Part shown: piece after piece, positions 1 through 64,000 of the stretch
Position numbering within the stretch: the stretch's first letter is position 1
Layout of the letters: every line of letters starts with the position of its first letter
From: an uncultured Nitrospiraceae bacterium
GTDB taxonomy: Bacteria > Nitrospirota > Thermodesulfovibrionia > Thermodesulfovibrionales > Dissulfurispiraceae
DNA: 64,000 bases
Direction of reading: 5' to 3'
Assembly (NCBI GenBank): GCA_903822005.1
Contig: CAIJNL010000018.1
Location: 1-64,000 of the forward strand
The notes under the pieces: generated by a model
The model's database searches: none
What the model saw: only the letters and a program-made list of their open reading frames with translations
What the model was told of the DNA's origin: nothing
Position numbers and translations under genes: made by a program

Positions 1-26
1 GGGTTCAATTCCCGCCGCCTCCACCA
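1..26 (+). ncRNA. ssrA: tmRNA 3' end (partial)
   Basis: The window opens inside an RNA gene that ends with an encoded CCA at 24-26. What remains is a T-arm (GGG stem remnant, loop TTCAATT, then CCCGC), a 3' acceptor strand CGCCTCC, discriminator A and CCA. This is nearly the same as the 3' end of Escherichia coli tmRNA. The alternative is tRNA-Ser, but bacterial tRNA-Ser normally has G at the discriminator position, not A. The partner protein SmpB is encoded at 54379-54828. tmRNA 3' ends are common integration sites, and the next 600 bases hold no gene. Confidence 0.75.
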
Positions 27-103
27 AATGGAGTACAGCTATAGCCAGTAGTTGCGCGGGCTGAATGTATCTAATCAGCCCTTACAGAGAGCGTACATAT
101 TAT

Positions 104-141
104 AATTAAGGCACACGATTTTAGGTCGCGTGCCTTTAATT
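104..141 (+). terminator. Probable terminator after tmRNA
   Basis: A hairpin with arms AAGGCACACGA and TCGCGTGCCTT (one A-C mismatch) lies about 80 bases after the tmRNA end and runs into TTTAATTT. It is the first strong hairpin downstream of the RNA gene and fits intrinsic termination on the plus strand. The distance from the RNA end is somewhat long. Confidence 0.55.
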
Positions 142-636
142 TGCCTTCACGGTTTTAATAGAGTGATCGTTGTTGCGAAATATTATCAATACCCTATTCC
201 TATCTAATTAATAGACTGACATCGAATATAAAATCAAAGGCAGGCATGGGTCAGAATTGTGCCCCGATAGTGGTCCAAATTTCAATGCCTATGAACAATA
301 CTCTGTAGATTTTGAGTGCCTGGGTAGATCTTAGAATTACACTGGAAGTCAGATATGCAGCACAAATCCCGTGTGGCTTGATAGTTCTCGTCTGTATCGG
401 CTTTAGCTCCGAAGCCCGCATTTCCTGGTTATTCAATCCTCAACACGATCCATGCCGCATTACAATGAAGTAGGGAAATCAATTGGCAAAAGATAAATTT
501 CATATATGAATTCGTATCCAGATAATATATTATGTGATAATATATTATCTTACAGAGGCTGCTGTTTCTTCAGGATACCCCCCAAGCTTTAGCCATTGTA
601 TGGTTCAGAATATATATCAAGGGAGGAATTAGCATT
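142..636. other. Gene-free stretch downstream of tmRNA
   Basis: About 500 bases without a convincing coding region. A 61-codon minus-strand frame at 251-436 has no recognisable domain and no clear ribosome binding site, so I do not call it. The right part holds three AT-rich palindromes, listed separately. The position after a tmRNA makes this a possible relic of an old integration, but I see no integrase and no repeat of the tmRNA end elsewhere in the window. Confidence 0.5.
499..548 (+). promoter_or_regulatory. Three AT-rich palindromes upstream of the flavin reductase
   Basis: TTCATATATGAA (499-510) is a perfect 12-base palindrome. It is followed by two tandem copies of the perfect palindrome ATAATATATTAT (522-533 and 537-548), whose centres are 15 bases apart. 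They end about 90 bases before the start codon at 637. Repeated operators of this kind suggest binding of a dimeric regulator to the flavin reductase/cytochrome promoter. The regulator is unknown; this is inference from symmetry and position. Confidence 0.45.
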
Positions 637-2205
637 ATGGAAAAACAAGACATGAAAAGCAAAACTGAGCAGGCCGCCTCAACTGAGGTGAGTCGCCGGG
701 GATTTCTACGGATTTTGGGAGTAGCAGGAGCACTTATGACTGCCCCTGCAATGGCTCTGAATTTTTTCAAGGGTGATGCAGAGGCCGCGGCAATAAGAAT
801 GCTTCCGAAGAAGTGGGATGACGAGGTCGATGTAGTCATTGTCGGCTCGGGGTTTGCCGGTCTGTCCGCGGCTGCGGAGGCTGCCGTGCGCGGCAGCAGC
901 ACCATGGTCATAGAGAAGATGCCCATATACGGCGGCAATTCCAGGATCAACGGCGGCGGGTTCAATGCGTGGACGGACAAGCTCAAGCTTCGCGAGACGT
1001 TGAAGCGCGGTGACGACAGCGCGGATCTGCACTTCAATGATACTCTCAGTGGCGGTGACTACTACAATATCCCCGAGCTGGTAAGAGTTCTCGTTGATAA
1101 TGCCCCTTCCGCTATGAACTGGATGCTCGATGATGGCGATCTGAAATTAAAGAATGTCCTTGTTCGCATCGGAGGTCATTCAGCATATCGCGACCATGTG
1201 ACACTCGATGGCACGGGACGCGGCTATGTTGATGCGCTCAAGAAGATAGCGGATCGAAACGGGGTCAAGAAAATCCGTCTTCGTACCAAGCTCACCTGGA
1301 TATGGAGAAAAGACCCTTCTTCGCCGATACTCGGCATCGAGGTTGATACTCCAAGGGGCATTCAAAATATCAGGGTCAAGAAAGCATTGGTACTTACCTC
1401 GGGTGGTTTCGGCCGTGATCTGCAGATGAGAAAGATGTTCAACCCGAATATCAGTGATGCATATAACTCTACAAATCAGCCGGGAGCTACCGGCGAAGCT
1501 ATCCGGTATGCACAGGCCATCGGAGCTGATGCTTTACAGCTATGCTTTATTCAGCTTTATCCTACCGCCGACCCGGATAGCGGGACTCTCGACAAATATG
1601 CGCTCTACCCATCACGGATGCCGAGCTATGGCGGGGTTTTTGTCGATTATAAGGGCAAACGCTTTGTTGGCGAACTGGAAAGGCGTGACGTCGTTTCGCG
1701 GGCAGAAATCAATTCAGGCGGCAAGCAGGCCTATACGGTATTTACCGAAAAAATGATTCCGAATGTAACCACCCCTGAAGAGGTGCAGGGCGGCATTACA
1801 GCCGGCCGGGTCTGGAAGGCAAACACACTGTCCGAACTGGCACAAATGATGGGGGTTCCGGGTGGCGCGTTGGAAGACACGATTTCAAAGCACAATCAGT
1901 TTCTCAAGGCAGGCAAAGATCCTCAGTTCAACAAGCCGTTCACGCCACAGATGCTGGCAATTGGAGAAGGTCCATATTACAGCGTAGCGCAGTGGCCTTC
2001 TGTCCATCATTGCATGGGCGGACTCAGAATTAATCCGCTTGCGCAGGTCATAGATATTTGGGGCCAGCCGATACCAAGGCTCTATGCTGCCGGCGAAGTG
2101 ACTGGCGGGGTTCATGGCTCAAATAGATTGGGAGCCAATGCCACTCCTGATGCAGTCGTATTCGGTCGTATTGCAGGAACAAATGCGGCAAAAGAGAAGG
2201 AATAA
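637..2205 (+). CDS. Tat-exported flavocytochrome c-type reductase, flavin subunit
   Basis: Periplasmic FAD-dependent reductase of the fumarate reductase/flavocytochrome c family, 522 residues. Residues 19-40 form a Tat signal (SRRGFLR followed by a hydrophobic stretch). The FAD-binding GSGFAG loop is at 70-75. Family catalytic residues are visible: Arg350 (aligned with the proton-donating Arg of Shewanella Fcc3, in the ERRD context), His457/His458 in VHHCMGG, and Arg497 in NRLG. The histidine that binds the fumarate carboxylate (HPT in Fcc3) is Tyr308 here (YPT), so the substrate is probably not fumarate. The heme domain is not fused; a tetraheme cytochrome follows 70 bases downstream. Candidates are urocanate, methacrylate/acrylate or other enoates. 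A ribosome binding site (GGGAGGAA) lies upstream of the ATG. Confidence 0.88.
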   Translation: MEKQDMKSKTEQAASTEVSRRGFLRILGVAGALMTAPAMALNFFKGDAEAAAIRMLPKKWDDEVDVVIVGSGFAGLSAAAEAAVRGSSTMVIEKMPIYGGNSRINGGGFNAWTDKLKLRETLKRGDDSADLHFNDTLSGGDYYNIPELVRVLVDNAPSAMNWMLDDGDLKLKNVLVRIGGHSAYRDHVTLDGTGRGYVDALKKIADRNGVKKIRLRTKLTWIWRKDPSSPILGIEVDTPRGIQNIRVKKALVLTSGGFGRDLQMRKMFNPNISDAYNSTNQPGATGEAIRYAQAIGADALQLCFIQLYPTADPDSGTLDKYALYPSRMPSYGGVFVDYKGKRFVGELERRDVVSRAEINSGGKQAYTVFTEKMIPNVTTPEEVQGGITAGRVWKANTLSELAQMMGVPGGALEDTISKHNQFLKAGKDPQFNKPFTPQMLAIGEGPYYSVAQWPSVHHCMGGLRINPLAQVIDIWGQPIPRLYAAGEVTGGVHGSNRLGANATPDAVVFGRIAGTNAAKEKE

Positions 2206-2274
2206 ATATGACAAAATCAGCCGGGCAATTGAAAACTTTGTCTGATTTATATCGTATATAAAGGGGGGGCGTAT

Positions 2275-2655
2275 ATGCAGAACAAATTAAAATTGATAAC
2301 TATTCTTGGCTGCATTCTTGGCTTTGCGTGCTTTATGGGGTTGAGCTATGGCGGCGCAGCTGACGGCTATTTAGGCTCTATCCACACAAATAAGAATATC
2401 AGATGCGCGGACTGTCATGGGGCGGCCGCTCCCGTAAAAGGGGATACCGTTGAAAATGAAGTATGCAGCAAATGCCATGGAACATATGAAAAGCTCGCAG
2501 CAAAATCAATGAATCCTAAAATACCTAATCGTAACCCTCACCAATCCCATTTGGGAGAAATCGACTGCGTCGTATGTCATATGGCACACAAGCCATCTGA
2601 GGCCTACTGTAACGGATGCCACGCAAAGTTTGACATGAAGATACCGGGGCATTAA
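2275..2655 (+). CDS. Small periplasmic tetraheme cytochrome c
   Basis: 126-residue c-type cytochrome with an N-terminal signal peptide and exactly four heme-binding motifs: CADCH, CSKCH, CVVCH and CNGCH. Its size and spacing resemble the tetraheme domain of Shewanella flavocytochrome c3. It directly follows the Tat-exported flavin subunit on the same strand, after an AAAGGGGGGG ribosome binding site. The pair therefore looks like a split flavocytochrome, with this protein feeding electrons from the membrane quinol side to the flavin. Two-gene arrangements of this type are known for methacrylate and related reductases. Confidence 0.9.
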   Translation: MQNKLKLITILGCILGFACFMGLSYGGAADGYLGSIHTNKNIRCADCHGAAAPVKGDTVENEVCSKCHGTYEKLAAKSMNPKIPNRNPHQSHLGEIDCVVCHMAHKPSEAYCNGCHAKFDMKIPGH

Positions 2656-2690
2656 ATTAAAATAGTATTTGCCATGTTGTGGACTTAAAA

Positions 2691-2722
2691 ATTTAAAAAG
2701 GGCCGTCGCTTGCCGACGGCCC
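2691..2722 (-). terminator. Intrinsic terminator of the rhodanese gene
   Basis: Perfect 9-base stem GGGCCGTCG/CGACGGCCC (2700-2708 and 2714-2722) with a 5-base loop. An A-run on the left becomes a U-tract when read on the minus strand. It lies 25 bases after the stop of the rhodanese lipoprotein gene. Confidence 0.85.
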
Positions 2723-2747
2723 TGAGTGTGAGATCTTTGGTACCAGA

Positions 2748-3251
2748 CTATTTTGTAGTGGGATAACCCATTTCTTTCCAGCCTGCCATTCCCGCAGGAT
2801 AGCGATAAACGTTTGTAAATCCCTCATCAACAAGTATCTTTGCGCCGATGTGGCTTCGTCTGCATGCGACAAAACCGCAATAGATCACTATGGTTCTGTC
2901 TTTCTCTATGCCGGCCGTTTTAATCAACAAGTCCTTATCAGCCTGGGTGAGCTCTTTTCCCGTTCTCGGAATCATAGAGCCGACCGCGGATGGGATGCGG
3001 CCAATGTTTTTGTCATCATCAGCTGTCAACGTGCTTATGATGAGCATCTTCCTGCCCTCATCGGTCCACTTTTTTAATTCCTCAGTGGTTATGATCTTGT
3101 AATTTCCTGTCTTAATGTCTTCCGCATAGGCAATAGCGGCCTTTTCAATTGCTACTTCAGAGCCTTTCGGCGCTGTGCCCGGGCCGGACGTACAACCGAT
3201 CAATGCAAGTGAGACTATTGTGAGAAATACTGCCGTGCTGAATTTTATCAC
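2748..3251 (-). CDS. Rhodanese-domain lipoprotein
   Basis: 167 residues. Residues 1-20 form a lipoprotein signal with lipobox LIGC (Cys20), so the protein should be lipid-anchored in the envelope. The rest is a single rhodanese fold ending in the typical GW..MGYP segment. The likely catalytic cysteine is Cys125 in YCGFVACRR; its active-site loop is longer than the usual C-x4-R, and a second cysteine (Cys130) lies inside it. Family role: sulfur transfer through a cysteine persulfide. It is convergent with the cytochrome gene and ends in its own terminator. The substrate is not evident. Confidence 0.8.
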   Translation of the reverse strand: MIKFSTAVFLTIVSLALIGCTSGPGTAPKGSEVAIEKAAIAYAEDIKTGNYKIITTEELKKWTDEGRKMLIISTLTADDDKNIGRIPSAVGSMIPRTGKELTQADKDLLIKTAGIEKDRTIVIYCGFVACRRSHIGAKILVDEGFTNVYRYPAGMAGWKEMGYPTTK

Positions 3252-3382
3252 TCTAAAACCCTCCTCATATATTGTTTCGATGGAAATATTATGGTAGCGA
3301 TAAATGACTAAGTCAAACGAAGCCTATATGGCACGATGAAAAAGTTAAATGCCGGTCTCCTGAATTCTAACAGTGCCGGCGC

Positions 3383-3979
3383 TCAACATTTTGTCCTGAT
3401 AAAAGACTGTGCGCGCCTGTATTCTTCCTGTGTATCGATGTCGACTGTAACTCCCTCATCATCCACTGTTAACAATTCAATCAATCCGTGGTTTTGCTGT
3501 ATGACCTCACGCAAGTTCTTGCCGGCAAAAATATCCTCAATTAAGAACCTTGGGAAGAGCGTCGGGTGACCCCGCAGGTTGTCGAAAACAGGAATGACTA
3601 TCTTGCCAGGAGCCTGGTCATGTTTTGCAGCGAGGGCCCTGACGGTTGAAACGCTGACCAGAGGATGATCGCAAAGGCAGATCAGCACCCCGGACGATTC
3701 CGCCTTTACTGCACCCAGCCCTGCCCGCACGGACTCAGCCATGTCACTGCCGGGATTGGTGTTAATGGCCGTCGTGACAGGCATCCTTTTCAGCAAATCT
3801 GACAATTCATTGTCGGAGCTGCTGACAACAGTCACTATATCGGCAATGCCTGCGCCCAGGATAGTACCGATACAATGCTCGATAAACGCCTTGCCGTCAA
3901 GCGGAAGAAGCTGCTTCATTTGCCCCATTCTCTTTGAAGAGCCCGCTGCAAGAAGAATGGCCGAGACCTGGCGGAGCAT
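3383..3979 (-). CDS. mocA: MocA-like molybdenum cofactor nucleotidyltransferase
   Basis: 198 residues, NTP-transferase family related to MobA/MocA/IspD. The N-terminal LAAGSSKRMG motif binds the nucleotide, and CDHPLV in the middle supplies the metal-binding Asp. Members transfer CMP or GMP to molybdopterin to make the dinucleotide cofactor of xanthine/CO dehydrogenase-type enzymes. The start is fixed by a strong AAGGAGG five bases before ATG at 3979, which places the first 27 codons inside the 3' end of the upstream xdhC-like gene. No molybdo-hydroxylase gene is in the window. Confidence 0.8.
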   Translation of the reverse strand: MLRQVSAILLAAGSSKRMGQMKQLLPLDGKAFIEHCIGTILGAGIADIVTVVSSSDNELSDLLKRMPVTTAINTNPGSDMAESVRAGLGAVKAESSGVLICLCDHPLVSVSTVRALAAKHDQAPGKIVIPVFDNLRGHPTLFPRFLIEDIFAGKNLREVIQQNHGLIELLTVDDEGVTVDIDTQEEYRRAQSFIRTKC

Positions 3980-4736
3980 TTTTCCTCCTTATGCCGATAA
4001 TTTGTGCAATAATGCTGACAGCAATCTCCTCTGGAGTAACTGATCCGATCGCCAGTCCAACAGGTGTCACAATGCGGCTGAGGTCAGACTCCCCGAAACC
4101 TGCCTCCCTCAGCAGATTGAACAACATCGCCCTTTTGCGGATGCTGCCGACAAGGCCGATGTATCCGGCACCTGTCCCGAGGGCGGCCTTGACGGCATCC
4201 AGATCATGATTATGGCCGCGTGTGGCGACGACGATATATGAATTACTGTCCGCAGAGACCCTGGAAAAGACATCAAAGAATTCGCATGCCACAAGCGTGT
4301 CGGCGTCAGGAATATTATCGGCATTCGCATATCGCGCCCGGTCGTCGGCCACAGTCACCCTGAAGCCCGTAAATTTAGCAACAGACGCAAGGGCCTTTCC
4401 CACATGCCCAGCGCCCAATATCACCAGATGCGGGTCGGGAAGCAGTGGTTCGATAAAGACATGTATTTTCCCGCCGCAGACAAGGCCGCCTTTGGCGTCC
4501 GTCAGATTAAAGGGCACTGTCTTTGCGAGGCCGTCCCTGATGGTTGCCAGGGCCAGTTCTTTGACCTCAGCTTCGATACAACCGCCGCCCAGTGTCCCGT
4601 TCGTCGAACCGTCAGCAAGGACCAGCATTTTCGCACCTTCCTTCTGGGGAGATGAACCGGTGCACTGAACAATGGTCGCGAGGGCACAGGGTTTGCCTTC
4701 TTTTTTCAGATTCACGATCTGTTCATAGATATCCAT
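3897..4736 (-). CDS. xdhC: XdhC/CoxI family molybdoenzyme maturation protein
   Basis: XdhC-type protein: an N-terminal XdhC/CoxI segment (GSSPQKEGAKM, then GGGCIEAEV) and a C-terminal Rossmann domain (VILGAGHVGKAL). XdhC proteins bind the molybdenum cofactor and help insert the sulfurated form into xanthine dehydrogenase-like enzymes. I start it at ATG 4736, where family homology begins (MDIYEQIV). An in-frame ATG at 4805 with an upstream AGGA would add 23 basic residues and cannot be excluded. Its 3' end overlaps mocA by 83 bases, so the two are probably translationally coupled. The cysteines of the N-terminal part are partly conserved (ECI-type CIEAEV). Confidence 0.82.
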   Translation of the reverse strand: MDIYEQIVNLKKEGKPCALATIVQCTGSSPQKEGAKMLVLADGSTNGTLGGGCIEAEVKELALATIRDGLAKTVPFNLTDAKGGLVCGGKIHVFIEPLLPDPHLVILGAGHVGKALASVAKFTGFRVTVADDRARYANADNIPDADTLVACEFFDVFSRVSADSNSYIVVATRGHNHDLDAVKAALGTGAGYIGLVGSIRKRAMLFNLLREAGFGESDLSRIVTPVGLAIGSVTPEEIAVSIIAQIIGIRRKNAPPGLGHSSCSGLFKENGANEAASSA

Positions 4737-4909
4737 CTGAGCCTTGATTGTATCAGGGTTGACGATCTTGCCGCAATGGTGCTTGCGCTTACGGGCAGTG
4801 CGCATCTGATAGGTCCTGAATGGAGCATACTTTTTTCGCTCATGGTAAAACCTGCAGCGTATGGGCTAAAATAAGTGAATTCGCCCTGCGGCATGAAAGG
4901 TGACACTAA

Positions 4910-5329
4910 ATGAAGGAAAAGAGAGCTTTTCCCAGAGTCAGCATGCTGGCGCCGTTATTCGTACGTCCACTGTCAAGTGCTGCGCCGGACGAATGTTTTT
5001 GTCGTCTGAACGAGCAGGGTTTTGATGATTACCTGAAAAGAAGTCTCTATAAAAAAATTAATATCAGCGGCTCTGGTATAGTGCTGAATAGCGATGTTTC
5101 TTATGCCCCCGGTTCTTTTCTTGAAGTTCAATTTATGCTTGATGACGCATATCCTGGAATCATCGCCTTATGCATAGAAGTCTTGCGGGTTGACATGCGC
5201 CCCGGCGGTTACCTGGTTGCAGGCAGGTTTGCCGGGATGGACGATAAAGTTCAAAAGCTCATAGTGAATTTCATCTCGGAGCGCGAACACCGGGTACGTG
5301 GGCGGAAAACAGCCAACCCTGCCGTCTGA
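4910..5329 (+). CDS. PilZ-domain protein
   Basis: 139 residues with a single PilZ domain. The c-di-GMP signature is visible: an RxxxR motif at the N-terminus (RAFPR, residues 5-9) and NISGSG in the N/DxSxxG position near residue 46. PilZ proteins bind c-di-GMP and pass the signal to motility, secretion or polysaccharide machinery. It stands alone, divergent from xdhC, so its target cannot be named. The C-terminus is basic. Confidence 0.82.
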   Translation: MKEKRAFPRVSMLAPLFVRPLSSAAPDECFCRLNEQGFDDYLKRSLYKKINISGSGIVLNSDVSYAPGSFLEVQFMLDDAYPGIIALCIEVLRVDMRPGGYLVAGRFAGMDDKVQKLIVNFISEREHRVRGRKTANPAV

Positions 5330-5610
5330 TCAACAGCCGCATTCTCTGCTGTTCATTTCATATCGCGTAATGAGGTAAGGGAAAAAATCCTTTTTTGGAC
5401 AAATACAAATTGCATGCTACCCTTTAAGTAAGACTGATGTGCAGGGAGTGCAAGCCTGGAAGATAACAATGAGGGAAATTTTTTTTGCCTTAAGCTGATA
5501 GCTGTCTCCTTTTCATTTTTGAGTGCCTGTTTTTTTGACAAAGAATAATGTGCGATACTAGTACGGTGTTATCAAACTAATTTGAGTTATTCAACAAAGG
5601 AGGCTTACAT

Positions 5611-6255
5611 ATGAAGGTCATTGCATTTAACGGCAGTCCGAGAAAACAGTGGAACACGGCAACGTTGCTCGGGAAGGTTCTGGAAGGCGCAAAGTCACAA
5701 GGTGCTGAAACAGAGCTTGTTCACCTGTACGACCTTAATTATAAGGGATGCATAAGCTGCTTTGCCTGCAAGCTGAAGGATGGCAAGAGTTACGGCAAAT
5801 GCGCGGTCAATGATGACCTTAAGCCCATCTTCGGCAAGATTGAGTCTGCTGACGTCCTCATTTTCGGCTCACCGATTTACCTGGGATTTGTTTCAGGCGA
5901 GATGCACTCATTTTTCGAGCGGCTTATCTTCCAGTATCTTACATACACAGACCCGCCTGCCTCGCTTTTTGAGCGCCAGCTGAAAACAGCTTTTATCTAT
6001 ACGATGGGGCTTCCTGAATCGGTCATGATCCAGATGGGCTACCCTCAGTTCATGGACAGGATCTCAATGTTCCTGACAAGGATATTCGGGCATGCCGAGT
6101 CGCTATGCAGCTTTGATGCCCTGCAGTTCGATGATTACTCAAAATACCATGCTCCCCGTTTCGATCCTGAGCATAAGGCGAAGTGGCATAAGGAAGTGTT
6201 TTTCAAAGATTGTGATAAGGCGTTTGAGATGGGGCAAAGGCTGGCAAAGGGATAA
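5611..6255 (+). CDS. NADPH-dependent FMN reductase / iron-sulfur flavoprotein family
   Basis: 214 residues with a flavodoxin-like fold. The N-terminal FNGSPRK loop binds FMN phosphate, and GSPIYLG is the second flavin loop. Residues 50-71 carry a cysteine cluster C-x2-C-x2-C-x10-C (CISCFAC, then KCAV), like the cluster-binding region of iron-sulfur flavoproteins, so a 4Fe-4S cluster may be present. Likely an electron-transfer or quinone/chromate-type reductase in the cytoplasm. A strong AAAGGAGG precedes the ATG. It is monocistronic or followed by the small Smr gene. Confidence 0.82.
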   Translation: MKVIAFNGSPRKQWNTATLLGKVLEGAKSQGAETELVHLYDLNYKGCISCFACKLKDGKSYGKCAVNDDLKPIFGKIESADVLIFGSPIYLGFVSGEMHSFFERLIFQYLTYTDPPASLFERQLKTAFIYTMGLPESVMIQMGYPQFMDRISMFLTRIFGHAESLCSFDALQFDDYSKYHAPRFDPEHKAKWHKEVFFKDCDKAFEMGQRLAKG

Positions 6256-6299
6256 TATATTTCTGCTTTCATCTCATATTTCTTTTTTGTTAATTAAAT

Positions 6300-6593
6300 A
6301 TGCCTGATAACTTTGATGACAGCGATGCGGTTGAGATCCCTATAGACGGGACGCTCGATCTGCATACCTTCAATCCCCGGGAGGTCAAGGAGCTGCTTCC
6401 TGCTTATATTGAGGAATGCAGAGAGCGCGGGATATTTGAGGTGCGAGTGATACATGGCAAAGGAACGGGCATGCTGAGGGAAACAGTGCATTCCATATTA
6501 AAAAAACTTCCGGGCATCCGTTCTTTCAAACTTGCTGACGAGACGGGCGGAAGCTGGGGCGCAACTATTGTTCAGCTTGAGCGGCCAAAATAG
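6300..6593 (+). CDS. Smr-domain protein
   Basis: 97 residues, almost entirely a Smr (small MutS-related) domain. The LDLH motif is near residue 20 and HGKGTGMLR near residue 58, followed by the terminal ATIVQL strand. Smr domains are DNA or RNA nucleases; stand-alone copies in bacteria have been linked to cleaving mRNA at collided ribosomes or to branched DNA. It follows the flavin reductase by 44 bases and may share its transcript. Confidence 0.85.
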   Translation: MPDNFDDSDAVEIPIDGTLDLHTFNPREVKELLPAYIEECRERGIFEVRVIHGKGTGMLRETVHSILKKLPGIRSFKLADETGGSWGATIVQLERPK

Positions 6594-6802
6594 AATTAAA
6601 CTGACGAAGTGTCTGCAGAGCAGGAGAACCATCTTTCTGCGCGATGAATTAATCCGCGGGCATAAATTGAACATCTGTTCAGGAATAACAGGTCGGGTCC
6701 AGTAGTATGCTTGCCTTGCTGCTAGCGCAGCCCTGAGATTCCAGACATCGCGCCTCAATCTGTTTCTCCCGCTCTGCACGAACAAGCCTGGCAACTTTGT
6801 CC

Positions 6803-7735
6803 CTACATATCTTTTCCGAAATTCTTTTTGTATCTTTCTCCAAAAGCTTCACAAGTAAAATGGTGTTCCTGTGTTCCGTATTGCTCTACTACATAAGTCG
6901 CTGCAACTGCGCCGATTCTGGCCGCCGTCTCAATGTCCTTGCCGGTCACCAAACCCTTAAGCAGACCTGCCCTGTACGCATCTCCCGCTCCTGTAGGGTC
7001 TACGACAGCCTCGGCCCTGGCCGCGGGAATCGCAATATCTCCGGCAGAGGTGCTGATAACCGATCCTTTGTCCCCAAGCGTGACTATAAGCGAGCCTACT
7101 ATACTATGCAGCTCATCCCTCCGCTTTCCGGTCATTTTCGAGATCAGTTCGAGTTCGTAGTCGTTACAGATCAGGATGGACGCGCCGGTTATCCATTCCG
7201 TAAGGTCGGCAGCATTCCATGAGGGCAGAGACTGTCCGGGATCGCAGATGCAGGCAATCTTGTTGGCCTTGTAGTATTTAGCGTATTCCATCATGTCGCC
7301 CAGATTCCCAGGACCGGCCAGGCCGATGGCCTTCACCCCGTTTTTGGGGAACGCGTATTCGGAACGGTGCTTCATGGCACCCGGGTTAAAGCCTGTAATC
7401 TGGTTGTCGGCCTTGTCGGTTGTGATATAGGCCCCTGCCGTGAACTCTTCGCTGATGATCTTTATACCCTCAGTGCTCATATCATTCAGATCAAGCCAGT
7501 GGAAATAGCTGTTATAGTCCTTGCCGATAGTGGAAAGTATCGTCGATTTTTCTCCCAGTAGTCTTAATGTGTATGCGATATTGCCGGCAGTGCCGCCGAA
7601 CTTTTCCTTCATGCCGTTCACGGTAAATGAAACATTAAGGATATGTATCTTTTCCGGAAGAATATGCTCCGAGAAATACCCCGGAAAGTCCATGATGCGG
7701 TCATAGGCCAAAGATCCCGATATATATATGTTCAT
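6803..7735 (-). CDS. PfkB-family carbohydrate/nucleoside kinase
   Basis: 310 residues, ribokinase fold. The GGTAGNIAY segment near residue 47 is the first PfkB signature. DPTGAGDAYRAG near residue 246 is the second, with the catalytic Asp and the anion hole. Members phosphorylate sugars or nucleosides with ATP. The sequence most resembles the adenosine kinase-like subgroup, but the substrate cannot be fixed by eye. Its ATG overlaps the uvrC stop (ATGA), so it is co-translated with uvrC. Confidence 0.85.
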   Translation of the reverse strand: MNIYISGSLAYDRIMDFPGYFSEHILPEKIHILNVSFTVNGMKEKFGGTAGNIAYTLRLLGEKSTILSTIGKDYNSYFHWLDLNDMSTEGIKIISEEFTAGAYITTDKADNQITGFNPGAMKHRSEYAFPKNGVKAIGLAGPGNLGDMMEYAKYYKANKIACICDPGQSLPSWNAADLTEWITGASILICNDYELELISKMTGKRRDELHSIVGSLIVTLGDKGSVISTSAGDIAIPAARAEAVVDPTGAGDAYRAGLLKGLVTGKDIETAARIGAVAATYVVEQYGTQEHHFTCEAFGERYKKNFGKDM

Positions 7736-9513
7736 TCTGCGTCCCCCTCAGTCAAATATTTCAATATAGCCGAAGCTGTAACCTCATTTATGCCCTTTAC
7801 CTCGGACAGCTCTTCAAAAGACGCACCCCTTATTTTCTCGATGCTGCCGAAATGGCGCAACAGATCGAGACGTCTCACCCTGCCTACGCCTGGAATTTTT
7901 TCGAGCTGGGACTCGGTAAGGCGCTTGTCCCTCAGCCTGCGGTGGAAGGTTATAACAAAACGATGCGCCTCGTCACGCAGCCTCTTAAGTAATAATGATG
8001 ATCTATTTCTGTCCTCAAGGTCAATCACCGCCCCTCCGGCGAGGAACGCCCTGTCAGGTTTTTTTGCAACCCCGAGGATATCCATGCGTATGCCGGAATC
8101 TTTAAGTGCCCTGCGTGCAATATCCAGCTGCCCTTTTCCCCCGTCAACAACGGCAAGGTCCGGGACCCTGCCGTCAAGGTTGCGCAAAACCCGCACAATG
8201 GTCTCATACAGCATGGCATAGTCATCCATGCCCTCGACCCACTTGATCTTGACATGCCGGTAAAACTCTTTTCTGAATTCTCCCCTTTCCCACCAAATCA
8301 TTGCGCCCGCTGACTCGCTGCCCGAAAGAGTAGAAACGTCGAATACGGCGATAGAACACGGAGGGCTGCTGAGCCCAAAGCGCCCGGCCATGTCTGTGCT
8401 GTCTTCCTCCCTGAAGATCTTCTTCCTCGACGCGAAGTGCAGACGGGCATTTTCGGCCGCCATAAGCAGCAGCTCATGCTTCTTCCCGGTCTTCGGCCGC
8501 AGCACCTTTACCCGTCCGCCCTTTGCTGCCGAAAGCCACTGCATGAGCGCCGGGTTGTCGGCTGGCGCAAAAGGTGTCAGTACAGTCGACGCGGCAAACA
8601 GGCTGCCGGAATAGAAGAGCCTGAAAAAAGAGGCGAGCGCCTCCCTATCTTCAGAACCGAGCTGGTCTTCGATAATAAAATCCTTTGCCCCTGTCATCAT
8701 ACCGTTTCTTATGAAGAGTATGCTGATTGCCGCCTCGCGGCTTTCCTGCTCCCTGAAGAAGCCTACCACGTCAAGGTCGCCCAACTCCGGCGCAATGATC
8801 TTCTGGGACTCGAAGGCCCTCTGCAACCGGGCGATGCTGTCCCGTATCTGCGCGGCCTCTTCGTACAACATGCGCAAAGAGTATTGCCGCATTTTTTTTT
8901 CGAGCTGCCCCAGCAGGCCTTTCTTCTCTCCCTTCAGAAAAAGCACAATATCGCGAACGATCTTCATGTATGCTTTTTGCGTGATATTGCCTGCGCACGG
9001 GGCGTGGCAACGCTTCATCTGATGCTGTATGCATGGTTTTGGAGGCAAGTCAGGACTGCGCTCGCAGATCCTCATCATAAAGTTTTTCCTGATAAAGCCT
9101 ATTGCCTCATACATGGCCTGTGCCGGAATGTAGGGGCCGAAATAAAGGTTGCCGTCATTCGCAATCCTGCGCACTACCTCGACCCGCGGCCACTCCTCCG
9201 TGACCGTCACCTTTATGTAAGGATAATTTTTGTCGTCCCTGAGCACTACGTTGAATCTTGGCCTGTGCTGCTTGATGAGATTCGCCTCGAGGATCCAGGC
9301 CTCAAGCTCATTGCCGGTGACGATGTAAGAAAAGTCTTTTATATCACGCACCATGGAGGACTTGCGGGCATCGAGTCCAGGGGCGTTGCGGAAATAGCTT
9401 TTGAGCCGGTTTCTGAGGTTTTTCGCCTTACCGACGTATATGATCCGCTCTCCGGAAGATTTGAAAAGATAGACCCCCGGTTTTGGCGGCACCTGTGAGA
9501 TATCGATTCCCAT
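7732..9513 (-). CDS. uvrC: Excinuclease ABC subunit C
   Basis: UvrC, the dual-incision nuclease of nucleotide excision repair, about 593 residues and full length. Order of domains: GIY-YIG nuclease (GVYLF...IIYVGKAKNLRNR), Cys-rich segment, UVR coiled coil that contacts UvrB, RNase H-like endonuclease (AVVDGGKGQL), and C-terminal tandem helix-hairpin-helix (LEKIPGVGRVR, then EVKGINEVTA). I place the start at ATG 9513 (MGIDISQVPP), where homology begins. A longer frame reaches 9714 but would run into the divergent PBP1A gene. It leads the uvrC-pfkB pair. Confidence 0.95.
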   Translation of the reverse strand: MGIDISQVPPKPGVYLFKSSGERIIYVGKAKNLRNRLKSYFRNAPGLDARKSSMVRDIKDFSYIVTGNELEAWILEANLIKQHRPRFNVVLRDDKNYPYIKVTVTEEWPRVEVVRRIANDGNLYFGPYIPAQAMYEAIGFIRKNFMMRICERSPDLPPKPCIQHQMKRCHAPCAGNITQKAYMKIVRDIVLFLKGEKKGLLGQLEKKMRQYSLRMLYEEAAQIRDSIARLQRAFESQKIIAPELGDLDVVGFFREQESREAAISILFIRNGMMTGAKDFIIEDQLGSEDREALASFFRLFYSGSLFAASTVLTPFAPADNPALMQWLSAAKGGRVKVLRPKTGKKHELLLMAAENARLHFASRKKIFREEDSTDMAGRFGLSSPPCSIAVFDVSTLSGSESAGAMIWWERGEFRKEFYRHVKIKWVEGMDDYAMLYETIVRVLRNLDGRVPDLAVVDGGKGQLDIARRALKDSGIRMDILGVAKKPDRAFLAGGAVIDLEDRNRSSLLLKRLRDEAHRFVITFHRRLRDKRLTESQLEKIPGVGRVRRLDLLRHFGSIEKIRGASFEELSEVKGINEVTASAILKYLTEGDAE

Positions 9514-9580
9514 AGGATAAATATAACACAACGGCGGCAAGGGACTCTCCAATAACCTGTTGCAGTTGATATAATAAGGG

Positions 9581-11380
9581 ATGCGGTTGCCAAGATGGAT
9601 AAAGCTGACGCTTTTCTTTGCTGCGATGCTCGCTATAGGCGGAGCCGGTGGATACGTATATTCTCTCTTCTCCGATCTTCCTGACATAAGTAAACTGGAG
9701 GGCTTCAATCCCATTGAATCGTCTATTGTCTATTCCTCGGACGGTCGGGTCCTGAGCGAATTTTATGTCGAACGTCGGACCTATATCCCATATTACAAGA
9801 TCCCCATCAGGATCAAGCAGGCCTTTATCGCGATTGAAGACCGCAGGTTCTACTCCCATCACGGCATCGATTTTTTCGGCATACTGCGCGCTATTTACAA
9901 GGACATAAGGGCCCAGGGCATGGTGGAGGGAGGCAGTACCATCACGCAACAGCTCGCGAAGATGCTTTTCCTGAAGCCCGAAAAGAGCATCAAGAGAAAG
10001 ATCAAGGAAGCGATAATCTCTATTCAGCTCGAAAAGCGCTATACAAAAGAGGAAATACTCGGGATGTATCTTAACCAGATTTATTTCGGGACAAGGGCAT
10101 ATGGCATTGATGCCGCGGCCAGCACATATTTCGGCAAATCCGCCGATCAACTCACTGTAAGCGAGATAGCTCTCATTGCCGGCTTGCAGAAGGCGCCTTC
10201 CGCATATTCGCCTTTCAAGCGGCCCGAAAAGGCAATGGCCCGCAGGGAGCTGGTATTGAAAAAGATGCTTGATGACGAGTTCATCACACAGCCGGAATAT
10301 GAGAAAGCGCGGCTGGAACCGTTGCCGGTTAAGCCTTTTTTCCGCAAGTTCGAGGCGCCGTACTTTGTGGAGAGTCTGCGTCAGCAGCTTGAGGAATTGT
10401 ATCCCGACATTTATACGGGCGGTTACAGGATACATTCCACCGTTGACTCCGGCATGCAAAAAGCAGCGGAAGAGGCCGTTGCCAACGGCATAACCGCGAT
10501 AAATAAACGTGTCAAGCCTGGCGTTCAGGCTGCCCTTATAGCAATAGACATCAGAAACGGCCATATAAAGGCGCTTGTGGGCGGGACTGATTTTTGGGAG
10601 ACCCAGTTCAACAGGGCGACGATGGCGGTGCGCCAGCCCGGCTCTGCCTTTAAGCCGTTCGTATATGCCACGGCACTCGAAAAGGGAATGAACGAAGAGA
10701 GCACCATAGTAGACGGCCCGATAAGCTTTCCCGGCGGGAAGGCCGGAAAGTCGTGGTCCCCTAAAAACTATGACGGCAAATATCATGGTGCCGTGACCCT
10801 GAAAACGGCCCTGGCCCTGTCACTAAATACTGCCACGGTAAGGCTCGCAAGCCAGGTCGGCATCAGGGACGTAGTCGATACAGCAGCCAGGAGCGGCATA
10901 AAGAGCCACATCGATCCATTCCTTTCCGCGGCCCTTGGCGCGGCCGATGTTACACCACTTGAACTGACGGCCGCCTATATGGCCTTTGCCACAGGTAAAA
11001 AAATAGAGCCGCTCTATTACAGTCGGCTTACGAGCCGTGACGGTTTTGTTATCGAGGAGGTTGAATCCCCTGCCCAAGAGGTCTTCAGCGACAAGACAGT
11101 TGCGCAGATGAAAGGGATGCTGAGGGCAGTTGTCGAGCATGGAACCGCTGCGAGCGCCAGGGAAATAAGACGAATGGTATATGGAAAGACAGGCACTACC
11201 AATAATTTTTCGGATGCCTGGTTTATCGGATTTGACGATTCCCTTGTTGTTGGCGTATGGGTCGGCAGAGACAATCATATTCCCATTGGCAGCAAAGAGG
11301 CCGGCGCCCGCACGGCCCTTCCGATCTGGATAGATTTCATGAAAAAAATAGATGCCCGCCCGAATGCGAAGCATCAATAA
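9581..11380 (+). CDS. mrcA: Penicillin-binding protein 1A (bifunctional transglycosylase/transpeptidase)
   Basis: 599 residues. A single N-terminal membrane anchor is at about 8-30. A GT51 glycosyltransferase domain follows (EDRRFYSHHG with the catalytic Glu, then GGSTITQQLAK). The transpeptidase domain carries SAFK (active-site Ser), SLN and KTGTT motifs. It polymerises and cross-links peptidoglycan in the periplasm. The protein is short for class A PBPs: it lacks a clear OB-fold insert and any long C-terminal tail. It is divergent from uvrC, with a 67-base shared promoter region. Confidence 0.93.
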   Translation: MRLPRWIKLTLFFAAMLAIGGAGGYVYSLFSDLPDISKLEGFNPIESSIVYSSDGRVLSEFYVERRTYIPYYKIPIRIKQAFIAIEDRRFYSHHGIDFFGILRAIYKDIRAQGMVEGGSTITQQLAKMLFLKPEKSIKRKIKEAIISIQLEKRYTKEEILGMYLNQIYFGTRAYGIDAAASTYFGKSADQLTVSEIALIAGLQKAPSAYSPFKRPEKAMARRELVLKKMLDDEFITQPEYEKARLEPLPVKPFFRKFEAPYFVESLRQQLEELYPDIYTGGYRIHSTVDSGMQKAAEEAVANGITAINKRVKPGVQAALIAIDIRNGHIKALVGGTDFWETQFNRATMAVRQPGSAFKPFVYATALEKGMNEESTIVDGPISFPGGKAGKSWSPKNYDGKYHGAVTLKTALALSLNTATVRLASQVGIRDVVDTAARSGIKSHIDPFLSAALGAADVTPLELTAAYMAFATGKKIEPLYYSRLTSRDGFVIEEVESPAQEVFSDKTVAQMKGMLRAVVEHGTAASAREIRRMVYGKTGTTNNFSDAWFIGFDDSLVVGVWVGRDNHIPIGSKEAGARTALPIWIDFMKKIDARPNAKHQ

Positions 11381-11465
11381 TCTTTTTTGATTCTCACCAA
11401 TATTTTATTCCCCTTTTCATTAACGACGATATATTTATGAATTCTAATCTTCCGGCATGTATATA

Positions 11466-11482
11466 CCGGTGATTTTGGACAC
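11466..11482 (+). repeat. Single unit resembling the IS21-like end repeats
   Basis: CCGGTGATTTTGGACAC matches the first unit of the array at 34479 (CCGGTCATTTTGGACAC) at 16 of 17 bases. It lies in a 262-base intergenic region with no other recognisable element. It may be a relic of an insertion sequence end, or chance. Confidence 0.3.
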
Positions 11483-11642
11483 GGCATATCAAGTAAGCAA
11501 TCCAGCTGGGTTGGTGAGATTTCTTACAGAAGCCTTGATCTGAGACAAACATTCCAAAACTGTAGAGAACAAGCGAAAATGTGCGGCGGTGATTTGTCCG
11601 GTACGCTCGCAATCCCAATATAATTCGTGTCTGGCGCCAAGC

Positions 11643-12131
11643 TCAGGAGTGCGGGCGGGACTCGTCTACCGGAGCGTCAGGTTCGGCTGTTTTTGGTTTC
11701 GCTATGAAGGCTTGTTTTGTATTTCTATCAAAGCCGGCTGATTCATAGAATCTGTATGTTGCCTCGTTCTTTCGTCCCGTAAGGAGCATCACCTTATAAC
11801 ATCCTTGTCGCCACGCATGGTCCAAAGCGTGCTGTAAAACTTTTCTTCCAAAACCGCGTCTTCGAAAAGCTGAGTGTGTAACTACATTCTCAATGATTCC
11901 GTATGGCCGGCAGCCTCGCGTCAGATTTGGAATTATGCAAAGAATGCACGAAGACACGATGACCCCGTCCTGAAAAACGCCGAAGCATTTGTGATTGGGG
12001 TCGCCCTGAATTTTTTGCCAAGTCCTCTCCAGAACATCTGACGCTGGCAGCGGATCATCTGTCTCGTGGAGATGACGATATAGCCCCAGAAGCTGAATCA
12101 GCTCGGATTTTCTGATCGGCCGAATTTCCAT
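11643..12131 (-). CDS. GNAT family N-acetyltransferase
   Basis: 162 residues, one GNAT domain. Motif A is clear as the acetyl-CoA pyrophosphate loop RRRGFGRKVL, preceded by the ENVVTH strand, and motif B by NEATYRFYESAGF. It transfers an acetyl group from acetyl-CoA to an amine of unknown identity. The C-terminal tail is charged and probably unstructured. It is a stand-alone gene with no informative neighbour. Confidence 0.85.
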   Translation of the reverse strand: MEIRPIRKSELIQLLGLYRHLHETDDPLPASDVLERTWQKIQGDPNHKCFGVFQDGVIVSSCILCIIPNLTRGCRPYGIIENVVTHSAFRRRGFGRKVLQHALDHAWRQGCYKVMLLTGRKNEATYRFYESAGFDRNTKQAFIAKPKTAEPDAPVDESRPHS

Positions 12132-12286
12132 ATATTTTTATGACGAAAAATTATTATATGAACTATTTCATTATTGTTAACAGTATATCACAAAAAGAAA
12201 TTACTTTAGATAATAAACACTTTCTATGAAATGCGGTACCTAACGATTGTCAGTAGCAATCTATTACACAACTAGACTCGCCACAT

Positions 12287-12309
12287 AAAACCCAATGTTT
12301 GAGGGTTTT
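12287..12309 (-). terminator. Possible terminator of the nitroreductase gene
   Basis: AAAACCC and GGGTTTT form a 7-base stem around a 9-base loop that overlaps the nitroreductase stop codon. Read on the minus strand, the U-run is part of the stem. A weak terminator. Confidence 0.35.
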
Positions 12310-12883
12310 AAAAGTTAATGACTACATCTTTAAGTTTCCGTTTCGGCACGTGATGGACCTGATTATTATCGCGCCAGTATTTAATGTCATCCCCTGGGTC
12401 AATCTCGTCTATGACCACCTTCTCTTTGGGCCTGCCTAGAGCCACCGCTAGAAGTATTTCATATGTCCCGGGGAGACCAAGCGTCTCAAGCAACTGCTCT
12501 CTCTTTATATTGAGAAACATGCAGCCACCGAGCCCTATTTCAGTCGCCCCGAGGAGGATAGCATGGGCGGCAATACCATGGTCGATGCCGCCGTACATTT
12601 TATAGTCTTTATCCTGCAACAGTATGATATATCCGGACGGCCTTTCTCCGGGAGAAGGTGTACCCTGTTCTTTCAGATACATCCCCCATAAGAGGGCTGG
12701 GAATATCTTTTCGTTTAGCGACTTGTCGCAAGAGATAAAATACTTCAGTGCCTGGACATTGGCTCCGCAAGCCGAAAGCCTTGCGTAGTCAACGAGCGTG
12801 AGCAGAGTATCTCTGGCGATAAGATCATTTTCATAAAAGCGCCGATAACTGCGGCTTCCCCTTACCATATCCTTAAATGTCAT
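12308..12883 (-). CDS. Nitroreductase-family protein
   Basis: 191 residues of the FMN-dependent nitroreductase superfamily. The SRSYRRF segment near residue 10 corresponds to the phosphate-binding RRSxRxF motif. GGIDHGIAAHAILLGATEIGLGG is the central helix and turn found in the small anaerobic subgroup, and ALGRPKEK closes the domain. It probably reduces nitro or other electron-poor compounds with NAD(P)H, as a dimer. The natural substrate is unknown. Confidence 0.85.
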   Translation of the reverse strand: MTFKDMVRGSRSYRRFYENDLIARDTLLTLVDYARLSACGANVQALKYFISCDKSLNEKIFPALLWGMYLKEQGTPSPGERPSGYIILLQDKDYKMYGGIDHGIAAHAILLGATEIGLGGCMFLNIKREQLLETLGLPGTYEILLAVALGRPKEKVVIDEIDPGDDIKYWRDNNQVHHVPKRKLKDVVINF

Positions 12884-13273
12884 CTGCGTCCCTCCCTATT
12901 GGATCATAATTTGCCCCTCATCAACATCAGCAGGTTATGTCCTATCATAGATGAATTGATCTATTAAAAGTATATACCTTGGCGGTATCATTTTCCGCAA
13001 GCACTGCATGCCTCCCACGCAATAAAGGTTTGCCGAATTATTTCTGTAATCCTCATATTCCTGCTGCTATGAGACCTGCACGTTATTAGTGGCAATTTGC
13101 TATGACCTTGTGATAGAAACAGATACGAATTATAGTTATTTTGTATATACGGTGGATATACTATTGTATGGAATTGAAAGGAGACACTATGCGCTCTTTT
13201 TTCGGTCAACCTGTTTTGCGCGCATTCTGCTTCCACTATGTTTGAAGTGCTCGGAATGCACTAATCAACCAGT
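12884..13273. other. Intergenic stretch with a promoter-like site and mini-ORF
   Basis: About 390 bases without a full gene. It contains a sigma-70-like promoter (TTGTGA at 13108, TATAGT at 13131, 17-base spacer). A very good ribosome binding site (AAAGGAGA) precedes an 18-codon reading frame at 13189-13245. No homology is recognisable for the mini-ORF. Confidence 0.45.
13189..13245 (+). CDS. 18-residue mini-ORF with strong ribosome binding site
   Basis: ATG at 13189 is preceded at 6 bases by AAAGGAGA, the best Shine-Dalgarno in this stretch, and by a promoter-like pair at 13108/13131. The frame encodes MRSFFGQPVLRAFCFHYV and stops at TGA 13243. It could be a leader peptide, a small protein or the decayed 5' end of a lost gene. 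I recognise no family. Confidence 0.25.
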   Translation: MRSFFGQPVLRAFCFHYV

Positions 13274-13304
13274 AAAAAAGGGGCAGTGAGGTGATCACTG
13301 CCCC
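13274..13304 (-). terminator. Intrinsic terminator of the MBL-fold hydrolase gene
   Basis: Perfect 10-base stem GGGGCAGTGA/TCACTGCCCC with a 5-base loop. The A6 run on its left reads as a U-tract on the minus strand. It follows the hydrolase stop by about 25 bases. Confidence 0.88.
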
Positions 13305-13329
13305 GCATCTCATGTTTTGCGATTTACTG

Positions 13330-14274
13330 TCAGGCCAATTTGGTTATGTTTTCAGCCACTTTCGGATAATTGCTTAGCATCAGTGCATCATGGCCCGGAA
13401 AGAGATTTTCTATGGGCGCCCTGGCGCGGAGCTTATCATAAGACTTGAGCCAGGTCACCATGTCTGCAATTATGCTGCTTGGCATGTCATCTCTGAAACT
13501 TCTTGCAATGTGTGCGCTGTCCGAAGCCACAACCGCCGATCCCTTGGCAGTATTCAGCAGCACTCCCTGGAGACCAGGTGAATGGCCCGGGACCAGCAGC
13601 AGCTCCATATCGGGGCCGATTACCCTGTCGCCATCCAGCATTACAAGGCGCTGCCCCCCTGCAAGGTCAGTCAGCCCTTTGTTGCCAAGATCATACCGGG
13701 ACCTTTTAAAGGGTGGCCTGCGTGAAATGGGATTGTTGACCCAGAAGTCGTACTCGCTTTTCTGGACATAGAATGTGGCGTTGGGATAGAGCTGCGGGAA
13801 ATTCTCCATGCCGCCAACATGGTCAAAATGCATGTGTGTCATAATTACCTTTGTAACCTCTTCGCGCTTTACACCAAGCCTGGCCACAAGCTGCTCAGGC
13901 GGCACGAAGCCCTTGAGTTTCAGTTCCCTGGCCAGAGTTGGCCCCGTTCCAGTATCTACCAGGGTGGTTTCACCATCTTTGTTCCTGATGGCCCAGATAT
14001 AATAATTGATCGAAATGTTCTCTTCCCAGCCAGTCTGGTTTAAAGCCTTTGCAAGCTTCATATCGAACGGTCCCGCATACCTTAGGGCGAAGACTTCGTA
14101 GACCTCTTGTGCGCCGGATGACTTCGCTTTTCCAGCTTTGCCTTCCTCCGCCAAAGCTGGAACAGTTCCCGTTACAGCAGCAGCACCCAGTACAAGCGAA
14201 AGTGTTTTGATAAACTGCCGTCGATCCATTTCATCCATGTCAGCCTCCATTGCGGGGTTTCCCGGAATGCTCAT
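13330..14274 (-). CDS. Exported MBL-fold metallo-hydrolase, AHL lactonase-like
   Basis: 314 residues at most. Near the N-terminus DRRQFIKTLS plus a hydrophobic stretch ending in PALA looks like a Tat signal; starts at 14238 or 14229 would put it at the very N-terminus. The mature part is a metallo-beta-lactamase fold with the zinc motif THMHFDHVGG, the second-site Asp in VASDSAH and a late GHD. The order resembles the N-acyl homoserine lactonase subgroup, but other lactones or esters are possible. It ends at a strong terminator and appears monocistronic. Confidence 0.82.
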   Translation of the reverse strand: MSIPGNPAMEADMDEMDRRQFIKTLSLVLGAAAVTGTVPALAEEGKAGKAKSSGAQEVYEVFALRYAGPFDMKLAKALNQTGWEENISINYYIWAIRNKDGETTLVDTGTGPTLARELKLKGFVPPEQLVARLGVKREEVTKVIMTHMHFDHVGGMENFPQLYPNATFYVQKSEYDFWVNNPISRRPPFKRSRYDLGNKGLTDLAGGQRLVMLDGDRVIGPDMELLLVPGHSPGLQGVLLNTAKGSAVVASDSAHIARSFRDDMPSSIIADMVTWLKSYDKLRARAPIENLFPGHDALMLSNYPKVAENITKLA

Positions 14275-14557
14275 TCCCGGTTAGTTGTCTTCAGTTATAT
14301 TGCGTCTGCCATAAAAATGTTTTTAGAATGCCCAAAATTCCCCTTTGATCAATTTATCTATGAGGAAGTAAACTGGCTATGCGGATTATACCAGATTCCT
14401 CTTGTGCTGCAAAAGGCGCTAAAAGCTTCAGGGCTTCTTTCATAATGCGGGTTGAATCGGATTGCCTGGCCGGATTAGTCCGGTGTCACAGCAATTTGCA
14501 AGCGAGTCTATTTCATGATAAATTTATAATACTAGATGCAAGTAGAGGAGGATTGAC

Positions 14558-14878
14558 ATGGAAACTAGAAATGAGATCGAGAAGCTTGCTTATGAGATCT
14601 TTGAGATGAGCGGCCGTATCCCCGGCCGTGAAATGGACCACTGGTTTGAGGCTGAGAGAATAGTTCATTCAAGAAATTCCGCAGCAATAAAAAATTTGGA
14701 GCCGGCGGCTCAAAAGGGTGCTGCGCAAAAAAGTCCCGTAAGGAAAGGCACTGTCAAGACCGAAGGAAAGACCTCAAAGACAGGGACAGCTTCAACCAGG
14801 ACCTCTGCTCCGCCAAAGGCCGTGTCGGCGGCCAAATCAAAGAAGACTAAGGCGGACAAGACGGCGTCAATGCAGTAA
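14558..14878 (+). CDS. DUF2934 protein with basic tail
   Basis: 106 residues. The first 40 match DUF2934 (AYEIFEMSGRIPGREMDHW, then EAERIV). The remaining 60 are a Lys/Ala/Ser/Thr-rich, low-complexity basic tail, which could bind nucleic acid. The function of DUF2934 is unknown. A GAGGAGG-like ribosome binding site (AGAGGAGGATTGAC) precedes the ATG. Confidence 0.75.
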   Translation: METRNEIEKLAYEIFEMSGRIPGREMDHWFEAERIVHSRNSAAIKNLEPAAQKGAAQKSPVRKGTVKTEGKTSKTGTASTRTSAPPKAVSAAKSKKTKADKTASMQ

Positions 14879-14950
14879 ACTCATGCCGGCGGCGCTCTGC
14901 AAACCAATCATTGATTCGCAGCATCCGATGATAAACGCACTCTTGTATAA

Positions 14951-15976
14951 ATGAATGCTGATACTATAAAGGAAGCTTTTTTCTACGACAAGATCGGCAA
15001 GGGTGACGTAAAATGCCGCCTCTGCTGCCAGTATTGCGTGATTTCTCCCGGCAAAAGGGGCCTCTGCGCTGTCAGGGAGAACAGGGACGGTGTCCTATAC
15101 TCTCTTGTCTATGGGAAAATAGCCGCTCGACATGTAGATCCCATCGAGAAAAAACCGCTGTTCCACTTTTATCCCGGATCACGCTCGTTTTCCGTGGCGA
15201 CTGTTGGCTGCAACTTCAGATGCATGCACTGCCAGAACTACGACATGTCCGAATACCCTAGGCTGCGCCCCGACATACCCGGCATCGATATGACACCAGA
15301 GCAGGTTGTCAGTGAAGCTGTAAATTCGGGATGCAAAAGCATCTCATACACTTATACAGAACCTACCGTCTTTATGGAATTTGCCCTTGACTGCGCAAAG
15401 CTGGCACGCGATAAGGGCCTGAAAAATGTTTTTGTAAGCAACGGGTATACATCGCCGTATGCCATTCGTGCCATAGCGCCGTATCTGGATGCAAACAATA
15501 TTGATCTCAAGGGCGATGACAACTTTTACAAGAAAGTAGCCGGGGCCAGGCTGCAACCCGTGCTCGACACGATCAAGCTAATGAAGGAGCTGGGAGTATG
15601 GGTGGAGATAACCACGCTTATTATTCCCGACTATAATGACTCTGATGAATTTCTTCAATGGACAGCCGGTTTCATAAAGTCGGTCGATCCGGCCATCCCC
15701 TGGCATGTGTCGCAGTTTCATCCAACATACAAACTGCTGGACAAGCCGCGCACGCCTCTGAGCAGCCTGAGCAGAGCCCGGGAAATAGGCCTTGCGGCAG
15801 GGCTGAAATACGTTTATGAAGGAAATGTCCCTGGCAGGGGCGGAGAAAATACCTACTGTGATTCCTGCGGCAGGCTGCTTATCGAGCGAGTCGGATTCTC
15901 ACTCAATAAAATCGGTCTTAAAGATTCGCATTGTCCCGCCTGCGGAACAATTGTTGATGGGATTGGAATGCCCTGA
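14951..15976 (+). CDS. amrS: AmmeMemoRadiSam-type radical SAM enzyme
   Basis: 341 residues. The radical SAM cluster motif is GCNFRCMHCQN, near residue 84. An N-terminal Cys-rich segment (CRLCCQYC) and a C-terminal four-cysteine zinc-ribbon-like segment (CDSCG...CPACG) are typical of AmrS, which was long annotated as a pyruvate-formate lyase activating enzyme. The partners Memo and AMMECR1 usually accompany it but are not in this window. The reaction of the AmrS family is unresolved in my knowledge. Confidence 0.88.
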   Translation: MNADTIKEAFFYDKIGKGDVKCRLCCQYCVISPGKRGLCAVRENRDGVLYSLVYGKIAARHVDPIEKKPLFHFYPGSRSFSVATVGCNFRCMHCQNYDMSEYPRLRPDIPGIDMTPEQVVSEAVNSGCKSISYTYTEPTVFMEFALDCAKLARDKGLKNVFVSNGYTSPYAIRAIAPYLDANNIDLKGDDNFYKKVAGARLQPVLDTIKLMKELGVWVEITTLIIPDYNDSDEFLQWTAGFIKSVDPAIPWHVSQFHPTYKLLDKPRTPLSSLSRAREIGLAAGLKYVYEGNVPGRGGENTYCDSCGRLLIERVGFSLNKIGLKDSHCPACGTIVDGIGMP

Positions 15977-16050
15977 CATCTGCATTTTTTATTTGTGCCT
16001 TTCTTCTTATAGCACTGCTTTGACGATTGCTTCTCGGTTATAATTCAGAT

Positions 16051-17334
16051 ATGCCTGACAAACGTGCAAAAGGTCCGAGAAAGACCTACATTTATATCGC
16101 CGTTGTATTAATTGCGGCCTCTGTTGCAATCCTTCTCAGCACGGTGATCATCTATCGTAACTCTTTGAACGCGGCTGATGAGTCGCTGCGGCTTCAGGCG
16201 CTCGGCATAGCGGCCAGCCTTGAGCCCTCTCTGCAGAGCATAAAGGGCAAGGGCGGTATTTTTTCCGACATCCTCACTGGTGCCTCATGGGAAGGGATCG
16301 CCTATATCGCGCTCTATGATAAAAGCGGACTCACCCTGCTGCATTCAAACGAGGCGCTTGTCGGACGCTCTTCCGATGTTCCTGAGATAAAGCTTGCTGC
16401 GGAACAGAACAGGCCTGTATATGGCTATACAACCCTCCTGACCGAAGAAAAGGTATTCGTAATGGACTACCCTATGCACGTTAAGGATACGCTCCATATA
16501 CTCAGGGTCGCGCTCCATCCATATCCGGCGCAGGACATTGTCAGGCAGGCCAGTCTACAGGCCGTAAGCGTTTCGCTAATCGTCCTTTTCCTCTGGATAG
16601 TAGGGTTCTTCTTTATCAGGGCCGTCAAAAGATCCGATGAACTGACCGCCATGATGGCCGAAAAAGAACACCTCGCTGTCATAGGTGAAATGTCTGCCGT
16701 GCTTGCCCATGAGATAAGGAACCCTCTGGGCAGCATCAAGGGGTTCGCGCAATATCTTGTGGAAAACAGTCATTCCGGCAGTGAAGAACTGAAGGTGATC
16801 ATCAATGAGGCAAGGCGCCTTGAGCGCCTGACTGAAGACCTGCTTTTATATGCCCGACCCGCAGGAGCAAAGCCGGAGGAATTTGAACTTCGCGAACTTG
16901 TTCACGAAACGGTCCGTGCCGCTGCCGCATCAGATCGCATTAACCAACTCGCCATGACCCTGACTGCAGACGTGCCTGATGGATTGATGATTGTTACTGA
17001 CAGGGGCATGCTCAAGCAGGTGCTCTCTAATGTAATTCAAAACTCAGTAGAGGCCACGGGCAGGGATGGCAGCATTGTAATCAGTGCCTCGCTTGGCGGG
17101 AACAAAATCAAAATAGCGGTCAGCGACAGTGGCGAGGGCATGAGCAGCGAGACAAAAGAGAGGGCCTTTGACTCCTTCTTTACCACAAAGGCCAAAGGCA
17201 CCGGCCTCGGGCTGGCCATTGTCGCAAAGCTGATTAAAAACCTTGGCGGACAGGTGCAGGTCGAGAGCGCTCCGGGCAGGGGGACTGTTATTACCATGAC
17301 ACTATCGGCTAAATTAGAGACTGGCCATGAATAA
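16051..17334 (+). CDS. Membrane sensor histidine kinase (NtrB/ZraS-like)
   Basis: About 427 residues. Two membrane segments (about residues 14-38 and 178-200) enclose a periplasmic sensor domain. A HisKA domain follows, with the phospho-accepting His in LAHEIRNPLGSIKG, then an HATPase domain with the N box (NVIQNSVEAT), DSGEGM and GTGLGLAI. The ATG at 16051 is preferred to a TTG at 16027. It overlaps the downstream response regulator by 8 bases, so the two form a pair. The signal is unknown. Confidence 0.9.
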   Translation: MPDKRAKGPRKTYIYIAVVLIAASVAILLSTVIIYRNSLNAADESLRLQALGIAASLEPSLQSIKGKGGIFSDILTGASWEGIAYIALYDKSGLTLLHSNEALVGRSSDVPEIKLAAEQNRPVYGYTTLLTEEKVFVMDYPMHVKDTLHILRVALHPYPAQDIVRQASLQAVSVSLIVLFLWIVGFFFIRAVKRSDELTAMMAEKEHLAVIGEMSAVLAHEIRNPLGSIKGFAQYLVENSHSGSEELKVIINEARRLERLTEDLLLYARPAGAKPEEFELRELVHETVRAAAASDRINQLAMTLTADVPDGLMIVTDRGMLKQVLSNVIQNSVEATGRDGSIVISASLGGNKIKIAVSDSGEGMSSETKERAFDSFFTTKAKGTGLGLAIVAKLIKNLGGQVQVESAPGRGTVITMTLSAKLETGHE

Positions 17335-18661
17335 AGAAAACCTCAGGATACTCATAGTAGATGACGACGATTCCTTTCTCCTGCTGATGACAAGGATACT
17401 CAAGGATGAGGGGTATACGGTAAAAGGCCTCTCTGATCCGGTCGATGCGCTCGGCGTACTGGATTCTTTTTCACCCGCTCTTGTTATCTCCGACCTCAAG
17501 ATGCCGGTCATGGACGGCATCAGTTTTATGCAGGAGGCAAAAAAAAGCCGCGAACTCGATTTCATCATGATTACCGCTTTTGCCACTGTTGAGACCGCTG
17601 TTGAAGCGATGAAGCTGGGTGCGGCGGACTATATAACCAAACCTCTGCATGACCCGGACCAGCTGAGGATGGCGGTGCGGAAGATTTTTGAGCGCCAGTT
17701 CCTGATCAATGAGAATACCCTGCTTAAATCTGCCCTGGCCGTCGGCGTACCAGGGCTCGATATCGTATTTGCAGGCATGGAACATGTCCTCGACGCAGTG
17801 AAGAATGTTGCCAAAGGTGATACAACTGTTATGCTGCTTGGAGAGACAGGGACGGGCAAGACACTCGTCTCAAAAATCATACATCACCTCAGCGGCCGTA
17901 AAGGTCTGTTTGTCGATATAAACTGTGCGGCCATACCGGAGACCCTGCTCGAGTCCGAGATGTTCGGTCATGAGAAGGGTGCATTTACCGGAGCTATTTC
18001 CCTGAAAAAAGGGCGCTTCGAGCTTGCAGATGAAGGCACTATACTGCTCGATGAGATCTCCGAAATGTCGCCGGGCCTGCAGGCCAAATTCCTGCGTGTT
18101 TTGCAGGAGAGGACTTTCGAACGCCTCGGCTCTATGAATACCATGAAAACGGGCGCGAGGGTCATTGCGGCCACGAACAGGGACCTTAAGAAGATGGTGG
18201 CTGAGGGCAGGTTCCGCGAAGACCTCTTTTACAGGCTGAATATATTCCCGATAACGCTGCCTCCATTGAGAGAGCGCATTGACCAGATCGGGACCATTTC
18301 GCGATATATTACTGACGCAGTCTCTCTCAGGCTTGGCGCCGGAGCACGGACTATTTCCGATGCATCGTTAAAGGCGATGAAGGACTATAGCTGGCCCGGA
18401 AATATACGCGAGCTCGAAAATGTTATAGAACGCGCCATAATCGTAAGCAAAGGCCCTGAGCTCGAAATAGCCGTTGCGGGGACAGGGACCGGCCGTCAAG
18501 ACGCGGGAAAGGGCACGGCCCCGGACCTGAAGTCTCTCGAAAAAGACGCCATAAACGATGCGCTCTCAAGATGCGGCGGGAACAGAAAGGCGGCCGCGCT
18601 CGAACTCGGCATTTCATTAAGGTCCCTCCATTACAAGATAAAGGAATACGGGCTTAAATAG
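17327..18661 (+). CDS. Sigma-54-dependent NtrC-family response regulator
   Basis: 444 residues in three parts. The N-terminal receiver has the acidic cluster DDDD and phospho-acceptor Asp in SDLKMPVMDG. The central AAA+ domain has a Walker A (GETGTGKT) and the sigma-54 contact motif GAFTGA. The C-terminal Fis-type helix-turn-helix (NRKAAALELGISLRSLHYK) closes it. It activates sigma-54 promoters when phosphorylated by the overlapping upstream kinase. Targets are not evident in the window. Confidence 0.95.
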   Translation: MNKENLRILIVDDDDSFLLLMTRILKDEGYTVKGLSDPVDALGVLDSFSPALVISDLKMPVMDGISFMQEAKKSRELDFIMITAFATVETAVEAMKLGAADYITKPLHDPDQLRMAVRKIFERQFLINENTLLKSALAVGVPGLDIVFAGMEHVLDAVKNVAKGDTTVMLLGETGTGKTLVSKIIHHLSGRKGLFVDINCAAIPETLLESEMFGHEKGAFTGAISLKKGRFELADEGTILLDEISEMSPGLQAKFLRVLQERTFERLGSMNTMKTGARVIAATNRDLKKMVAEGRFREDLFYRLNIFPITLPPLRERIDQIGTISRYITDAVSLRLGAGARTISDASLKAMKDYSWPGNIRELENVIERAIIVSKGPELEIAVAGTGTGRQDAGKGTAPDLKSLEKDAINDALSRCGGNRKAAALELGISLRSLHYKIKEYGLK

Positions 18662-18723
18662 CAGTATGCGCCTTCCGTACCGGCCCGCTTATTAATCATT
18701 TATCCCTGGAAACGGAGACTGCC

Positions 18724-19455
18724 ATGAAAAGATATTGCCGGCTTGTTTACCAATGCGTGCTGCTTTTGCTCATCTCCATCCCGCTGCTAATGCTTACCAA
18801 CTCGGCCTGGGCTGCGGAAACCAAAACGACCGATACTGTCACGCTGGAACAATATATGAAAAGGGCAGAGACGGGTGATCTGAAGGCCCAGCTTATCCTT
18901 GGCGGTAAATATCTCCAGGGAAATGGCGTCCAGCTGAATTATAAGGAAGCCGCAAAATGGTACCGAAAGGCCGCAGATCAGGGCAGCCCCGAAGGACAGA
19001 CCGTGACAGGACTTCTCTATCTCAATGGGCAGGGAGTTGAGAAGAACACGGCAAGGGCAATAGAGTACCTCGAAAAAGCCGCAAATCAGGGATACGCTCT
19101 TGCGCAATACAATCTTGGAAACGTATATATGCGTGGTATCGGAATTCCGCAAGACTACCAAAAGGCAATGTCATGGTATCGCAAGGCTGCTGATAATGGC
19201 GATGTGTTTTCGATGTCCAACCTGGCAGGCGGGTACTACGAGGGCAAGGGACTGCCACAGGACTTCGGCGAGGCTGCGAAATGGGCCTCAAGGGCTGCTG
19301 AACGTGGAGACAGCGCTGCACAGTACCACCTTGGCATTATGTACAGCAAAGGACAGGGCGTGACGCAGGATGATAAGTTGGCAAAAAAGTGGCTCAGGAG
19401 CGCGGCTGGCAAAGGATATCTGCCCGCGAAAAAAGCTCTGCTGGAAATGCAATAA
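18724..19455 (+). CDS. Secreted Sel1-repeat (TPR-like) protein
   Basis: 243 residues. A signal peptide of about 31 residues ends at AWA. Five tandem Sel1 repeats of about 36 residues follow, recognisable by AAKWYRKAADQG, YNLGNVYMRG and GIPQDYQKAMSWYRK. Sel1 proteins are alpha-solenoid scaffolds for protein contacts, here in the periplasm. It sits 60 bases after the two-component regulator, possibly on the same transcript. Confidence 0.87.
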   Translation: MKRYCRLVYQCVLLLLISIPLLMLTNSAWAAETKTTDTVTLEQYMKRAETGDLKAQLILGGKYLQGNGVQLNYKEAAKWYRKAADQGSPEGQTVTGLLYLNGQGVEKNTARAIEYLEKAANQGYALAQYNLGNVYMRGIGIPQDYQKAMSWYRKAADNGDVFSMSNLAGGYYEGKGLPQDFGEAAKWASRAAERGDSAAQYHLGIMYSKGQGVTQDDKLAKKWLRSAAGKGYLPAKKALLEMQ

Positions 19456-19585
19456 AATACCCGATGTCAAAAAAATCGAATTTATTGGTTCCGATATCGT
19501 ATTCCGGGGACACCCTATTCATTTCATGGCGTCATCTAGAGATAATTTAGCAAGTTATCCCCGGGAATCAATCACTTCTCACATG

Positions 19586-21049
19586 TCAGCGTCTGAAGTC
19601 GGTACCCTGCCAGTAATTGGGAGTGTCAACTGTTTCGAAGCGCTTTGGATCAATTTTTACCAGCGCATCAGCGGTACGGTTCCACTCAGTCGAATGTGTG
19701 TTGCGATAGTTGTCCTGCACCACTGTCTGATCGAGAATATAGTTGCTGAAGCCCTGAATGTTTCTGGAATTGGTGACCTGCTGGTTGTTCCAGGTCCGGT
19801 GCTGCGCGTCGTTGGCAGCCTGGACGGCGTTGTTCCGCGCCGTGGCATCAGCGCCGACCTGCTTTATCTGGCCCACAATCTGCCGGCCGCGGGCCAGCAT
19901 TTGCTGCTGCTGGACTTCATAGTTTCTTCGCATGTTCGCAATAAACGGGGCGGACTCAGCAGCCGCCCGCTGTTTAACCAGCTCCGTGTTCACCTGGAAG
20001 CTGATGATGCTTGCCATCGCCACGGCGCGGTCCTGGTCAGTCGCGCCAAGAGGGAGTTTAAACCCGGATGTCTGGAGCCTGTAGGAGCCGTACTGGTCAG
20101 GTGTGGTTGCGCAGAGCGTATCATTAAACTCCTTCATGCCCTTCCCGTCCGTATTTACCTGTCCGGTAGCCTGAACACAGCGCGACCCGCCGGATGCTTG
20201 TATCTTTTCGACACGGGCAACCTGTATCCTGGCCGGACCCTTGCCGTTGGAGGCGCGCATCCGCTGGAAAATATCGGTATAGGCCTTTGCCATGTCCACA
20301 TTGAAAGGGTAGACGACCATGTGCTTGAGGGGCTTCATGCGCATCTGCTGCTGCCGCTTATAGCCCGAACCATTAGGGTCCTGGGCAAGAAACACCATAT
20401 TGAGATGAAGCGTTTCCCCCCGGGGGCCTGTCACAACCATGGACCCGCCGGCGAATTGGGGGTCGACTCTCCACCCGTCGGGAATGCTGATACTGGCTGT
20501 ATTGTCACTCAGCACAACCCTGTGCATGGATGCGGCCGATGCAGAAGGCGGACCCGCCGGGGCCGGTGCTGAAGACGCAGCCGCTTCTCCGGGACGCCAG
20601 GCGCTGAAGAGCTGCTGGAGCATCGGGTTTATTGTGGAACCGAAGCGCGACGCATCGTCCGAAACCATGGCAACCTCAACGCGATTGGGGCCTGTTTGCG
20701 CGGCGATCAGCATCCCTGCCACCTGTTTGTTCCCGGCCGGACGGTTGAGCACTGTGAAGAAGACCGCGTCAGAATTCGAGCCCCGCACCCTGAAGACTCT
20801 CCCGATCTGTGGCCTCTCGCCGCAGCTGTTCTGCACGGAACGCAGCACCTTTGCCATGGCAGCTGCATTTGTGCCGGCGCCGTCCACAACGCCATAGACA
20901 ATTTTGCCCCCTTGCGGGCCATCGACAGATTTCATGGGAGATGGAGTCGGGGATGGTGAACAGGCGATCTGCGAGCAGAGCGCAAATATGAACAAAATCA
21001 AACAGAAAAACCGGGGAACAAGGCTTTTATTGTGTATCACTTTCGTCAC
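19586..21049 (-). CDS. Large lipoprotein of unknown function
   Basis: About 487 residues from a GTG at 21049, chosen because AAAGGA lies 8 bases upstream; longer in-frame starts lack a site. The lipobox is SQIAC after a hydrophobic stretch. The middle holds an Ala/Pro-rich linker and a segment with SIPDGWR. The C-terminal quarter is rich in Gln and Asn and looks helical (VQQQQMLARGRQIVGQI). The gene is visibly more G+C-rich than its neighbours, which hints at transfer. I recognise no known family. Confidence 0.7.
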   Translation of the reverse strand: MTKVIHNKSLVPRFFCLILFIFALCSQIACSPSPTPSPMKSVDGPQGGKIVYGVVDGAGTNAAAMAKVLRSVQNSCGERPQIGRVFRVRGSNSDAVFFTVLNRPAGNKQVAGMLIAAQTGPNRVEVAMVSDDASRFGSTINPMLQQLFSAWRPGEAAASSAPAPAGPPSASAASMHRVVLSDNTASISIPDGWRVDPQFAGGSMVVTGPRGETLHLNMVFLAQDPNGSGYKRQQQMRMKPLKHMVVYPFNVDMAKAYTDIFQRMRASNGKGPARIQVARVEKIQASGGSRCVQATGQVNTDGKGMKEFNDTLCATTPDQYGSYRLQTSGFKLPLGATDQDRAVAMASIISFQVNTELVKQRAAAESAPFIANMRRNYEVQQQQMLARGRQIVGQIKQVGADATARNNAVQAANDAQHRTWNNQQVTNSRNIQGFSNYILDQTVVQDNYRNTHSTEWNRTADALVKIDPKRFETVDTPNYWQGTDFRR

Positions 21050-21241
21050 CTTTTTCCTTTCTGCAGGGCCCTGACAGGCCTTCATTGGAAATTGCGTAAA
21101 GCGATTTATAATGCTTGCTGGAGTATATACATATTTTGTGCTGTTTTGCAATAACTGACAGACGATGAGTGGCGGCACTTATTAAAAAGAGGACAGGCCC
21201 ATTTTATTTGCATATGCTGTTCCTCCCTCGGCCCGTGGAAT

Positions 21242-21790
21242 TCAGATCTTGCCGACAATCTCTTCTGAGCTTACGACTTTGGCGTATACTGCGCCTAACG
21301 CGGCCATGTAGGCCGCATGGACCTGACCGGCCTCAATATCGACACCATTGAAAGAGAGGTTCCGTGCTGCGCAGGCATCATGCGCCACTAAGCATGAATA
21401 GCCCTTGTCAAAAGCGGCGCGGACAGTTGCGTCTATGCACATTTGAGTCATCATACCGCAGACTAAAACATTTTTAATCCCTTTGGATATGAGGTAATCA
21501 TCCAGGGCCGTCTCCCTGAAACTGTTCGGAAAGTGCTTTCTGATCACAGCCTCTTCGGGCAGGGGCTTAACATACTCGTGAAAATTGATCCCTTCCGTAT
21601 CAGGCAGGAAAAAGGTTGCACCTGCCCTGTTCGAAATATGCTGGATATGGACGATAGGTTGGTTCTTTTCCCTGAAATTGGTCAAGAGATTTTTTGCAGC
21701 CCGAACAGCCTCACTTGATCCGGGGACTTCCATCCTTCCACCCGGAAAATAATCCAGCTGAATGTCTACTAATATCAGAGCAGTACTCAT
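21242..21790 (-). CDS. Isochorismatase-like cysteine hydrolase
   Basis: 182 residues. The catalytic triad of the family is present: Asp in LVDIQLDYF (residue 9), Lys in VIRKHFPNSF and Cys in GMMTQMCIDAT. These enzymes hydrolyse amides or enol ethers, for example nicotinamide, ureidoglycolate derivatives or isochorismate. The substrate is open. It follows the cobalamin genes on the same strand after 36 bases and may be transcribed with them. Confidence 0.86.
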   Translation of the reverse strand: MSTALILVDIQLDYFPGGRMEVPGSSEAVRAAKNLLTNFREKNQPIVHIQHISNRAGATFFLPDTEGINFHEYVKPLPEEAVIRKHFPNSFRETALDDYLISKGIKNVLVCGMMTQMCIDATVRAAFDKGYSCLVAHDACAARNLSFNGVDIEAGQVHAAYMAALGAVYAKVVSSEEIVGKI

Positions 21791-21826
21791 ACTCTTCCTC
21801 CCGAATTGACTGCAGTTCTAATATTT

Positions 21827-22537
21827 TTAAAAACCCGCGCTTCGATCCTGAGAAACGCTTCTCTTGACGATCATTACATTCGGCTCGCAAAACGATTTGC
21901 CCATGATCTCATCGGGTGTCCCGACCGTAATCTTTTCATCCGGATAACCAAGCTTTTCGCAGACGTGGATTGTGATGCCCGTATTGCCGCCCTTATCTGC
22001 AAGCGCCTTTGCTATCACTGCCGGATTATTGACGTCGTCTGTAAGAATGGCCATTTTTTTGTGTTCCATGAGCAGTTGCGGCATATCTTCGAGTCCGTAT
22101 TCGAGCTTCCTCCTGCAATGAGGGTCAGGGCCTCCATGCATGCTCACCAGAAACGCGTTGTCCCACGGCTCGCAGATGCGCGCAAAGGCTTCCTGTATGC
22201 TCGAGACATCAGGGACAATCTCAACCATCTCTTTGCCGAACTCCTCGACCGTGCGCCTGCCTATGCCAAAGAACATCGGATCTCCCGAGGCGAGAAGTGT
22301 GACAGGGGAGGACGGACCTTCAATGAGTGACGCCTTAATGGATGCGATGGTTTCGCTGACGCTGTTGTTGACCTTCAGTCTGTCGCGGACACTTTCATAT
22401 TCCTCGTAACGGGTGAACACATCAAGGAGACGGTCGGAAACATAAACGGCGCGCGAGTTTGCGAGCATCTCTCCAGCCTTTTTCCCCAGGGGTCTGTATC
22501 CGATGCCTATGACAAATATTCTCGCCAACCTTACCAT
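21827..22537 (-). CDS. cbiE: Cobalt-precorrin-7 (C5)-methyltransferase
   Basis: 236 residues of the tetrapyrrole methyltransferase family. The N-terminal IFVIGIGYRPLG and the SAM-binding LASGDPMFFGIGR are diagnostic for CbiE. It methylates C5 of the corrin ring in the anaerobic route. It is not fused to CbiT, the decarboxylating partner, which is absent from the window. Last cobalamin gene of the cobU-to-cbiE minus-strand series. Confidence 0.88.
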   Translation of the reverse strand: MVRLARIFVIGIGYRPLGKKAGEMLANSRAVYVSDRLLDVFTRYEEYESVRDRLKVNNSVSETIASIKASLIEGPSSPVTLLASGDPMFFGIGRRTVEEFGKEMVEIVPDVSSIQEAFARICEPWDNAFLVSMHGGPDPHCRRKLEYGLEDMPQLLMEHKKMAILTDDVNNPAVIAKALADKGGNTGITIHVCEKLGYPDEKITVGTPDEIMGKSFCEPNVMIVKRSVSQDRSAGF

Positions 22538-22630
22538 TCTCCTGGCGGCATCATGATGATACCAGCTTGCTCAATACTGATTATATTGTAAGTCTGAAAG
22601 AGCTTTTTTGAAAATAATTTGCGGCTGACG

Positions 22631-23152
22631 CTACATTTCTATCCCTTTTCGCGCATTAACGCCTTTGTTCATATAATGCCTGATCTCCTTCATCTCTGTT
22701 ACGAGATCGGCCCTGCGGATAACGCGCTTGTCCGCGTCCCTGCCGGTGAGCACAATCTCAACGCCCGGCGGCCTGTCATCGAGCAATTCGAGGACAGCCT
22801 CGACACTGACAAGGCCTTTGCTCACAGCTACGTTTATCTCGTCCAGTATCACGACATCGTATCCTCCCAGCGGGATGAGCCGTGTTACCTCCAGGATACC
22901 CTTCCGCGCGGCCCGCACCTCGGATTCCGTTCCTCTCGACCCGCTGATGAACCCGGTGCCAAACTGGCTGACAGTTACAAGATCGCCAAAGCGCTCGAGC
23001 GCCTTATGTTCGCTGCATCTTTTTTTCTTGATGAACTGGGCTATCAGGACCCTCAGCCCGGCGCCGGCAGCCCGCAAAGCAAGCCCAAGGGCGGCAGTCG
23101 TCTTGCCCTTGCCGTCTCCGGTATAAACCTGTACATAACCTTTTCGCATCAT
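22631..23152 (-). CDS. cobO: Cob(I)yrinic acid a,c-diamide adenosyltransferase
   Basis: 173 residues, CobO/BtuR family. The P-loop GDGKGKTTAALG binds ATP, and VILDEINVA is the Walker B-like segment. It transfers the 5'-deoxyadenosyl group to reduced cobalt of the corrinoid in the cytoplasm. It lies between cobC and cbiE in the cobalamin operon. Confidence 0.94.
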   Translation of the reverse strand: MMRKGYVQVYTGDGKGKTTAALGLALRAAGAGLRVLIAQFIKKKRCSEHKALERFGDLVTVSQFGTGFISGSRGTESEVRAARKGILEVTRLIPLGGYDVVILDEINVAVSKGLVSVEAVLELLDDRPPGVEIVLTGRDADKRVIRRADLVTEMKEIRHYMNKGVNARKGIEM

Positions 23153-23203
23153 GCGCCTCCGTGCAGATCAGGCAAGCGGTAAGCATCTTTCAGCATCTAA
23201 CTA

Positions 23204-23824
23204 TCAGTATACGCGTTCAGCATGATTAATCAGTTTGGCCACAGGATATTTGTCATGGAATACGATTATGCTGACCGCCGCGTTGTCCTGCTCGATCCTG
23301 AACATATACTCAAGGGGTACGCCCAGCACGTGGCAGAGTATGACCCGGTTCACTCCCCCATGGGCCACTATCGCCACTTTCTCATCAGCATGCCGTGAGA
23401 TGATCTTTTCGACCGCGGGCACAAACCTGTCCCTGACCTCCCGGGAACTTTCGCCTCCAACAGGGCTGTGATCGAGCGGATTGTCCGCCCATCTTCTGAA
23501 TTCAAGCGGGTATTTATCGTTGATATCGGCCCAAGTCATGCCTTCCCAAATGCCGAAGTGGCGCTCCCTGAGTTCATTATCAACAACTGGTTCCAGCCCG
23601 TAAGGAGCGGCGATAAGCGCGGCGCTGTCGAGCGCGCGGGAGAGAGGAGAAGCATAAACTGCGGACAGAGATTCGCCCTGAAGTTCCGCTTTTATAAACT
23701 CGGCTGTTCTCCTTACCTGCTCGATACCCTCTTCTGAAAGCGGGACATCTATGCTTCCCTTGTAGCGTTTTTCGTGATTTCCCTCCGTTGCCCCATGCCT
23801 GATCAGATACAATGTTGTAGCCAT
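23204..23824 (-). CDS. cobC: Alpha-ribazole phosphatase-like histidine phosphatase
   Basis: 206 residues, phosphoglycerate-mutase-like fold. The phospho-accepting His is in YLIRHGATEGN near the N-terminus; the distal His is in VAHGGVNR. In cobalamin operons this family removes phosphate from alpha-ribazole-5'-phosphate, or from adenosylcobalamin phosphate. The 22-base overlap with cobS and the operon context support that role, although the fold alone does not prove it. Confidence 0.86.
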   Translation of the reverse strand: MATTLYLIRHGATEGNHEKRYKGSIDVPLSEEGIEQVRRTAEFIKAELQGESLSAVYASPLSRALDSAALIAAPYGLEPVVDNELRERHFGIWEGMTWADINDKYPLEFRRWADNPLDHSPVGGESSREVRDRFVPAVEKIISRHADEKVAIVAHGGVNRVILCHVLGVPLEYMFRIEQDNAAVSIIVFHDKYPVAKLINHAERVY

Positions 23825-24612
23825 ATATATGCTCCTGTCAAATAGAATATTCCGGATAATTCACCAATTGCGCCGAGTGTATCGCCGGTTAGTCCGCCAA
23901 AAGTCTTATTGCAATATACTGCGCAGCCATAAGCGAATAAATAGCCCGCCGGCAGGATCAGAAAGAAAGTCATGCCTCTGAGTCCGTAATTAAGCCAGAG
24001 CTGCGCCCCGAGCAGGCCCCCGAAAAGAACAAACGCCAGCGCAGATGAAAACAGAAGGCAGTGAAGGTCAGACCCGTCAATGAATATCTTCCCCAGGCCG
24101 CTGTTCCTTGCGGGCATGCCGTGATACATTGCGGGCACCATGGTCCATTTTGAAAATACCGGCATCATAAAAAGAAGCAGAAAGGCCGTAAGCGGCACTG
24201 GATATGACAGCAGATTTCGAATCAGGACAAATTCAAGGAGTATGGTCAGTACCACAGCCGTAACACCTATTGATCCTGTGAAACTGTCTTTCATGACCGC
24301 GAGCCGCTTTTCCCTGTCAGCGGCAGCGTCTCCCGAAGACTTCACTGCCAGCGCATCAAAGGTGTCGGCCAGTCCGTCCAGGTGAAACCCTCCATTGCTT
24401 ATTACAGCTGTCACTATAACGAACCCGCTCACAATATCAAGCGGAAAAACCCGCGCGAGCAAAAGGGCGGCCAGCAGGAGCAGGAGACCCTGTAACGCGC
24501 CCGCGACCGGAAAGAATATGGCCGATTCTGCCAGCTCTTTTTCGGAAGGATTTCCGCCGGTCCTGACCGGAATAATGGTCAGAAACTGCAATGCGAGCAG
24601 CAATCTCTTCAT
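23803..24612 (-). CDS. cobS: Adenosylcobinamide-GDP ribazoletransferase
   Basis: 269 residues, a polytopic inner-membrane protein. The acidic motif GFHLDGLADTFDAL and the later SFTGSIG are family marks. It joins adenosylcobinamide-GDP with alpha-ribazole (or its phosphate) to close the lower ligand loop. Its start codon shares one base with the cobT stop (TAATG) and it overlaps cobC by 22 bases, so all three are translationally coupled. Confidence 0.93.
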   Translation of the reverse strand: MKRLLLALQFLTIIPVRTGGNPSEKELAESAIFFPVAGALQGLLLLLAALLLARVFPLDIVSGFVIVTAVISNGGFHLDGLADTFDALAVKSSGDAAADREKRLAVMKDSFTGSIGVTAVVLTILLEFVLIRNLLSYPVPLTAFLLLFMMPVFSKWTMVPAMYHGMPARNSGLGKIFIDGSDLHCLLFSSALAFVLFGGLLGAQLWLNYGLRGMTFFLILPAGYLFAYGCAVYCNKTFGGLTGDTLGAIGELSGIFYLTGAYIWLQHCI

Positions 24613-25679
24613 TACGGCGCGCCCCGCTCAGAGACACCCGCATCTCCGAAGGTCGCCATCTCCCTGTATATCTTGACCCCGGCTTCGATCAACATTATGG
24701 CCAGAGCGGCCCCGGTGCCTTCTCCAAGTCTCATGTCAAGATCGAGAATCGGCTTAAGCCCCATCATTTCAAGCATAACTGTCTGGCCGATCTCAACAGA
24801 CTTGTGCGCCGCGAACAGATAATCCTTCACACCCGGCTTTATGCAGTACGCCAGCAGCGCCCCTGCTGTAGAAATCAATCCATCGATGACCACCGGTATC
24901 CTGTTGGCAGCCGCTCCGAGGATAAGCCCTGCAATACCGCCTATCTCAGTACCGCCGACCTTGGCGAGCACATCTATCGCGTCTTTGCGATCGGGCTTAT
25001 TGACCCTTATGCCCTCTTCAATCACTTTGATCTTGTTGGCAAGCAATGCATCCGAAATGCCAGTTCCTCTGCCGGTTACCATTGAGACCTTTGTGCCGGT
25101 GAGCACTGCGGCAATCGCGCTCGACGGAGTGGTATTGCCTATACCCATGTCTCCGGTGCCAAATATCTTGTAGCCTTTTGCCGCATAGCCGTTGGCAAGC
25201 AGTATGCCTACGTCGATGCACCTCACTGCCTCTTCCCGCGTCATGGCTGGCCCTACCCTGAGGTTTTTTGTGCCATGCATTACCTTCATGCTCACGAGCG
25301 CTTCGATATCATTAAAGTCATGGTCCACTCCTATATCGACCATCACGACTTCAGCGCCGGCATGGCGGGCAAGCACATTGATGGCAGCGCCTCCCCTCAG
25401 AATATTCAGCACCATCTGCTGAGTGACCTCTTTTGGAAAAGCGGACACACCTTCTGCCGTGACGCCATGGTCCCCTGCAAAAGTAAATATGACCTTTTTA
25501 TCGAGGAACGAGCTTTTGTTCTCGGTTATGAGTGTGATCTGCTGCGCGAATGCCTCGAGCCTGCCCAGACTCCCCACGGGCTTGGTCAGGTTGTCGAGAT
25601 GTTTCTTTGCGGCCTCGGCGAATTCTTCGTTCAGCGGGCCTATTTTTTCTACGGTACTTGCAAGCAACTCCATCAACAT
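24612..25679 (-). CDS. cobT: Nicotinate-nucleotide-dimethylbenzimidazole phosphoribosyltransferase
   Basis: 355 residues, full length for CobT. It activates the lower-ligand base by transferring phosphoribose from nicotinate mononucleotide. Visible marks include [10 protein letters not shown] near the N-terminus, [26 protein letters not shown] and the C-terminal LGEGTGAAL holding the catalytic Glu. It supplies alpha-ribazole phosphate to CobS, encoded by the next gene. Confidence 0.95.
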
Positions 25680-25704
25680 CTCCTTAATTAATAATTTATT
25701 ATGC

Positions 25705-26208
25705 TCATTTTATCCTGACCGGTATGCCTGAGCAAAGCATATAGACCCGGTCAGCCGCTTCAGCTGAAAGACGATTCATTGTACCCGCATAATCCCTGAA
25801 CAGCCTTGCCATCTCATTGTCCGGCACGATGCCCATGCCGACCTCGTTGGATACGATAAAAAGCTCTGCCTTGCAGTCTTTGACCGCGGCAAGGAACAAA
25901 TCCAGCGCTGCCGGTATATCGGCATTATCCATCATAAGATTCGAAAGCCAGAGCGTCAGACAGTCTATAAGTACTACATCATAATTTCCGTTGATTTCGC
26001 GCACAAGCATCGAAATGGCCCGCGGCTCCTCAAAGGTGTCCCAGGCAGAAGACCTCTCCTGCTTATGTTTTTCTATGCGCAACTGCATCTCGTCATCAAG
26101 GGCCTGTGCAGTCGCAATATATGCCCTGCGCCCCTGAATGCCTGAGGCGGCGCTCAGAGCAAAGCTGCTCTTTCCGCTCCTCGCGCCTCCTGTTACGAAA
26201 GTGATCAT
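25705..26208 (-). CDS. cobU: Adenosylcobinamide kinase / guanylyltransferase
   Basis: 167 residues, CobU/CobP family. The P-loop is GGARSGKSS at the N-terminus, and the segment [13 protein letters not shown] and [11 protein letters not shown] are characteristic. It phosphorylates adenosylcobinamide and then attaches GMP. It is the first gene of the cobU-cobT-cobS-cobC-cobO-cbiE series. I looked for a cobalamin riboswitch in the 78 bases upstream and found none. Confidence 0.94.
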
Positions 26209-26225
26209 TCCACCCCCTGATCAAG

Positions 26226-26257
26226 AAAAATCCCCAGGATAAGACTATCCTGAGGAT
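26226..26257 (-). terminator. Intrinsic terminator of the zinc-ribbon gene
   Basis: 12-base stem (ATCCCCAGGATA at 26230-26241 against TATCCTGAGGAT at 26246-26257, one mismatch) with loop AGAC. The A5 run at 26226-26230 gives a U-tract on the minus strand. It separates the zinc-ribbon gene from cobU. Confidence 0.85.
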
Positions 26258-26286
26258 AGCAGTCAGTTTTGCTTCATCTTCATTAA

Positions 26287-27042
26287 CTAATAGCGACCCT
26301 TCTGCTGATACTCCTTATAAAGTGACAGACTGCCCGAACCGCTAGTAGGGCCGGACTTGAACGTGTAACTGCACCTGAGTACGGTCCTGCGCCTGTCGTA
26401 GCCTAATCTGCATGACCAGGTAGAATTGCCTCCCTCGAACTGATAATTGCCTCTGCGGTCCATGATGATCCTGCCTGCGAAGCGACTGTCGTAGCAGACA
26501 GAAGTAAATCCCGCCTGTTTAATTGTGGCTGTACAGGAGCCGCTTGAGCCAAAGCCGGCGTTCCATGTGCCTTCCCAGTGTCCTTGCAGTGCCAGAAAAG
26601 ATTCTTGCACAGGTTTCTTTTTGGGGACTGCCGGACCGGGTTGTACGGGACTTGGTTGATCAAGACCCGCTGCTCCTGGCCCAGTTGCTCCCGGAACCTG
26701 GGCAGTATCCCCGGGTGGCTGACCAATATTTTCGGGTGTCTGGGTACCAAGGTCAGTACCGGGCTGCTGCATCGTCCCTTCTGCTGTTGTATCCGCGGTC
26801 TGCTGAGGGCTGCCAAAAAGATAATTCCATCCGCCACACGCCAGGAAAACCCCTATAGCCGTAATAATCACGGCAGCCACAGCCATGATCAGCACCTTTT
26901 TATTCCCGGCATTTTCTGCCTGTCCAACAGGTGCCGCACTTTTTTCAGGCGCGACGGGCGCGAGCACTGTCCTGGTGCCGCAGTTCGGGCAAAATTTAGC
27001 TTCCTCGGATATCTCTTTTCCACATTTTGAACATGTCTTCAT
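26287..27042 (-). CDS. Zinc-ribbon membrane protein
   Basis: 251 residues. An N-terminal zinc ribbon (CSKCGKEI...FCPNCGTRT), one membrane segment at about 48-70, a Pro/Gln/Gly-rich linker to about 150, and a C-terminal extracytoplasmic domain beginning LQGHWEGTW. That domain has three cysteines and the look of a small beta-barrel. It is unlike any family I can name. The gene stands alone, with a GAGGAG ribosome binding site and its own terminator. Confidence 0.75.
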   Translation of the reverse strand: MKTCSKCGKEISEEAKFCPNCGTRTVLAPVAPEKSAAPVGQAENAGNKKVLIMAVAAVIITAIGVFLACGGWNYLFGSPQQTADTTAEGTMQQPGTDLGTQTPENIGQPPGDTAQVPGATGPGAAGLDQPSPVQPGPAVPKKKPVQESFLALQGHWEGTWNAGFGSSGSCTATIKQAGFTSVCYDSRFAGRIIMDRRGNYQFEGGNSTWSCRLGYDRRRTVLRCSYTFKSGPTSGSGSLSLYKEYQQKGRY

Positions 27043-27244
27043 GGTTGCTCCTCTCTCAGCCCTTATGGACCATTTGTACGCCGGTAAAAATGGTCTTTAG
27101 TATTTTACCAATATACAGTAAGGATAGCATAGCGGGCGGGTCGAATCAACGATCATGCGGAATTTAATGCTGCAGGATTGTTTATAATAAAGGCTGGCTG
27201 TTCCCACAAATAACAGATGTCCGGATAATAACAGCGAGGACCAT

Positions 27245-29140
27245 TTGATTACCGACGGACTCAATAAGCAGCAAAAAGAGGCGGTTGAGCATTACGGCTC
27301 TCCCCTTCTTGTTCTTGCGGGGGCAGGCTCAGGCAAAACAAAGGTGATCACCCATAAAATCGCCTGGCTGATACAGAATAAGGGGATCAAACCGAACAGA
27401 ATACTCGCGATCACTTTCACAAAGAAGGCCGCGAAAGAGATGCAGGAGAGGGTCGAGCGGCTGCTCTCTGTCAGGCCCAGATACATATCCACCTTTCATT
27501 CCTTTTGCGCAAGGATGCTGCGCGAAAACATAAGCGCCCTGAAAAAAACCTACAATGGTAATTTTGCGATATACGATGAGTATGACAGCCGAAAATTGAT
27601 AAAAGAAATTCTTACCCGGGCGGGCATGGACCCTAAACTAATCGAAGGCGCGAGGGGCGCAATATCAAAGGCCAAGCAAAGTTACCGGACCAGTGTGGTC
27701 GATTATATTGCTGGCCTGCCCTATCCCCAGTCTGCATACGCACCAGTGGCCGCCCAGTATCTTACAGAGATGGAAAAGAGCAACGCGCTCGATTACGACG
27801 ATCTGATATATCTTGCGGTCGATCTGCTCTCGGGCGACGAAGAGATCAGGCGCCACTGGCAGGACAAGTTCGATTATGTGCTTGTCGACGAATATCAGGA
27901 CACCAACAAGATCCAGTACATGCTTATTAACCTGCTTGTTGGAAGGAGCGGTAATATCTGTGTTGTCGGCGACCCCCAGCAGTGCATCTACACATGGCGG
28001 GGCGCTCATCCCTTCAACATCCTGAATTTCTCAAAGGACTTCGGCGCAGCTGAGACCAAGCTCGAGATAAATTACCGCTCGACCCCGCAGATTCTCGATG
28101 TGGCCAACATGGTAATAGCCAGGGCTGATGCCGTATGGGAAGGGAAGATACTGAAGCTCTCGGCCGACCGTACCGATGAGGGAGAAGTCCTGTATACGAA
28201 AAACAGCGATAATTACACGGAATGCAGCGATGTCGCTTCCAGGATCGAAAGACTTATTGATATCGGGTACAGGTATTCCGACATAGCAGTCCTTATGCGG
28301 ATGTCCTTTGTATCGCGCGGTTTTGAGTACGCCTTTATGAACGCCGGCATACCTTATGAAATCATCGGCGGGGCGGCATTTTATGAGCGCGTTGAGGTGA
28401 AGGACCTGCTGGCATACCTGCGTCTTATGCTGAATCCACGTGACAGGGCCGCTTTCGAGCGCAGCATCAATGCGCCATCCCGCAAAATCGGGGCAAAGAC
28501 CCTTTCGCTGATCAGGGAGAATTTCACTGAAAACTGGATTCAGGCCATGCGCGATACCAAGCTGCCTGCCAAACAGCGGGCCACTGCCGATTTTTTCGCG
28601 CGACTTATTGAAAATTATTCGCCGATTGTTGATGAGAAGCCCTATACCGTGCTGATGGAACTGTTGAGGGACGTCAGATACGAGGAATACCTTTCAGCGC
28701 ACTATCACGAGGACTTTGAAGAACGGCAGGGAAACATTTCCGAACTTGCAAGCGTTCTCAACGCGCTCGAAAGTGAAGGCAGGAGCTTCTCTCAGTTCCT
28801 TGAAGATACCGTGCTGGCCCACGAGCAGGACAGGATTGGCCCATCCGATGCGGTCAAGGTCATGACAGTGCATGCGGCAAAGGGACTCGAATTCCCTGTT
28901 GTCTTTGTAGTTGCTGTTGAAGAGGCAATATTCCCGTCAGCCCGCTCACTCGACAATTCCCAGGCGCTCGAAGAAGAGCGCAGGCTGTTCTATGTCGCAG
29001 TCACCAGGGCCAAAGAGAGGCTCTATCTGAGTTCGGCATCTTACAGAAAGCGTTACGGAGACGCGCTCTATGCGATACGCTCCCGCTATATCGAAGAGAT
29101 AGAGGACGAGATAAAGACTGAGCAGAACGTTTCGTATTGA
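27245..29140 (+). CDS. UvrD/Rep-family DNA helicase
   Basis: 631 residues, superfamily 1A helicase. Motif I is AGAGSGKT, motif Ia TFTKKAAKEM, motif II VDEYQDTN, motif III GDPQQCIYTWRG, motif IV INYRS, motif V TVHAAKGLEFPVVF and motif VI VAVTRAKERL. It unwinds DNA 3'-5' in repair or replication restart. It is shorter than UvrD or PcrA, so it lacks their C-terminal extension. The start is a TTG at 27245, supported by GAGGA 7 bases upstream and by homology beginning LNKQQKEAV. Confidence 0.92.
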   Translation: MITDGLNKQQKEAVEHYGSPLLVLAGAGSGKTKVITHKIAWLIQNKGIKPNRILAITFTKKAAKEMQERVERLLSVRPRYISTFHSFCARMLRENISALKKTYNGNFAIYDEYDSRKLIKEILTRAGMDPKLIEGARGAISKAKQSYRTSVVDYIAGLPYPQSAYAPVAAQYLTEMEKSNALDYDDLIYLAVDLLSGDEEIRRHWQDKFDYVLVDEYQDTNKIQYMLINLLVGRSGNICVVGDPQQCIYTWRGAHPFNILNFSKDFGAAETKLEINYRSTPQILDVANMVIARADAVWEGKILKLSADRTDEGEVLYTKNSDNYTECSDVASRIERLIDIGYRYSDIAVLMRMSFVSRGFEYAFMNAGIPYEIIGGAAFYERVEVKDLLAYLRLMLNPRDRAAFERSINAPSRKIGAKTLSLIRENFTENWIQAMRDTKLPAKQRATADFFARLIENYSPIVDEKPYTVLMELLRDVRYEEYLSAHYHEDFEERQGNISELASVLNALESEGRSFSQFLEDTVLAHEQDRIGPSDAVKVMTVHAAKGLEFPVVFVVAVEEAIFPSARSLDNSQALEEERRLFYVAVTRAKERLYLSSASYRKRYGDALYAIRSRYIEEIEDEIKTEQNVSY

Positions 29141-29182
29141 AGCGGGGCCGAAGCCGGAAGAGTGAATAATGACAGTAAGAAA

Positions 29183-29857
29183 CTATGCCAGCTTGTCAGA
29201 CCCTGCAGCCTTTGCGTATTGGCCTGCTATATTCCTGAGGCTGCCTATCCTGTTCATCCAGCCGTCATGATAGACGCCAAACCTTTCGGGCCTGAGAGTG
29301 GCGAGGCGAGTATAGCGTTCTTCCCTCATGGCGAGATATGCATTTACATTGCCGCCTGACTGTTGCAAGATCCTCTTGGCCGCAGACGGGCTGTTGACAT
29401 AGGTGTCAAAATGAATGGTGCTGAGCGGACAGGGCAGGTTCGCAGCGCCGGATTTGTCCCATATCTTTTTATAGATGACCTCTGCCTGTGCCTGCGAGAG
29501 ATTTCTGATATCGCCAGTAAAACCAAACTCCCGGGCCGTTGACTGCAGAATGCCCCTCATGGCGGGACCTCTCATCGCATCATTCTTAACATAGGCATTG
29601 CCTTCATGTTTCATTACGATGCCCAGGCTGTTTCTGAACCCCGCGTCTGCAGCAGAATATGAGGGCACCAGCTGAATGTTCGGATCAAAGAGGTTCTTTT
29701 TGAAGATGATGGGCTTCAGGCTCAGCTCCTTCATGTTGGAAGCAAGCATACTGTCGAAGACTGTCTTTTTGGTCTTGGCAGTACCCGTCAGCGCCTTATC
29801 TTCCTGTGTGGCAGCCTTGCCGTCAAGGGCATTTATTTTAATCGAGTGGTCTCTCAT
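29183..29857 (-). CDS. GH108-like muramidase/putative peptidoglycan hydrolase
   Basis: 224 residues. From about residue 78 the sequence resembles the GH108 N-acetylmuramidase/secretion activator family: KHEGNAYV with the likely catalytic Glu, then a conserved helical part (HFDTYVNSPSAAKRILQQ). The family usually has DxGGxTxxGI after the Glu; here it is MRGPAMRGIL, a noticeable deviation. The N-terminal 75 residues have no signal peptide and include FDSMLASNMKEL, reminiscent of rod-binding proteins. Activity is therefore uncertain. Confidence 0.6.
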   Translation of the reverse strand: MRDHSIKINALDGKAATQEDKALTGTAKTKKTVFDSMLASNMKELSLKPIIFKKNLFDPNIQLVPSYSAADAGFRNSLGIVMKHEGNAYVKNDAMRGPAMRGILQSTAREFGFTGDIRNLSQAQAEVIYKKIWDKSGAANLPCPLSTIHFDTYVNSPSAAKRILQQSGGNVNAYLAMREERYTRLATLRPERFGVYHDGWMNRIGSLRNIAGQYAKAAGSDKLA

Positions 29858-29956
29858 AGTCGCCTCCAGCGGGCAGAAACTCCTGTTTAAATTTTATCAC
29901 ATCGGGTGATAACATTGAAACATGCATAATATGGGCCAAATGTCGTAACATTTATT

Positions 29957-30376
29957 ATGAGCTTATTCCCGGTCAGTCAGTCCAAAGAACAGGCCCTCAA
30001 GGACAGGATGGCTTCTTTCAATATCAGGGAAGAAGACATTGTCGAATCGTTTGTGCGCTCGGGCGGGCATGGCGGGCAGAATGTCAACAAGACCTCGACC
30101 TGCGTCTACCTGAAACATCTCCCAACCGGCATTGAGGTCAAACTGCAGAAAGAGCGCTCGCAGGCGCTGAACCGGTATCACGCGCGCGTCCTTCTCGTGA
30201 AGAAGATAGAGCAACAGATAATGGGCGCGAAGAGCGAAGAGCTGAAAAGGGTCGAAAAGATAAGGCGCCAGAAGAGAAAACGCTCGAAGAGGTCTAAAGA
30301 AAAGATGCTGGCCGATAAGGCGTCCCAGTCCGACAAAAAGAGGCTTCGAGCGTCCGTGCCGCATGGCGAAGAATAA
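29957..30376 (+). CDS. Release-factor-like ribosome rescue protein
   Basis: 139 residues. It contains one class I release-factor catalytic domain with the peptidyl-tRNA hydrolysis motif GGHGGQNVNKT and no codon-recognition domain. A long basic tail follows (RRQKRKRSKRSKEK). The design resembles ArfB-type factors, which insert a basic tail in the empty mRNA channel and free stalled ribosomes. With tmRNA and SmpB in the window, the organism seems to have two rescue routes. Confidence 0.85.
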   Translation: MSLFPVSQSKEQALKDRMASFNIREEDIVESFVRSGGHGGQNVNKTSTCVYLKHLPTGIEVKLQKERSQALNRYHARVLLVKKIEQQIMGAKSEELKRVEKIRRQKRKRSKRSKEKMLADKASQSDKKRLRASVPHGEE

Positions 30377-30447
30377 TGAACTTATAGATGCAATGAACCC
30401 TTTGATTTATCTTGCGGGCTGCGATATTATGAATATCTGGTGAAAAC

Positions 30448-31950
30448 ATGAAAAAGCATCTACTTTGGATCGTCGTTTTCCTGTGCGGGGCAGTGGTCAT
30501 GATACTTGAACTCGTGGGTTCACGCATACTGGCGCCCTATCTCGGCACCTCTATCATTGTCTGGACCAGTCTTATCGGTGTAATACTAGGCTGCCTGAGC
30601 CTCGGGTACTGGGCCGGCGGCAGATTAGCTGACAGAAGGCCTGACTACAGCACCTTCTCAATGATAATTCTCATTGCCGGATTGCTGATCGGCCTCGACA
30701 CCTTTACTAAAACATACATACTGGAATGGCTCCAGAAGAATCTGTCAGACATACAAATATCCGCTCCAATTGCTACGTTTCTGCTTTTCGGACTTCCGAG
30801 CGTCCTGCTCGGCATGATTGCGCCATACGCCGTCCGGCTGAAAATGGATGATGTCAAACATTCGGGAGAGACAGTCGGAAATCTTTATGCAGTGTCGACT
30901 GTAGGCAGCATAGCAGGCACCTTTCTGGCCGGATATTATCTTATAGAGCTTTTCGGCAGCACCAAAATCCTTTTGATGCTCTCTCTCGTGCTTGTTGCGA
31001 CTTCCATGCTGACTGCCGGAAGAGGCGGTTTTGTCATGAAATCCCTTGCGGCCCTGCTCTTGATGGCAGGCCTGGTGGCCGTTGATTCATACAGTGCGGT
31101 GCGCGAAAGGGCGGGTTTCGTTGACGTCGACACCCGCTACAGCAGGATATGGATCTATAAAACTTTGCATTACGCGACCCAAAAGCCGATTTTGGCACTC
31201 GTCACCAGTCCCGGCGAGATTCAGTCGGCAAAGCTGCTTGATGGAAGCGATGACCTGGCTCTCAAATACACCAGGTATTACAGACTTGCGGGCCATTTCA
31301 ACCCCGGTATCAGGGATTCGCTCCTTATCGGCGGCGCAGGATATTCATTTGCCAAAGATTATCTGAAGAGATTTGCGGGGGCGCGCATGGATGTTGTTGA
31401 GATCGACCCTGGAATGACAGCTCTTGCCAGAAAGTATTTTGATCTGGTTGATGACAGCCGCCTCAGTATAATCCATGAAGACGGCCGCACCTTCATCAAC
31501 AGGGCATCAAAGAAATATGACGCCATATTCTGCGATGCCTTTACTTCGCTTTACACAATTCCTTTCCAGTTGACCACCCGCGAGTCTGTAATGCGCATGT
31601 ATGATCTGTTGAACGAGAACGGGGTCGTGCTTGCCAACATCATCTCAGCAATAGACGGAGATGAAGGCATGTTCCTGCGGGCTGAATACCGGACATACAA
31701 ATCGGTATTTCCGCAGGTCTTGATCTTCCCTGTGGCCGACCCGGATGACGGACGGCTTGCCCAGAACATAATGCTCGTTGCGATCAAGTCCGATACCCCG
31801 CCTGCCGCCCGCAGCAGGAACAGGGAACTGGACGAATACCTTGGCCACAAATGGACCGGAGATATTATTCAGGATATGCCGCTCCTGACTGATGACCTCG
31901 CGCCGGTAGATAGTTATATAATAAAGATGATCAGGAAAAGACAATTATAA
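30448..31950 (+). CDS. Membrane-fused spermidine synthase-like protein
   Basis: 500 residues. The first 210 form about six membrane helices of the MFS-like, polyamine synthase-associated type (ILELVGSRILAPYLGTS). From about 250 a Rossmann methyltransferase-like spermidine synthase domain follows: LLIGGAGYSFAKDY, DVVEIDPGM, and EDGRTFI. Such fused proteins are annotated as spermidine synthases, but the substrate is unproven and the family may aminopropylate other amines. Monocistronic, or followed by the ankyrin gene. Confidence 0.83.
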   Translation: MKKHLLWIVVFLCGAVVMILELVGSRILAPYLGTSIIVWTSLIGVILGCLSLGYWAGGRLADRRPDYSTFSMIILIAGLLIGLDTFTKTYILEWLQKNLSDIQISAPIATFLLFGLPSVLLGMIAPYAVRLKMDDVKHSGETVGNLYAVSTVGSIAGTFLAGYYLIELFGSTKILLMLSLVLVATSMLTAGRGGFVMKSLAALLLMAGLVAVDSYSAVRERAGFVDVDTRYSRIWIYKTLHYATQKPILALVTSPGEIQSAKLLDGSDDLALKYTRYYRLAGHFNPGIRDSLLIGGAGYSFAKDYLKRFAGARMDVVEIDPGMTALARKYFDLVDDSRLSIIHEDGRTFINRASKKYDAIFCDAFTSLYTIPFQLTTRESVMRMYDLLNENGVVLANIISAIDGDEGMFLRAEYRTYKSVFPQVLIFPVADPDDGRLAQNIMLVAIKSDTPPAARSRNRELDEYLGHKWTGDIIQDMPLLTDDLAPVDSYIIKMIRKRQL

Positions 31951-31970
31951 AGTCTGCTGAAGCGGACTTT
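31949..31970 (+). other. Hairpin between the spermidine synthase-like and ankyrin genes
   Basis: AAAGTCTGC and GCGGACTTT form a 9-base stem (one G-U) around TGAA. It lies directly on the stop codon and 17 bases before the next start. No U-tract follows, so it may be an attenuating or mRNA-stabilising hairpin rather than a full terminator. Confidence 0.35.
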
Positions 31971-31987
31971 AAAAAGGAGCCCCTCAA

Positions 31988-32539
31988 ATGAAAGTAATTT
32001 TGACAATGATACTCTCGGCGGCATTGCTGCTGACATCCATAGGACTTTCATGGTCAGTAGACGATCCGCCAATTTTCCTGGCTGTCAAGAACCAGCGGGT
32101 TACGACTGTGAGGAATTATACTGTATCGAAATTTGCCGACGTTAATATCCGCGATAAAGACGGTTGGACGCTGCTGATGTATGCTGCAATGAACGGCTCT
32201 GTAGAGATAGCGCAAATTCTCATAGCCAAAAAAGCTGAACTTGACGCAATAGACTGGCTCGGCTGGACGCCGCTAATGCTTGCCGAGTATGCCGACAAGA
32301 CTGAAGTTGCCACGCTTTTGATAGAAAAAGGCGCAAATATCAACGCCAGGTCCGATGCCGGATGGACGCCGCTTATGTATGCCGCGCTGTTCAACAGGAA
32401 AGCAATAGGACGGCTGCTTATTTCAAAGGGCGCGGAAATAAACGCAAAATCCTCTAAAGGAGAGACCGCCTTATCCATAGCGCTGGAAGAGGGGCAAACT
32501 GAATTTGTCGAATTGTTGAAGAAAGCAGGCGCAAGGTAA
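31988..32539 (+). CDS. Exported ankyrin-repeat protein
   Basis: 183 residues. A signal peptide of about 22 residues ends near LSWS. Four ankyrin repeats follow; the repeated DGWTLLMYAAMNGSVEIAQ, GWTPLMLAEYADKTEVA, GWTPLMYAALFNRKA and GETALSIALEEGQTE are spaced by 33 residues. Ankyrin stacks bind proteins; here the place is the periplasm. It converges with the DUF1573 gene, the stops being 10 bases apart. Confidence 0.88.
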   Translation: MKVILTMILSAALLLTSIGLSWSVDDPPIFLAVKNQRVTTVRNYTVSKFADVNIRDKDGWTLLMYAAMNGSVEIAQILIAKKAELDAIDWLGWTPLMLAEYADKTEVATLLIEKGANINARSDAGWTPLMYAALFNRKAIGRLLISKGAEINAKSSKGETALSIALEEGQTEFVELLKKAGAR

Positions 32540-32549
32540 GCAAAACTTA

Positions 32550-32999
32550 TTAACGCATCACTTCCGCTTTTAATGTAAGGGTCAATTTGGGTCTTTTAGG
32601 GTCATTGCTGAAGACCCATATTTCCTTGACTACACGCCCTTTATAATCCCTTGCATCAAGCGTCGCGACTATCCTGCCTGCCTCTCCCGGTTTGATATGG
32701 CTCGAACTAGCCATTGCCGCGGTGCAGCCTCAGGGGGGGCTCACCTTGATGATTTCAAGTTCTTCCGTGCCGTCATTCCTGAACTCGAAGGTATATTCGA
32801 GCGGTCCGTTGCCGCTTACTACTCCGAAATCATACATCTCTTCGCGGAACGCGATAATCGGGTAAGGGGGAACGACCGGCGGAAGACTGCTGTCGCTTAT
32901 TGTCCCTAAATTATGCGTCTCTTCGCTGGCCGTGGCCGGCTGTTGCGCAAAGGCGATTAAAGGCAAAAGTAAAAAGAATATAAATAGTGCTTTTTTCAT
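32550..32999 (-). CDS. DUF1573 protein with in-frame UGA, candidate selenoprotein
   Basis: Read from ATG 32999 the frame has a signal peptide (ending IAFA), then the DUF1573 marks MYDFGVVSG and FEFRNDGTEELEI, and meets TGA at 32730-32732 (codon 90). Past the TGA the same frame continues for 59 codons to TAA at 32550: GCTAAM, then GEAGRIVATLD, RVVKEIWVFSND and PKRPKLTLTL, the conserved second half of the domain. In the family the position of the UGA is the first Cys of the Cys-Gly-Cys-Thr motif, so the product would read Sec-Gly-Cys-Thr. A SECIS-like hairpin follows (separate entry). A frameshift is excluded since both halves are in one frame; a Cys-to-stop mutation is the alternative. Periplasmic, function unknown; a redox role is inferred. 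Confidence 0.75.
32697..32714 (-). promoter_or_regulatory. SECIS-like hairpin after the in-frame UGA
   Basis: On the minus strand ATGGCT and AGCCAT form a perfect 6-base stem around the loop AGTTCG. The stem begins 15 bases and the apical loop 21 bases after the UGA at 32730-32732. Bacterial SECIS elements lie inside the coding region just after the UGA, with a small apical loop having a G within its first two bases, about 16-37 bases downstream. This hairpin meets these published pattern rules as I know them. Confidence 0.6.
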
Positions 33000-33440
33000 T
33001 ACATCTTAGTATAACAACTATAGCCATTGCTGTCACTATTTCAAATTTCGGCGATTTTGCGGGCGTTTCGGGGTACGATGGAAACACAATGCTTCGAACG
33101 TTATGTATATGGATATCCAATATTGTCTTAGAGATTTCTCACAGCTGGCAGCAACTGATAACGACGCGGAACTATGAAGGTTTCTATCGGGAATGCCCAA
33201 CTCTGAGTTAAACGCCGATTAACAGCGACAGGCAATAGAAACAAAATAGTTTCTTGACCCCACCGACCATGCGTGATATATAATAGGCAAAATTCGTAAA
33301 AAGCGATTCCCTTTGACCGAGTCGGAATACATCAGAGCACTGAATGTTGACACTATTGCATTCATTTCTCTGGAATAAAATGATGCCCATAAAAATAGCC
33401 TTATTGCCTAAAGTGATCTGAAAGGAGCGTGACACGAGTT
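33000..33440. other. Gene-free stretch before the membrane protein
   Basis: About 440 bases without a convincing gene. It holds copy A of a degenerate repeat (33176-33198). From here to about 36.9 kb the DNA is a low-density accessory region. Confidence 0.5.
33176..33198 (+). repeat. Degenerate dispersed repeat, copy A
   Basis: GAAGGTTTCTATCGGGAATG (33176-33195), then CCC. Similar sequences occur at 34644 and 36638. In copy A the similarity to copy B reaches back to about 33130 (TTTCTCACAG, then GAACTATGAAGG). The element type is not recognised. Confidence 0.45.
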
Positions 33441-34205
33441 ATGAAAGTCCACCCGCGATTGACAGGCCTATGTTTGATCTTGATTTCGATGCTATTCTTT
33501 TTCACAATTGATCTTGCCAAGGGTGGAGCCATCTTGGGGCTTTGCGGGTTCTTGCTCTTTTTTGTAAGCGGCTGGCTGGTGCTCTTCTTTTTTTGGAACG
33601 ACGGAGACATAACAGAGTTACGGCGTATCCATAGGAAAAAACCCGAAGGCCGCGCTTTTCAGGTTATGCCTGTTCAAGAGAGGACGTTTCGCTATCCCGA
33701 AATGAGGGGCGCTCGACTTGCAGTAATGCTCTGTTTATGCCTCTTCATGATGGCAATGGCCATAGTATCCTTATATTTGCTCATATCTAATAAAAGCAGC
33801 GCAGACGCAGCCGCTATTCAGACACTGTATTTTGTGTTCGGGTTGTTTGCTTCCTGCTCAATATTTTTTTGCTGGCTCACCTGGCGCTATGCCCGCTTGT
33901 TCATCAGAATCGACGGCAAGGGAATCACCGCGTCCACTTATTTCGGCCTGCGACATGCCGGTTGGGAGGATATTATTGCGGTTCGAGACTGGATTCCTTT
34001 TAGAGGCTTTGGCGCTATAAGCGATTTCTTTGCAGCTGATTTTACCTTATACAAAATATATACGCACAACCATTTCATATCATTTTCAAGCAGCATGCCT
34101 GGCGCTGACGAGCTTGCAAAGCTGATTAGGGTGAACGCAGGCTTACCTGAAAGCCGGGAGAAAATAATAAAGTCCGGCACCCTTTCTTCCGGCGACAATC
34201 ATTAG
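33441..34205 (+). CDS. Membrane protein of unknown function
   Basis: About 254 residues. Four membrane helices are visible as two hairpins: residues 5-23 and 28-50 near the N-terminus, and about 90-110 and 125-145. A soluble C-terminal part follows with a PH-like pattern (IRIDGKGITASTYFGLR, then WEDIIAVRDW). I choose ATG 33441; a GTG at 33429 touches the AAAGGAG ribosome binding site too closely, but the ATG spacing of 13 bases is long. I recognise no family. Confidence 0.65.
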   Translation: MKVHPRLTGLCLILISMLFFFTIDLAKGGAILGLCGFLLFFVSGWLVLFFFWNDGDITELRRIHRKKPEGRAFQVMPVQERTFRYPEMRGARLAVMLCLCLFMMAMAIVSLYLLISNKSSADAAAIQTLYFVFGLFASCSIFFCWLTWRYARLFIRIDGKGITASTYFGLRHAGWEDIIAVRDWIPFRGFGAISDFFAADFTLYKIYTHNHFISFSSSMPGADELAKLIRVNAGLPESREKIIKSGTLSSGDNH

Positions 34206-34478
34206 AACGAGCCTTCCATCGGGGCTTGTACGTCATTCAACGAGATTCAAGACAACTCCCGTGCTCTAACGAGTTATTGTCTGGTTTTCCAGTTATCTCC
34301 AATAAACAGCGATTCAAATCCTGTGTACTATAAAAGAGGACAGGCTACCTTGTCTCATACCTTTCGTCCCTGATCTCCCATGCTTCGCTTGATACCGTGT
34401 GACAGTGATCAAGACAGTTGCATCAAATGCGGCATTCCACCACCCTGCAGATCAATGATTCTGATTATACTGCATAAT

Positions 34479-34543
34479 CCGGTCATTTTGGACACACAAT
34501 CCGGAATATGATGGACACTCATTCCGGTTCAAATTGGACAGCG
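34479..34543 (+). repeat. Period-23 array like IS21-family terminal repeats (left)
   Basis: Three degenerate units start at 34479, 34501 and 34524, each CCGG-N6/7-TGGACA followed by a short AT spacer. Insertion sequences of the IS21 family carry such multiple tandem transposase-binding repeats at their ends. No transposase gene lies near, so this would be a remnant. It is not identical to the array at 36756 (TGGCCA instead of TGGACA). Confidence 0.5.
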
Positions 34544-34643
34544 TTATGGAGCGCTGTATCCCCCTGATATCAGGTGAGATAGGCAGTATTGCCGCTACGG
34601 CTTTCTCACAGGAAGCGGTAAGGGACAATTAGAGCTGAACTGT

Positions 34644-34670
34644 GAAGCTTTCTATGGGCAATCAGCACAT
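34644..34670 (+). repeat. Degenerate dispersed repeat, copy B
   Basis: GAAGCTTTCTATGGGCAATC continuing to 34670. It matches copy A (33176) over the core, and the upstream TTTCTCACAG is shared as well. The element is unidentified. Confidence 0.45.
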
Positions 34671-34767
34671 TTGAGTGCAGTCGGCGAATCTTGACTTGCA
34701 GGTGAAGTAGTAGCCTTACAGGCAGACTGTCAAAGTCTAGTAGTGGTTTGTCTGCTGGATAAAAAGT

Positions 34768-35733
34768 TTAAACGTTGTCCTTGATAGTTTTATACAAACC
34801 GTTCAATTTTACACTGGCGATCCCGGCTTCACGCGACGCCTCGGAGGAGTACATCTGACTTGTGCCGATGACCTGATGATTGGCAGCCTTCAGGTTGAAG
34901 AACGCCTTTCCATTGACCGCTATTTTCCGTTCATAACGTTCATCCATGGAACAGTTTGCCTGCACTGATGTGACTCCGTTTTCGGCCGCGCTTTTTGCAT
35001 GATACATCTCACTCGTTAGAATGACTTCGCCATTACCAGCCTTAAGGACAAAAAAGAACTGTCCGTCGCTACTCTTGCTAAGTTCATACCAACCACCCAT
35101 TTGAACATTCCTTTTTTGGGGAGGCTCCTTATAGGGAATACTTTTCATAAGATCGTTAACAAATGCCAATAGATCACTCTTCCATTTTTCAACTCTCGAA
35201 ATGTCAATATCAGTAACAGGGCTTTGTGGAGAATTTAAAGAATTAGTCCGATCCATTTGATGCACTATCTGATGCCGCCTTTTCATTAACGAATCAAGTG
35301 ATGAGAAGTATTTTTGGAATGGCTTCACCTGAATCTCTGCCATCTCTAGATACTTTGCAAGTTCCTCGGTTCCGTTTATATTCATGGTGTTAACGTATGC
35401 GTCAATTGAGTCCTTAATAACGTTTTCAACAAACCTGCCTCTGTGCATTATTAAGCAGCCTAACAAGATAGTTTTCGGACGCTGGTAGGATTCCTGACCA
35501 ACCAAAGGTATTTTGTCTAGATTCTCAGGATTACCTTTGGGCAGACGAAACAAGAATAGATTGCGTATAACTTCCTCCAACGAGCTGTGAAGAAACACTA
35601 CCGACGCCCGCAGAACATCAGTGCGAAGTTGGATAATGCCTATGCTATTTTTTTCGAGTTCTTTATACGCGCCTATTAGATTCTCCACGCGAGTTATATT
35701 TTCTGCAAACTCTCCATAAGTGAAGTCGTACAT
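34768..35733 (-). CDS. HEPN-DUF1508-DUF1508 fusion protein
   Basis: 321 residues. Residues 1-200 are all-helical and carry the HEPN ribonuclease motif R-x4-H: Arg153 and His158 in RRHQIVHQM, preceded by the amphipathic helix LHSSLEEVIRNLF. Residues about 216-262 and 266-312 are two DUF1508 (YegP-like) repeats, seen as FFFVLKAGNGEVILTSEMY and FFNLKAANHQVIGTSQMY. HEPN domains are RNases of toxin-antitoxin and phage-defence systems; DUF1508 has no known activity. The gene is AT-richer than average and lies between IS-end remnants, beside a MazF module. RNase activity is inferred from the motif. ATG 35733 has AAGGG 8 bases upstream. Confidence 0.72.
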   Translation of the reverse strand: MYDFTYGEFAENITRVENLIGAYKELEKNSIGIIQLRTDVLRASVVFLHSSLEEVIRNLFLFRLPKGNPENLDKIPLVGQESYQRPKTILLGCLIMHRGRFVENVIKDSIDAYVNTMNINGTEELAKYLEMAEIQVKPFQKYFSSLDSLMKRRHQIVHQMDRTNSLNSPQSPVTDIDISRVEKWKSDLLAFVNDLMKSIPYKEPPQKRNVQMGGWYELSKSSDGQFFFVLKAGNGEVILTSEMYHAKSAAENGVTSVQANCSMDERYERKIAVNGKAFFNLKAANHQVIGTSQMYSSEASREAGIASVKLNGLYKTIKDNV

Positions 35734-35925
35734 GTTGTCGCCCTTCTATTTAATTATTCCAATGTAAAAGCATCTAACAATAATTATACGAATCATTCCT
35801 TTTTCGAAATATATTCCAATTATACCACGATGAAGCGAGAGGGAGTGATAAATTATTTCGGAAATCAGCAGATAGCCGGCATAGCCAAATATCAAAGTTA
35901 TCAGTAGCAATTTTCGTAACTTTTC

Positions 35926-36267
35926 TCACTCGAGAACGAGTATTTTCAAACTGCCCAGCAAGCGCTGTTTATTCTTTTCTGATATCTCTCCTATATGATC
36001 ACGAAACCTTTTGTTGTCTATAGAACGTATCTGATCAACTATGATATCAGAATCACACTGCAGCCCGGCCTCGCCTTTCTTTAGATGAATTCGTAGTATT
36101 TGCGCCTCCAGCTGCACTTTCGTTGTAATAGGGCAGACGATAGTGCTTGGATGATCTTCATTCAACAGGTTCGTTTGTATTACCACCACTGGCCGAATCT
36201 TGCCAGGCTCGGTGCCGAAGCGCGGATTGAGGTCAGCAGTATAAACATTAAATTTCCGCGGTATCAT
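35926..36267 (-). CDS. mazF: MazF/PemK-family mRNA interferase toxin
   Basis: 113 residues, PemK/MazF fold. The N-terminal PGKIRPVVVIQTN holds the conserved Arg of the active site, and ICPIT-like VCPITTK and VDQIRSID complete the family pattern. It cleaves mRNA at specific short sequences when freed of its antitoxin. Its ATG overlaps the antitoxin stop as ATGA, the normal order for this type of module (antitoxin first). Confidence 0.9.
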   Translation of the reverse strand: MIPRKFNVYTADLNPRFGTEPGKIRPVVVIQTNLLNEDHPSTIVCPITTKVQLEAQILRIHLKKGEAGLQCDSDIIVDQIRSIDNKRFRDHIGEISEKNKQRLLGSLKILVLE

Positions 36268-36503
36268 TCTGGCAGGCGGTCCTCTATAAGTTCAAGCTCT
36301 CTAAGCGCTTCAAGCGACGACTCCAATACAGCACCCGATTCCTTTTTGAGCTGCTTTTTTACAAGGTTTCTTTTAATAAACTTATTATAAAAACTCAAGG
36401 CATCGTTGATATAGGCATTACGGGATGTATGTATCGTACCTATAACCTCCTCAGTTTCTGAAAAGACATCATCACGCATTTTAAGCGATAAAGTTTTCGA
36501 CAT
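36264..36503 (-). CDS. Ribbon-helix-helix antitoxin
   Basis: 79 residues. The N-terminal SKTLSLKMRDDVFSETEEV resembles the beta strand and first helix of ribbon-helix-helix repressors; the C-terminal acidic, helical part would bind the toxin. It precedes mazF by a 4-base overlap. It should repress its own promoter and neutralise MazF. Confidence 0.82.
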   Translation of the reverse strand: MSKTLSLKMRDDVFSETEEVIGTIHTSRNAYINDALSFYNKFIKRNLVKKQLKKESGAVLESSLEALRELELIEDRLPE

Positions 36504-36637
36504 TTCAAGCCCCCCTTATCCGGTATCACCGATAGTATATACCATCAGTTCTTTCTCGTCAATACCTATAAAATAACTATAATAAATTCGAAGAAAAAGT
36601 GACTTGGCCGTTAGTGTTTACAGCAGACTTCTATATT

Positions 36638-36660
36638 CAAGGTTTCTATCGCAAATGCGC
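36638..36660 (+). repeat. Degenerate dispersed repeat, copy C
   Basis: CAAGGTTTCTATCGCAAATG and a short continuation to 36660. The core shares AAGGTTTCTATCG with copy A (33176). Confidence 0.4.
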
Positions 36661-36755
36661 CTTATCGAGCAAAGGCTGATTGTATTGACTATCAGTCGAA
36701 GTCGCGTTCGTGCCTCTTTGTCAGAAGTGAATTAGGAGTAGTGTCCAGCTTGGCC

Positions 36756-36835
36756 CGGATTGAGTGGCCAAATTGAATCGGATTACCTGGCCAACATGAA
36801 CCGGATTCGTTGTCCGGGTTGTCTCCGGAATCTGC
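36756..36835 (+). repeat. Period-23 array like IS21-family terminal repeats (right)
   Basis: Units start at 36756, 36779, 36802 and 36826. The first two read CGGATT-N4-GGCCAA-N-TGAA and differ at few positions; the third (CGGATTCGTTGTCCGGG) is more degraded. A preceding half-unit (TGTCCAGCTTGGC) begins at 36742. The orientation is the same as the left array, so the two are not an inverted pair of one element. Confidence 0.55.
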
Positions 36836-36894
36836 ACATACATGACGGGACATGCCAGCCGGCTCTGTATAATATCGCAACCTGGAGGCCGGCC

Positions 36895-37443
36895 TCAATC
36901 ACTTCTGCGCCGCTGCTCTTGCATGTATTGTTGACGCCTGGCCTGCAACCGCTCCCAAATATCCTTTGGGACCAGTGCCCGCACCGCCGCATACATTTCC
37001 GCTGCCGAAGCCTGCTGCTCGGAGACAAGGTAATCCTCAACCTTGAATCGTTTGCCCTGCGCAGTGACAACCAGAGTCTGACTGCTGCCTCCGACCGGCG
37101 CCCTATCCAGTTGCCTCCACTTTTGCGTGAACAGTCCGTTTTCGACCATCACCCGGTACAGGTCATTCAACCCCTCGTCTTCAACCTTAAAAGATTCGGT
37201 CCACCTGGGCACGTTGACTGAGGAATAGTCGGGAATCATGACGATCTCACTTTGGCCCGATGGCCTGATGATGACGGTGTACGAGTAATGGTAAGGCGGG
37301 GGCAGACTCCCTGCGCGCCATTCATACTCGACACCGAAGTCGTCCGGTCTCGCGTTCTGCTCATTGGCGGAGGACTGGCCCGTTGCCCAGCCGATGGAGG
37401 AAACTGCAAGAAGCGCAAGCAGCCAATTGGAAAGGAGTTTCAT
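36895..37443 (-). CDS. Exported protein of unknown function
   Basis: 182 residues with a signal peptide of about 22 residues. The mature part has a beta-rich segment (YHYSYTVIIRPSGQSEIVM) and a helical, Gln/Arg-rich C-terminus ending QEQRRRSD. No domain is recognisable. A GGAG lies 7 bases before the ATG at 37443. It borders the IS-end remnants on one side and the initiator tRNA on the other. Confidence 0.65.
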   Translation of the reverse strand: MKLLSNWLLALLAVSSIGWATGQSSANEQNARPDDFGVEYEWRAGSLPPPYHYSYTVIIRPSGQSEIVMIPDYSSVNVPRWTESFKVEDEGLNDLYRVMVENGLFTQKWRQLDRAPVGGSSQTLVVTAQGKRFKVEDYLVSEQQASAAEMYAAVRALVPKDIWERLQARRQQYMQEQRRRSD

Positions 37444-37631
37444 GGATTTCTCCGTTCAGTATATTTCTGCATTAAATTGTAACCACTATTGCCGCGGAAG
37501 CTGGTTGACAGGTTATCATGCAGTTTTTGTTCATCTTCACGAATATTAGCATATTGTTGTGTTATTGGCACATTGCCCGCGTTTGCCGATGCCCTGAAAT
37601 CGTTGTCTGGCGCGGATAAGGGGCTTTGTCG

Positions 37632-37661
37632 TTGACATCCATCTTCACTGTGAGTTACTAT
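37632..37661 (+). promoter_or_regulatory. Promoter of tRNA-fMet
   Basis: TTGACA at 37632-37637 and TACTAT at 37656-37661 with an 18-base spacer, ending 7 bases before the tRNA. It fits a sigma-70 promoter for the single tRNA gene. Confidence 0.6.
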
Positions 37662-37668
37662 AAACGTC

Positions 37669-37745
<77 letters not shown>

Positions 37746-37866
37746 ATTTAAATAACTCCGGAAAAGGCCGTGGGGATTACAACCTCTGCGGCCTTTATAT
37801 TTTTTATAAAGCTGATATATAGTCTGAAATAGCTGTTACTATTGCAATTCTTGAAGAGGTGTTCAA

Positions 37867-38724
37867 TTGAAGCCTGATGTTATTTTTTATGATGGCGACA
37901 GGGAAAAGCCGCTTGTCGTATTCGTTCACGGCATGGGAATGGATGCTAATTTCTGGGCCGATCCGGACAGCGCGCGTGTACTGGGTGGCAAATACCCTCT
38001 GCGTATACTGCTCGGCGAAGTCGAAATAAAAAATTCCTTTAATGATCTTCGCAGCCTGGGCTATCCCGTGATGACATGGAGCCAGAAGAGACCTGCAGGT
38101 GATGCCGGGGCGGCACTCGAAGAGCTGCATGAAATTGTAAAGGAATATGCCTCTAAAGACATAATTCTCATTGGTCACAGCAGGGGTGGTCTTTTAGCAA
38201 GGAAGCTCGCTGGGTCTAACTCGCACAACATAAAATTAATTGTCACTATCGCCTCCCCTCATCACGGATCGAATGTGGCCAAATGGGCCGACATGATATC
38301 GCCGTTTGCTTCGACCCTGAAAAAAATTATCGATGCGGGGCATAAAGGCGAATCTGCTTCGGCAGTACAGAGAGTACTCGGTTTCCTGAGCGGCCCCGGC
38401 CTTAAAGAGATGCTGCCCGAGTCTGCCTTCATAAAATCGTTGCCCGCACAACCGGCGGCAGGGACCAAAACCATCTCCATCGGAGGAACCGACCCTTCGC
38501 TTGTTCTGATAAACGGCAAGCCACTTACAGCCGTCATTTCGAGCCTATTGCCCGACAGCCTGCTGCCGGATGAATTTCGCGAAGGCCTTGGCGACGGTTT
38601 TGTTTCAGCCTCAAGTTCTGTCTGGCCTGGCGCAGACGAGCACCGGAATTTTCATGCGCACCACGCGGGGGTAATATTTGATGCCGATGTCAGAAGATAT
38701 ATCAGGGAAATAGTTAGCGCGTAA
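37867..38724 (+). CDS. Alpha/beta hydrolase (lipase-like)
   Basis: 285 residues. FVHGMGMDANF is the oxyanion-hole segment, GHSRGG the nucleophile elbow with catalytic Ser near residue 103, and TIASPHHGS follows as in PGAP1/triacylglycerol-lipase-type proteins. A late His in FHAHHAGVI may complete the triad. No signal peptide, so cytoplasmic. The start is TTG at 37867 with GAGG about 8 bases upstream. Substrate unknown. Confidence 0.82.
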   Translation: MKPDVIFYDGDREKPLVVFVHGMGMDANFWADPDSARVLGGKYPLRILLGEVEIKNSFNDLRSLGYPVMTWSQKRPAGDAGAALEELHEIVKEYASKDIILIGHSRGGLLARKLAGSNSHNIKLIVTIASPHHGSNVAKWADMISPFASTLKKIIDAGHKGESASAVQRVLGFLSGPGLKEMLPESAFIKSLPAQPAAGTKTISIGGTDPSLVLINGKPLTAVISSLLPDSLLPDEFREGLGDGFVSASSSVWPGADEHRNFHAHHAGVIFDADVRRYIREIVSA

Positions 38725-38781
38725 AGAGCGGGCTGCGCATGGCGATTCATCTATTCTTATCGGAAATTCAGCGTTTGCCTT

Positions 38782-40554
38782 TTATGCGTCAAGCTTGAAT
38801 TCGTAACCACGCGGCGTAATCATGTGCCCGTTCCAGACAAATGTGCCTGAATTGCCGACAATGACCGTCGTCTGCATATCGATCGGAAGACCACCCACCT
38901 TTTCGAGATCGGTTATGATGATATCCTCGCCAGGCCTCATTGCGCCCTTTACCACACCGACCGGCGTCTCGGGCTTCTTGTATTTATTTATTATCTCGAT
39001 GGCGCGGCTGAACTGGTCGTTCTTACCCTCGCTCTTCGGGTTATAAAGCACGATCACAAAATCGGCCATCGCGGCGGCATCAAGCCTTTTCTCTATGGTC
39101 TCCCACGGCGTCAATTTGTCCGACAGACTTATCGAGACAAAGTCATGCATCAGCGGGGCGCCAAGCCTTGCGGCAGAAGCATTCAGTGCCGATATGCCCG
39201 GAATAACTTCGACCAACAGGTTTTCTTCCGGCGCATTAACTCCTTGCACTTCGTTGCCGCGATTTTCGGAACTCAGTATCTCAAACACCAGCCCGGCCAT
39301 CGCATAAAGGCCCGGGTCGCCGCCGCTGATCAGGGACACGGTCTTGCCCGAACGGGCCAGCTCTATGGCCTTTTTGCAGCGGTCGCTTTCCTGCGTCATG
39401 CCTGTTGTAATTATTTCTTTCACAGTTATCAGGTCCGGCACCAGATTAAGATATGTTTCGTAGCCGATAACAACGTCGGACTCCTTTATGGCAGCCCTTG
39501 CGCGCTGGGTTATATGCATATTGCCGCCCGGACCGATGCCGACGATATAGAGTTTGCCTGCCGAACGGTCTTTTTTCTGGGCAGCAGCCACGGTAATATT
39601 GCCGGATTTGGTTTTTGGTATAACAAGTCTGTCTGTATCGGCGGCCATCATGGCTGACGGAGCAGCAACCGCATATGCCCCGGTTGCCTGAAAGACCGAC
39701 TCGGACCTCTCGATACCTTTAATTTTGTTGATTTCTTCGGCCCGGAATGAGCGGATCTCCAAACCACACTTTTCCGCAAACCGGACAAGACCTCGCTCAT
39801 TCGCTTTTTTATCAATAGTCGCTATCAGGCAAATGGACAGCCTGGAAAGGTTATGTTCCTCGAATACCCTGCTTACAGCCTCTTCTATCTCTGCCTCATT
39901 AACACCGCTGTTGCAGTCAATGCCGACAACCAGCTGGCGCGGCCGGAGATAGAGTCTTGCCCTGCCGTCATCCTCACTGAATTCGAGAAGCTGCTTACTG
40001 GTAATTAAAATATCGGCATTGGCGGGGTCGGCTTCCCTTAAAAAGACCTCAGGCAGCTCAATCTCATTTTCGGCGTATACCCTTAGAACGCCGTCATTCC
40101 TAAGCCTGGCCGCAACCTTGGGAAGCTGGTCCCAGTCCTCTATCACGAGGGCTTTCTCCGCAGCCCAAAGATCTATTGATGGCAGATTGCTTAGTTCAGC
40201 GGCCAGTGCTATTACTGGCCTGGCCCCAAGCAGTGAAGCTATTTCCCTGGCGAGATCATTTGCCCCGCCCAGGTGACCGTTCAGCAGGCTGATAACAAAT
40301 TCGCTGTTTTCATCAACCACAACGACCGCGGGATCGCTTTTCCTGTCCTTGATTAGCTGTGCAATTGCCCGCACGACAATGCCCGACGACATGATAAAAA
40401 CAAGGCCGCTGTACTGATGCCACATCGCGGGCAGCAACTCTGTGCTGAATTTGATGGCCTTCGCGCCGACGTACATATACGCGATATCCTCGGCAAGAGA
40501 ATGCGCCTTATCCGTAATATAAAAAACAGCTGTAACCTTATTTTCTTTTTCCAT
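38782..40554 (-). CDS. cbiGH: CbiG-CbiH fusion (cobalt-precorrin-5A hydrolase / C17-methyltransferase)
   Basis: About 590 residues with two enzymes in one chain. Residues 1 to about 330 are CbiG: a central SSGIVVRAIAQLI segment, LLNGHLGGAN and a C-terminal domain with VVGIDCNSGV. It opens the delta-lactone and releases acetaldehyde. From about 335 the chain is CbiH (CobJ-like): LYIVGIGPGG, then ISGGDPGLYAMAG, methylating C17 with ring contraction. These are adjacent steps of the anaerobic route, so the fusion may channel the intermediate. The start at 40554 has AGGGGA 6 bases upstream. It lies 12.5 kb from the other cobalamin genes. Confidence 0.92.
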   Translation of the reverse strand: MEKENKVTAVFYITDKAHSLAEDIAYMYVGAKAIKFSTELLPAMWHQYSGLVFIMSSGIVVRAIAQLIKDRKSDPAVVVVDENSEFVISLLNGHLGGANDLAREIASLLGARPVIALAAELSNLPSIDLWAAEKALVIEDWDQLPKVAARLRNDGVLRVYAENEIELPEVFLREADPANADILITSKQLLEFSEDDGRARLYLRPRQLVVGIDCNSGVNEAEIEEAVSRVFEEHNLSRLSICLIATIDKKANERGLVRFAEKCGLEIRSFRAEEINKIKGIERSESVFQATGAYAVAAPSAMMAADTDRLVIPKTKSGNITVAAAQKKDRSAGKLYIVGIGPGGNMHITQRARAAIKESDVVIGYETYLNLVPDLITVKEIITTGMTQESDRCKKAIELARSGKTVSLISGGDPGLYAMAGLVFEILSSENRGNEVQGVNAPEENLLVEVIPGISALNASAARLGAPLMHDFVSISLSDKLTPWETIEKRLDAAAMADFVIVLYNPKSEGKNDQFSRAIEIINKYKKPETPVGVVKGAMRPGEDIIITDLEKVGGLPIDMQTTVIVGNSGTFVWNGHMITPRGYEFKLDA

Positions 40555-40794
40555 GCATGCTCCCCTGAACAAAAATCAGGCGTATGCTTCTCCTTTTCAG
40601 AATGCCGTGCATATCGCCGTCCTGCTTCAAGAACAGACTGGCCCCATAATAATACCGATTCTTCGCTTTAGAAAATTACCATAGTCGTGTTATGTTTTGC
40701 CAATCGTGCGAATGCAGCTCCCCTTATTCAAGCGTGCAGCCGTCGGTATACTTGCATATCCGTCGAACTGACCTTCCTGACGCCTGCATGTCCA

Positions 40795-41658
40795 TCAGAC
40801 GGCTTTCTCGCTAACATACTCCTGTACAACCGATACTGCCCTGAAAACATCATCCGTGCCCGGCAGCACCCCTGCCATGCGTCTCAGGCTGCCCTTTTTA
40901 TCGACGAGCCTGAACGATGATCGGTAATTCAGGTCGAAGACCCAGGAAAGATGAAGCAGTTTCAGATCGGTTACAGTCTTGACGTTCGCCAGTTTTGCCA
41001 CCTTCCTATCCATTATAGCCGCAATTACATCTTTTGAATAATGCGGCAGATCCGGAAGTCCCAGAGACACAGCGGCTGCCCTCTCGCCGGAGCACTCGTA
41101 AAAGTCGCATACGACCCTCCAGATGTCGATCTTGTCCGCGTCCCGCACAAGCTTGATAAGGCGGGTCGCATCAGGATCACTCCTTTCAGGAACGAGGAAG
41201 GCATTATGAAACCTGACGGCATCAATAATAAGTTCGCTCTCTTTTTGTGACAGCGCAGAGAGCACGGAAAGTGACGTCAGTGTCTCTGCTCCCAGCTGGC
41301 CGTGATTTTCAGAAGCGCTGTCCAGAAATGTCCTGTATTTGGCATATTGCGGAAACCGCCCTATGTCATGCAGCAATGCGGCAATTTCAGCGATCAAACA
41401 TTCATCCGCGCTGATCGATTCGCCTGTCGCAATTGCTGTCGCATTATCTGCAACACGAAACGAATGCTCCTCTTTCAGTGCAATATTCAGCTGTTCAAGA
41501 CGGTCTTCAAGGTAATAAGTTCTGCAGAATCCCAGGAACCAGTTTCTGAAATATTCCAAATCCTTATCTGTCAAATTCTTATTGCCTCCATTAGACAATA
41601 TTTTCGCCGCGCGCCACATGCCTGCGCTGGCTTGCATGGATCGCGGTATCCCGTTCAT
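40795..41658 (-). CDS. HD-domain phosphohydrolase
   Basis: 287 residues. The HD metal site is visible as EEHSFRVADNATA (first His), AALLHDIGRF (His-Asp pair), HGQLGAETL and VRDADKIDIW. HD domains hydrolyse phosphomono- or diesters, often nucleotides. The real start may be one of several early Met codons. It precedes the CbiG-CbiH gene on the same strand by 240 bases, but no functional link is known to me. Confidence 0.82.
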   Translation of the reverse strand: MNGIPRSMQASAGMWRAAKILSNGGNKNLTDKDLEYFRNWFLGFCRTYYLEDRLEQLNIALKEEHSFRVADNATAIATGESISADECLIAEIAALLHDIGRFPQYAKYRTFLDSASENHGQLGAETLTSLSVLSALSQKESELIIDAVRFHNAFLVPERSDPDATRLIKLVRDADKIDIWRVVCDFYECSGERAAAVSLGLPDLPHYSKDVIAAIMDRKVAKLANVKTVTDLKLLHLSWVFDLNYRSSFRLVDKKGSLRRMAGVLPGTDDVFRAVSVVQEYVSEKAV

Positions 41659-42026
41659 AGCAGGCGTACATAGACGACTTTATTCTTATCCCGCTAATAG
41701 CACCATCTATATGATGGGGCAGACCTCTTTTTTTGTCAATAGATTCAATGAATTGCAGTCAGTTGCAGCACGGCCTTCTGCAATTCGCTGAGCGTTGCTG
41801 CCGCGATAAATTGGATAATAGCCACAACCGCGCAGAAGAATCCTGCCTCAGTATATATTTGCCCGCTATGTAATTTGACCATCCAAAAGGCCAGGAATTG
41901 AACAACTTCCATTTTTATGCTATATTATATATAAGAAGAAATGTTGACAATATGGATACGGGATGCTATAATTTGGGACATTTCTCAATATACTTATAAA
42001 TATAATAACCGTCCGGGAGGAGTCAT
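41659..42026. other. Intergenic region with promoter
   Basis: About 370 bases between the HD gene and the membrane/Lys-Ala protein. The only supported feature is the consensus promoter at 41944-41972. The left half shows nothing recognisable. Confidence 0.6.
41944..41972 (+). promoter_or_regulatory. Consensus sigma-70 promoter
   Basis: TTGACA (41944-41949) and TATAAT (41967-41972), both perfect consensus hexamers, 17 bases apart. It is 54 bases upstream of the start of the phage-like membrane protein, so that gene should be strongly expressed. Confidence 0.85.
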
Positions 42027-43484
42027 ATGTTCACAATATTCCTTATTACCGTTACCTTGGCACTCATATCTACCGCAGCCTTTTTTTCGGTCTTCGGAAT
42101 TGCCAGTATGTTCGCCTACAATTATATTCCTGCGATGATCATGGGGATAACCCTGGAGGCCGGCAAGATTAGCGTTGCCATCTATCTGTTCCGCTACTGG
42201 ACACTTATGACCAGACTCTTCAAGTATCTGCTGCTGACATTCCTTGTTGCACTTATGTTCATTACCTCTGTCGGTATCTTCGGCTTTCTCAGCCAGGGCT
42301 ACCAGAAAACCTCTGAAGAGTTTAATATTATCTCCCTTGAGTTGACCAACCTTGAAAATGAATATGCCGCAAAAAAGGCCCGCATCGAGGTAATCAACAG
42401 TCAGGTCGCCAACCTGCCTTCAGACTCTGTTGTTAACAAGATACGGCTCTCACGTGAATTCAGCGATGAGCAGGCCGAGATACGGGACCGTGTCGCAGTT
42501 ATTGAACCGCGCGTCCAGGAACTTAAGGTAAAACGGCTCGCTTTTGAATCCCATATCGGCCCAATAGCTTACGTGGCACGCATGCTGCACGCCGATCAGG
42601 ACAGTGTGGTATTTTTTGCAATACTTATGCTTGTTTTTGTTGCTGACCCCCTGGCAATCACCCTGACCATAGCCTGTAACATGGTGGTAATACGTTACTG
42701 GGAAAACACGAGGCCCCGTTCAGAGACGCAGGCGGCTCATTCTCCCTTGATGTTTAATCACTTCATAACAGAGATAAAAGCGGCTGTGGGCGATTCATAT
42801 AGTCATTACCAGAAGAAAAAAGAGACCAAGGCGGCTGCCCGCATGGCCAGGCAGGCAGAGGCAGAAAAGAAAGCAGCCGCGATAAAAAAGGCCGAAGAGA
42901 CTAATCTGGCGGAAGCTGCAAGAAAGATTGAGGCCGCGCGTCAGGCGGAAGCCGCAAAACTCGCCAGGATCGCAAAAGACGCAGAGAAGAAACAGAAAGC
43001 TGAAGACGCTCAAAAAGCCAAACTTGCGAAAGAGGCCGAAAAAACGAGAAAGGCTGAAGAAGCCCGGCTGGCCCTGGCTGCAAAAAAGGCAGATGACAAA
43101 CAAAAAGCTGTTTTGGCAAGACAGGAAGCCGCTATAAAGAGGGCGGAAATCGCCAAAATGGCAGCCGAGACCAGACAGGCGGAAGCAGCACGAAAGATTG
43201 AGGTAGCAAGGCAGACTGCAGCAGCCAGGCTGTCACGGAAATCCAAAACCAAAACGGCGCCTCCTGCAAAAAAACCTGCACAGGTCAAAAAAAGCGTGTC
43301 CATTAAAAAGAATGTTCCGGCAGGAAAAAAGCCGCCGGTCAAAAAAAGCGCTCCCATTAAAAAGGCTGCACCGGTCAGGAAACCGATTGCAGTCAAGAAA
43401 GCAGTGGTCAAACGCAAGAAGAGTCCGAAGCCCGTTGCAAAGGCCATTAAAAAACCGGCTCCGGCAAAAGGAAAGAAGAAATAG
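42027..43484 (+). CDS. Four-helix membrane protein with histone-H1-like Lys/Ala tail
   Basis: 485 residues. Membrane segments are at about 4-29, 33-55, 65-88 and 193-222; helices 3 and 4 are separated by a coiled coil (95-175). The motif MGITLEAGKISVA and SVGIFGFLSQ resemble conserved membrane proteins of T4-like phages, from memory. From about 262 the protein is a 220-residue Lys/Ala/Glu helix-forming tail (repeats such as AEKTRKAEEARLA), ending in PAKKP repeats typical of histone-H1-like or TolA-like segments. The tail could be a periplasm-spanning rod or DNA-binding. A consensus promoter and GGGAGGAG lie upstream. Confidence 0.75.
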   Translation: MFTIFLITVTLALISTAAFFSVFGIASMFAYNYIPAMIMGITLEAGKISVAIYLFRYWTLMTRLFKYLLLTFLVALMFITSVGIFGFLSQGYQKTSEEFNIISLELTNLENEYAAKKARIEVINSQVANLPSDSVVNKIRLSREFSDEQAEIRDRVAVIEPRVQELKVKRLAFESHIGPIAYVARMLHADQDSVVFFAILMLVFVADPLAITLTIACNMVVIRYWENTRPRSETQAAHSPLMFNHFITEIKAAVGDSYSHYQKKKETKAAARMARQAEAEKKAAAIKKAEETNLAEAARKIEAARQAEAAKLARIAKDAEKKQKAEDAQKAKLAKEAEKTRKAEEARLALAAKKADDKQKAVLARQEAAIKRAEIAKMAAETRQAEAARKIEVARQTAAARLSRKSKTKTAPPAKKPAQVKKSVSIKKNVPAGKKPPVKKSAPIKKAAPVRKPIAVKKAVVKRKKSPKPVAKAIKKPAPAKGKKK

Positions 43485-43495
43485 GAATAAATCAG

Positions 43496-44149
43496 ATGAA
43501 TAAACTCGCTTTACTTCTGCTTTTACTTTTCATTTCCGGTTGCGCGACTACCGGCGGGACCAACTCAGTATCGTTGCAGCCGGCGCAGGTGAAGGAACGT
43601 TCGCCGGAGAAAGCCCGTTATGCGGAGCCAGTAGCTCCCAGACCGAAGCCTGAAGAACCAAGAACGTCACCGGCTGAAACATGGACGCGGCCCGAGTTTC
43701 CGGCAGTGCAGCGTCAGCCTGAGCCGCAGCCTACCATCGCCCGGGTGACTCCGCCAGAACCGAAAGACTTGAGCACAACGCGCATAAGGCAGCCTGAGCC
43801 GCATGCTGACGGACCAAGCGGGCTGTCAAGGCTTGCAGAGGCAAACGACGAAAAACTGATCAGGATATTTATCGGCATGGACAAGGGTACGGTCGAGGCG
43901 ACCATGGCATCTGCCCACAACCCCTCAAAGCGTGAACGAATAACGGGAAGCGCCGGGCAGCTGTATGAGGTGCTGTTTTATCTGACCAGGGAGCCCCGGA
44001 AAGGCAAGCCGGTTACGGAACGCCTGATGACCCCAGTGATACTGAGAAACAATGAAGTCGTTGCAATCGGCAACTTCCATCTGAAGAAACTCAGGACCAC
44101 CGGCAGCGTCGAACGCAAGAAGAGGCAGTCTTCGAAGACTAAAGAATAG
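43496..44149 (+). CDS. DUF3192/SmpA-like lipoprotein
   Basis: 217 residues. Lipobox ISGC at residues 13-16. A long Pro/Glu/Arg-rich linker spans about 25-105. The C-terminal domain IFIGMDKGTVEATMA, then YEVLFYLT and TPVILRNNEVVAIG, resembles DUF3192/BamE-like folds. It follows the Lys/Ala membrane protein by 11 bases and probably shares its transcript; both end at the terminator at 44170. Confidence 0.75.
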   Translation: MNKLALLLLLLFISGCATTGGTNSVSLQPAQVKERSPEKARYAEPVAPRPKPEEPRTSPAETWTRPEFPAVQRQPEPQPTIARVTPPEPKDLSTTRIRQPEPHADGPSGLSRLAEANDEKLIRIFIGMDKGTVEATMASAHNPSKRERITGSAGQLYEVLFYLTREPRKGKPVTERLMTPVILRNNEVVAIGNFHLKKLRTTGSVERKKRQSSKTKE

Positions 44150-44169
44150 CAACCGATATCTCGTACGAA

Positions 44170-44210
44170 CATAAAGAAAGAGGGCCTAGAACAGGCCCTC
44201 TTTCTTTATG
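44170..44210. terminator. Bidirectional terminator
   Basis: A perfect 18-base stem (44170-44187 with 44193-44210) around a 5-base loop AGAAC. The GC core AGAGGGCCT is flanked by T-rich runs in both directions, so it can stop both the plus-strand lipoprotein transcript and the minus-strand ahcY transcript. Confidence 0.92.
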
Positions 44211-44231
44211 TTAAATCCGGAGATACAGAAA

Positions 44232-45542
<1,311 letters not shown>

Positions 45543-46697
45543 TTATATCCCGGCAGCCTTTTTCATCGCTGCTGCCATATCTGTCTTCTCCCAGGTAAAT
45601 TCCGGCTCGGTCCTGCCGAAGTGGCCGTAGGCCGCGGTCTTCTTATAAATCGGCCGCCTCAGGTTGAGTTTGTCGATGATGGCCTTGGGAGTCATATCGA
45701 AATTTTTCTGAATAAGCTTCGCGATTTCCGAATCTCCGATCTTGCCCGTTCCGAAGGTATCCACAAAGACCGATACCGGTTCGGGTACGCCTATGGCATA
45801 CGCAAGCTGAATCTCGCACTTCGAGGCGATGCCAGCGGCTATGATGTTCTTTGCGATATAGCGCGCCATATACGATGCCGAGCGGTCGACCTTTGAGGGG
45901 TCTTTACCCGAGAAGCAGCCGCCGCCATGGCTTCCGACGCCGCCGTAGGTATCAACAATGATCTTTCTGCCGGTCAGGCCGGTATCGCCCTGCGGACCTC
46001 CGACAACAAAGCGGCCGGTCGGATTAATGTGATAGACCACGTTCTCTTCATCAAGCAGCTCAGGCGGAATGACCGGCTTGATTACCTTCTCAATGATGTC
46101 TTCCCTGATCTCTTTCAGGGTTACATCAGGGCTGTGTTGTGTCGAAATAACAATAGTGCGCACCTTGTACGGCTTGTCATCCCTGTATTCGATCGAGACC
46201 TGTGACTTGCCGTCAGGCCTCAAATAACTCAGCACGTCCGACCTGCGCACATCGGTAAGTTTGCGGGTAAGCTTGTGCGCGAGCATTATGGTCATCGGCA
46301 TCAGTTCTGGAGTCTCATCGCACGCATACCCGAACATAAGGCCCTGGTCTCCGGCGCCCCCGACATCAACACCCATGGCGATGTCGCCCGACTGTTTATC
46401 GATAGAGGTAATGACGGCGCATGTCTCGAAGTCAAAGCCGTATTTTGCCCTCGTGTATCCGATCTCCTTTATCGTCTCGCGAACTATGTCCGGTATATGG
46501 ACATAGCAGTTGGTAGTAATTTCGCCGGCCACAAAAGCCATTCCGGTCGTGACAAGGCATTCGCAGGCTACCCGTGCAAAAGGGTCCTGTGCGATGATCG
46601 CATCGAGAACACCGTCGGATATCTGGTCCGCGATCTTGTCAGGATGGCCCTCCGTCACCGACTCTGACGTAAAAAGATAGTTTCTGCCATTTGCCAT
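45543..46697 (-). CDS. metK: S-adenosylmethionine synthetase
   Basis: 384 residues, full length. [14 protein letters not shown] near residue 14 holds the ATP-binding His and Asp; [12 protein letters not shown] and [17 protein letters not shown] are the other diagnostic segments. It makes SAM from methionine and ATP. I looked for a SAM riboswitch in the 70-base leader and found no room or pattern for one. Confidence 0.97.
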
Positions 46698-46767
46698 GGC
46701 GCACCCCCTATATACAATTATTATTTAATACCATTTACTGATGAACTGCCTGTGTTGCCCTGTATAT

Positions 46768-47784
46768 CTAGTTTGCAGTCAGGACTTCCGCTATCTGCAC
46801 TGCATTCAGGGCCGCGCCTTTCAGCAGATTGTCCGAGACTACCCACATGTTGATGCCGTTGCTGATCGACTCGTCCTCGCGAATCCTGCCGACAAACACC
46901 TCGTCCTTTCCGTCACAGTGCAATGGCAACGGATAAATATTCTTTTCGGGCGCGTCGACTACTATCACGCCCGGAGCCGCCGCAAGCAGTTCCCTGACCT
47001 TGTTGGCGCTGAGCTTCTTTTCGGTCTCTATGTTCACCGACTCGGAATGGCCCCTCAAAACAGGTACGCGCACCGTTGTCGCGGTAACTTTTATCGACTG
47101 GTCTCCCATTATTTTCTTGGTCTCGTCGACCATCTTCATTTCTTCCTTGGTATAACCGTTCTCCAGGAACTTGTCAATGTGGGGAAGCACGTTAAAGGCG
47201 ATCTGGTGCGGATAAACCTTGCACTCCGCCTCGCGGAAATTGAGCAGATCGGCCGTCTGCTTCATGAGCTCGTCCATCGCCTTCTTGCCTGTGCCCGAAA
47301 CGGCCTGGAAAGTAGTTACCACCACGCGTTTTATCCTGGCGGCATCATGCACCGGTTTTAAGGCCACTACCATCTGGATGGTCGAACAGTTAGGGTTGGC
47401 TATGATGCCCTTGTGCCATGAAAGATCGTGGGCATTAACTTCGGGTACTACTAGCGGCACTGTCGGGTCCATCCGCCACTGGCTTGAATTGTCGATGACC
47501 ACGCAGCCCGAGGCAGCGGCAACCGGCGCCCAGATCTTGGACCTTTCCCCTCCGGCTGAAAAAAGGGCTATATCAATACCCTTAAAGGAATTCTCATTAA
47601 TGCTCTCTACCGTAATATCTTTCCCCCTGAATTTCAGCTTTTTCCCGGCCGAATTCTCGGAGGCAAAGAACCTGATCTTGTCTACGGGAAAATTGCGCTT
47701 TTCAAGCGTTTCGATCATTTCGTTGCCTACCGCTCCGGTGGCCCCGACCACTGCTACCACATATTTCTCTTTTTTCTGCAACAT
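46768..47784 (-). CDS. asd: Aspartate-semialdehyde dehydrogenase
   Basis: About 338 residues from ATG 47784, where AAGGAG lies 7 bases upstream and homology begins (VVAVVGATGAVG). NPNCSTIQ holds the catalytic Cys; SGTGKKAMDEL and PHQIAFNVLPH are further marks. It reduces aspartyl phosphate to the semialdehyde for Lys, Thr and Met synthesis. It leads asd-metK-ahcY, so methionine precursor and SAM turnover are grouped. Confidence 0.96.
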   Translation of the reverse strand: MLQKKEKYVVAVVGATGAVGNEMIETLEKRNFPVDKIRFFASENSAGKKLKFRGKDITVESINENSFKGIDIALFSAGGERSKIWAPVAAASGCVVIDNSSQWRMDPTVPLVVPEVNAHDLSWHKGIIANPNCSTIQMVVALKPVHDAARIKRVVVTTFQAVSGTGKKAMDELMKQTADLLNFREAECKVYPHQIAFNVLPHIDKFLENGYTKEEMKMVDETKKIMGDQSIKVTATTVRVPVLRGHSESVNIETEKKLSANKVRELLAAAPGVIVVDAPEKNIYPLPLHCDGKDEVFVGRIREDESISNGINMWVVSDNLLKGAALNAVQIAEVLTAN

Positions 47785-47886
47785 ATGCCTGCTCCTTATA
47801 TCCCGGGACGTCAGCCCCGGCTTGATTAGTACCAATCTTTGCTATAATGAACCAGTATTATAAATCTTTTATATGGTAATTTTCCA

Positions 47887-48834
47887 ATGAAAAAAGTCCT
47901 CCTCCTCATAGGCCCGACCGGCGCGGGCAAGACCGCGGCCTCGCTCCTGCTGGCGGGGCGGCTCAAGACTGAAATAATCAGTGCTGATTCAATGCAGATA
48001 TACAGGAAAATGGACATTGGCACCGCAAAACCGACTACAGAAGAAATGCGCTTGGTCAGGCACCATATGATCGATATAGTTGACCCGTGGGAGCCTTACA
48101 GCACCGGCAGGTATATCGAAGAGGTCAGACCTGTTATAGAGGGCCTCCTTGAGAGGAAGCTTCTGCCGCTGATCACAGGCGGCACCGGTCTTTATGTAAA
48201 GGCCATGACCCGCGGTATATTCGGCGGACCGGCCGCTGACTGGGACCTCCGCGAGGAACTTATGGCAGAGGAATCGGATGAACCCGGCATACTGCATCGC
48301 AGGCTCTCCGTGACCGACCCCGAGGCCGCTGCCAGGATAGGGCCAAAAGACCTGCGCAGGATTGTCAGGGCCCTCGAAGTCGGCCTGCTTGGAGACTCGG
48401 CAATGTCAAGGATGCAGGCAGAAAATACAGAAAAACTTCCTTTTGACTTCGTGAAGGTCGGGCTCACTCGCGAGCGGTCAGAGCTCTACCCGATGATCGA
48501 CCGCCGGGTGGACCAGATGATGCAGCAGGGGCTGCTTGATGAGGTAAGTGATGTTATTGCCGCTATCCGCAGACATAATACCGGTCCGCTTGCCGGGATA
48601 TCGGCACTTCAGGCAATAGGATATAAGGAGCTTATTCAGCACCTCGAAGGGGAGATGTCCCTTGCTGATGCAGTCGAACTGATAAAAAAGCGTTCCAGAA
48701 ACTATGCCAAACGGCAGTTCACCTGGTTTAGAAAAGAGGAGGGCATCAGCTGGATCGACATGACCGGAATCAATAATCCCGAAGATGCTGGAATTAAAGC
48801 AGCTACTTTAATTGAGAAACTCTGCGGAATTTAA
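47887..48834 (+). CDS. miaA: tRNA dimethylallyltransferase
   Basis: 315 residues, full length. P-loop GPTGAGKTA at the N-terminus, SADSMQIYRKMDIGTAKP and GGTGLYVKA in the middle, and SRNYAKRQFTWFR near the end. It adds a dimethylallyl group to A37 of tRNAs reading UNN codons. Hfq, often its neighbour in other genomes, is elsewhere in the window (59170). Divergent from asd. Confidence 0.96.
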   Translation: MKKVLLLIGPTGAGKTAASLLLAGRLKTEIISADSMQIYRKMDIGTAKPTTEEMRLVRHHMIDIVDPWEPYSTGRYIEEVRPVIEGLLERKLLPLITGGTGLYVKAMTRGIFGGPAADWDLREELMAEESDEPGILHRRLSVTDPEAAARIGPKDLRRIVRALEVGLLGDSAMSRMQAENTEKLPFDFVKVGLTRERSELYPMIDRRVDQMMQQGLLDEVSDVIAAIRRHNTGPLAGISALQAIGYKELIQHLEGEMSLADAVELIKKRSRNYAKRQFTWFRKEEGISWIDMTGINNPEDAGIKAATLIEKLCGI

Positions 48835-48877
48835 CCGGTCATTAAGGCCGCGGGCGGGCGGCGGGTGTCGGATAGGT

Positions 48878-49114
48878 TTACGGCTGTATGGCAGACTCTC
48901 TTTTAGAGCGCAGATACAGGGTTTCGACCCGCTTTCTCGCCCACGGAGTTTTTCTCAGAAACGTCAAGCTGGACTTTATGCTCGGATTACTCGTAAAGCA
49001 ATTGATGTCTATGAGTCTTCCAAGTTCATTCCATCCGTAGCGTTCTACCAGCTGGCCAAGCAGCATTTCGAGTGTAATGCCATGAAGCGGATTTTTAGGT
49101 TGCTGGTCAGTCAT
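48878..49114 (-). CDS. VF530-family (DUF2132) small protein
   Basis: 78 residues. [20 protein letters not shown] and [18 protein letters not shown] are the two conserved blocks of the VF530/DUF2132 family, a small four-helix protein thought to bind DNA. Full length. It is followed in the same direction of reading by nothing; the GRAM-like gene lies upstream. Confidence 0.85.
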
Positions 49115-49144
49115 ATGCCTCAGGATTCCCTTCCGTGCCCCACG

Positions 49145-49492
49145 CTATGATCCGGGGGCCAGTACGCGGCCAGCCAAAGCCATCTCTGCCCGTATGGCCT
49201 CAATCCATTGATTCCTCTCGCGCACTACAAATCTGTAATGCTCATTCCTGTCATCGATAATCTTTAATTCGTTTGGGATAATGAAATATGTCTTCCCGCC
49301 ACGGACTTCCCTGATCTGTTTCAGCGCGACAGACGTCTCATTAACATAGACATTCCCGTGTATGTACCCCACAAACAGCAGTCTCTGGTTCGTTAAATAC
49401 AGTGCCCCGAATAATGACTCCCTGCCAAGGTACATATTGGCCAATCCTTTTCTAGTCAACTTTTCGTCCTTTAGAGGAGTAAAGCTATACAT
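49145..49492 (-). CDS. GRAM/PH-like domain protein
   Basis: 115 residues. LFGALYLTNQRLLFVGYIHG and WIEAIRAEM give the strand-plus-C-terminal-helix pattern of GRAM/bacterial PH domains. No membrane segment. These domains bind lipids or act as protein adaptors; the partner is unknown. It lies 30 bases upstream of the VF530 gene on the same strand, so they may share a transcript. Confidence 0.72.
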   Translation of the reverse strand: MYSFTPLKDEKLTRKGLANMYLGRESLFGALYLTNQRLLFVGYIHGNVYVNETSVALKQIREVRGGKTYFIIPNELKIIDDRNEHYRFVVRERNQWIEAIRAEMALAGRVLAPGS

Positions 49493-49693
49493 GTCCCTCC
49501 TGTGTTAGGGTTATCAAATCGTTTGGTTAAAGCGGCTTTCTTAATTGTAGCATGTAAGGCTCCCGCAGAATAGTTCGGGAATCTCTCCGCCCGTTTTTAT
49601 GCTGTCAGGGACCACAAACTGCAATCGCAAAATGGACTGTTTTCTGTTTCAGCGAATATAATAATCGGAGTTATAACAGGCGGGAGGGGCAAT

Positions 49694-50581
49694 ATGAAAC
49701 TGGGTTTTGTTGGTTTGGGTAAAATGGGCAGGCATATGGCCATGAATCTGCTGAAGAGCGGCAATGAACTCGTCGTAACGGATATAAATGCCGATGCTTT
49801 TCCGGAATTTAAAGAAAAAGGCGCCCGTACTACCGCGCGGATGGACGAAATCGCACAGTCTGATATCATCTTCCTCAGCCTGCCGGACAGCCGAATTGTA
49901 AAGGATGTTCTTTTCGGAGAAAATGGGCTTGCGCTCAACCTCAGGAAAGGTCAGATTGTGGTCGACCTGAGTACAATCACCTATTCATGCACACTCGAGA
50001 TATCAAGACAGCTTGGAGAACTCGGCATCGGATTCCTGGACGCACCTGTTTCAGGCCTGGAATCCCGGGCCAAAGATGCGACCCTCACAGTAATGTGCGG
50101 CGGCAGCCCAGAAGTGTTCGAAAAGGTAAAGCCATGCCTTGACTGCATGGGCAACAACATCCTTTACATGGGCGTTACTGGAAACGGACAGCTCGCCAAA
50201 CTGGTCAACCAGCTGCTCTACGATATCAACATGGCGGCCCTGGCAGAAATTCTGCCCATGGCCGTGAAGATGGGACTCGATCCCGAGACGATCGGCAAGG
50301 TCATTAACAGCGGTACGGGAAGGAGCCTTGCATCAGAATTTTTCATCCCGAGAATCCTGAAGGGAAGCTTCTCTGAATCCTATCCTCTCGAAAAAGCATA
50401 CAAAGATCTGGTGAGCGGCGCTGAAATATCGGCCAACCTTGGAATTCCGCTGCCTGTGCTGCATGCAGCGACCACTACATACCAGATGGCCCTGCTCAAG
50501 GGCCTCGGTGACAGGGATAAAGGGGCCATGATCTGCGTCTTCGAGGAATTGCTGGGGGTCAAATACCGAAGCAGGCAATAA
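49694..50581 (+). CDS. Beta-hydroxyacid dehydrogenase (3-hydroxyisobutyrate dehydrogenase-like)
   Basis: 295 residues. N-terminal Rossmann loop GFVGLGKMGRHMA, then FLDAPVSGLESRAKDATLT as the substrate loop and GNGQLAKLVNQLL with the catalytic Lys. The family oxidises 3-hydroxyisobutyrate, tartronate semialdehyde, glyoxylate or succinic semialdehyde with NAD(P). The specificity is open. It is 92 bases upstream of an ilvD-type gene on the same strand, so a joint role in hydroxyacid or branched-chain metabolism is possible. Confidence 0.87.
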   Translation: MKLGFVGLGKMGRHMAMNLLKSGNELVVTDINADAFPEFKEKGARTTARMDEIAQSDIIFLSLPDSRIVKDVLFGENGLALNLRKGQIVVDLSTITYSCTLEISRQLGELGIGFLDAPVSGLESRAKDATLTVMCGGSPEVFEKVKPCLDCMGNNILYMGVTGNGQLAKLVNQLLYDINMAALAEILPMAVKMGLDPETIGKVINSGTGRSLASEFFIPRILKGSFSESYPLEKAYKDLVSGAEISANLGIPLPVLHAATTTYQMALLKGLGDRDKGAMICVFEELLGVKYRSRQ

Positions 50582-50673
50582 ACTTACTGTAGTCCCTGAC
50601 GGTTTTTTCAAACTTGCCGGCGCGGGACGGATGAAGCCTTAAAGATTCAAATTAAATGAAAGGGGATATTGTG

Positions 50674-52344
50674 ATGACGCGAAGAGGAAACGAAAAAGAT
50701 ATGATGGAGGCCTATTTCATCGGGTTGATGAGTTCCGTTGGATACAGGAAAAAAGATATCGCAAAACCCATAATCGGGATTGTCAATTCATGGACCGATG
50801 TAAATCCGGGGCATAAGCCCCTTGCCCAGCTGGTCGGGTATGTCAAAGAGGGAATCTGGGCAGCTGGCGGCACGCCGGCCGAATTCAATGTGCCGGCGCC
50901 CTGTGACGGAATGGCCCAGGGCAGCGGGATGCACTATATACTGCCCCAGCGGGACCTGATCGCGGCCTCCATCGAGACGATGGTTGAGGCACACGGGTTT
51001 GACGGTCTCGTCTTTCTGGGGTCCTGCGACAAAATCATACCAGGCATGCTCATGGCAGGGGCGCACCTGGACCTGCCCGCGATCTATCTGACTGTAGGAG
51101 CAATGCTCCCTTATTGTGAGGGCGGCAAGGTATTTGTTACATCTGATCTGAAGGAGGCCATCGGAAAGCGCAAGAGCGGGGAGATCGACGAAGAGACTTT
51201 CGACCGCTGGAGGACAAATATGTGCGCCTCAGGCGGCACCTGTTCGATGTACGGCACCGCCAACACCATGGGCGCTTTTCTGGAAGCGACAGGCGTTGCT
51301 CCTTTTGGCTCATCTACAATGCTTTTCTGTGACGGCGAAAAATTCAGACAGGCGCGTGATGTGGGTGAACGTATCGTAGAACTCGTAAAAGAGGACAAGA
51401 AGTTGTCTTTCTTCCTTAATGAAAGCTCCCTGACAAATGGAATAAAACATGTCTCGGCAACCGGCGGATCGACTAACGCCGTGCTGCATACTATGGCCCT
51501 GGCCCGTGTAATGGGTTCCAGTCTTACACTTCAGCAATTCGATGCGATACAAGCTTCGGTGCCGGTAATCGCAAAGTTCAAACCCTCAGCTGATATCAAT
51601 ATCAGCGATTTTCACCAGGCAGGCGGCGTTCCTGCGGTGCTTTCGACCATCCGGGATTTTCTGGACCTCAAAGTATCCCTTGTCATGGGGGGCACCCTTG
51701 AAGAATATCTTGCAAAATATAAATTCCCAGTTGACCGTAAGGTTATCCGTCCTGTCACAGAACCCCTGCAGGAAGGGGGCTGCTTCTCGATTCTTTCTGG
51801 TAACCTTGCGCCAAAAGGCGCAGTAGTGAAAAAAACAGGTGTGGACCCTAAAATGCATCGTCATATTGGCCCTGCCGTTGTTTTTGATTCAGAAGAAGAG
51901 GTCCGTTTCCATCTCCTTAACAAAAAAGTCGAGCCCGGGTCTGTGCTGGTGATCCGCTATGAGGGACCGAGGGGAGGCCCGGGGATGAGAGAGTTGTCCA
52001 TTCCCGCGGCCATGCTGGTAGGCATGGGTCTGCACACATCCGTGGCCATGATTACTGACGGTCGCTTTTCGGGCGCCACGAGGGGTCCGTGCGTTGGACA
52101 TATTGCCCCCGAGGCCTGGGCTGGAGGACCGCTCGCACTTGTCAAAGACGGGGACATCATAGAGATAAATCTTGCGGAGAAAAAACTCGAGATCAAGGTC
52201 TCACCCCAGGAACTTGAAAAAAGGAAAGCGACGGTACAGAGACCCGAACGCAAACTCAGAGGAGCTTTGGCAGCCTACAGGGCCGGAGTCGGTGGTGCTG
52301 ATGAAGGAGCTGTCTGGCTTTACCGCACCGACTGGCAGGAATAA
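50674..52344 (+). CDS. ilvD: Dihydroxy-acid dehydratase (IlvD/Edd family)
   Basis: 556 residues from ATG 50674, supported by AAAGGGGA upstream; another ATG at 50656 is in frame. Cluster-binding Cys residues are in [10 protein letters not shown] and CASGGTC; the C-terminal [11 protein letters not shown] is the family signature. It dehydrates 2,3-dihydroxy acids in Val/Ile/Leu synthesis. With the hydroxyacid dehydrogenase upstream, a sugar-acid dehydratase role is an alternative. A strong hairpin follows at 52370. Confidence 0.88.
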
Positions 52345-52369
52345 AATCCTGTCGAACCTGGTATAAGTA

Positions 52370-52402
52370 TCGGGCGCAGGAACGCATGTCTCCTGCGCCC
52401 GA
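52370..52402. terminator. GC-rich hairpin between convergent ilvD and hydrolase genes
   Basis: Perfect 12-base stem TCGGGCGCAGGA/TCCTGCGCCCGA with a 9-base loop. It is 25 bases after ilvD and 10 bases after the convergent hydrolase gene. It lacks a U-tract on either side, so it would be a weak intrinsic terminator or an mRNA end-stabiliser. Confidence 0.55.
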
Positions 52403-52412
52403 ATTCAAATCG

Positions 52413-53219
52413 CTATTTACTGAAAATCTCGCCAAAGAATTTCTTCATCTCATTCCATGACTCTTTGTCGGCCTTTGCGTTATAAGCCAGGGGAAGATTA
52501 TATTTTTTCCCCAGTGCGCTGGCATCGGGGTTGGTAAACGCGTGAACAGCCCCCGGATAGCTGATGATCTGAAAATCTGCTTTGGCATCAGTCATCTCTT
52601 TCCTGAAAGCTTCCACTGCCTCCGCGGGTACGAACTTGTCATCGGCTCCCGTATATACGCGGATCTTTGCCTTTATCATGCCTGGCTCGGCCGGCTTCAC
52701 AGCACCCAGGCTGCCATGGAAACTGACGACTCCCTCGAGATCTATGCCCTGCCGCGCCATATTAAGAACTATGCCGCCGCCAAAGCAATAGCCTATGGCG
52801 GCCATGCGTCCGGGATCGACTGTAGGCTGTCTTTTCAAGAGTTCCATACCTGCAATAAACCGTGCCTTGCCGGTGTCGAAGTTCTTCATGACTTCCGAAG
52901 AAAACTTTTTGGCATCGTCAGGGTGAGTGGCCTGCTTTCCGTCTCCATACATGTCAATAGCCAGTGCGGTATATCCCAGTGCTGCGAGCATCTTTGCGCG
53001 ATTTCTTGTGTATTCATTCAGACCCCACCACTCATGCACCACAAGTACACCAGGACGAGCTCCTTTAATCTTGTCGTCATACGCAAGATACCCCTTCAGA
53101 ACCACTCCCTCTGCGGTATACGCTACATTTTTACCTATTACCTTTGCCTCTGCTGACGGCAGGCCGGTCACAAATAACAGCAACAACAGACCCGCCAGAA
53201 ACACTGCTAATTTTCTCAT
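52413..53219 (-). CDS. Exported dienelactone hydrolase family protein
   Basis: 268 residues. A signal peptide of about 25 residues ends near AEA. The catalytic triad is Cys in GYCFGGG, Asp in GADDKFVP and His in YPGAVHAFT; HEWWGLNEY is the conserved loop. The family hydrolyses dienelactones and other esters. The exported location is unusual for aromatic degradation, so the physiological substrate is open. Confidence 0.87.
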   Translation of the reverse strand: MRKLAVFLAGLLLLLFVTGLPSAEAKVIGKNVAYTAEGVVLKGYLAYDDKIKGARPGVLVVHEWWGLNEYTRNRAKMLAALGYTALAIDMYGDGKQATHPDDAKKFSSEVMKNFDTGKARFIAGMELLKRQPTVDPGRMAAIGYCFGGGIVLNMARQGIDLEGVVSFHGSLGAVKPAEPGMIKAKIRVYTGADDKFVPAEAVEAFRKEMTDAKADFQIISYPGAVHAFTNPDASALGKKYNLPLAYNAKADKESWNEMKKFFGEIFSK

Positions 53220-53353
53220 ACTGACCTCCCAGCGATGATTTTTTCTGGCATGACCAGACAGGGAGTACGTCAGCCGGTCTTGGTCTTCCTCGAGATAAGT
53301 GTATCAAGAAATGAAACGGAAGAAGAGATCTGTCGTGACCGGGCGGCCGGGCT

Positions 53354-54268
53354 TTACACGGCCCTTAACCCCATCCACAACCCCAAAGGCACGAAGACAA
53401 CGGCACAGAGGTTCCCGAGCAGCACGATAGCGGCGACCTTCTCGGGCTCCTGATTATACTGTTCAGCCACCACATAAGCGAGTACGGCGGGCGGCAGCGC
53501 GGCAAAGAGATACATCTGTCCGCGCTGGGTAGCGTCCAGTGGCAGTAGGCCGTCAAGCAGCCAGGCAACGACGAGTCCGGCAATTGGACAGACTGCCGCA
53601 CCAGCAAGACCGATATGCCAGCTTTTGAAACTGACATCTATCATACGCACGCCGAGCGCAAACAGCATGATCGGAATGCTGGTATCGCCAAGTAGCTTCA
53701 TTGCCGTGTACAACGGCCCTTCAAAATGAATACCTGCGACTGAAAATGCGACCCCGAGAATCGTGGCAATCATCATGGGACTGACGAGAAATTTGAAAAA
53801 AGAGGCATGTATGTCATGCCGCCCTGACTCAATTATCTTTATGCCCGCGGAAAAATATACGAGGTTGCAGGCCATTAAAAGCGCTACGGCAGAAGGCAGT
53901 GCCTGTGCCCCAAAGGCGAGTACTGCCAGAGGCAGCCCCATATTGCCGCAGTTGTTGTACATCATGGGCGGTACAAAGCTGCGGGCGTCATAGCCCAGCA
54001 GCCGCGCGACAGGCCAGGCAAGAAGACCGGAGCCGAGTGAAATGAGCACGCCGCCAAGGATCAGAAAACCGTTGTTGGCAAGGTCAAAGTCCTTTGCAGC
54101 GAGGGCTGTAAAGACCAGCAGAGGACAGAGCACGTCCATAGTGACCCGGTTCACGGCAGATATGTCGTTTCTTGCCTGTTCTCCGCGGATACGGGCGTAA
54201 GCGTATCCGATTCCCGCCATGAAAAATACCGGCAGGATGATTTCAATTATGCGTTCAACAAGGGCCAT
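53354..54268 (-). CDS. AEC-family (auxin efflux carrier-type) transporter
   Basis: 304 residues, about ten membrane helices in two halves. N-terminal ILPVFFMAGIGYAYARI, the PMMYNNCGNMGLPLAVLAFG motif and IPIMLFALG in the second half are family marks. Members export or import carboxylates such as malate, or amino acids; the substrate is unknown. Its start faces the smpB gene, which is on the same strand further upstream. Confidence 0.88.
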   Translation of the reverse strand: MALVERIIEIILPVFFMAGIGYAYARIRGEQARNDISAVNRVTMDVLCPLLVFTALAAKDFDLANNGFLILGGVLISLGSGLLAWPVARLLGYDARSFVPPMMYNNCGNMGLPLAVLAFGAQALPSAVALLMACNLVYFSAGIKIIESGRHDIHASFFKFLVSPMMIATILGVAFSVAGIHFEGPLYTAMKLLGDTSIPIMLFALGVRMIDVSFKSWHIGLAGAAVCPIAGLVVAWLLDGLLPLDATQRGQMYLFAALPPAVLAYVVAEQYNQEPEKVAAIVLLGNLCAVVFVPLGLWMGLRAV

Positions 54269-54378
54269 AAAAAGATTTCCTTTTAATCAGTTGATGCTGC
54301 GGTTAATCGTCAAAAAATTACTTGCTGAACGACAATGGCTGGTATTTATACCTGATCAGTCATATCCTGTCCGGGAGA

Positions 54379-54828
54379 CTATCTGTTTTTGCTCTTCATC
54401 GCCTTGTCGATCTCGCGATTGGCCTCTCTCTCTTTAATCGCGTCCCTCTTTTCATATTCTCTCTTGCCTTTGGCCAGCCCGACCTCGACCTTGGCGCGGC
54501 CTTCCTTAAAGTAGATCTTCAACGGGATCAGGGTGTATCCCTTTTGGGCCATCTTTCCCTGCAGCCTGGCGATCTCTTTTTTGTGCATCAGGAGCTTTCT
54601 GGTGCGCACCGGGTCGTGGTTCATTATATTGCCGTGGCTGTAAGGGCTTATGTGGCAGTTCAGAAGAAAGGCCTCCATGTTCTTGATCAGGACATAGCTG
54701 TCCATCAGGTTAGCCTTGCCGTCCCTTAGTGACTTGACCTCGGTGCCTACCAGGGATATACCGGCCTCAATGGTGTCCTCTATGGAGTAGTCGTGATAGG
54801 CCTTTCTATTCTGACATACGATCTTCAT
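54379..54828 (-). CDS. smpB: tmRNA-binding protein SmpB
   Basis: 149 residues, full length. RKAYHDYSIEDTIEAGISL and GTEVKSLRDGKANL in the N-terminal barrel and the C-terminal tail KGKREYEKRDAIKERE, with the basic helix, are diagnostic. SmpB carries tmRNA to stalled ribosomes. The tmRNA 3' end is at 1-26 of this window. Confidence 0.96.
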   Translation of the reverse strand: MKIVCQNRKAYHDYSIEDTIEAGISLVGTEVKSLRDGKANLMDSYVLIKNMEAFLLNCHISPYSHGNIMNHDPVRTRKLLMHKKEIARLQGKMAQKGYTLIPLKIYFKEGRAKVEVGLAKGKREYEKRDAIKEREANREIDKAMKSKNR

Positions 54829-54998
54829 CGGTAATTATAGCATACCACCTTTCAGGCCTCGGACTACTGCTGATGACCTGCCGTCCATACTTCGGGGCTT
54901 TTGAGGCGCACCGGGCCGGGGGATTTCATTTAATGGTGTCAAATCGTTTATAATCCCTAATCCTGTTGTTTTAAATTGCGTATGGAGGAAATGCGGAC

Positions 54999-55421
54999 AT
55001 GAAAAAATTATTGGCTCTGGGCTTAATATTGCTGGTTTTTGTTATTGCCTGCGGGAAGAAAGAGGTCAAAAAGGCATCGCCGGATTCCGCGCTTTCTACT
55101 GAGGCCTTCGCCGTTGCAGAGAATCTCAGGCAGGCCTATATCAAGAATGACCGCGACCTGCTCGAAAGGAATACATCGAAACTCGGATATATCGGCATAG
55201 TCGGCGCGAGAAAAAGTTTTGACTCTGTTGAACTTACTTTTACGCCCGCCCTCGTAGAGCTCTATGGAGACTCGGTGCATCTTTATATCTCATGGAATGG
55301 GGTTTGGAAGCGTGGCGAGGAAACGTTTGAGGACAGGGGACTTGCTGTGTTCGTGCTGAAGGAAAAGCCGATGAAGCTCGATGAAATATTGAGGGCAAAC
55401 CCTTTCAACAAGCCCGAGTAA
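54999..55421 (+). CDS. Small lipoprotein of unknown function
   Basis: 140 residues. Lipobox VIAC at 15-18. The mature part is a small alpha/beta protein with a fold reminiscent of SnoaL/NTF2-like helices and strands (ENLRQAYIKNDRDLLER, then VHLYISWNGVWKRG). The match is from pattern only. It is divergent from smpB. A TGGAGGAAA ribosome binding site precedes the ATG. Confidence 0.7.
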   Translation: MKKLLALGLILLVFVIACGKKEVKKASPDSALSTEAFAVAENLRQAYIKNDRDLLERNTSKLGYIGIVGARKSFDSVELTFTPALVELYGDSVHLYISWNGVWKRGEETFEDRGLAVFVLKEKPMKLDEILRANPFNKPE

Positions 55422-55432
55422 CAGGCAGATAA

Positions 55433-56086
55433 TCAGGAAGTCAGTGCTTTTTTGAGACGTCTCATAAATTCGGCGCGCGATATGTCCCGTGCGCCGAATC
55501 TTTTCATATGTGCCGTTGCGACCTGGCAGTCTATCAGCTCAATGCCCTGCACGGCCAGCTTCTCGACAAATATAACAAAAGAGGCCTTTGAGGCGTCGCT
55601 CTTTTTTGCAAACATGGACTCGCCGAAAAATGCCTTGCCGAGTATCACACCATAAAGCCCGCCTGCCAGTTCATCTCCTGCCCATGCCTCTGCGGAGTGG
55701 GCGTAACCGGCCTTGTGCAGGTTGACATAGCCCTGGACCATCTCTTCGGTTATCCAGGTGCCTTCCTCGCCCTTCCTGCTTATTACAGCGCAGTTTCTTA
55801 TCACCTCTTCAAAGGCCCTGTTCACCGTGAACTCGTAGGTCCCTTTTTTGATGGTCTGCCTAAGGCTGCGTGATACCTTGATCTCTCCCGGCAATAGGAC
55901 CAGGCGCGGATCGGGCGACCACCAGAGTATGGGATAGTCATCGGAATACCAGGGGAATATGCCCATTGAGTATGCGAGTAAAAGGCGCTCCACGCTGAGA
56001 TCGCCGCCCACTGCGAGCAGGCCGTCATCATCTGCCAGTTCAGGAGGGGGGAAGGATATTTCTTCAGTCAGGCTGTAAACAGGCAT
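55433..56086 (-). CDS. aat: Leucyl/phenylalanyl-tRNA-protein transferase
   Basis: 217 residues, full length. FPPPELADDDGLLAVGGDLS and LLAYSMGIFPWYSDD near the start, GGLYGVILGKAFFGESMF in the middle and DCQVATAHMKRFGAR near the end are conserved. It attaches Leu or Phe to Lys- or Arg-starting proteins, creating N-degrons. It lies 9 bases after clpA in a clpS-clpA-aat operon. Confidence 0.96.
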   Translation of the reverse strand: MPVYSLTEEISFPPPELADDDGLLAVGGDLSVERLLLAYSMGIFPWYSDDYPILWWSPDPRLVLLPGEIKVSRSLRQTIKKGTYEFTVNRAFEEVIRNCAVISRKGEEGTWITEEMVQGYVNLHKAGYAHSAEAWAGDELAGGLYGVILGKAFFGESMFAKKSDASKASFVIFVEKLAVQGIELIDCQVATAHMKRFGARDISRAEFMRRLKKALTS

Positions 56087-56095
56087 GCTGAACTA

Positions 56096-58363
56096 TCACC
56101 TGTATTCGAATACAAGCCGGGTATCGGCGTAATCTATTCGCACAGTGCCGCCTTTTTTGAGCCTGCCGAACAGCACTTCCTCCGAAAGTACGTCCTTGAT
56201 ATCTGTCTGTATCAGACGCGCAAGGGGTCGTGCGCCATAAAGAGTATCATAACCCTTTTCAGCGAGCCAGTCCCGAGCCTCATCTGAAAGTACGACCTTC
56301 ACTTTTTTTCTCAGAAGCTGACGCCGCAGCTCGTCGATGAATTTCTCCACTACCTTCTTCATGCTTTCGGGGCTCAGCGGGTTGAAGGTGATGATGGCAT
56401 CGAGCCGGTTTCTGAATTCCGGATTGAAGAGCTTTGAAAGCGCATCGCCGCCCCTCGCCCTTGTATCAGCACTCCTGTCTCCGAACCCGATCGCTCCCGC
56501 GTTCATTTCCCTTGCCCCGGCATTGGTGGTCATAATAAGAATTACATTCCGGAAGTCGGCCTTTTTGCCGTTGTTGTCCGTGAGGGTGGAGTAATCCATC
56601 ACCTGCAGTAATATGCTAAAGATGTCCGGATGGGCCTTTTCTATCTCGTCGAGCAGAAGCACCGAATACGGATGTTTTCTAATGGCATCTGTTAGCAGTC
56701 CTCCCTGATCAAAACCTACATACCCCGGAGGCGCCCCTATAAGCCTGGCAACCGCGTGCTTCTCCATATATTCGCTCATATCGAACCTTGTGAATTTTAT
56801 GCCGAGGGCAGCTGCCATCTGTTTAGACACCTCTGTCTTGCCCACACCCGTAGGGCCGGCAAAAAGAAACGAACCTATGGGCCTTTCAGGCGCGCCAAGC
56901 CCGGCACGCGACCTTTTGATGGCCGAGACCAGTGAGTTTATTGCGTCATCCTGGCCGAATACCGTGAGCTTCAGCTCGGACTCAAGGTCCTTGAGCTTCT
57001 CTGTGTCGGACGCAGATATGTTTCTCGTCGGCACTTTAGCCATATGTGCCACAACGGCTTCGATCTCCCTGACCCCCACAACCGCGCCATCCTTGTATGA
57101 ACTATGCAGCTTGCGTGTTGCGCCTGCTTCGTCAATAACGTCGATGGCCTTGTCCGGCATATATTTGTCATTTATATATTTTGCTGCCAGCTCTGCCGCG
57201 GCCTTTACGGCATTGTCTGTATAAGTGACTCCGTGGAAATCTTCGTAATATGACCGGAGCCCGTTCAGTATCGATACCGTTTCTTCCACAGTGGGCTCAT
57301 GTATCTCGATCTTCTGGAACCGTCTTGACAGGGCGCGGTCCTTCTCAAAAAAGTTTTTGTATTCTTCGTATGTGCTTGCGCCTATACAGCGCATCCTGCC
57401 GGAATTAAGGACAGGTTTCAGGATATTGGAAGCGTCCATCGAGCCGCCGCTGGTCGCACCCGCGCCCACAATTGTATGTATCTCATCGATAAAAAGAATC
57501 GCTCCCGGAATCTTCTCTATTTCCCTGATGGTGGCCTTAAGACGGGCCTCGAAATCCCCCCGGTACTTGGTGCCGGCAAGCAGCGCGCCCATATCAAGCG
57601 AGTAAATTGTCACGTCCTTCAGGGCGGCCGGCACGGCGCCGCGTTCTATCTTCAGCGCCAGCCCTTCGACTATGGCTGTTTTCCCGACTCCCGGTTCTCC
57701 CACAAAAACAATATTATTCTTTCGCCGTCTGCAAAGGACCTGAATGGTCCTTTTGATCTCAGGCTCACGTCCAACCAGAGGGTCAATGCTTCCTTCCGCC
57801 GCTTTCTCAATGAGATTTATCGTAAAGAGTTTGAGAGGGTCTTTCGAAGCCGCGCGTTTGGGATCCTGCTGTGTCGTCTCGTTTCCGCAGCCCGGCTCCT
57901 CGGGCTGGGTCCCGTTAAGGCGATCTGCCGGCATTTCCGATTCGCCATGCGATATATAGTTCAGCAGCGTCAGCCGGAATATCCCCTCCTGTTCAAGGAA
58001 AAGAACCGCGTGGGAATCCTCTTCCAGCAGGAGCGCTGCCAGCATATCACCCGCGTCCACCTCATCCCTTTCAGCGGAATGCACATGGCTGATCGCCCGC
58101 TGGATGACCCTCTGAAATCCCATGGACACGACAGGGTTGCTTTTTATGCCGGCTGGAAGCTTGGGTACATGCTTCTCAAAAAAATCCTCAAGAGAAGCCT
58201 TGATCCTCAGGATATTGCCTCCGCAGCCTTTAATAATATCGATACCGCGCTCGTCATGCGTAAGCGCAAAAAGTATATGTTCTGCCGTCAGATACTCATG
58301 ACGCCTTATCTTTGCGTCTTTAATGATGGCGTCGAGCGCCAGTCCGAGATCTTTGTTGATCAT
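56096..58363 (-). CDS. clpA: ClpA, ATP-dependent Clp protease ATP-binding subunit
   Basis: About 755 residues from ATG 58363, where GGAGAAAGA gives the ribosome binding site. N-terminal Clp repeats ([14 protein letters not shown]), first AAA+ with [15 protein letters not shown] and [11 protein letters not shown], second AAA+ with [16 protein letters not shown] and LLDEIEKAH. It unfolds substrates and feeds them to ClpP, which is not in the window. Its start overlaps the clpS stop as ATGA. Confidence 0.96.
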
Positions 58364-58674
58364 TCTTTCTCCATCCTGCATCTCAGCGGAAAACTTTTTT
58401 GTGTTGCCAGTTCATGCACCACGGCCACCTTGGTCTCGGCGATCTCGCGCGTATAGACCCCGCATACCCCTGCGCCCTTCTTGTGCACCTGCAGCATTAT
58501 CTGCGTGGCCTCGGCCGCCGATTTATGGAATATTGTCTCGAGAACATGGACAACAAATTCCATAGTCGTATAATCGTCGTTAATCAGGACGACCTTGTAG
58601 AGCGAAGGCTCTTTGGTCTCCTGCCGCTCTTTCTCGGCGAGATGCGTTGCTGATTTAAGTTTCTCTTCACTCAT
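58360..58674 (-). CDS. clpS: ClpS adaptor protein
   Basis: 104 residues. [20 protein letters not shown] holds the Asp/Asn pair that binds N-degron residues; [20 protein letters not shown] is the ClpA-docking part. It brings proteins with Leu, Phe, Trp or Tyr at the N-terminus to ClpA. First gene of the operon. Confidence 0.96.
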
Positions 58675-58724
58675 GATATTTTCCCGGCTTTTGTCTGATC
58701 AGCTTATGCAGGCTTCTATTCTGC

Positions 58725-58937
58725 TCAGTTATTTGAGCTGCATGAACTGCATACCCCGCCCTGACATGTAGAGCAGGCGGCTGATGCAGCACTCTCGACG
58801 CCGTTCATGCCGAATACCGACATCTTTTTCACAATGGTGTCCGAACCGCATGACGGACAGGTAACAACCGTACTGCTGAAGACAAGTTTTTCGAAGTCAG
58901 CGCCGCAGGCTGAACATTTATATTCGAATATGGGCAT
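58725..58937 (-). CDS. FmdB-family zinc-ribbon protein
   Basis: 70 residues from ATG 58937, where [12 protein letters not shown] begins the family. Four Cys (CSACG, CPSCG) form a zinc ribbon. A second Cys pair and a Ser/Cys-rich tail ([14 protein letters not shown]) follow. FmdB-like proteins are common small regulators with unknown targets. It lies upstream of clpS on the same strand. Confidence 0.83.
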
Positions 58938-59169
58938 GGCTGAAATCCTTTCCTGGTTATCATTAATATAAGCTTTGGCTGTAAAAAGCCTGGTGAGCAT
59001 TCCCTGAATGCTGTTCTTTAATTATAACATGACATGCAAGAGTGCTTGAATTATTGCTCTGAATCATTTATGTTAATAGGGGTGTATATATTATTTAAAG
59101 CGCCCATGATGCCGCTTTGGCACTGCTCGACATGCCGGTGGCAGCCCGCTTTCCCCGGGAGGAAATGTT

Positions 59170-59409
59170 ATGTCTGACAATAAAGCCCACAATCTTCAGG
59201 AGCTGTTTCTCAACCAGGTGCGCAAAGACAGGGTGCCGGTCGTGATATTCCTGACAAACGGGGTCAGGTTGAGGGGTACGATAAAGGGCTTTGACAATTT
59301 CGCCATACTGCTCAAGGAAACTAATGAACAGCTCATTTACAAGCATGCCATTTCGACCATAATGCCGGAAAAGACGGTCGATATAAGGCTGGAGAATAAC
59401 GATAAGTAA
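59170..59409 (+). CDS. hfq: RNA chaperone Hfq
   Basis: 79 residues. [21 protein letters not shown] is the proximal Sm1 motif, with the distal-site residues, and [10 protein letters not shown] is Sm2. It forms hexamers that pair small RNAs with mRNAs. GGGAGGAAA lies upstream. It is the first gene of a plus-strand run to comEC. Confidence 0.96.
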
Positions 59410-59410
59410 T

Positions 59411-59812
59411 GTGTCGCTAGAGCGCAGAAACCCGCTCCCGACTGTTGATATCATTATAGAATATCAGGGGGGGATCGTTCTCGTCAGGCGAAAAAATCCT
59501 CCTCACGGTTGGGCCATACCGGGCGGTTTTGTGGATTACGGCGAGACACTTGAGGATGCCGCGGCAAGAGAGGCAATGGAAGAGACCGGTCTGCATGTCA
59601 GGATAGTGCGGCAATTTCATTCATACTCATCTCCGGACAGAGACCCCCGGTTTCATACCATCAGCACGGTATTTATCGCTGCCGGCAGCGGAAAGCTTTT
59701 GGCAGCGGACGACGCCGCGGATGCCGCGGTCTTTAAAGAACAGAGTCTGCCTCAGGATATTGTCTTTGATCACAAGACGATCCTTGAGGATTATTTCAAA
59801 GGGAGGTACTGA
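59411..59812 (+). CDS. NUDIX hydrolase
   Basis: 133 residues. The NUDIX box reads [20 protein letters not shown] followed by ETGL, i.e. the full G-x5-E-x7-REUxEExGU pattern. It hydrolyses a nucleoside diphosphate linked to another moiety. The start is GTG at 59411, one base after the hfq stop, so translation may be coupled. Substrate open. Confidence 0.88.
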
Positions 59813-59814
59813 AG

Positions 59815-60480
59815 ATGCTGCAGTCGATGCGCAGGCACGCCCGATATTTCTATGTGCTTTTTTTCATTATAATTATAACATTCATATTCTGGGGTGTCGG
59901 AACAAATGACAAAGAGGGCGCCCGATTCGTCGCAGAGATTGGCGACGAGCGGATAAGCAAGGATGAATACTGGAGAGTTTACGAGAGGGCGCGTGAATCT
60001 TATCGGGAGATGTACAAAAGCCAGCCGTTCGAGGAGATTGAGCAGAAACTGAACCTCAAAATCATGGTGCTGGACTCCCTGGTTGAAGAAAAGGTGCTGC
60101 TGGTGTCGGCGCGTGAACTCGGACTGGTTGCCTCTGATGAAGAACTCCAGCAGGCCATTGTCAGAGACCCCCGCTTCATACGGGACGGCTCATTTAAAAA
60201 AGATATTTATCTCAGGACCCTTGCCAACAACAGGCTCACGCCGGATTATTATGAAGGCATGCTCCGCAATCAGCTGTCTACGAACAGGATGAGAAACCTG
60301 ATCGTCTCCGGCGTTGACGTCACTGATGCCGATCTCGCGGGCCTGAAGGCAGACCCTGCCAAGGCTGATTTGATCAGACAGGCGGCCTTGTTCAACAAGC
60401 GCAATGCCGCGCTTAAATCTTATATTGAAGGCGCCAAGGTCCGGATGAAGGTAAAGATAAACATGGACATGATCTCCTGA
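59815..60480 (+). CDS. PpiD/SurA N-terminal-like membrane-anchored chaperone
   Basis: 221 residues. One membrane anchor at about 9-29 (FYVLFFIIIITFIFWGVG), then a SurA_N/PpiD-type helical chaperone domain (AEIGDERISKDEYWRVYE, then LVEEKVLLVSARELGL). The parvulin isomerase domain that normally follows is absent; the C-terminus is only a short helix. It resembles a short PpiD that holds outer-membrane or periplasmic proteins without isomerase activity. It starts two bases after the NUDIX stop. Confidence 0.78.
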   Translation: MLQSMRRHARYFYVLFFIIIITFIFWGVGTNDKEGARFVAEIGDERISKDEYWRVYERARESYREMYKSQPFEEIEQKLNLKIMVLDSLVEEKVLLVSARELGLVASDEELQQAIVRDPRFIRDGSFKKDIYLRTLANNRLTPDYYEGMLRNQLSTNRMRNLIVSGVDVTDADLAGLKADPAKADLIRQAALFNKRNAALKSYIEGAKVRMKVKINMDMIS

Positions 60481-60493
60481 GTACGGAGGACAA

Positions 60494-61300
60494 TTGCTGG
60501 ACTTATTGAGACAGATAAGATGGCAGGATGTGCTCGATATCATCCTTGTCTCAATCATATTATACAGGATGATTCTGATCGTAAAAGGGACGATAGCTGC
60601 CCGCATGCTGGCGGGTGTGGCTGTCCTCCTTTTCGCCCTTTTTATCGCCAAATATATGCAGCTTTACACTATGGACTGGCTTATCCAGAGTTTCTGGACG
60701 CAGGTCGTTATCGCCGTTATAGTCATTTTCCAGCCCGAGATAAGAAAGGCCCTTGCCCAGATGGGCGAATCATCTTTCCTGCAGAGCTTCACTTCGGCAG
60801 AAGAACTGAAATCTCTTGATGAAATCGTCAAGACCGCGGTAGCACTCGCCAACCGGAAGATTGGCGCCCTCATGGTAATAGAGCGGGAAGTAAGTCTCAG
60901 GGAATATGTCGAGATCGGCACCCAGCTCGACGCCAAGGTCAGCAAAGACCTGCTGCTCAGCATATTTCATCCCTCTTCGCCCATACATGACGGTGCTATA
61001 GTGATTAAGGGCAACAGGATATCAGCTGCCGGCTGCTTCCTGCCTATAAGGCTTGGAACAGCTGTCAGCAAGGCATATGGAACGCGGCACAGGGCCGGAA
61101 TAGCCATTACCGAAGAAACTGATGCCGTTGCCGTTATAGTCTCTGAGGAGACAGGGACAATTTCGCTGTCCATTGACGGCAGGATCAATACTCCGCTCGA
61201 CATGGGAAAGCTGAGGGACATGCTTACGAAACTCTTTACCGAGCAGAAAAAATCAAAGTCTGCGTCAAGAAAAAGCAGGCAGCAGCTAAAAGCGGATTGA
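60494..61300 (+). CDS. cdaA: Diadenylate cyclase CdaA
   Basis: 268 residues. Three membrane helices at the N-terminus, then the DAC domain: PIHDGAIVI (DGA motif) and TRHRAGIAITEETDAVAVI (RHR motif). It makes c-di-AMP from two ATP. TTG start at 60494 with GGAGGA six bases upstream. It is followed by ybbR and glmM, the conserved order known from Firmicutes. Confidence 0.94.
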   Translation: MLDLLRQIRWQDVLDIILVSIILYRMILIVKGTIAARMLAGVAVLLFALFIAKYMQLYTMDWLIQSFWTQVVIAVIVIFQPEIRKALAQMGESSFLQSFTSAEELKSLDEIVKTAVALANRKIGALMVIEREVSLREYVEIGTQLDAKVSKDLLLSIFHPSSPIHDGAIVIKGNRISAAGCFLPIRLGTAVSKAYGTRHRAGIAITEETDAVAVIVSEETGTISLSIDGRINTPLDMGKLRDMLTKLFTEQKKSKSASRKSRQQLKAD

Positions 61301-61315
61301 TTGGGAGAAACCAGC

Positions 61316-61966
61316 ATGCGGATAAGAGACATATTTCTGGGTAATATCGGCTTCAAGCTTATCGCTGTCATAGGAGCGATATCCCTGTGGTTTTTTATAA
61401 CGTATCGCGGCCAGTCAGAGACTATCATGGAAGCCAATATAGACTTCAAGAACGTGCCTGCGGGGTTCGAAATACTCAGGCAGAACCTCAAGAGGGCAAA
61501 CGTGGCCGTGAGCGGACATGAGATGATATTAAGCGGACTAAGGCCGTCCGACGTCAGGGTGATTGTCGACCTTTCAAACGGAAAGAGAGGCGAGTCCACT
61601 TACTTTTTTGATGTCAATGACGTCAAGACTCCGAATAACATAAAGGTCAAAAGAATAGACCCGACCAGCATAAAGGTGTATCTGGACGAATCTTTTTCCA
61701 AAAGTTTTCGCGTGACTCCTTTTATCATCGGCGAACCGGCGGCCGGCTTTGAGGTCAAGAGGACTTCCGTGGAACCTGCTGTTGTGATCGCTGAAGGTGC
61801 AAAAACAGAAATGGCGCGGATGACAGTGCTAAGGACTGAACCTGTTGATGTTTCGGGCCTCGGCAATTCAATAAATCAGAGCGTAAGGCTGGATTCAAAT
61901 GGCAGGAGTGTCAGGACCAAGATTCCGGAGGTTTCTGTACTTGTGGTCATAGGGAGAAAGAAATAG
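61316..61966 (+). CDS. cdaR: YbbR-domain protein (CdaR-like)
   Basis: 216 residues from ATG 61316 with GGGAGA upstream. An N-terminal membrane anchor (LIAVIGAISLWFFI), then YbbR-type beta domains (DFKNVPAGFEI, IKVYLDESFSKSFRV). CdaR is the membrane partner that modulates CdaA. Only about two YbbR repeats, fewer than in Bacillus. Confidence 0.88.
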   Translation: MRIRDIFLGNIGFKLIAVIGAISLWFFITYRGQSETIMEANIDFKNVPAGFEILRQNLKRANVAVSGHEMILSGLRPSDVRVIVDLSNGKRGESTYFFDVNDVKTPNNIKVKRIDPTSIKVYLDESFSKSFRVTPFIIGEPAAGFEVKRTSVEPAVVIAEGAKTEMARMTVLRTEPVDVSGLGNSINQSVRLDSNGRSVRTKIPEVSVLVVIGRKK

Positions 61967-63322
61967 ATGAAACTGTTCGGCACTGACGGGATCAGGGGCA
62001 AGGCAAACCGGGCACCCATGACGCCTGAAAATGTCCTGCGCGTCGGCATGGCCATCGCATCTGTGCTTGGTGACGAACATGGCAGACATAACGTGCTCAT
62101 CGGCAAGGACACCAGGTTGTCCGGATACCTTATCGAGAGCGCGCTTACTGCCGGGATCTGCTCAATGGGCATGAACGTGACCCTCGTAGGGCCCATTCCA
62201 ACGCCCGGCATTGCCTTTCTGACAAGGGCACTCAGGCTGGATGCAGGGGTCGCAATATCCGCCTCACACAACTCGTTTGAAGACAACGGCATAAAGATAT
62301 TCGCTCCGTCCGGATTCAAGCTCTCTGACCAGATAGAAAAGGACATCGAAGGCATGGTACTTGACCAGGCTTTTCCCTCGAAGAGACCTTCTGGTGCGAA
62401 TATCGGCAAGGCGTTCCGGCTGGACGACGCTGCGGGCCGTTATATCGAATATATTAAATCCTCGATCCCGAGGGGCGGCGATCTCGTGGGCCTGAAGATT
62501 GTTGTGGATGTTGCAAACGGGGCCGCATATAAAATCACACCCACACTTCTGAGGGAATTGGGAGCCGAAGTTGTCGTAATCAATGATGACCCTGACGGAG
62601 TCAACATCAATTTAAACTGCGGTTCCCTGCATCTTGAGCAGCTTGGCCAAAAGGTGCGCGAAGTGGGAGCGCATGTCGGCGTGGCCCATGACGGAGATGC
62701 AGACAGGACGCTCTTTGTGGATGACAAGGGGATGGAAATAGACGGCGATCTCGTGATGGCGGCGTTGGCAGCCGACATGCAGAGCGAGGGCACCCTCAGG
62801 GGCAATTGCGTTGTTGCGACAGTGATGAGCAATCTCGGTTTCGAAAAATATCTCTCGGGCCTCGGCATCAGCCTGATAAGGACCAGGGTTGGCGACCGCT
62901 ATGTGGTGGCCGAAATGATTAAAGGCAATTACAACCTCGGCGGGGAACAGTCGGGCCATATTATCTTTTTTGACTACAATACAACTGGCGACGGTCCGAT
63001 TACGGCCCTTCAACTGCTTTATCTCATGAGCAAAAAAGGACGGCTGCTGTCGGAACTGACGGCCGATATTGCCCTTTATCCCCAGGTGCTGATAAACGTT
63101 AAGGTAGTAAAGGGCAAGAATTACAAAGACTATCCGGACATATTAAAAGTCATTGAGTCCTCCGTTAATCAGCTAGGCGAAAAAGGACGGGTACTGGTGA
63201 GGCCTTCGGGGACCGAGCCGAAGGTAAGGGTCATGGTCGAGGGCGAGGAGTATGAACTGACCCGGACCATAGCGGACGAAATAGCTGGCGTTATCCGTAA
63301 ACGTATCGGCGTCAGGGAATAA
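61967..63322 (+). CDS. glmM: Phosphoglucosamine mutase
   Basis: 451 residues, full length. GTDGIRGKAN at the N-terminus, ISASHNSFEDNGIK with the phospho-Ser, VAHDGDADRTLF for Mg, and RPSGTEPKVRVMVEG for phosphate binding. It converts glucosamine-6-phosphate to glucosamine-1-phosphate for peptidoglycan and LPS. In Gram-positives CdaA, CdaR and GlmM form a complex. Confidence 0.97.
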   Translation: MKLFGTDGIRGKANRAPMTPENVLRVGMAIASVLGDEHGRHNVLIGKDTRLSGYLIESALTAGICSMGMNVTLVGPIPTPGIAFLTRALRLDAGVAISASHNSFEDNGIKIFAPSGFKLSDQIEKDIEGMVLDQAFPSKRPSGANIGKAFRLDDAAGRYIEYIKSSIPRGGDLVGLKIVVDVANGAAYKITPTLLRELGAEVVVINDDPDGVNINLNCGSLHLEQLGQKVREVGAHVGVAHDGDADRTLFVDDKGMEIDGDLVMAALAADMQSEGTLRGNCVVATVMSNLGFEKYLSGLGISLIRTRVGDRYVVAEMIKGNYNLGGEQSGHIIFFDYNTTGDGPITALQLLYLMSKKGRLLSELTADIALYPQVLINVKVVKGKNYKDYPDILKVIESSVNQLGEKGRVLVRPSGTEPKVRVMVEGEEYELTRTIADEIAGVIRKRIGVRE

Positions 63323-63346
63323 CATCCCGGCCCGGACAGACCAATA

Positions 63347-64000
63347 ATGGGCATTTTCACCTCTTTTACAGCAGGTGCAGCCCTCTTCTATTCGCAGCGC
63401 TTCTTCCCTTATCTCTCCATTTCTGTCTTTATAATACTTTTTCTTTATTGGGGCTTTTCAAAATATCGCTCTTGCAAGCCTGATACGCAGTCAATAAGGT
63501 CCATGTCTGTTCTGGCCGCGGTAATAGCCGTTCCGCTTGTATTAGCCTCTCTCGGATACTGGCGCGCTGCTGCATCATTTAACCCTCCTCCTGAATTCAG
63601 GGAGCTGTCAGGGCAGGTCATAAGTATTAAAGGGAGCCCCTCAGCGGAACCCCTTGCCCTGCAGAAAGATTCCTCTCGTTTTGTTAATGAAATTGATGTC
63701 ACTGAGGCCGCTGTGAACACTAAGCACCTCAACATAGAAAAGATGAGGCTCTTCACTGAGGGTCCATTGATTGTCGGCAAGGCATATATCATTAGTGCAA
63801 AAATCCCGGCTGACAGTACCTTCCTTAACCCCGGCAGCAAAGAATGGATGCTTTCCGGTTACGCGGTCGGAATACAGGAGCAGGGGACATCTGAACGGAA
63901 CTTTCTTGAGCGGGCGAGGGATCGCCTTAACGCTTACCTTTCAAAAAACTTCAGCGGCGATATATCTGCCTTTCTGATGTCTATCATAACCGGAGATCGC
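63347..64000 (+). CDS. comEC: ComEC/Rec2 DNA-uptake channel, N-terminal part (cut by window end)
   Basis: 218 codons in one open frame, running off the window. ATG 63347 begins MGIFTSFTAGAALFYSQRFF. Two or three membrane helices are followed by a DUF4131-type segment (ELSGQVISIKGSPSAEPLAL) and the ComEC-typical ISAFLMSIITGDR near the end. ComEC forms the inner-membrane channel for DNA during natural transformation, though many carriers are not known to be competent. It begins 25 bases after glmM. The rest lies beyond 64000. Confidence 0.85.
   Translation, partial: MGIFTSFTAGAALFYSQRFFPYLSISVFIILFLYWGFSKYRSCKPDTQSIRSMSVLAAVIAVPLVLASLGYWRAAASFNPPPEFRELSGQVISIKGSPSAEPLALQKDSSRFVNEIDVTEAAVNTKHLNIEKMRLFTEGPLIVGKAYIISAKIPADSTFLNPGSKEWMLSGYAVGIQEQGTSERNFLERARDRLNAYLSKNFSGDISAFLMSIITGDR

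Follow-up and report, generated by a model that had tools for sequence, protein, structure and literature searches.

Does a UGA codon inside a DUF1573 gene of an uncultured Nitrospiraceae bacterium encode selenocysteine (Sec), and if so, does the protein represent a new selenoprotein family? The gene lies on the minus strand of a 64,000-nucleotide stretch of DNA, the whole of which is called the window here, and the only in-frame TGA is codon 90 of a frame whose readthrough product has 149 residues (Table 1). When the frame was re-read, its coordinates, the 149 codons, the TGA and the terminal TAA agreed exactly with the first-pass annotation, and an ordinary gene call under the standard code ended at 89 residues, the truncation which that annotation had foreseen. 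As had also been claimed, the UGA replaces the first Cys of a CGCT motif, giving Sec-Gly-Cys-Thr, and the domain continues on both sides of it, with a Pfam match to PF07610 (DUF1573) that spans the codon (E 5.6e-23, 81.2 bits against a gathering cut-off of 26.1). By inspection the N-terminus resembles a signal peptide, which supports the earlier proposal of a secreted protein. The predicted structure (mean pLDDT 87.9) is Ig-like with a PapD/ASH-like fold, and its best match among solved structures is 2qsv of Porphyromonas gingivalis, whose function is unknown.

Table 1. Positions of the predicted selenoprotein gene and its parts in the window
Feature	Position	Strand	Basis
Predicted DUF1573 (OS_HP2-type) selenoprotein gene, ATG 32999 to TAA 32550, 149 aa plus TAA	32550..32999	-	Frame, Pfam, NCBIfam
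In-frame UGA, predicted selenocysteine, residue 90	32730..32732	-	Homologues have TGA at this column; Cys relatives have TGC/TGT
Cys92 of Sec-Gly-Cys-Thr, possible partner thiol; missing from some Sec forms	32724..32726	-	
Predicted SECIS hairpin AUGGCU-AGUUCG-AGCCAU, stem from 15 nt past the UGA; second loop position G	32697..32714	-	
DUF1573 Ig-like (PapD/ASH-like) domain, residues 49-147	32559..32855	-	Pfam; pLDDT about 95 there; 2qsv
Putative signal peptide, residues 1 to about 18 (MKKALFIFFLLLPLIAFA)	32946..32999	-	By inspection

Among 73 other TGA candidates listed mechanically in the window, twelve of the longer ones were inspected; they looked like antisense or out-of-frame stretches or ordinary gene ends, and two that were compared with Pfam gave no match.

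Conservation of the UGA codon and a hairpin downstream

DUF1573 matches were found in 24 of 60 related genomes, and TGA was kept at the UGA column in nearly all of the matching genes. A scan of a genome collection with a DNA pattern, consisting of the TGA and the conserved bases after it, yielded 51 further UGA-DUF1573 loci; on translation every one proved to be a DUF1573 protein whose frame is open before and after the TGA. Nearly all are from Nitrospirota; their records are labelled with the phylum or its classes, apart from a few labelled just as bacteria and one as Acidobacteria. In viral contigs the combined TGA and SECIS pattern was not found, and plasmids held only distant DUF1573 relatives of the Bacteroidota type. 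Across the phylum, 113 of 296 genomes had DUF1573 matches, and a hand count of the strong matches listed gave about 70 in which the matched stretch includes a TGA and about 30 in which it has no stop, although a few short proteins may have been counted in the first group for their terminal TGA. Pairs of Sec and Cys forms at the column, which the first-pass annotation had proposed to look for, are present: phylum relatives carry the Cys codon TGC or TGT there (L132-L137), and two more loci are Cys homologues (L023 and L027). Over the 45 codons past the hairpin described below, pN was smaller than pS in 45 of 46 pairs of related sequences whose nucleotide identity exceeded 68%. Because the same column is TGA across the order and the phylum and the sequence downstream evolves as protein, the UGA at this codon is not a matter of chance.

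In RNA, the hairpin listed in Table 1 can form, its stem beginning 15 nt past the UGA, and both its distance from the UGA and the G in its loop fit the bacterial SECIS consensus. Among 43 distinct sequences, 94% of the cells of the seven-pair helix were paired, compared with at most 45% for slid versions of the helix. Cells with double changes numbered 52 versus 19.4 in shuffles, four of the pairs showing such changes, and the covariation value of 0.478 versus 0.242 for shuffled data was reached by no shuffle. The stems of homologues vary widely in both arms (GTGGTC/GACCAC, CTGGCT/AGCCAG, CTTGCC/GGCAAG, CTGGTT/AACCAG), and their loops are AGTTC or GGGTCC, with G at position one or two. The pattern behind the 51 loci fixed the AGTTC loop and a single T in the 5' arm, so that loop conservation among them is partly by construction, whereas the 3' arm was unselected beyond one purine. 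Conservation of the amino acid sequence could explain part of the hairpin conservation, but not the paired changes in both arms. Given its composition, the window sequence does not form an exceptionally stable local fold (z -0.33); the case for a SECIS rests on covariation. An Rfam scan gave no SECIS model at threshold, a tRNA-Met gene being the only match. In six relatives from the phylum that have a Cys codon, just 3-4 of the seven stem pairs are kept, compared with 5-7 in the Sec forms. From these sequence comparisons, the hairpin is a predicted bacterial SECIS that is specific to the UGA forms. A variant loop, AGTTT(G) in place of AGTTC, was seen in four UGA-DUF1573 genes (L127, L131, L139 and L140).

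Decoding machinery and two halves of a tRNA-Sec gene

The first-pass annotation had pointed to the Sec machinery as a check, which was answered in part: selA, selB and selD were found in this genome, whereas selC appeared only as two halves and in no intact copy. The selB gene lies about 3.2 kb beyond the end of the window (C18:67202-69064), selA is on the same contig (C18:300571), and selD carries an in-frame TGA of its own. SelB scored above cut-off in every relative whose DUF1573 match shows the UGA, but this co-occurrence is weak support because 56 of the 60 genomes have SelB anyway. The genome also holds a second UGA-DUF1573 gene, which has a double domain, the motif Sec-Ala-Cys-Thr and the hairpin GTGTGCTT-GGA-AAGCACAC. 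It belongs to an operon-like run (L145:2017-5461, corresponding to G000:C18:264517-267961) together with a rhodanese gene, a cytochrome c554-type gene and an adjoining gene of the UGSC family, which has a UGA at its UGSC motif. The UGSC family selenoprotein (NF041046) shares with the DUF1573 genes a UGA at the Sec position, but its domain is unrelated. Two predicted selenoproteins stand side by side in this run.

No intact tRNA-Sec was found in the assembly, either with an RNA model or in a DNA search with the tRNA-Sec of a genus-mate (G001), in which, as in most relatives, the gene is intact. Instead, a 41-nt 5' part (G000:C26:105361-105401, L054) and a 68-nt 3' part (G000:C48:32503-32570, L053) share CTTCAAAT at the anticodon loop, where apparent mobile-element ends adjoin. 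Both halves are contig-internal, ARAGORN called a tRNA-SeC only when they were joined, and downstream of the 3' half on C48 the flank shows synteny with the locus of the intact G001 gene. These features would fit a selenoprotein by descent whose Sec decoding was lost when a mobile element split selC at the anticodon loop, so that only the truncated product is made. We consider such a loss unlikely, although it deserves some weight. A relative, G017, has both junction types, namely a 5' part and, apart from it, a 3' part flanked by similar sequence, and yet retains an intact selC 2.3 kb downstream of the 5' part; contig C26 continues for 1.7 kb past the 5' half and then ends, so that an intact copy may sit in the gap; and the UGA is kept with no visible decay in selD, the second DUF1573 gene and the UGSC-family gene. 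Because G017 combines the same junction types with an intact copy, an intact selC of this genome probably lies in the assembly gap after C26. Parts with the 5' end of selC also occur in G038 and G016; we read the halves as the probable result of repeated site-specific integration at the anticodon loop, and in this order selC appears to be a hot spot for integration. No integrase was identified.

Among relatives, partial selC copies ending at the anticodon loop were observed in L177 (930-969 and 3282-3379), L178 (3823-3888), L179 (4020-4060) and L181 (556-590), with inverted-repeat-like flanks (TTTTTGTA / TACAAAAA). A high-scoring match to the tRNA-Sec model RF01852 in G038:C2 (L180:2095-2189, 66.7 bits) was rejected as a tRNA-Sec, since ARAGORN assigned it to tRNA-Cys(GCA); it is a tRNA-Sec-like tRNA-Cys with the anticodon GCA.

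An alternative is that an ordinary DUF1573 gene of the Cys type has suffered a nonsense mutation or a sequencing error and that its downstream half is decaying; a single change of TGC or TGT to TGA at the read level would be enough for such an error. Nevertheless, more than 50 independent genomes share this TGA with its hairpin, purifying selection acts on the 3' part in relatives, and the hairpin is missing from the Cys relatives; the conserved TGA and the covarying hairpin refute this explanation, to which we assign almost no probability. Just as negligible is a genome-wide reassignment of UGA or generic readthrough with no SECIS-directed Sec, for although a lone in-frame UGA does not tell the residue inserted, long frames of the window end in TGA normally, the selA/selB/selD set is complete and the hairpin is confined to UGA forms. 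The earlier proposal of Sec at this UGA is supported by the conserved TGA, the hairpin covariation and the presence of selA, selB and selD, and the product of the window gene is very probably a secreted selenoprotein with a single DUF1573 domain, of the OS_HP2 type already known.

Family membership and a possible function

The OS_HP2/DUF1573 family was reportedly first found by Zhang and Gladyshev in 2007, in a deltaproteobacterial symbiont of Olavius algarvensis. The first-pass annotation had regarded the protein as a candidate new selenoprotein and was not aware of DUF1573 in lists of selenoprotein families; the claim of a new family is not supported, as DUF1573 has been in such lists since 2007-2008. 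OS_HP2 was given as pfam07610 with the motif UxC, represented by two Sec sequences alongside 354 homologues with Cys (PMC2398784, 2008), and DUF1573 is listed with the motif UGC in two reviews, both of which cite the 2007 paper on the Olavius symbiont (PMC9312934, 2022; PMC13188914, 2026). The window protein combines PF07610 with Sec-Gly-Cys, as in the definition of the reviews, and its best and only NCBIfam match is the OS_HP2 family (seleno)protein model NF041425. It is a new member of this known family, with which it shares the Pfam domain, the UGC motif and the existence of Sec/Cys pairs. It differs in its Nitrospirota lineage and in a score below the model's cut-off (70.6 versus 100 bits), for which reason genes of this type are probably truncated in annotation. 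Compared with Cys-type DUF1573, choice-of-anchor D and HYDIN-like Ig domains such as 2qsv, the fold is shared, as is the CGC position in phylum relatives, but the Cys-type genes have a Cys codon and, in the six phylum relatives tested, no SECIS hairpin. The covariation confirms a selenoprotein family for which reviews give a single motif and name no function, and DUF1573 selenoproteins are common in one phylum where the NCBIfam cut-off would miss them.

The relatives of the window protein also extend the family in architecture and motif. DUF1573 is fused to SCO1/SenC in L018 and to a cytochrome c in proteins of the L013 type, and it also stands behind a CarboxypepD_reg-like domain; the motifs include UGA, UGS, UxxCT and U with no Cys. 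The second Cys is missing in the UGAD and UGSR forms and displaced in UxxCT forms while Sec stays, so that Sec is the functional constant of the motif. In the open-licence literature we found no description of a Nitrospirota-wide spread of DUF1573, of the cytochrome c or SCO1/SenC fusions, or of forms with Sec as the sole invariant residue of the motif. The fusions and the loss of the second Cys are hints to function and offer a direct route to testing the role of Sec.

The window gene itself is solitary in its genome, with no redox gene adjoining, and the neighbourhood of the short form showed only lineage synteny (divergent uvrA-like and ApbE-like genes and one UbiA-like gene, all named by eye) and nothing that fixes a function. 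As functional hints, the cytochrome c and SCO1/SenC fusions and the run with rhodanese and cytochrome c554 suggest a redox link. The insertion of Sec in this organism, the export of the protein and its chemistry are what we infer. SelB would bind the hairpin just past the UGA and deliver Sec-tRNA-Sec, so that selenocysteine would be placed at residue 90 and the Ig-like domain completed, whereas if selenium or tRNA-Sec were absent, translation would stop at residue 89. The selenol, located at a strand end in the position of the CGC motif, would be the reactive group of a thiol/selenol module that may serve the c-type cytochromes of respiration and possibly also copper sites where SCO1 is fused. 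That the protein works beside respiratory cytochromes in the periplasm, as a selenol module for redox reactions or metal handling, seems plausible, with the balance about even. More doubtful is a wider proposal, that DUF1573 selenoproteins have spread in Nitrospirota and serve respiration in the periplasm in several forms (stand-alone, fused to cytochrome c, fused to SCO1 and double-Sec), in which a lone Sec on an Ig-like fold, needing no partner thiol, acts in electron transfer or copper handling. If true, this would be a kind of Sec site found neither on the thioredoxin fold nor in the classical Sec enzymes.

In one relative, G058 (L028:727-1989 with L026), a single frame contains two DUF1573 domains, both of which have a UGA and a hairpin-like sequence of their own, and the second domain, reading U-K-R-A-T, has no Cys after the Sec.

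Follow-up and report, generated by a model that had tools for sequence, protein, structure and literature searches.

A HEPN RNase-like protein fused in frame to a duplicated YegP in an uncultured Nitrospiraceae bacterium, and a possible partnership between the two

Introduction

HEPN proteins act as dimers that cleave RNA with the arginine and histidine of a conserved motif, and YegP is a small protein with solved structures and no function described in the literature that we searched. In an uncultured Nitrospiraceae bacterium the two are found in one protein of 321 amino acids, encoded by a single intact open frame with an ATG start (Table 1; positions are those of the window, the whole 64,000-nucleotide stretch analysed). 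The question raised by this locus is whether the two halves work together or were merely brought into one frame, and if they do work together, in what way. The initial annotation stated that it did not know such an architecture, and it read the protein as a defence system in which DUF1508 is the sensor and HEPN the effector. No description of a HEPN-DUF1508 protein was found in the literature searched, outside which most subscription papers lie, and the fused protein is a singleton among the sequences searched. Thus, the architecture appears to be new to that literature, and in it an already known HEPN family is combined with a novel partner.

Results and Discussion

The N-terminal half is a HEPN domain

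The N-terminal half of the fusion belongs to the HEPN superfamily, in its RiboL-PSP/Abi-like branch. The Pfam profile PF18735 (HEPN_RiboL-PSP) matches it at E 1.5e-10, scoring 41.8 bits where the cut-off is 28.4, and AlphaFold predicts helices across residues 1-198 with pLDDT values mostly of 70-95. The first nine structural neighbours of this half are all HEPN-type (Z 10.1-11.0), if YutE is counted among them as we assume, and Csm6 follows lower at Z 7.8. The best match reaches Z 11.0 with an rmsd of 3.2 over 129 aligned residues; since Z scores below 13 can be unspecific for helical models, the value of these top matches lies in their agreement with Pfam. The HEPN fold on which the initial annotation had made its reading depend is therefore what the model predicts. 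The R-x4-H motif that it had seen in an all-helical N-terminal half is also there, with R153 (CGG, 35275-35277) and H158 (CAT, 35260-35262) lying inside a high-confidence helix formed by residues 137-165.

The second point on which that reading depended, conservation of the two residues among homologues, holds as well, for both are kept in all relatives that we found. The R-x4-6-H pattern is present in four of four intact proteins (the fusion and three relatives) and in one gene remnant, and the stretch RRHQIVHQMDR is identical in all five. Across the wider PF18735 family the pattern occurs at 26 of 30 loci, a count biased upward by a script that favoured frames containing the motif, and at the four loci lacking it (L045, L049, L052 and L062) the frame picked is a wrong, interrupted or incomplete one. 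Taken with the conserved motif, the fusion would be expected to act as an RNase through R153 and H158. The Ribo L-PSP-HEPN family is included in the table of HEPN families of Anantharaman et al. 2013 (PMC3710099), and the fusion resembles it in profile match, HEPN fold and R-x4-H motif. In the portion of that paper available, however, the fusion partner described for the family is endoRNase L-PSP and the operon partner is ParB, and DUF1508 or YegP is absent.

Table 1. Features of the fusion locus in the window
Feature	Position	Strand	Basis
HEPN-YegP fusion gene	34768..35733	-	open frame; Pfam PF18735 and two matches to PF07411
HEPN domain (HEPN_RiboL-PSP), residues 14-196	35146..35694	-	Pfam; AlphaFold helices; structural neighbours
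R153-x4-H158 motif (RHQIVH), predicted RNase active site	35260..35277	-	sequence; conservation in relatives
Junction, residues 197-211; standalone relatives stop about here	35101..35145	-	alignment
AAGGA, remnant of the yegP Shine-Dalgarno sequence within the fused frame	35109..35113	-	alignment with standalone copy
Internal ATG (M212), ancestral yegP start codon	35098..35100	-	alignment; use as a start is presumed
Complete YegP (two DUF1508 repeats), residues 212-321	34771..35100	-	Pfam; match to 2k8e; AlphaFold
395-bp block, 91% identical to the standalone yegP unit (G000:C18:134414-134808)	34722..35116	-	DNA alignment
Decayed copy of the yegP terminator hairpin; standalone version perfect	34722..34755	-	alignment with standalone copy
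Promoter-like element containing TGGTATAAT	35775..35838	-	common to three other places in the genome; promoter activity is presumed
MazF/PemK-type toxin gene, 192 bp upstream of the fusion	35926..36267	-	PF02452, E 1.6e-25
Small ORF, putative MazE-type antitoxin, no Pfam match	36264..36503	-	position overlapping mazF

The C-terminal half is a complete YegP duplicated from a standalone gene

The two DUF1508 repeats reported initially at the C-terminus are confirmed by two matches to PF07411 (34930-35070 and 34777-34917; 133.5 bits, E 2.3e-39), and together they make one whole YegP. The last 110 residues match the E. coli protein end to end (2k8e, E 3.9e-44), and the likeness to YegP/UPF0339 (2k8e, 2k49) extends over the whole of this C-terminal part; YegP is normally a standalone protein, whereas in the fusion it forms the C-terminus of an RNase-like one. 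When the YegP half is modelled by itself from eight sequences, its pLDDT is 93.6 and it superimposes on 2k8e with Z 20.4 and an rmsd of 1.1 over 110 aligned residues. The whole-chain AlphaFold model gives no confident placing of the two halves relative to each other, and in it the YegP half lies mostly below pLDDT 50.

A standalone yegP is found on the same contig, 100 kb away (C18:134463-134810), and its protein is 89% identical to residues 206-321 of the fusion. The DNA of the two copies agrees at 359 of 395 positions, in a match that begins at the Shine-Dalgarno sequence of the standalone yegP and extends through its terminator hairpin. By this alignment the YegP half is a duplicate of the standalone yegP. 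Of the two copies, the standalone one seems the nearer to the ancestor, since its hairpin is perfect and that of the fused copy has decayed; the decayed hairpin was not flagged in a terminator scan. A diverged element further downstream is also common to both yegP loci (local alignment score 50, reached by none of 500 shuffles, whose maximum was 37). The old YegP start codon and the AAGGA eight bases before it are both kept inside the fused frame, and therefore it is possible that free YegP is also made by internal initiation at 35100.

The codons of the two copies differ by 12 synonymous and nine nonsynonymous changes (dN 0.035-0.038, dS 0.16-0.22), too few for a firm test, but both copies look to be under constraint and the YegP half does not look decayed. 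Amid 27 differences outside the hairpin, the copies share an identical run of 86 nucleotides (34796-34883; p about 0.012 by shuffling), which may reflect gene conversion or chance.

DUF1508 is scarce in the phylum of the fusion, being found in nine of 290 genomes. A search with the whole fusion protein in 99 other relatives gave no match to either half in any of the 99 at E 0.001. Elsewhere in the phylum DUF1508 is joined to other proteins, namely in an AAA-ATPase-like frame of 263 amino acids and in a frame of 278 amino acids in three genomes, so that it apparently serves there as an add-on module; loci with such fusions include L017 1495-2283, L020 850-1683 and L021 1447-2280. The tandem DUF1508 fold resembles chain AD of PDB entry 7b5h, from the baseplate of the Anabaena contractile injection system (Z 8.4, rmsd 2.5, 105 aligned), and no AP2-type DNA-binding domain is among the matches listed. 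YegP is also full-length or nearly so in three of ten matching phage records (Acinetobacter phage MD-2021a, Pseudomonas phage Y10) and occurs in viral contigs; seven of 11 viral yegP loci were examined and six (L093, L094 and L096-L099) were included in alignment A4. A search of viral contigs with the YegP half of the fusion alone gave no match.

The HEPN half is foreign and has standalone relatives

The GC content of the HEPN part is 0.40 against 0.50 for the window, and its GC3 is 0.42 against 0.59 for two neighbouring genes. Among 295 genomes of the phylum the HEPN half is found in one, its own, and in none of the 294 others. Judged by composition and phyletic distribution, this half is AT-rich and foreign.

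Four relatives were recovered by a pattern scan of a collection of species genomes in which the HEPN half alone served as the query, and yegP thus played no part in their selection. Three are intact standalone proteins, 44-47% identical, from Pseudoxanthomonas (L004), Lysobacter (L005) and a Luteimonas MAG (L006), and the fourth, in Achromobacter (L007), is only a remnant of the HEPN gene. The relatives end where the YegP junction of the fusion begins. Their PF18735 scores are 30.8 for Luteimonas, above the cut-off, and 28.0 and 22.1 for Pseudoxanthomonas and Lysobacter, both below it. Further searches with the HEPN half matched two of 397 genomes in the order of the Pseudoxanthomonas relative and one of 398 in the phylum of the Achromobacter remnant, all of them relatives already known; plasmids, phages and viral contigs gave no match. 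A possible HEPN remnant 5' of yegP on an Alloyangia plasmid, where tblastn reached back to residue 151, was rejected, as the alignment is poor before residue 205 and no HEPN frame is visible.

In Pseudoxanthomonas the HEPN gene is a single-gene integron cassette between two sites that we take, from general knowledge of attC anatomy, to be attC sites. Its 5' flank matches attC-type regions next to resistance cassettes in 3703 plasmid records, and its 3' flank does so in 571. The first bases of the cassette, GTTAGGT, exactly complement the R'' sequence ACCTAAC with which its own attC opens. DNA folding gives z scores of -4.15 for the upstream attC stretch and -1.66 for that of the HEPN cassette itself, and Rfam returned no match to the Pseudoxanthomonas stretch. 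An integron integrase is encoded in the Pseudoxanthomonas and Luteimonas genomes (480 and 469 bits), and none above the model cut-off is found in the genomes of Lysobacter, Achromobacter or the fusion. The Pseudoxanthomonas gene resembles the integron-borne anti-phage and toxin cassettes cited in the available part of PMC12444791. The window copy may differ, as its genome has no such integrase; no attC was seen beside it, although the attC pattern scan is insensitive and found none even in Pseudoxanthomonas, where sites exist. A second, smaller cassette with an ORF of about 86 amino acids and no Pfam match above the cut-off (L004 4618-4970) seems to precede the HEPN cassette in this species, P. 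kalamensis.

HEPN and yegP are juxtaposed a second time

In the Luteimonas MAG the HEPN gene ends at 5609 and a yegP on the same strand starts at 5659, leaving 49 bp between them. This yegP shares 83% of its amino acids with the closest copy in the family of the Pseudoxanthomonas relative and 52% with the YegP of the fusion; by such sequence likeness it is native to its genome. The PfkB sugar-kinase gene of the Luteimonas locus aligns directly upstream of yegP at 16 of 30 yegP loci of the family, with no HEPN gene between them, so that in Luteimonas a HEPN gene entered between the two. In fact, none of the 30 family yegP loci tested, which are those given as loci among 45 matches, holds a HEPN gene. 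Given the own-family character of the Luteimonas yegP and the HEPN-free loci of its family, the two HEPN-yegP joinings arose separately.

Could the fusion be fortuitous? A mobile HEPN gene may have landed beside a spare yegP and lost its stop codon, in which case the YegP tail would be tolerated baggage unrelated to the RNase. We consider this somewhat unlikely, yet it accounts for a good deal: a spare yegP copy does exist, the fusion is unique among the sequences searched, and no yegP lies within 5 kb of the HEPN genes of Pseudoxanthomonas or Lysobacter. Nor does any lie within about 1.5 kb of the 30 loci of the wider PF18735 family, so that any link between HEPN and yegP would be confined to a small subfamily. 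It is harder to reconcile with the separate juxtaposition in Luteimonas, which has the same order and orientation, and with the apparent constraint on the YegP half. A hand calculation that takes genomes of about 3000 genes puts the probability of finding one relative out of three immediately 5' of yegP at about 1 in 500 to 1 in 2000. DUF1508 proteins are encoded in all four genomes that hold a relative, one of these being a remnant only; for comparison, yegP is found in 41 of 149 genomes in the family of the Pseudoxanthomonas relative (E 1e-10), and DUF1508 in the nine of 290 genomes already mentioned for the phylum of the fusion. Two cases, the fusion and one adjacent pair, in a MAG, among three intact relatives, thus hint at a partnership between HEPN and YegP.

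The same arrangement could also arise if the HEPN cassette inserted 5' of yegP by preference for a shared target site, with no cooperation between the proteins. The HEPN gene does move as an integron cassette in Pseudoxanthomonas, and integron cassettes can enter secondary sites. However, no attC or common target motif was seen by eye at the Lysobacter, Luteimonas or Achromobacter loci or in the window, and plasmid searches with the 3' flanks of the Lysobacter and Achromobacter loci gave no match. We regard target-site preference as very improbable.

YegP as a possible partner of the HEPN RNase

The explanation that we prefer, and to which we give about an even chance of being right, is that a mobile HEPN RNase of the RiboL-PSP/Abi-like branch works with YegP and has here been joined in frame to a duplicated yegP. 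The HEPN gene would have been acquired as a mobile single gene; it has lost its stop codon within a few codons of the normal end, where it is joined in frame to the duplicated copy. The HEPN proteins would dimerise and cut RNA with R153 and H158, and YegP would be their partner in function, whether it restrains the nuclease, licenses it or directs it to a target. A 2026 paper that reports yegP homologues after capK-capS loci, taken up below, also speaks for this explanation. The relatives would borrow the YegP of the host genome in trans, in Luteimonas from the adjacent gene, whereas the fusion would hard-wire the partner in cis and might in addition yield free YegP by translation from the internal start codon. 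As to the form of the partnership, regulation of the RNase by YegP is a tentative suggestion, which we place slightly ahead of substrate targeting; the latter we think rather doubtful.

A known system to compare is HEPN-MNT (HepT-MntA, type VII), which shares the HEPN fold with the fusion (7bxo, Z 11.0, rmsd 3.0, 124 aligned); the likeness in having a controlling partner is presumed. The difference is that Pfam finds no nucleotidyltransferase (MNT) gene in the MazEF pair or in ten other neighbouring ORFs scanned between 29957 and 43481, and that the linked YegP matches no Pfam nucleotidyltransferase family.

We speculate further, as a bolder and unlikely version of this explanation, that YegP, a conserved orphan of E. 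coli and many other bacteria, may be a controller supplied by the host to a mobile HEPN RNase whose gene moves by itself as an integron cassette, and that the fusion made the borrowing permanent while the internal yegP start still supplies free controller. If this were true, it would be a toxin module with a core host gene as its antidote or licensing factor, and if YegP does control the RNase, a single-gene mobile toxin could spread without an antidote of its own. The fusion, together with a gene pair that arose separately, offers a first concrete hypothesis for the role of YegP, and one that can be tested in ordinary E. coli because this species has yegP.

The neighbourhood and the question of defence

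Immediately upstream of the fusion, and in its orientation, is a MazEF-type pair, and the MazF neighbour reported initially is confirmed by Pfam (Table 1). No MazF is found at the loci of the four relatives, where the nearest approach is one weak 30-residue MazE match in Lysobacter (E 0.024). The wider neighbours are by Pfam of release-factor, spermine-synthase, ankyrin, alpha/beta hydrolase and CbiG/tetrapyrrole methylase (cobalamin enzyme) types, and a tRNA-Met gene lies at 37669-37745. In PADLOC (2023 library), neither the fusion nor the adjoining MazEF ORFs nor any of the three intact relatives had a match. The typical defence neighbourhood described by the initial annotation is thus reduced to a single adjoining MazEF pair among wider neighbours that are mostly non-defence, and we do not call the locus a defence island. 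Its accessory island is supported by the GC content and phyletic distribution of the HEPN half. Its IS-end scars are degenerate short repeats (20-27 nt, 67-90% alike), which could not be assigned to an IS family.

These results bear on the reading proposed initially, in which the fusion is a single-protein defence system whose DUF1508 part senses a phage or damage signal and turns on the HEPN RNase, leading to abortive infection. HEPN proteins often serve as Abi effectors, and the account available from PMC3710099 describes a distant relationship of the RiboL-PSP family to AbiF/AbiD; integrons carry anti-phage cassettes (PMC12444791, available part), and MazEF adjoins the fusion. In addition, the accessible text of PMC13373217 reports a yegP homologue after 57 of 443 capK-capS loci. 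The products of capK-capS switch immune operons on after DNA damage, and the same controllers precede CBASS and Bub operons; the authors suggest that genes after capK-capS may have immune or general stress functions (PMC13373217). Against this stand the lack of any PADLOC match for the fusion or its relatives, the housekeeping-type genes among the wider neighbours and the presence of yegP itself in some phages. Moreover, we know of no phage protein or ligand that binds YegP. A sensor-effector system of this kind therefore seems improbable to us, and a role in defence would be a presumed one; we continue to favour an RNase that works with YegP.

The degenerate short repeats flank the accessory genes at 33135-33196, 34602-34664 and 36639-36696. 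One repeat type recurs elsewhere in the genome (G000:C33:26237) and another is found downstream of the standalone yegP. A further sequence of about 64 bp, with the consensus core TGGTATAATTGGAATATATTTCGGAAAAAGGGATGGTTCGTATAATCATTGTTA, has four copies in the genome, at 35775-35838 of the window and at G000:C2:332094-332158, G000:C18:76405-76468 and G000:C18:254062-254120. In all four places it stands just 5' of an ORF in the same orientation, the fusion in one case and ORFs of 204, 145 and 170 amino acids in the others; the 204- and 145-residue products have no Pfam match above the cut-off. From its recurrence in this position, the 64-bp sequence has the look of a promoter or regulatory element that several accessory genes have in common.
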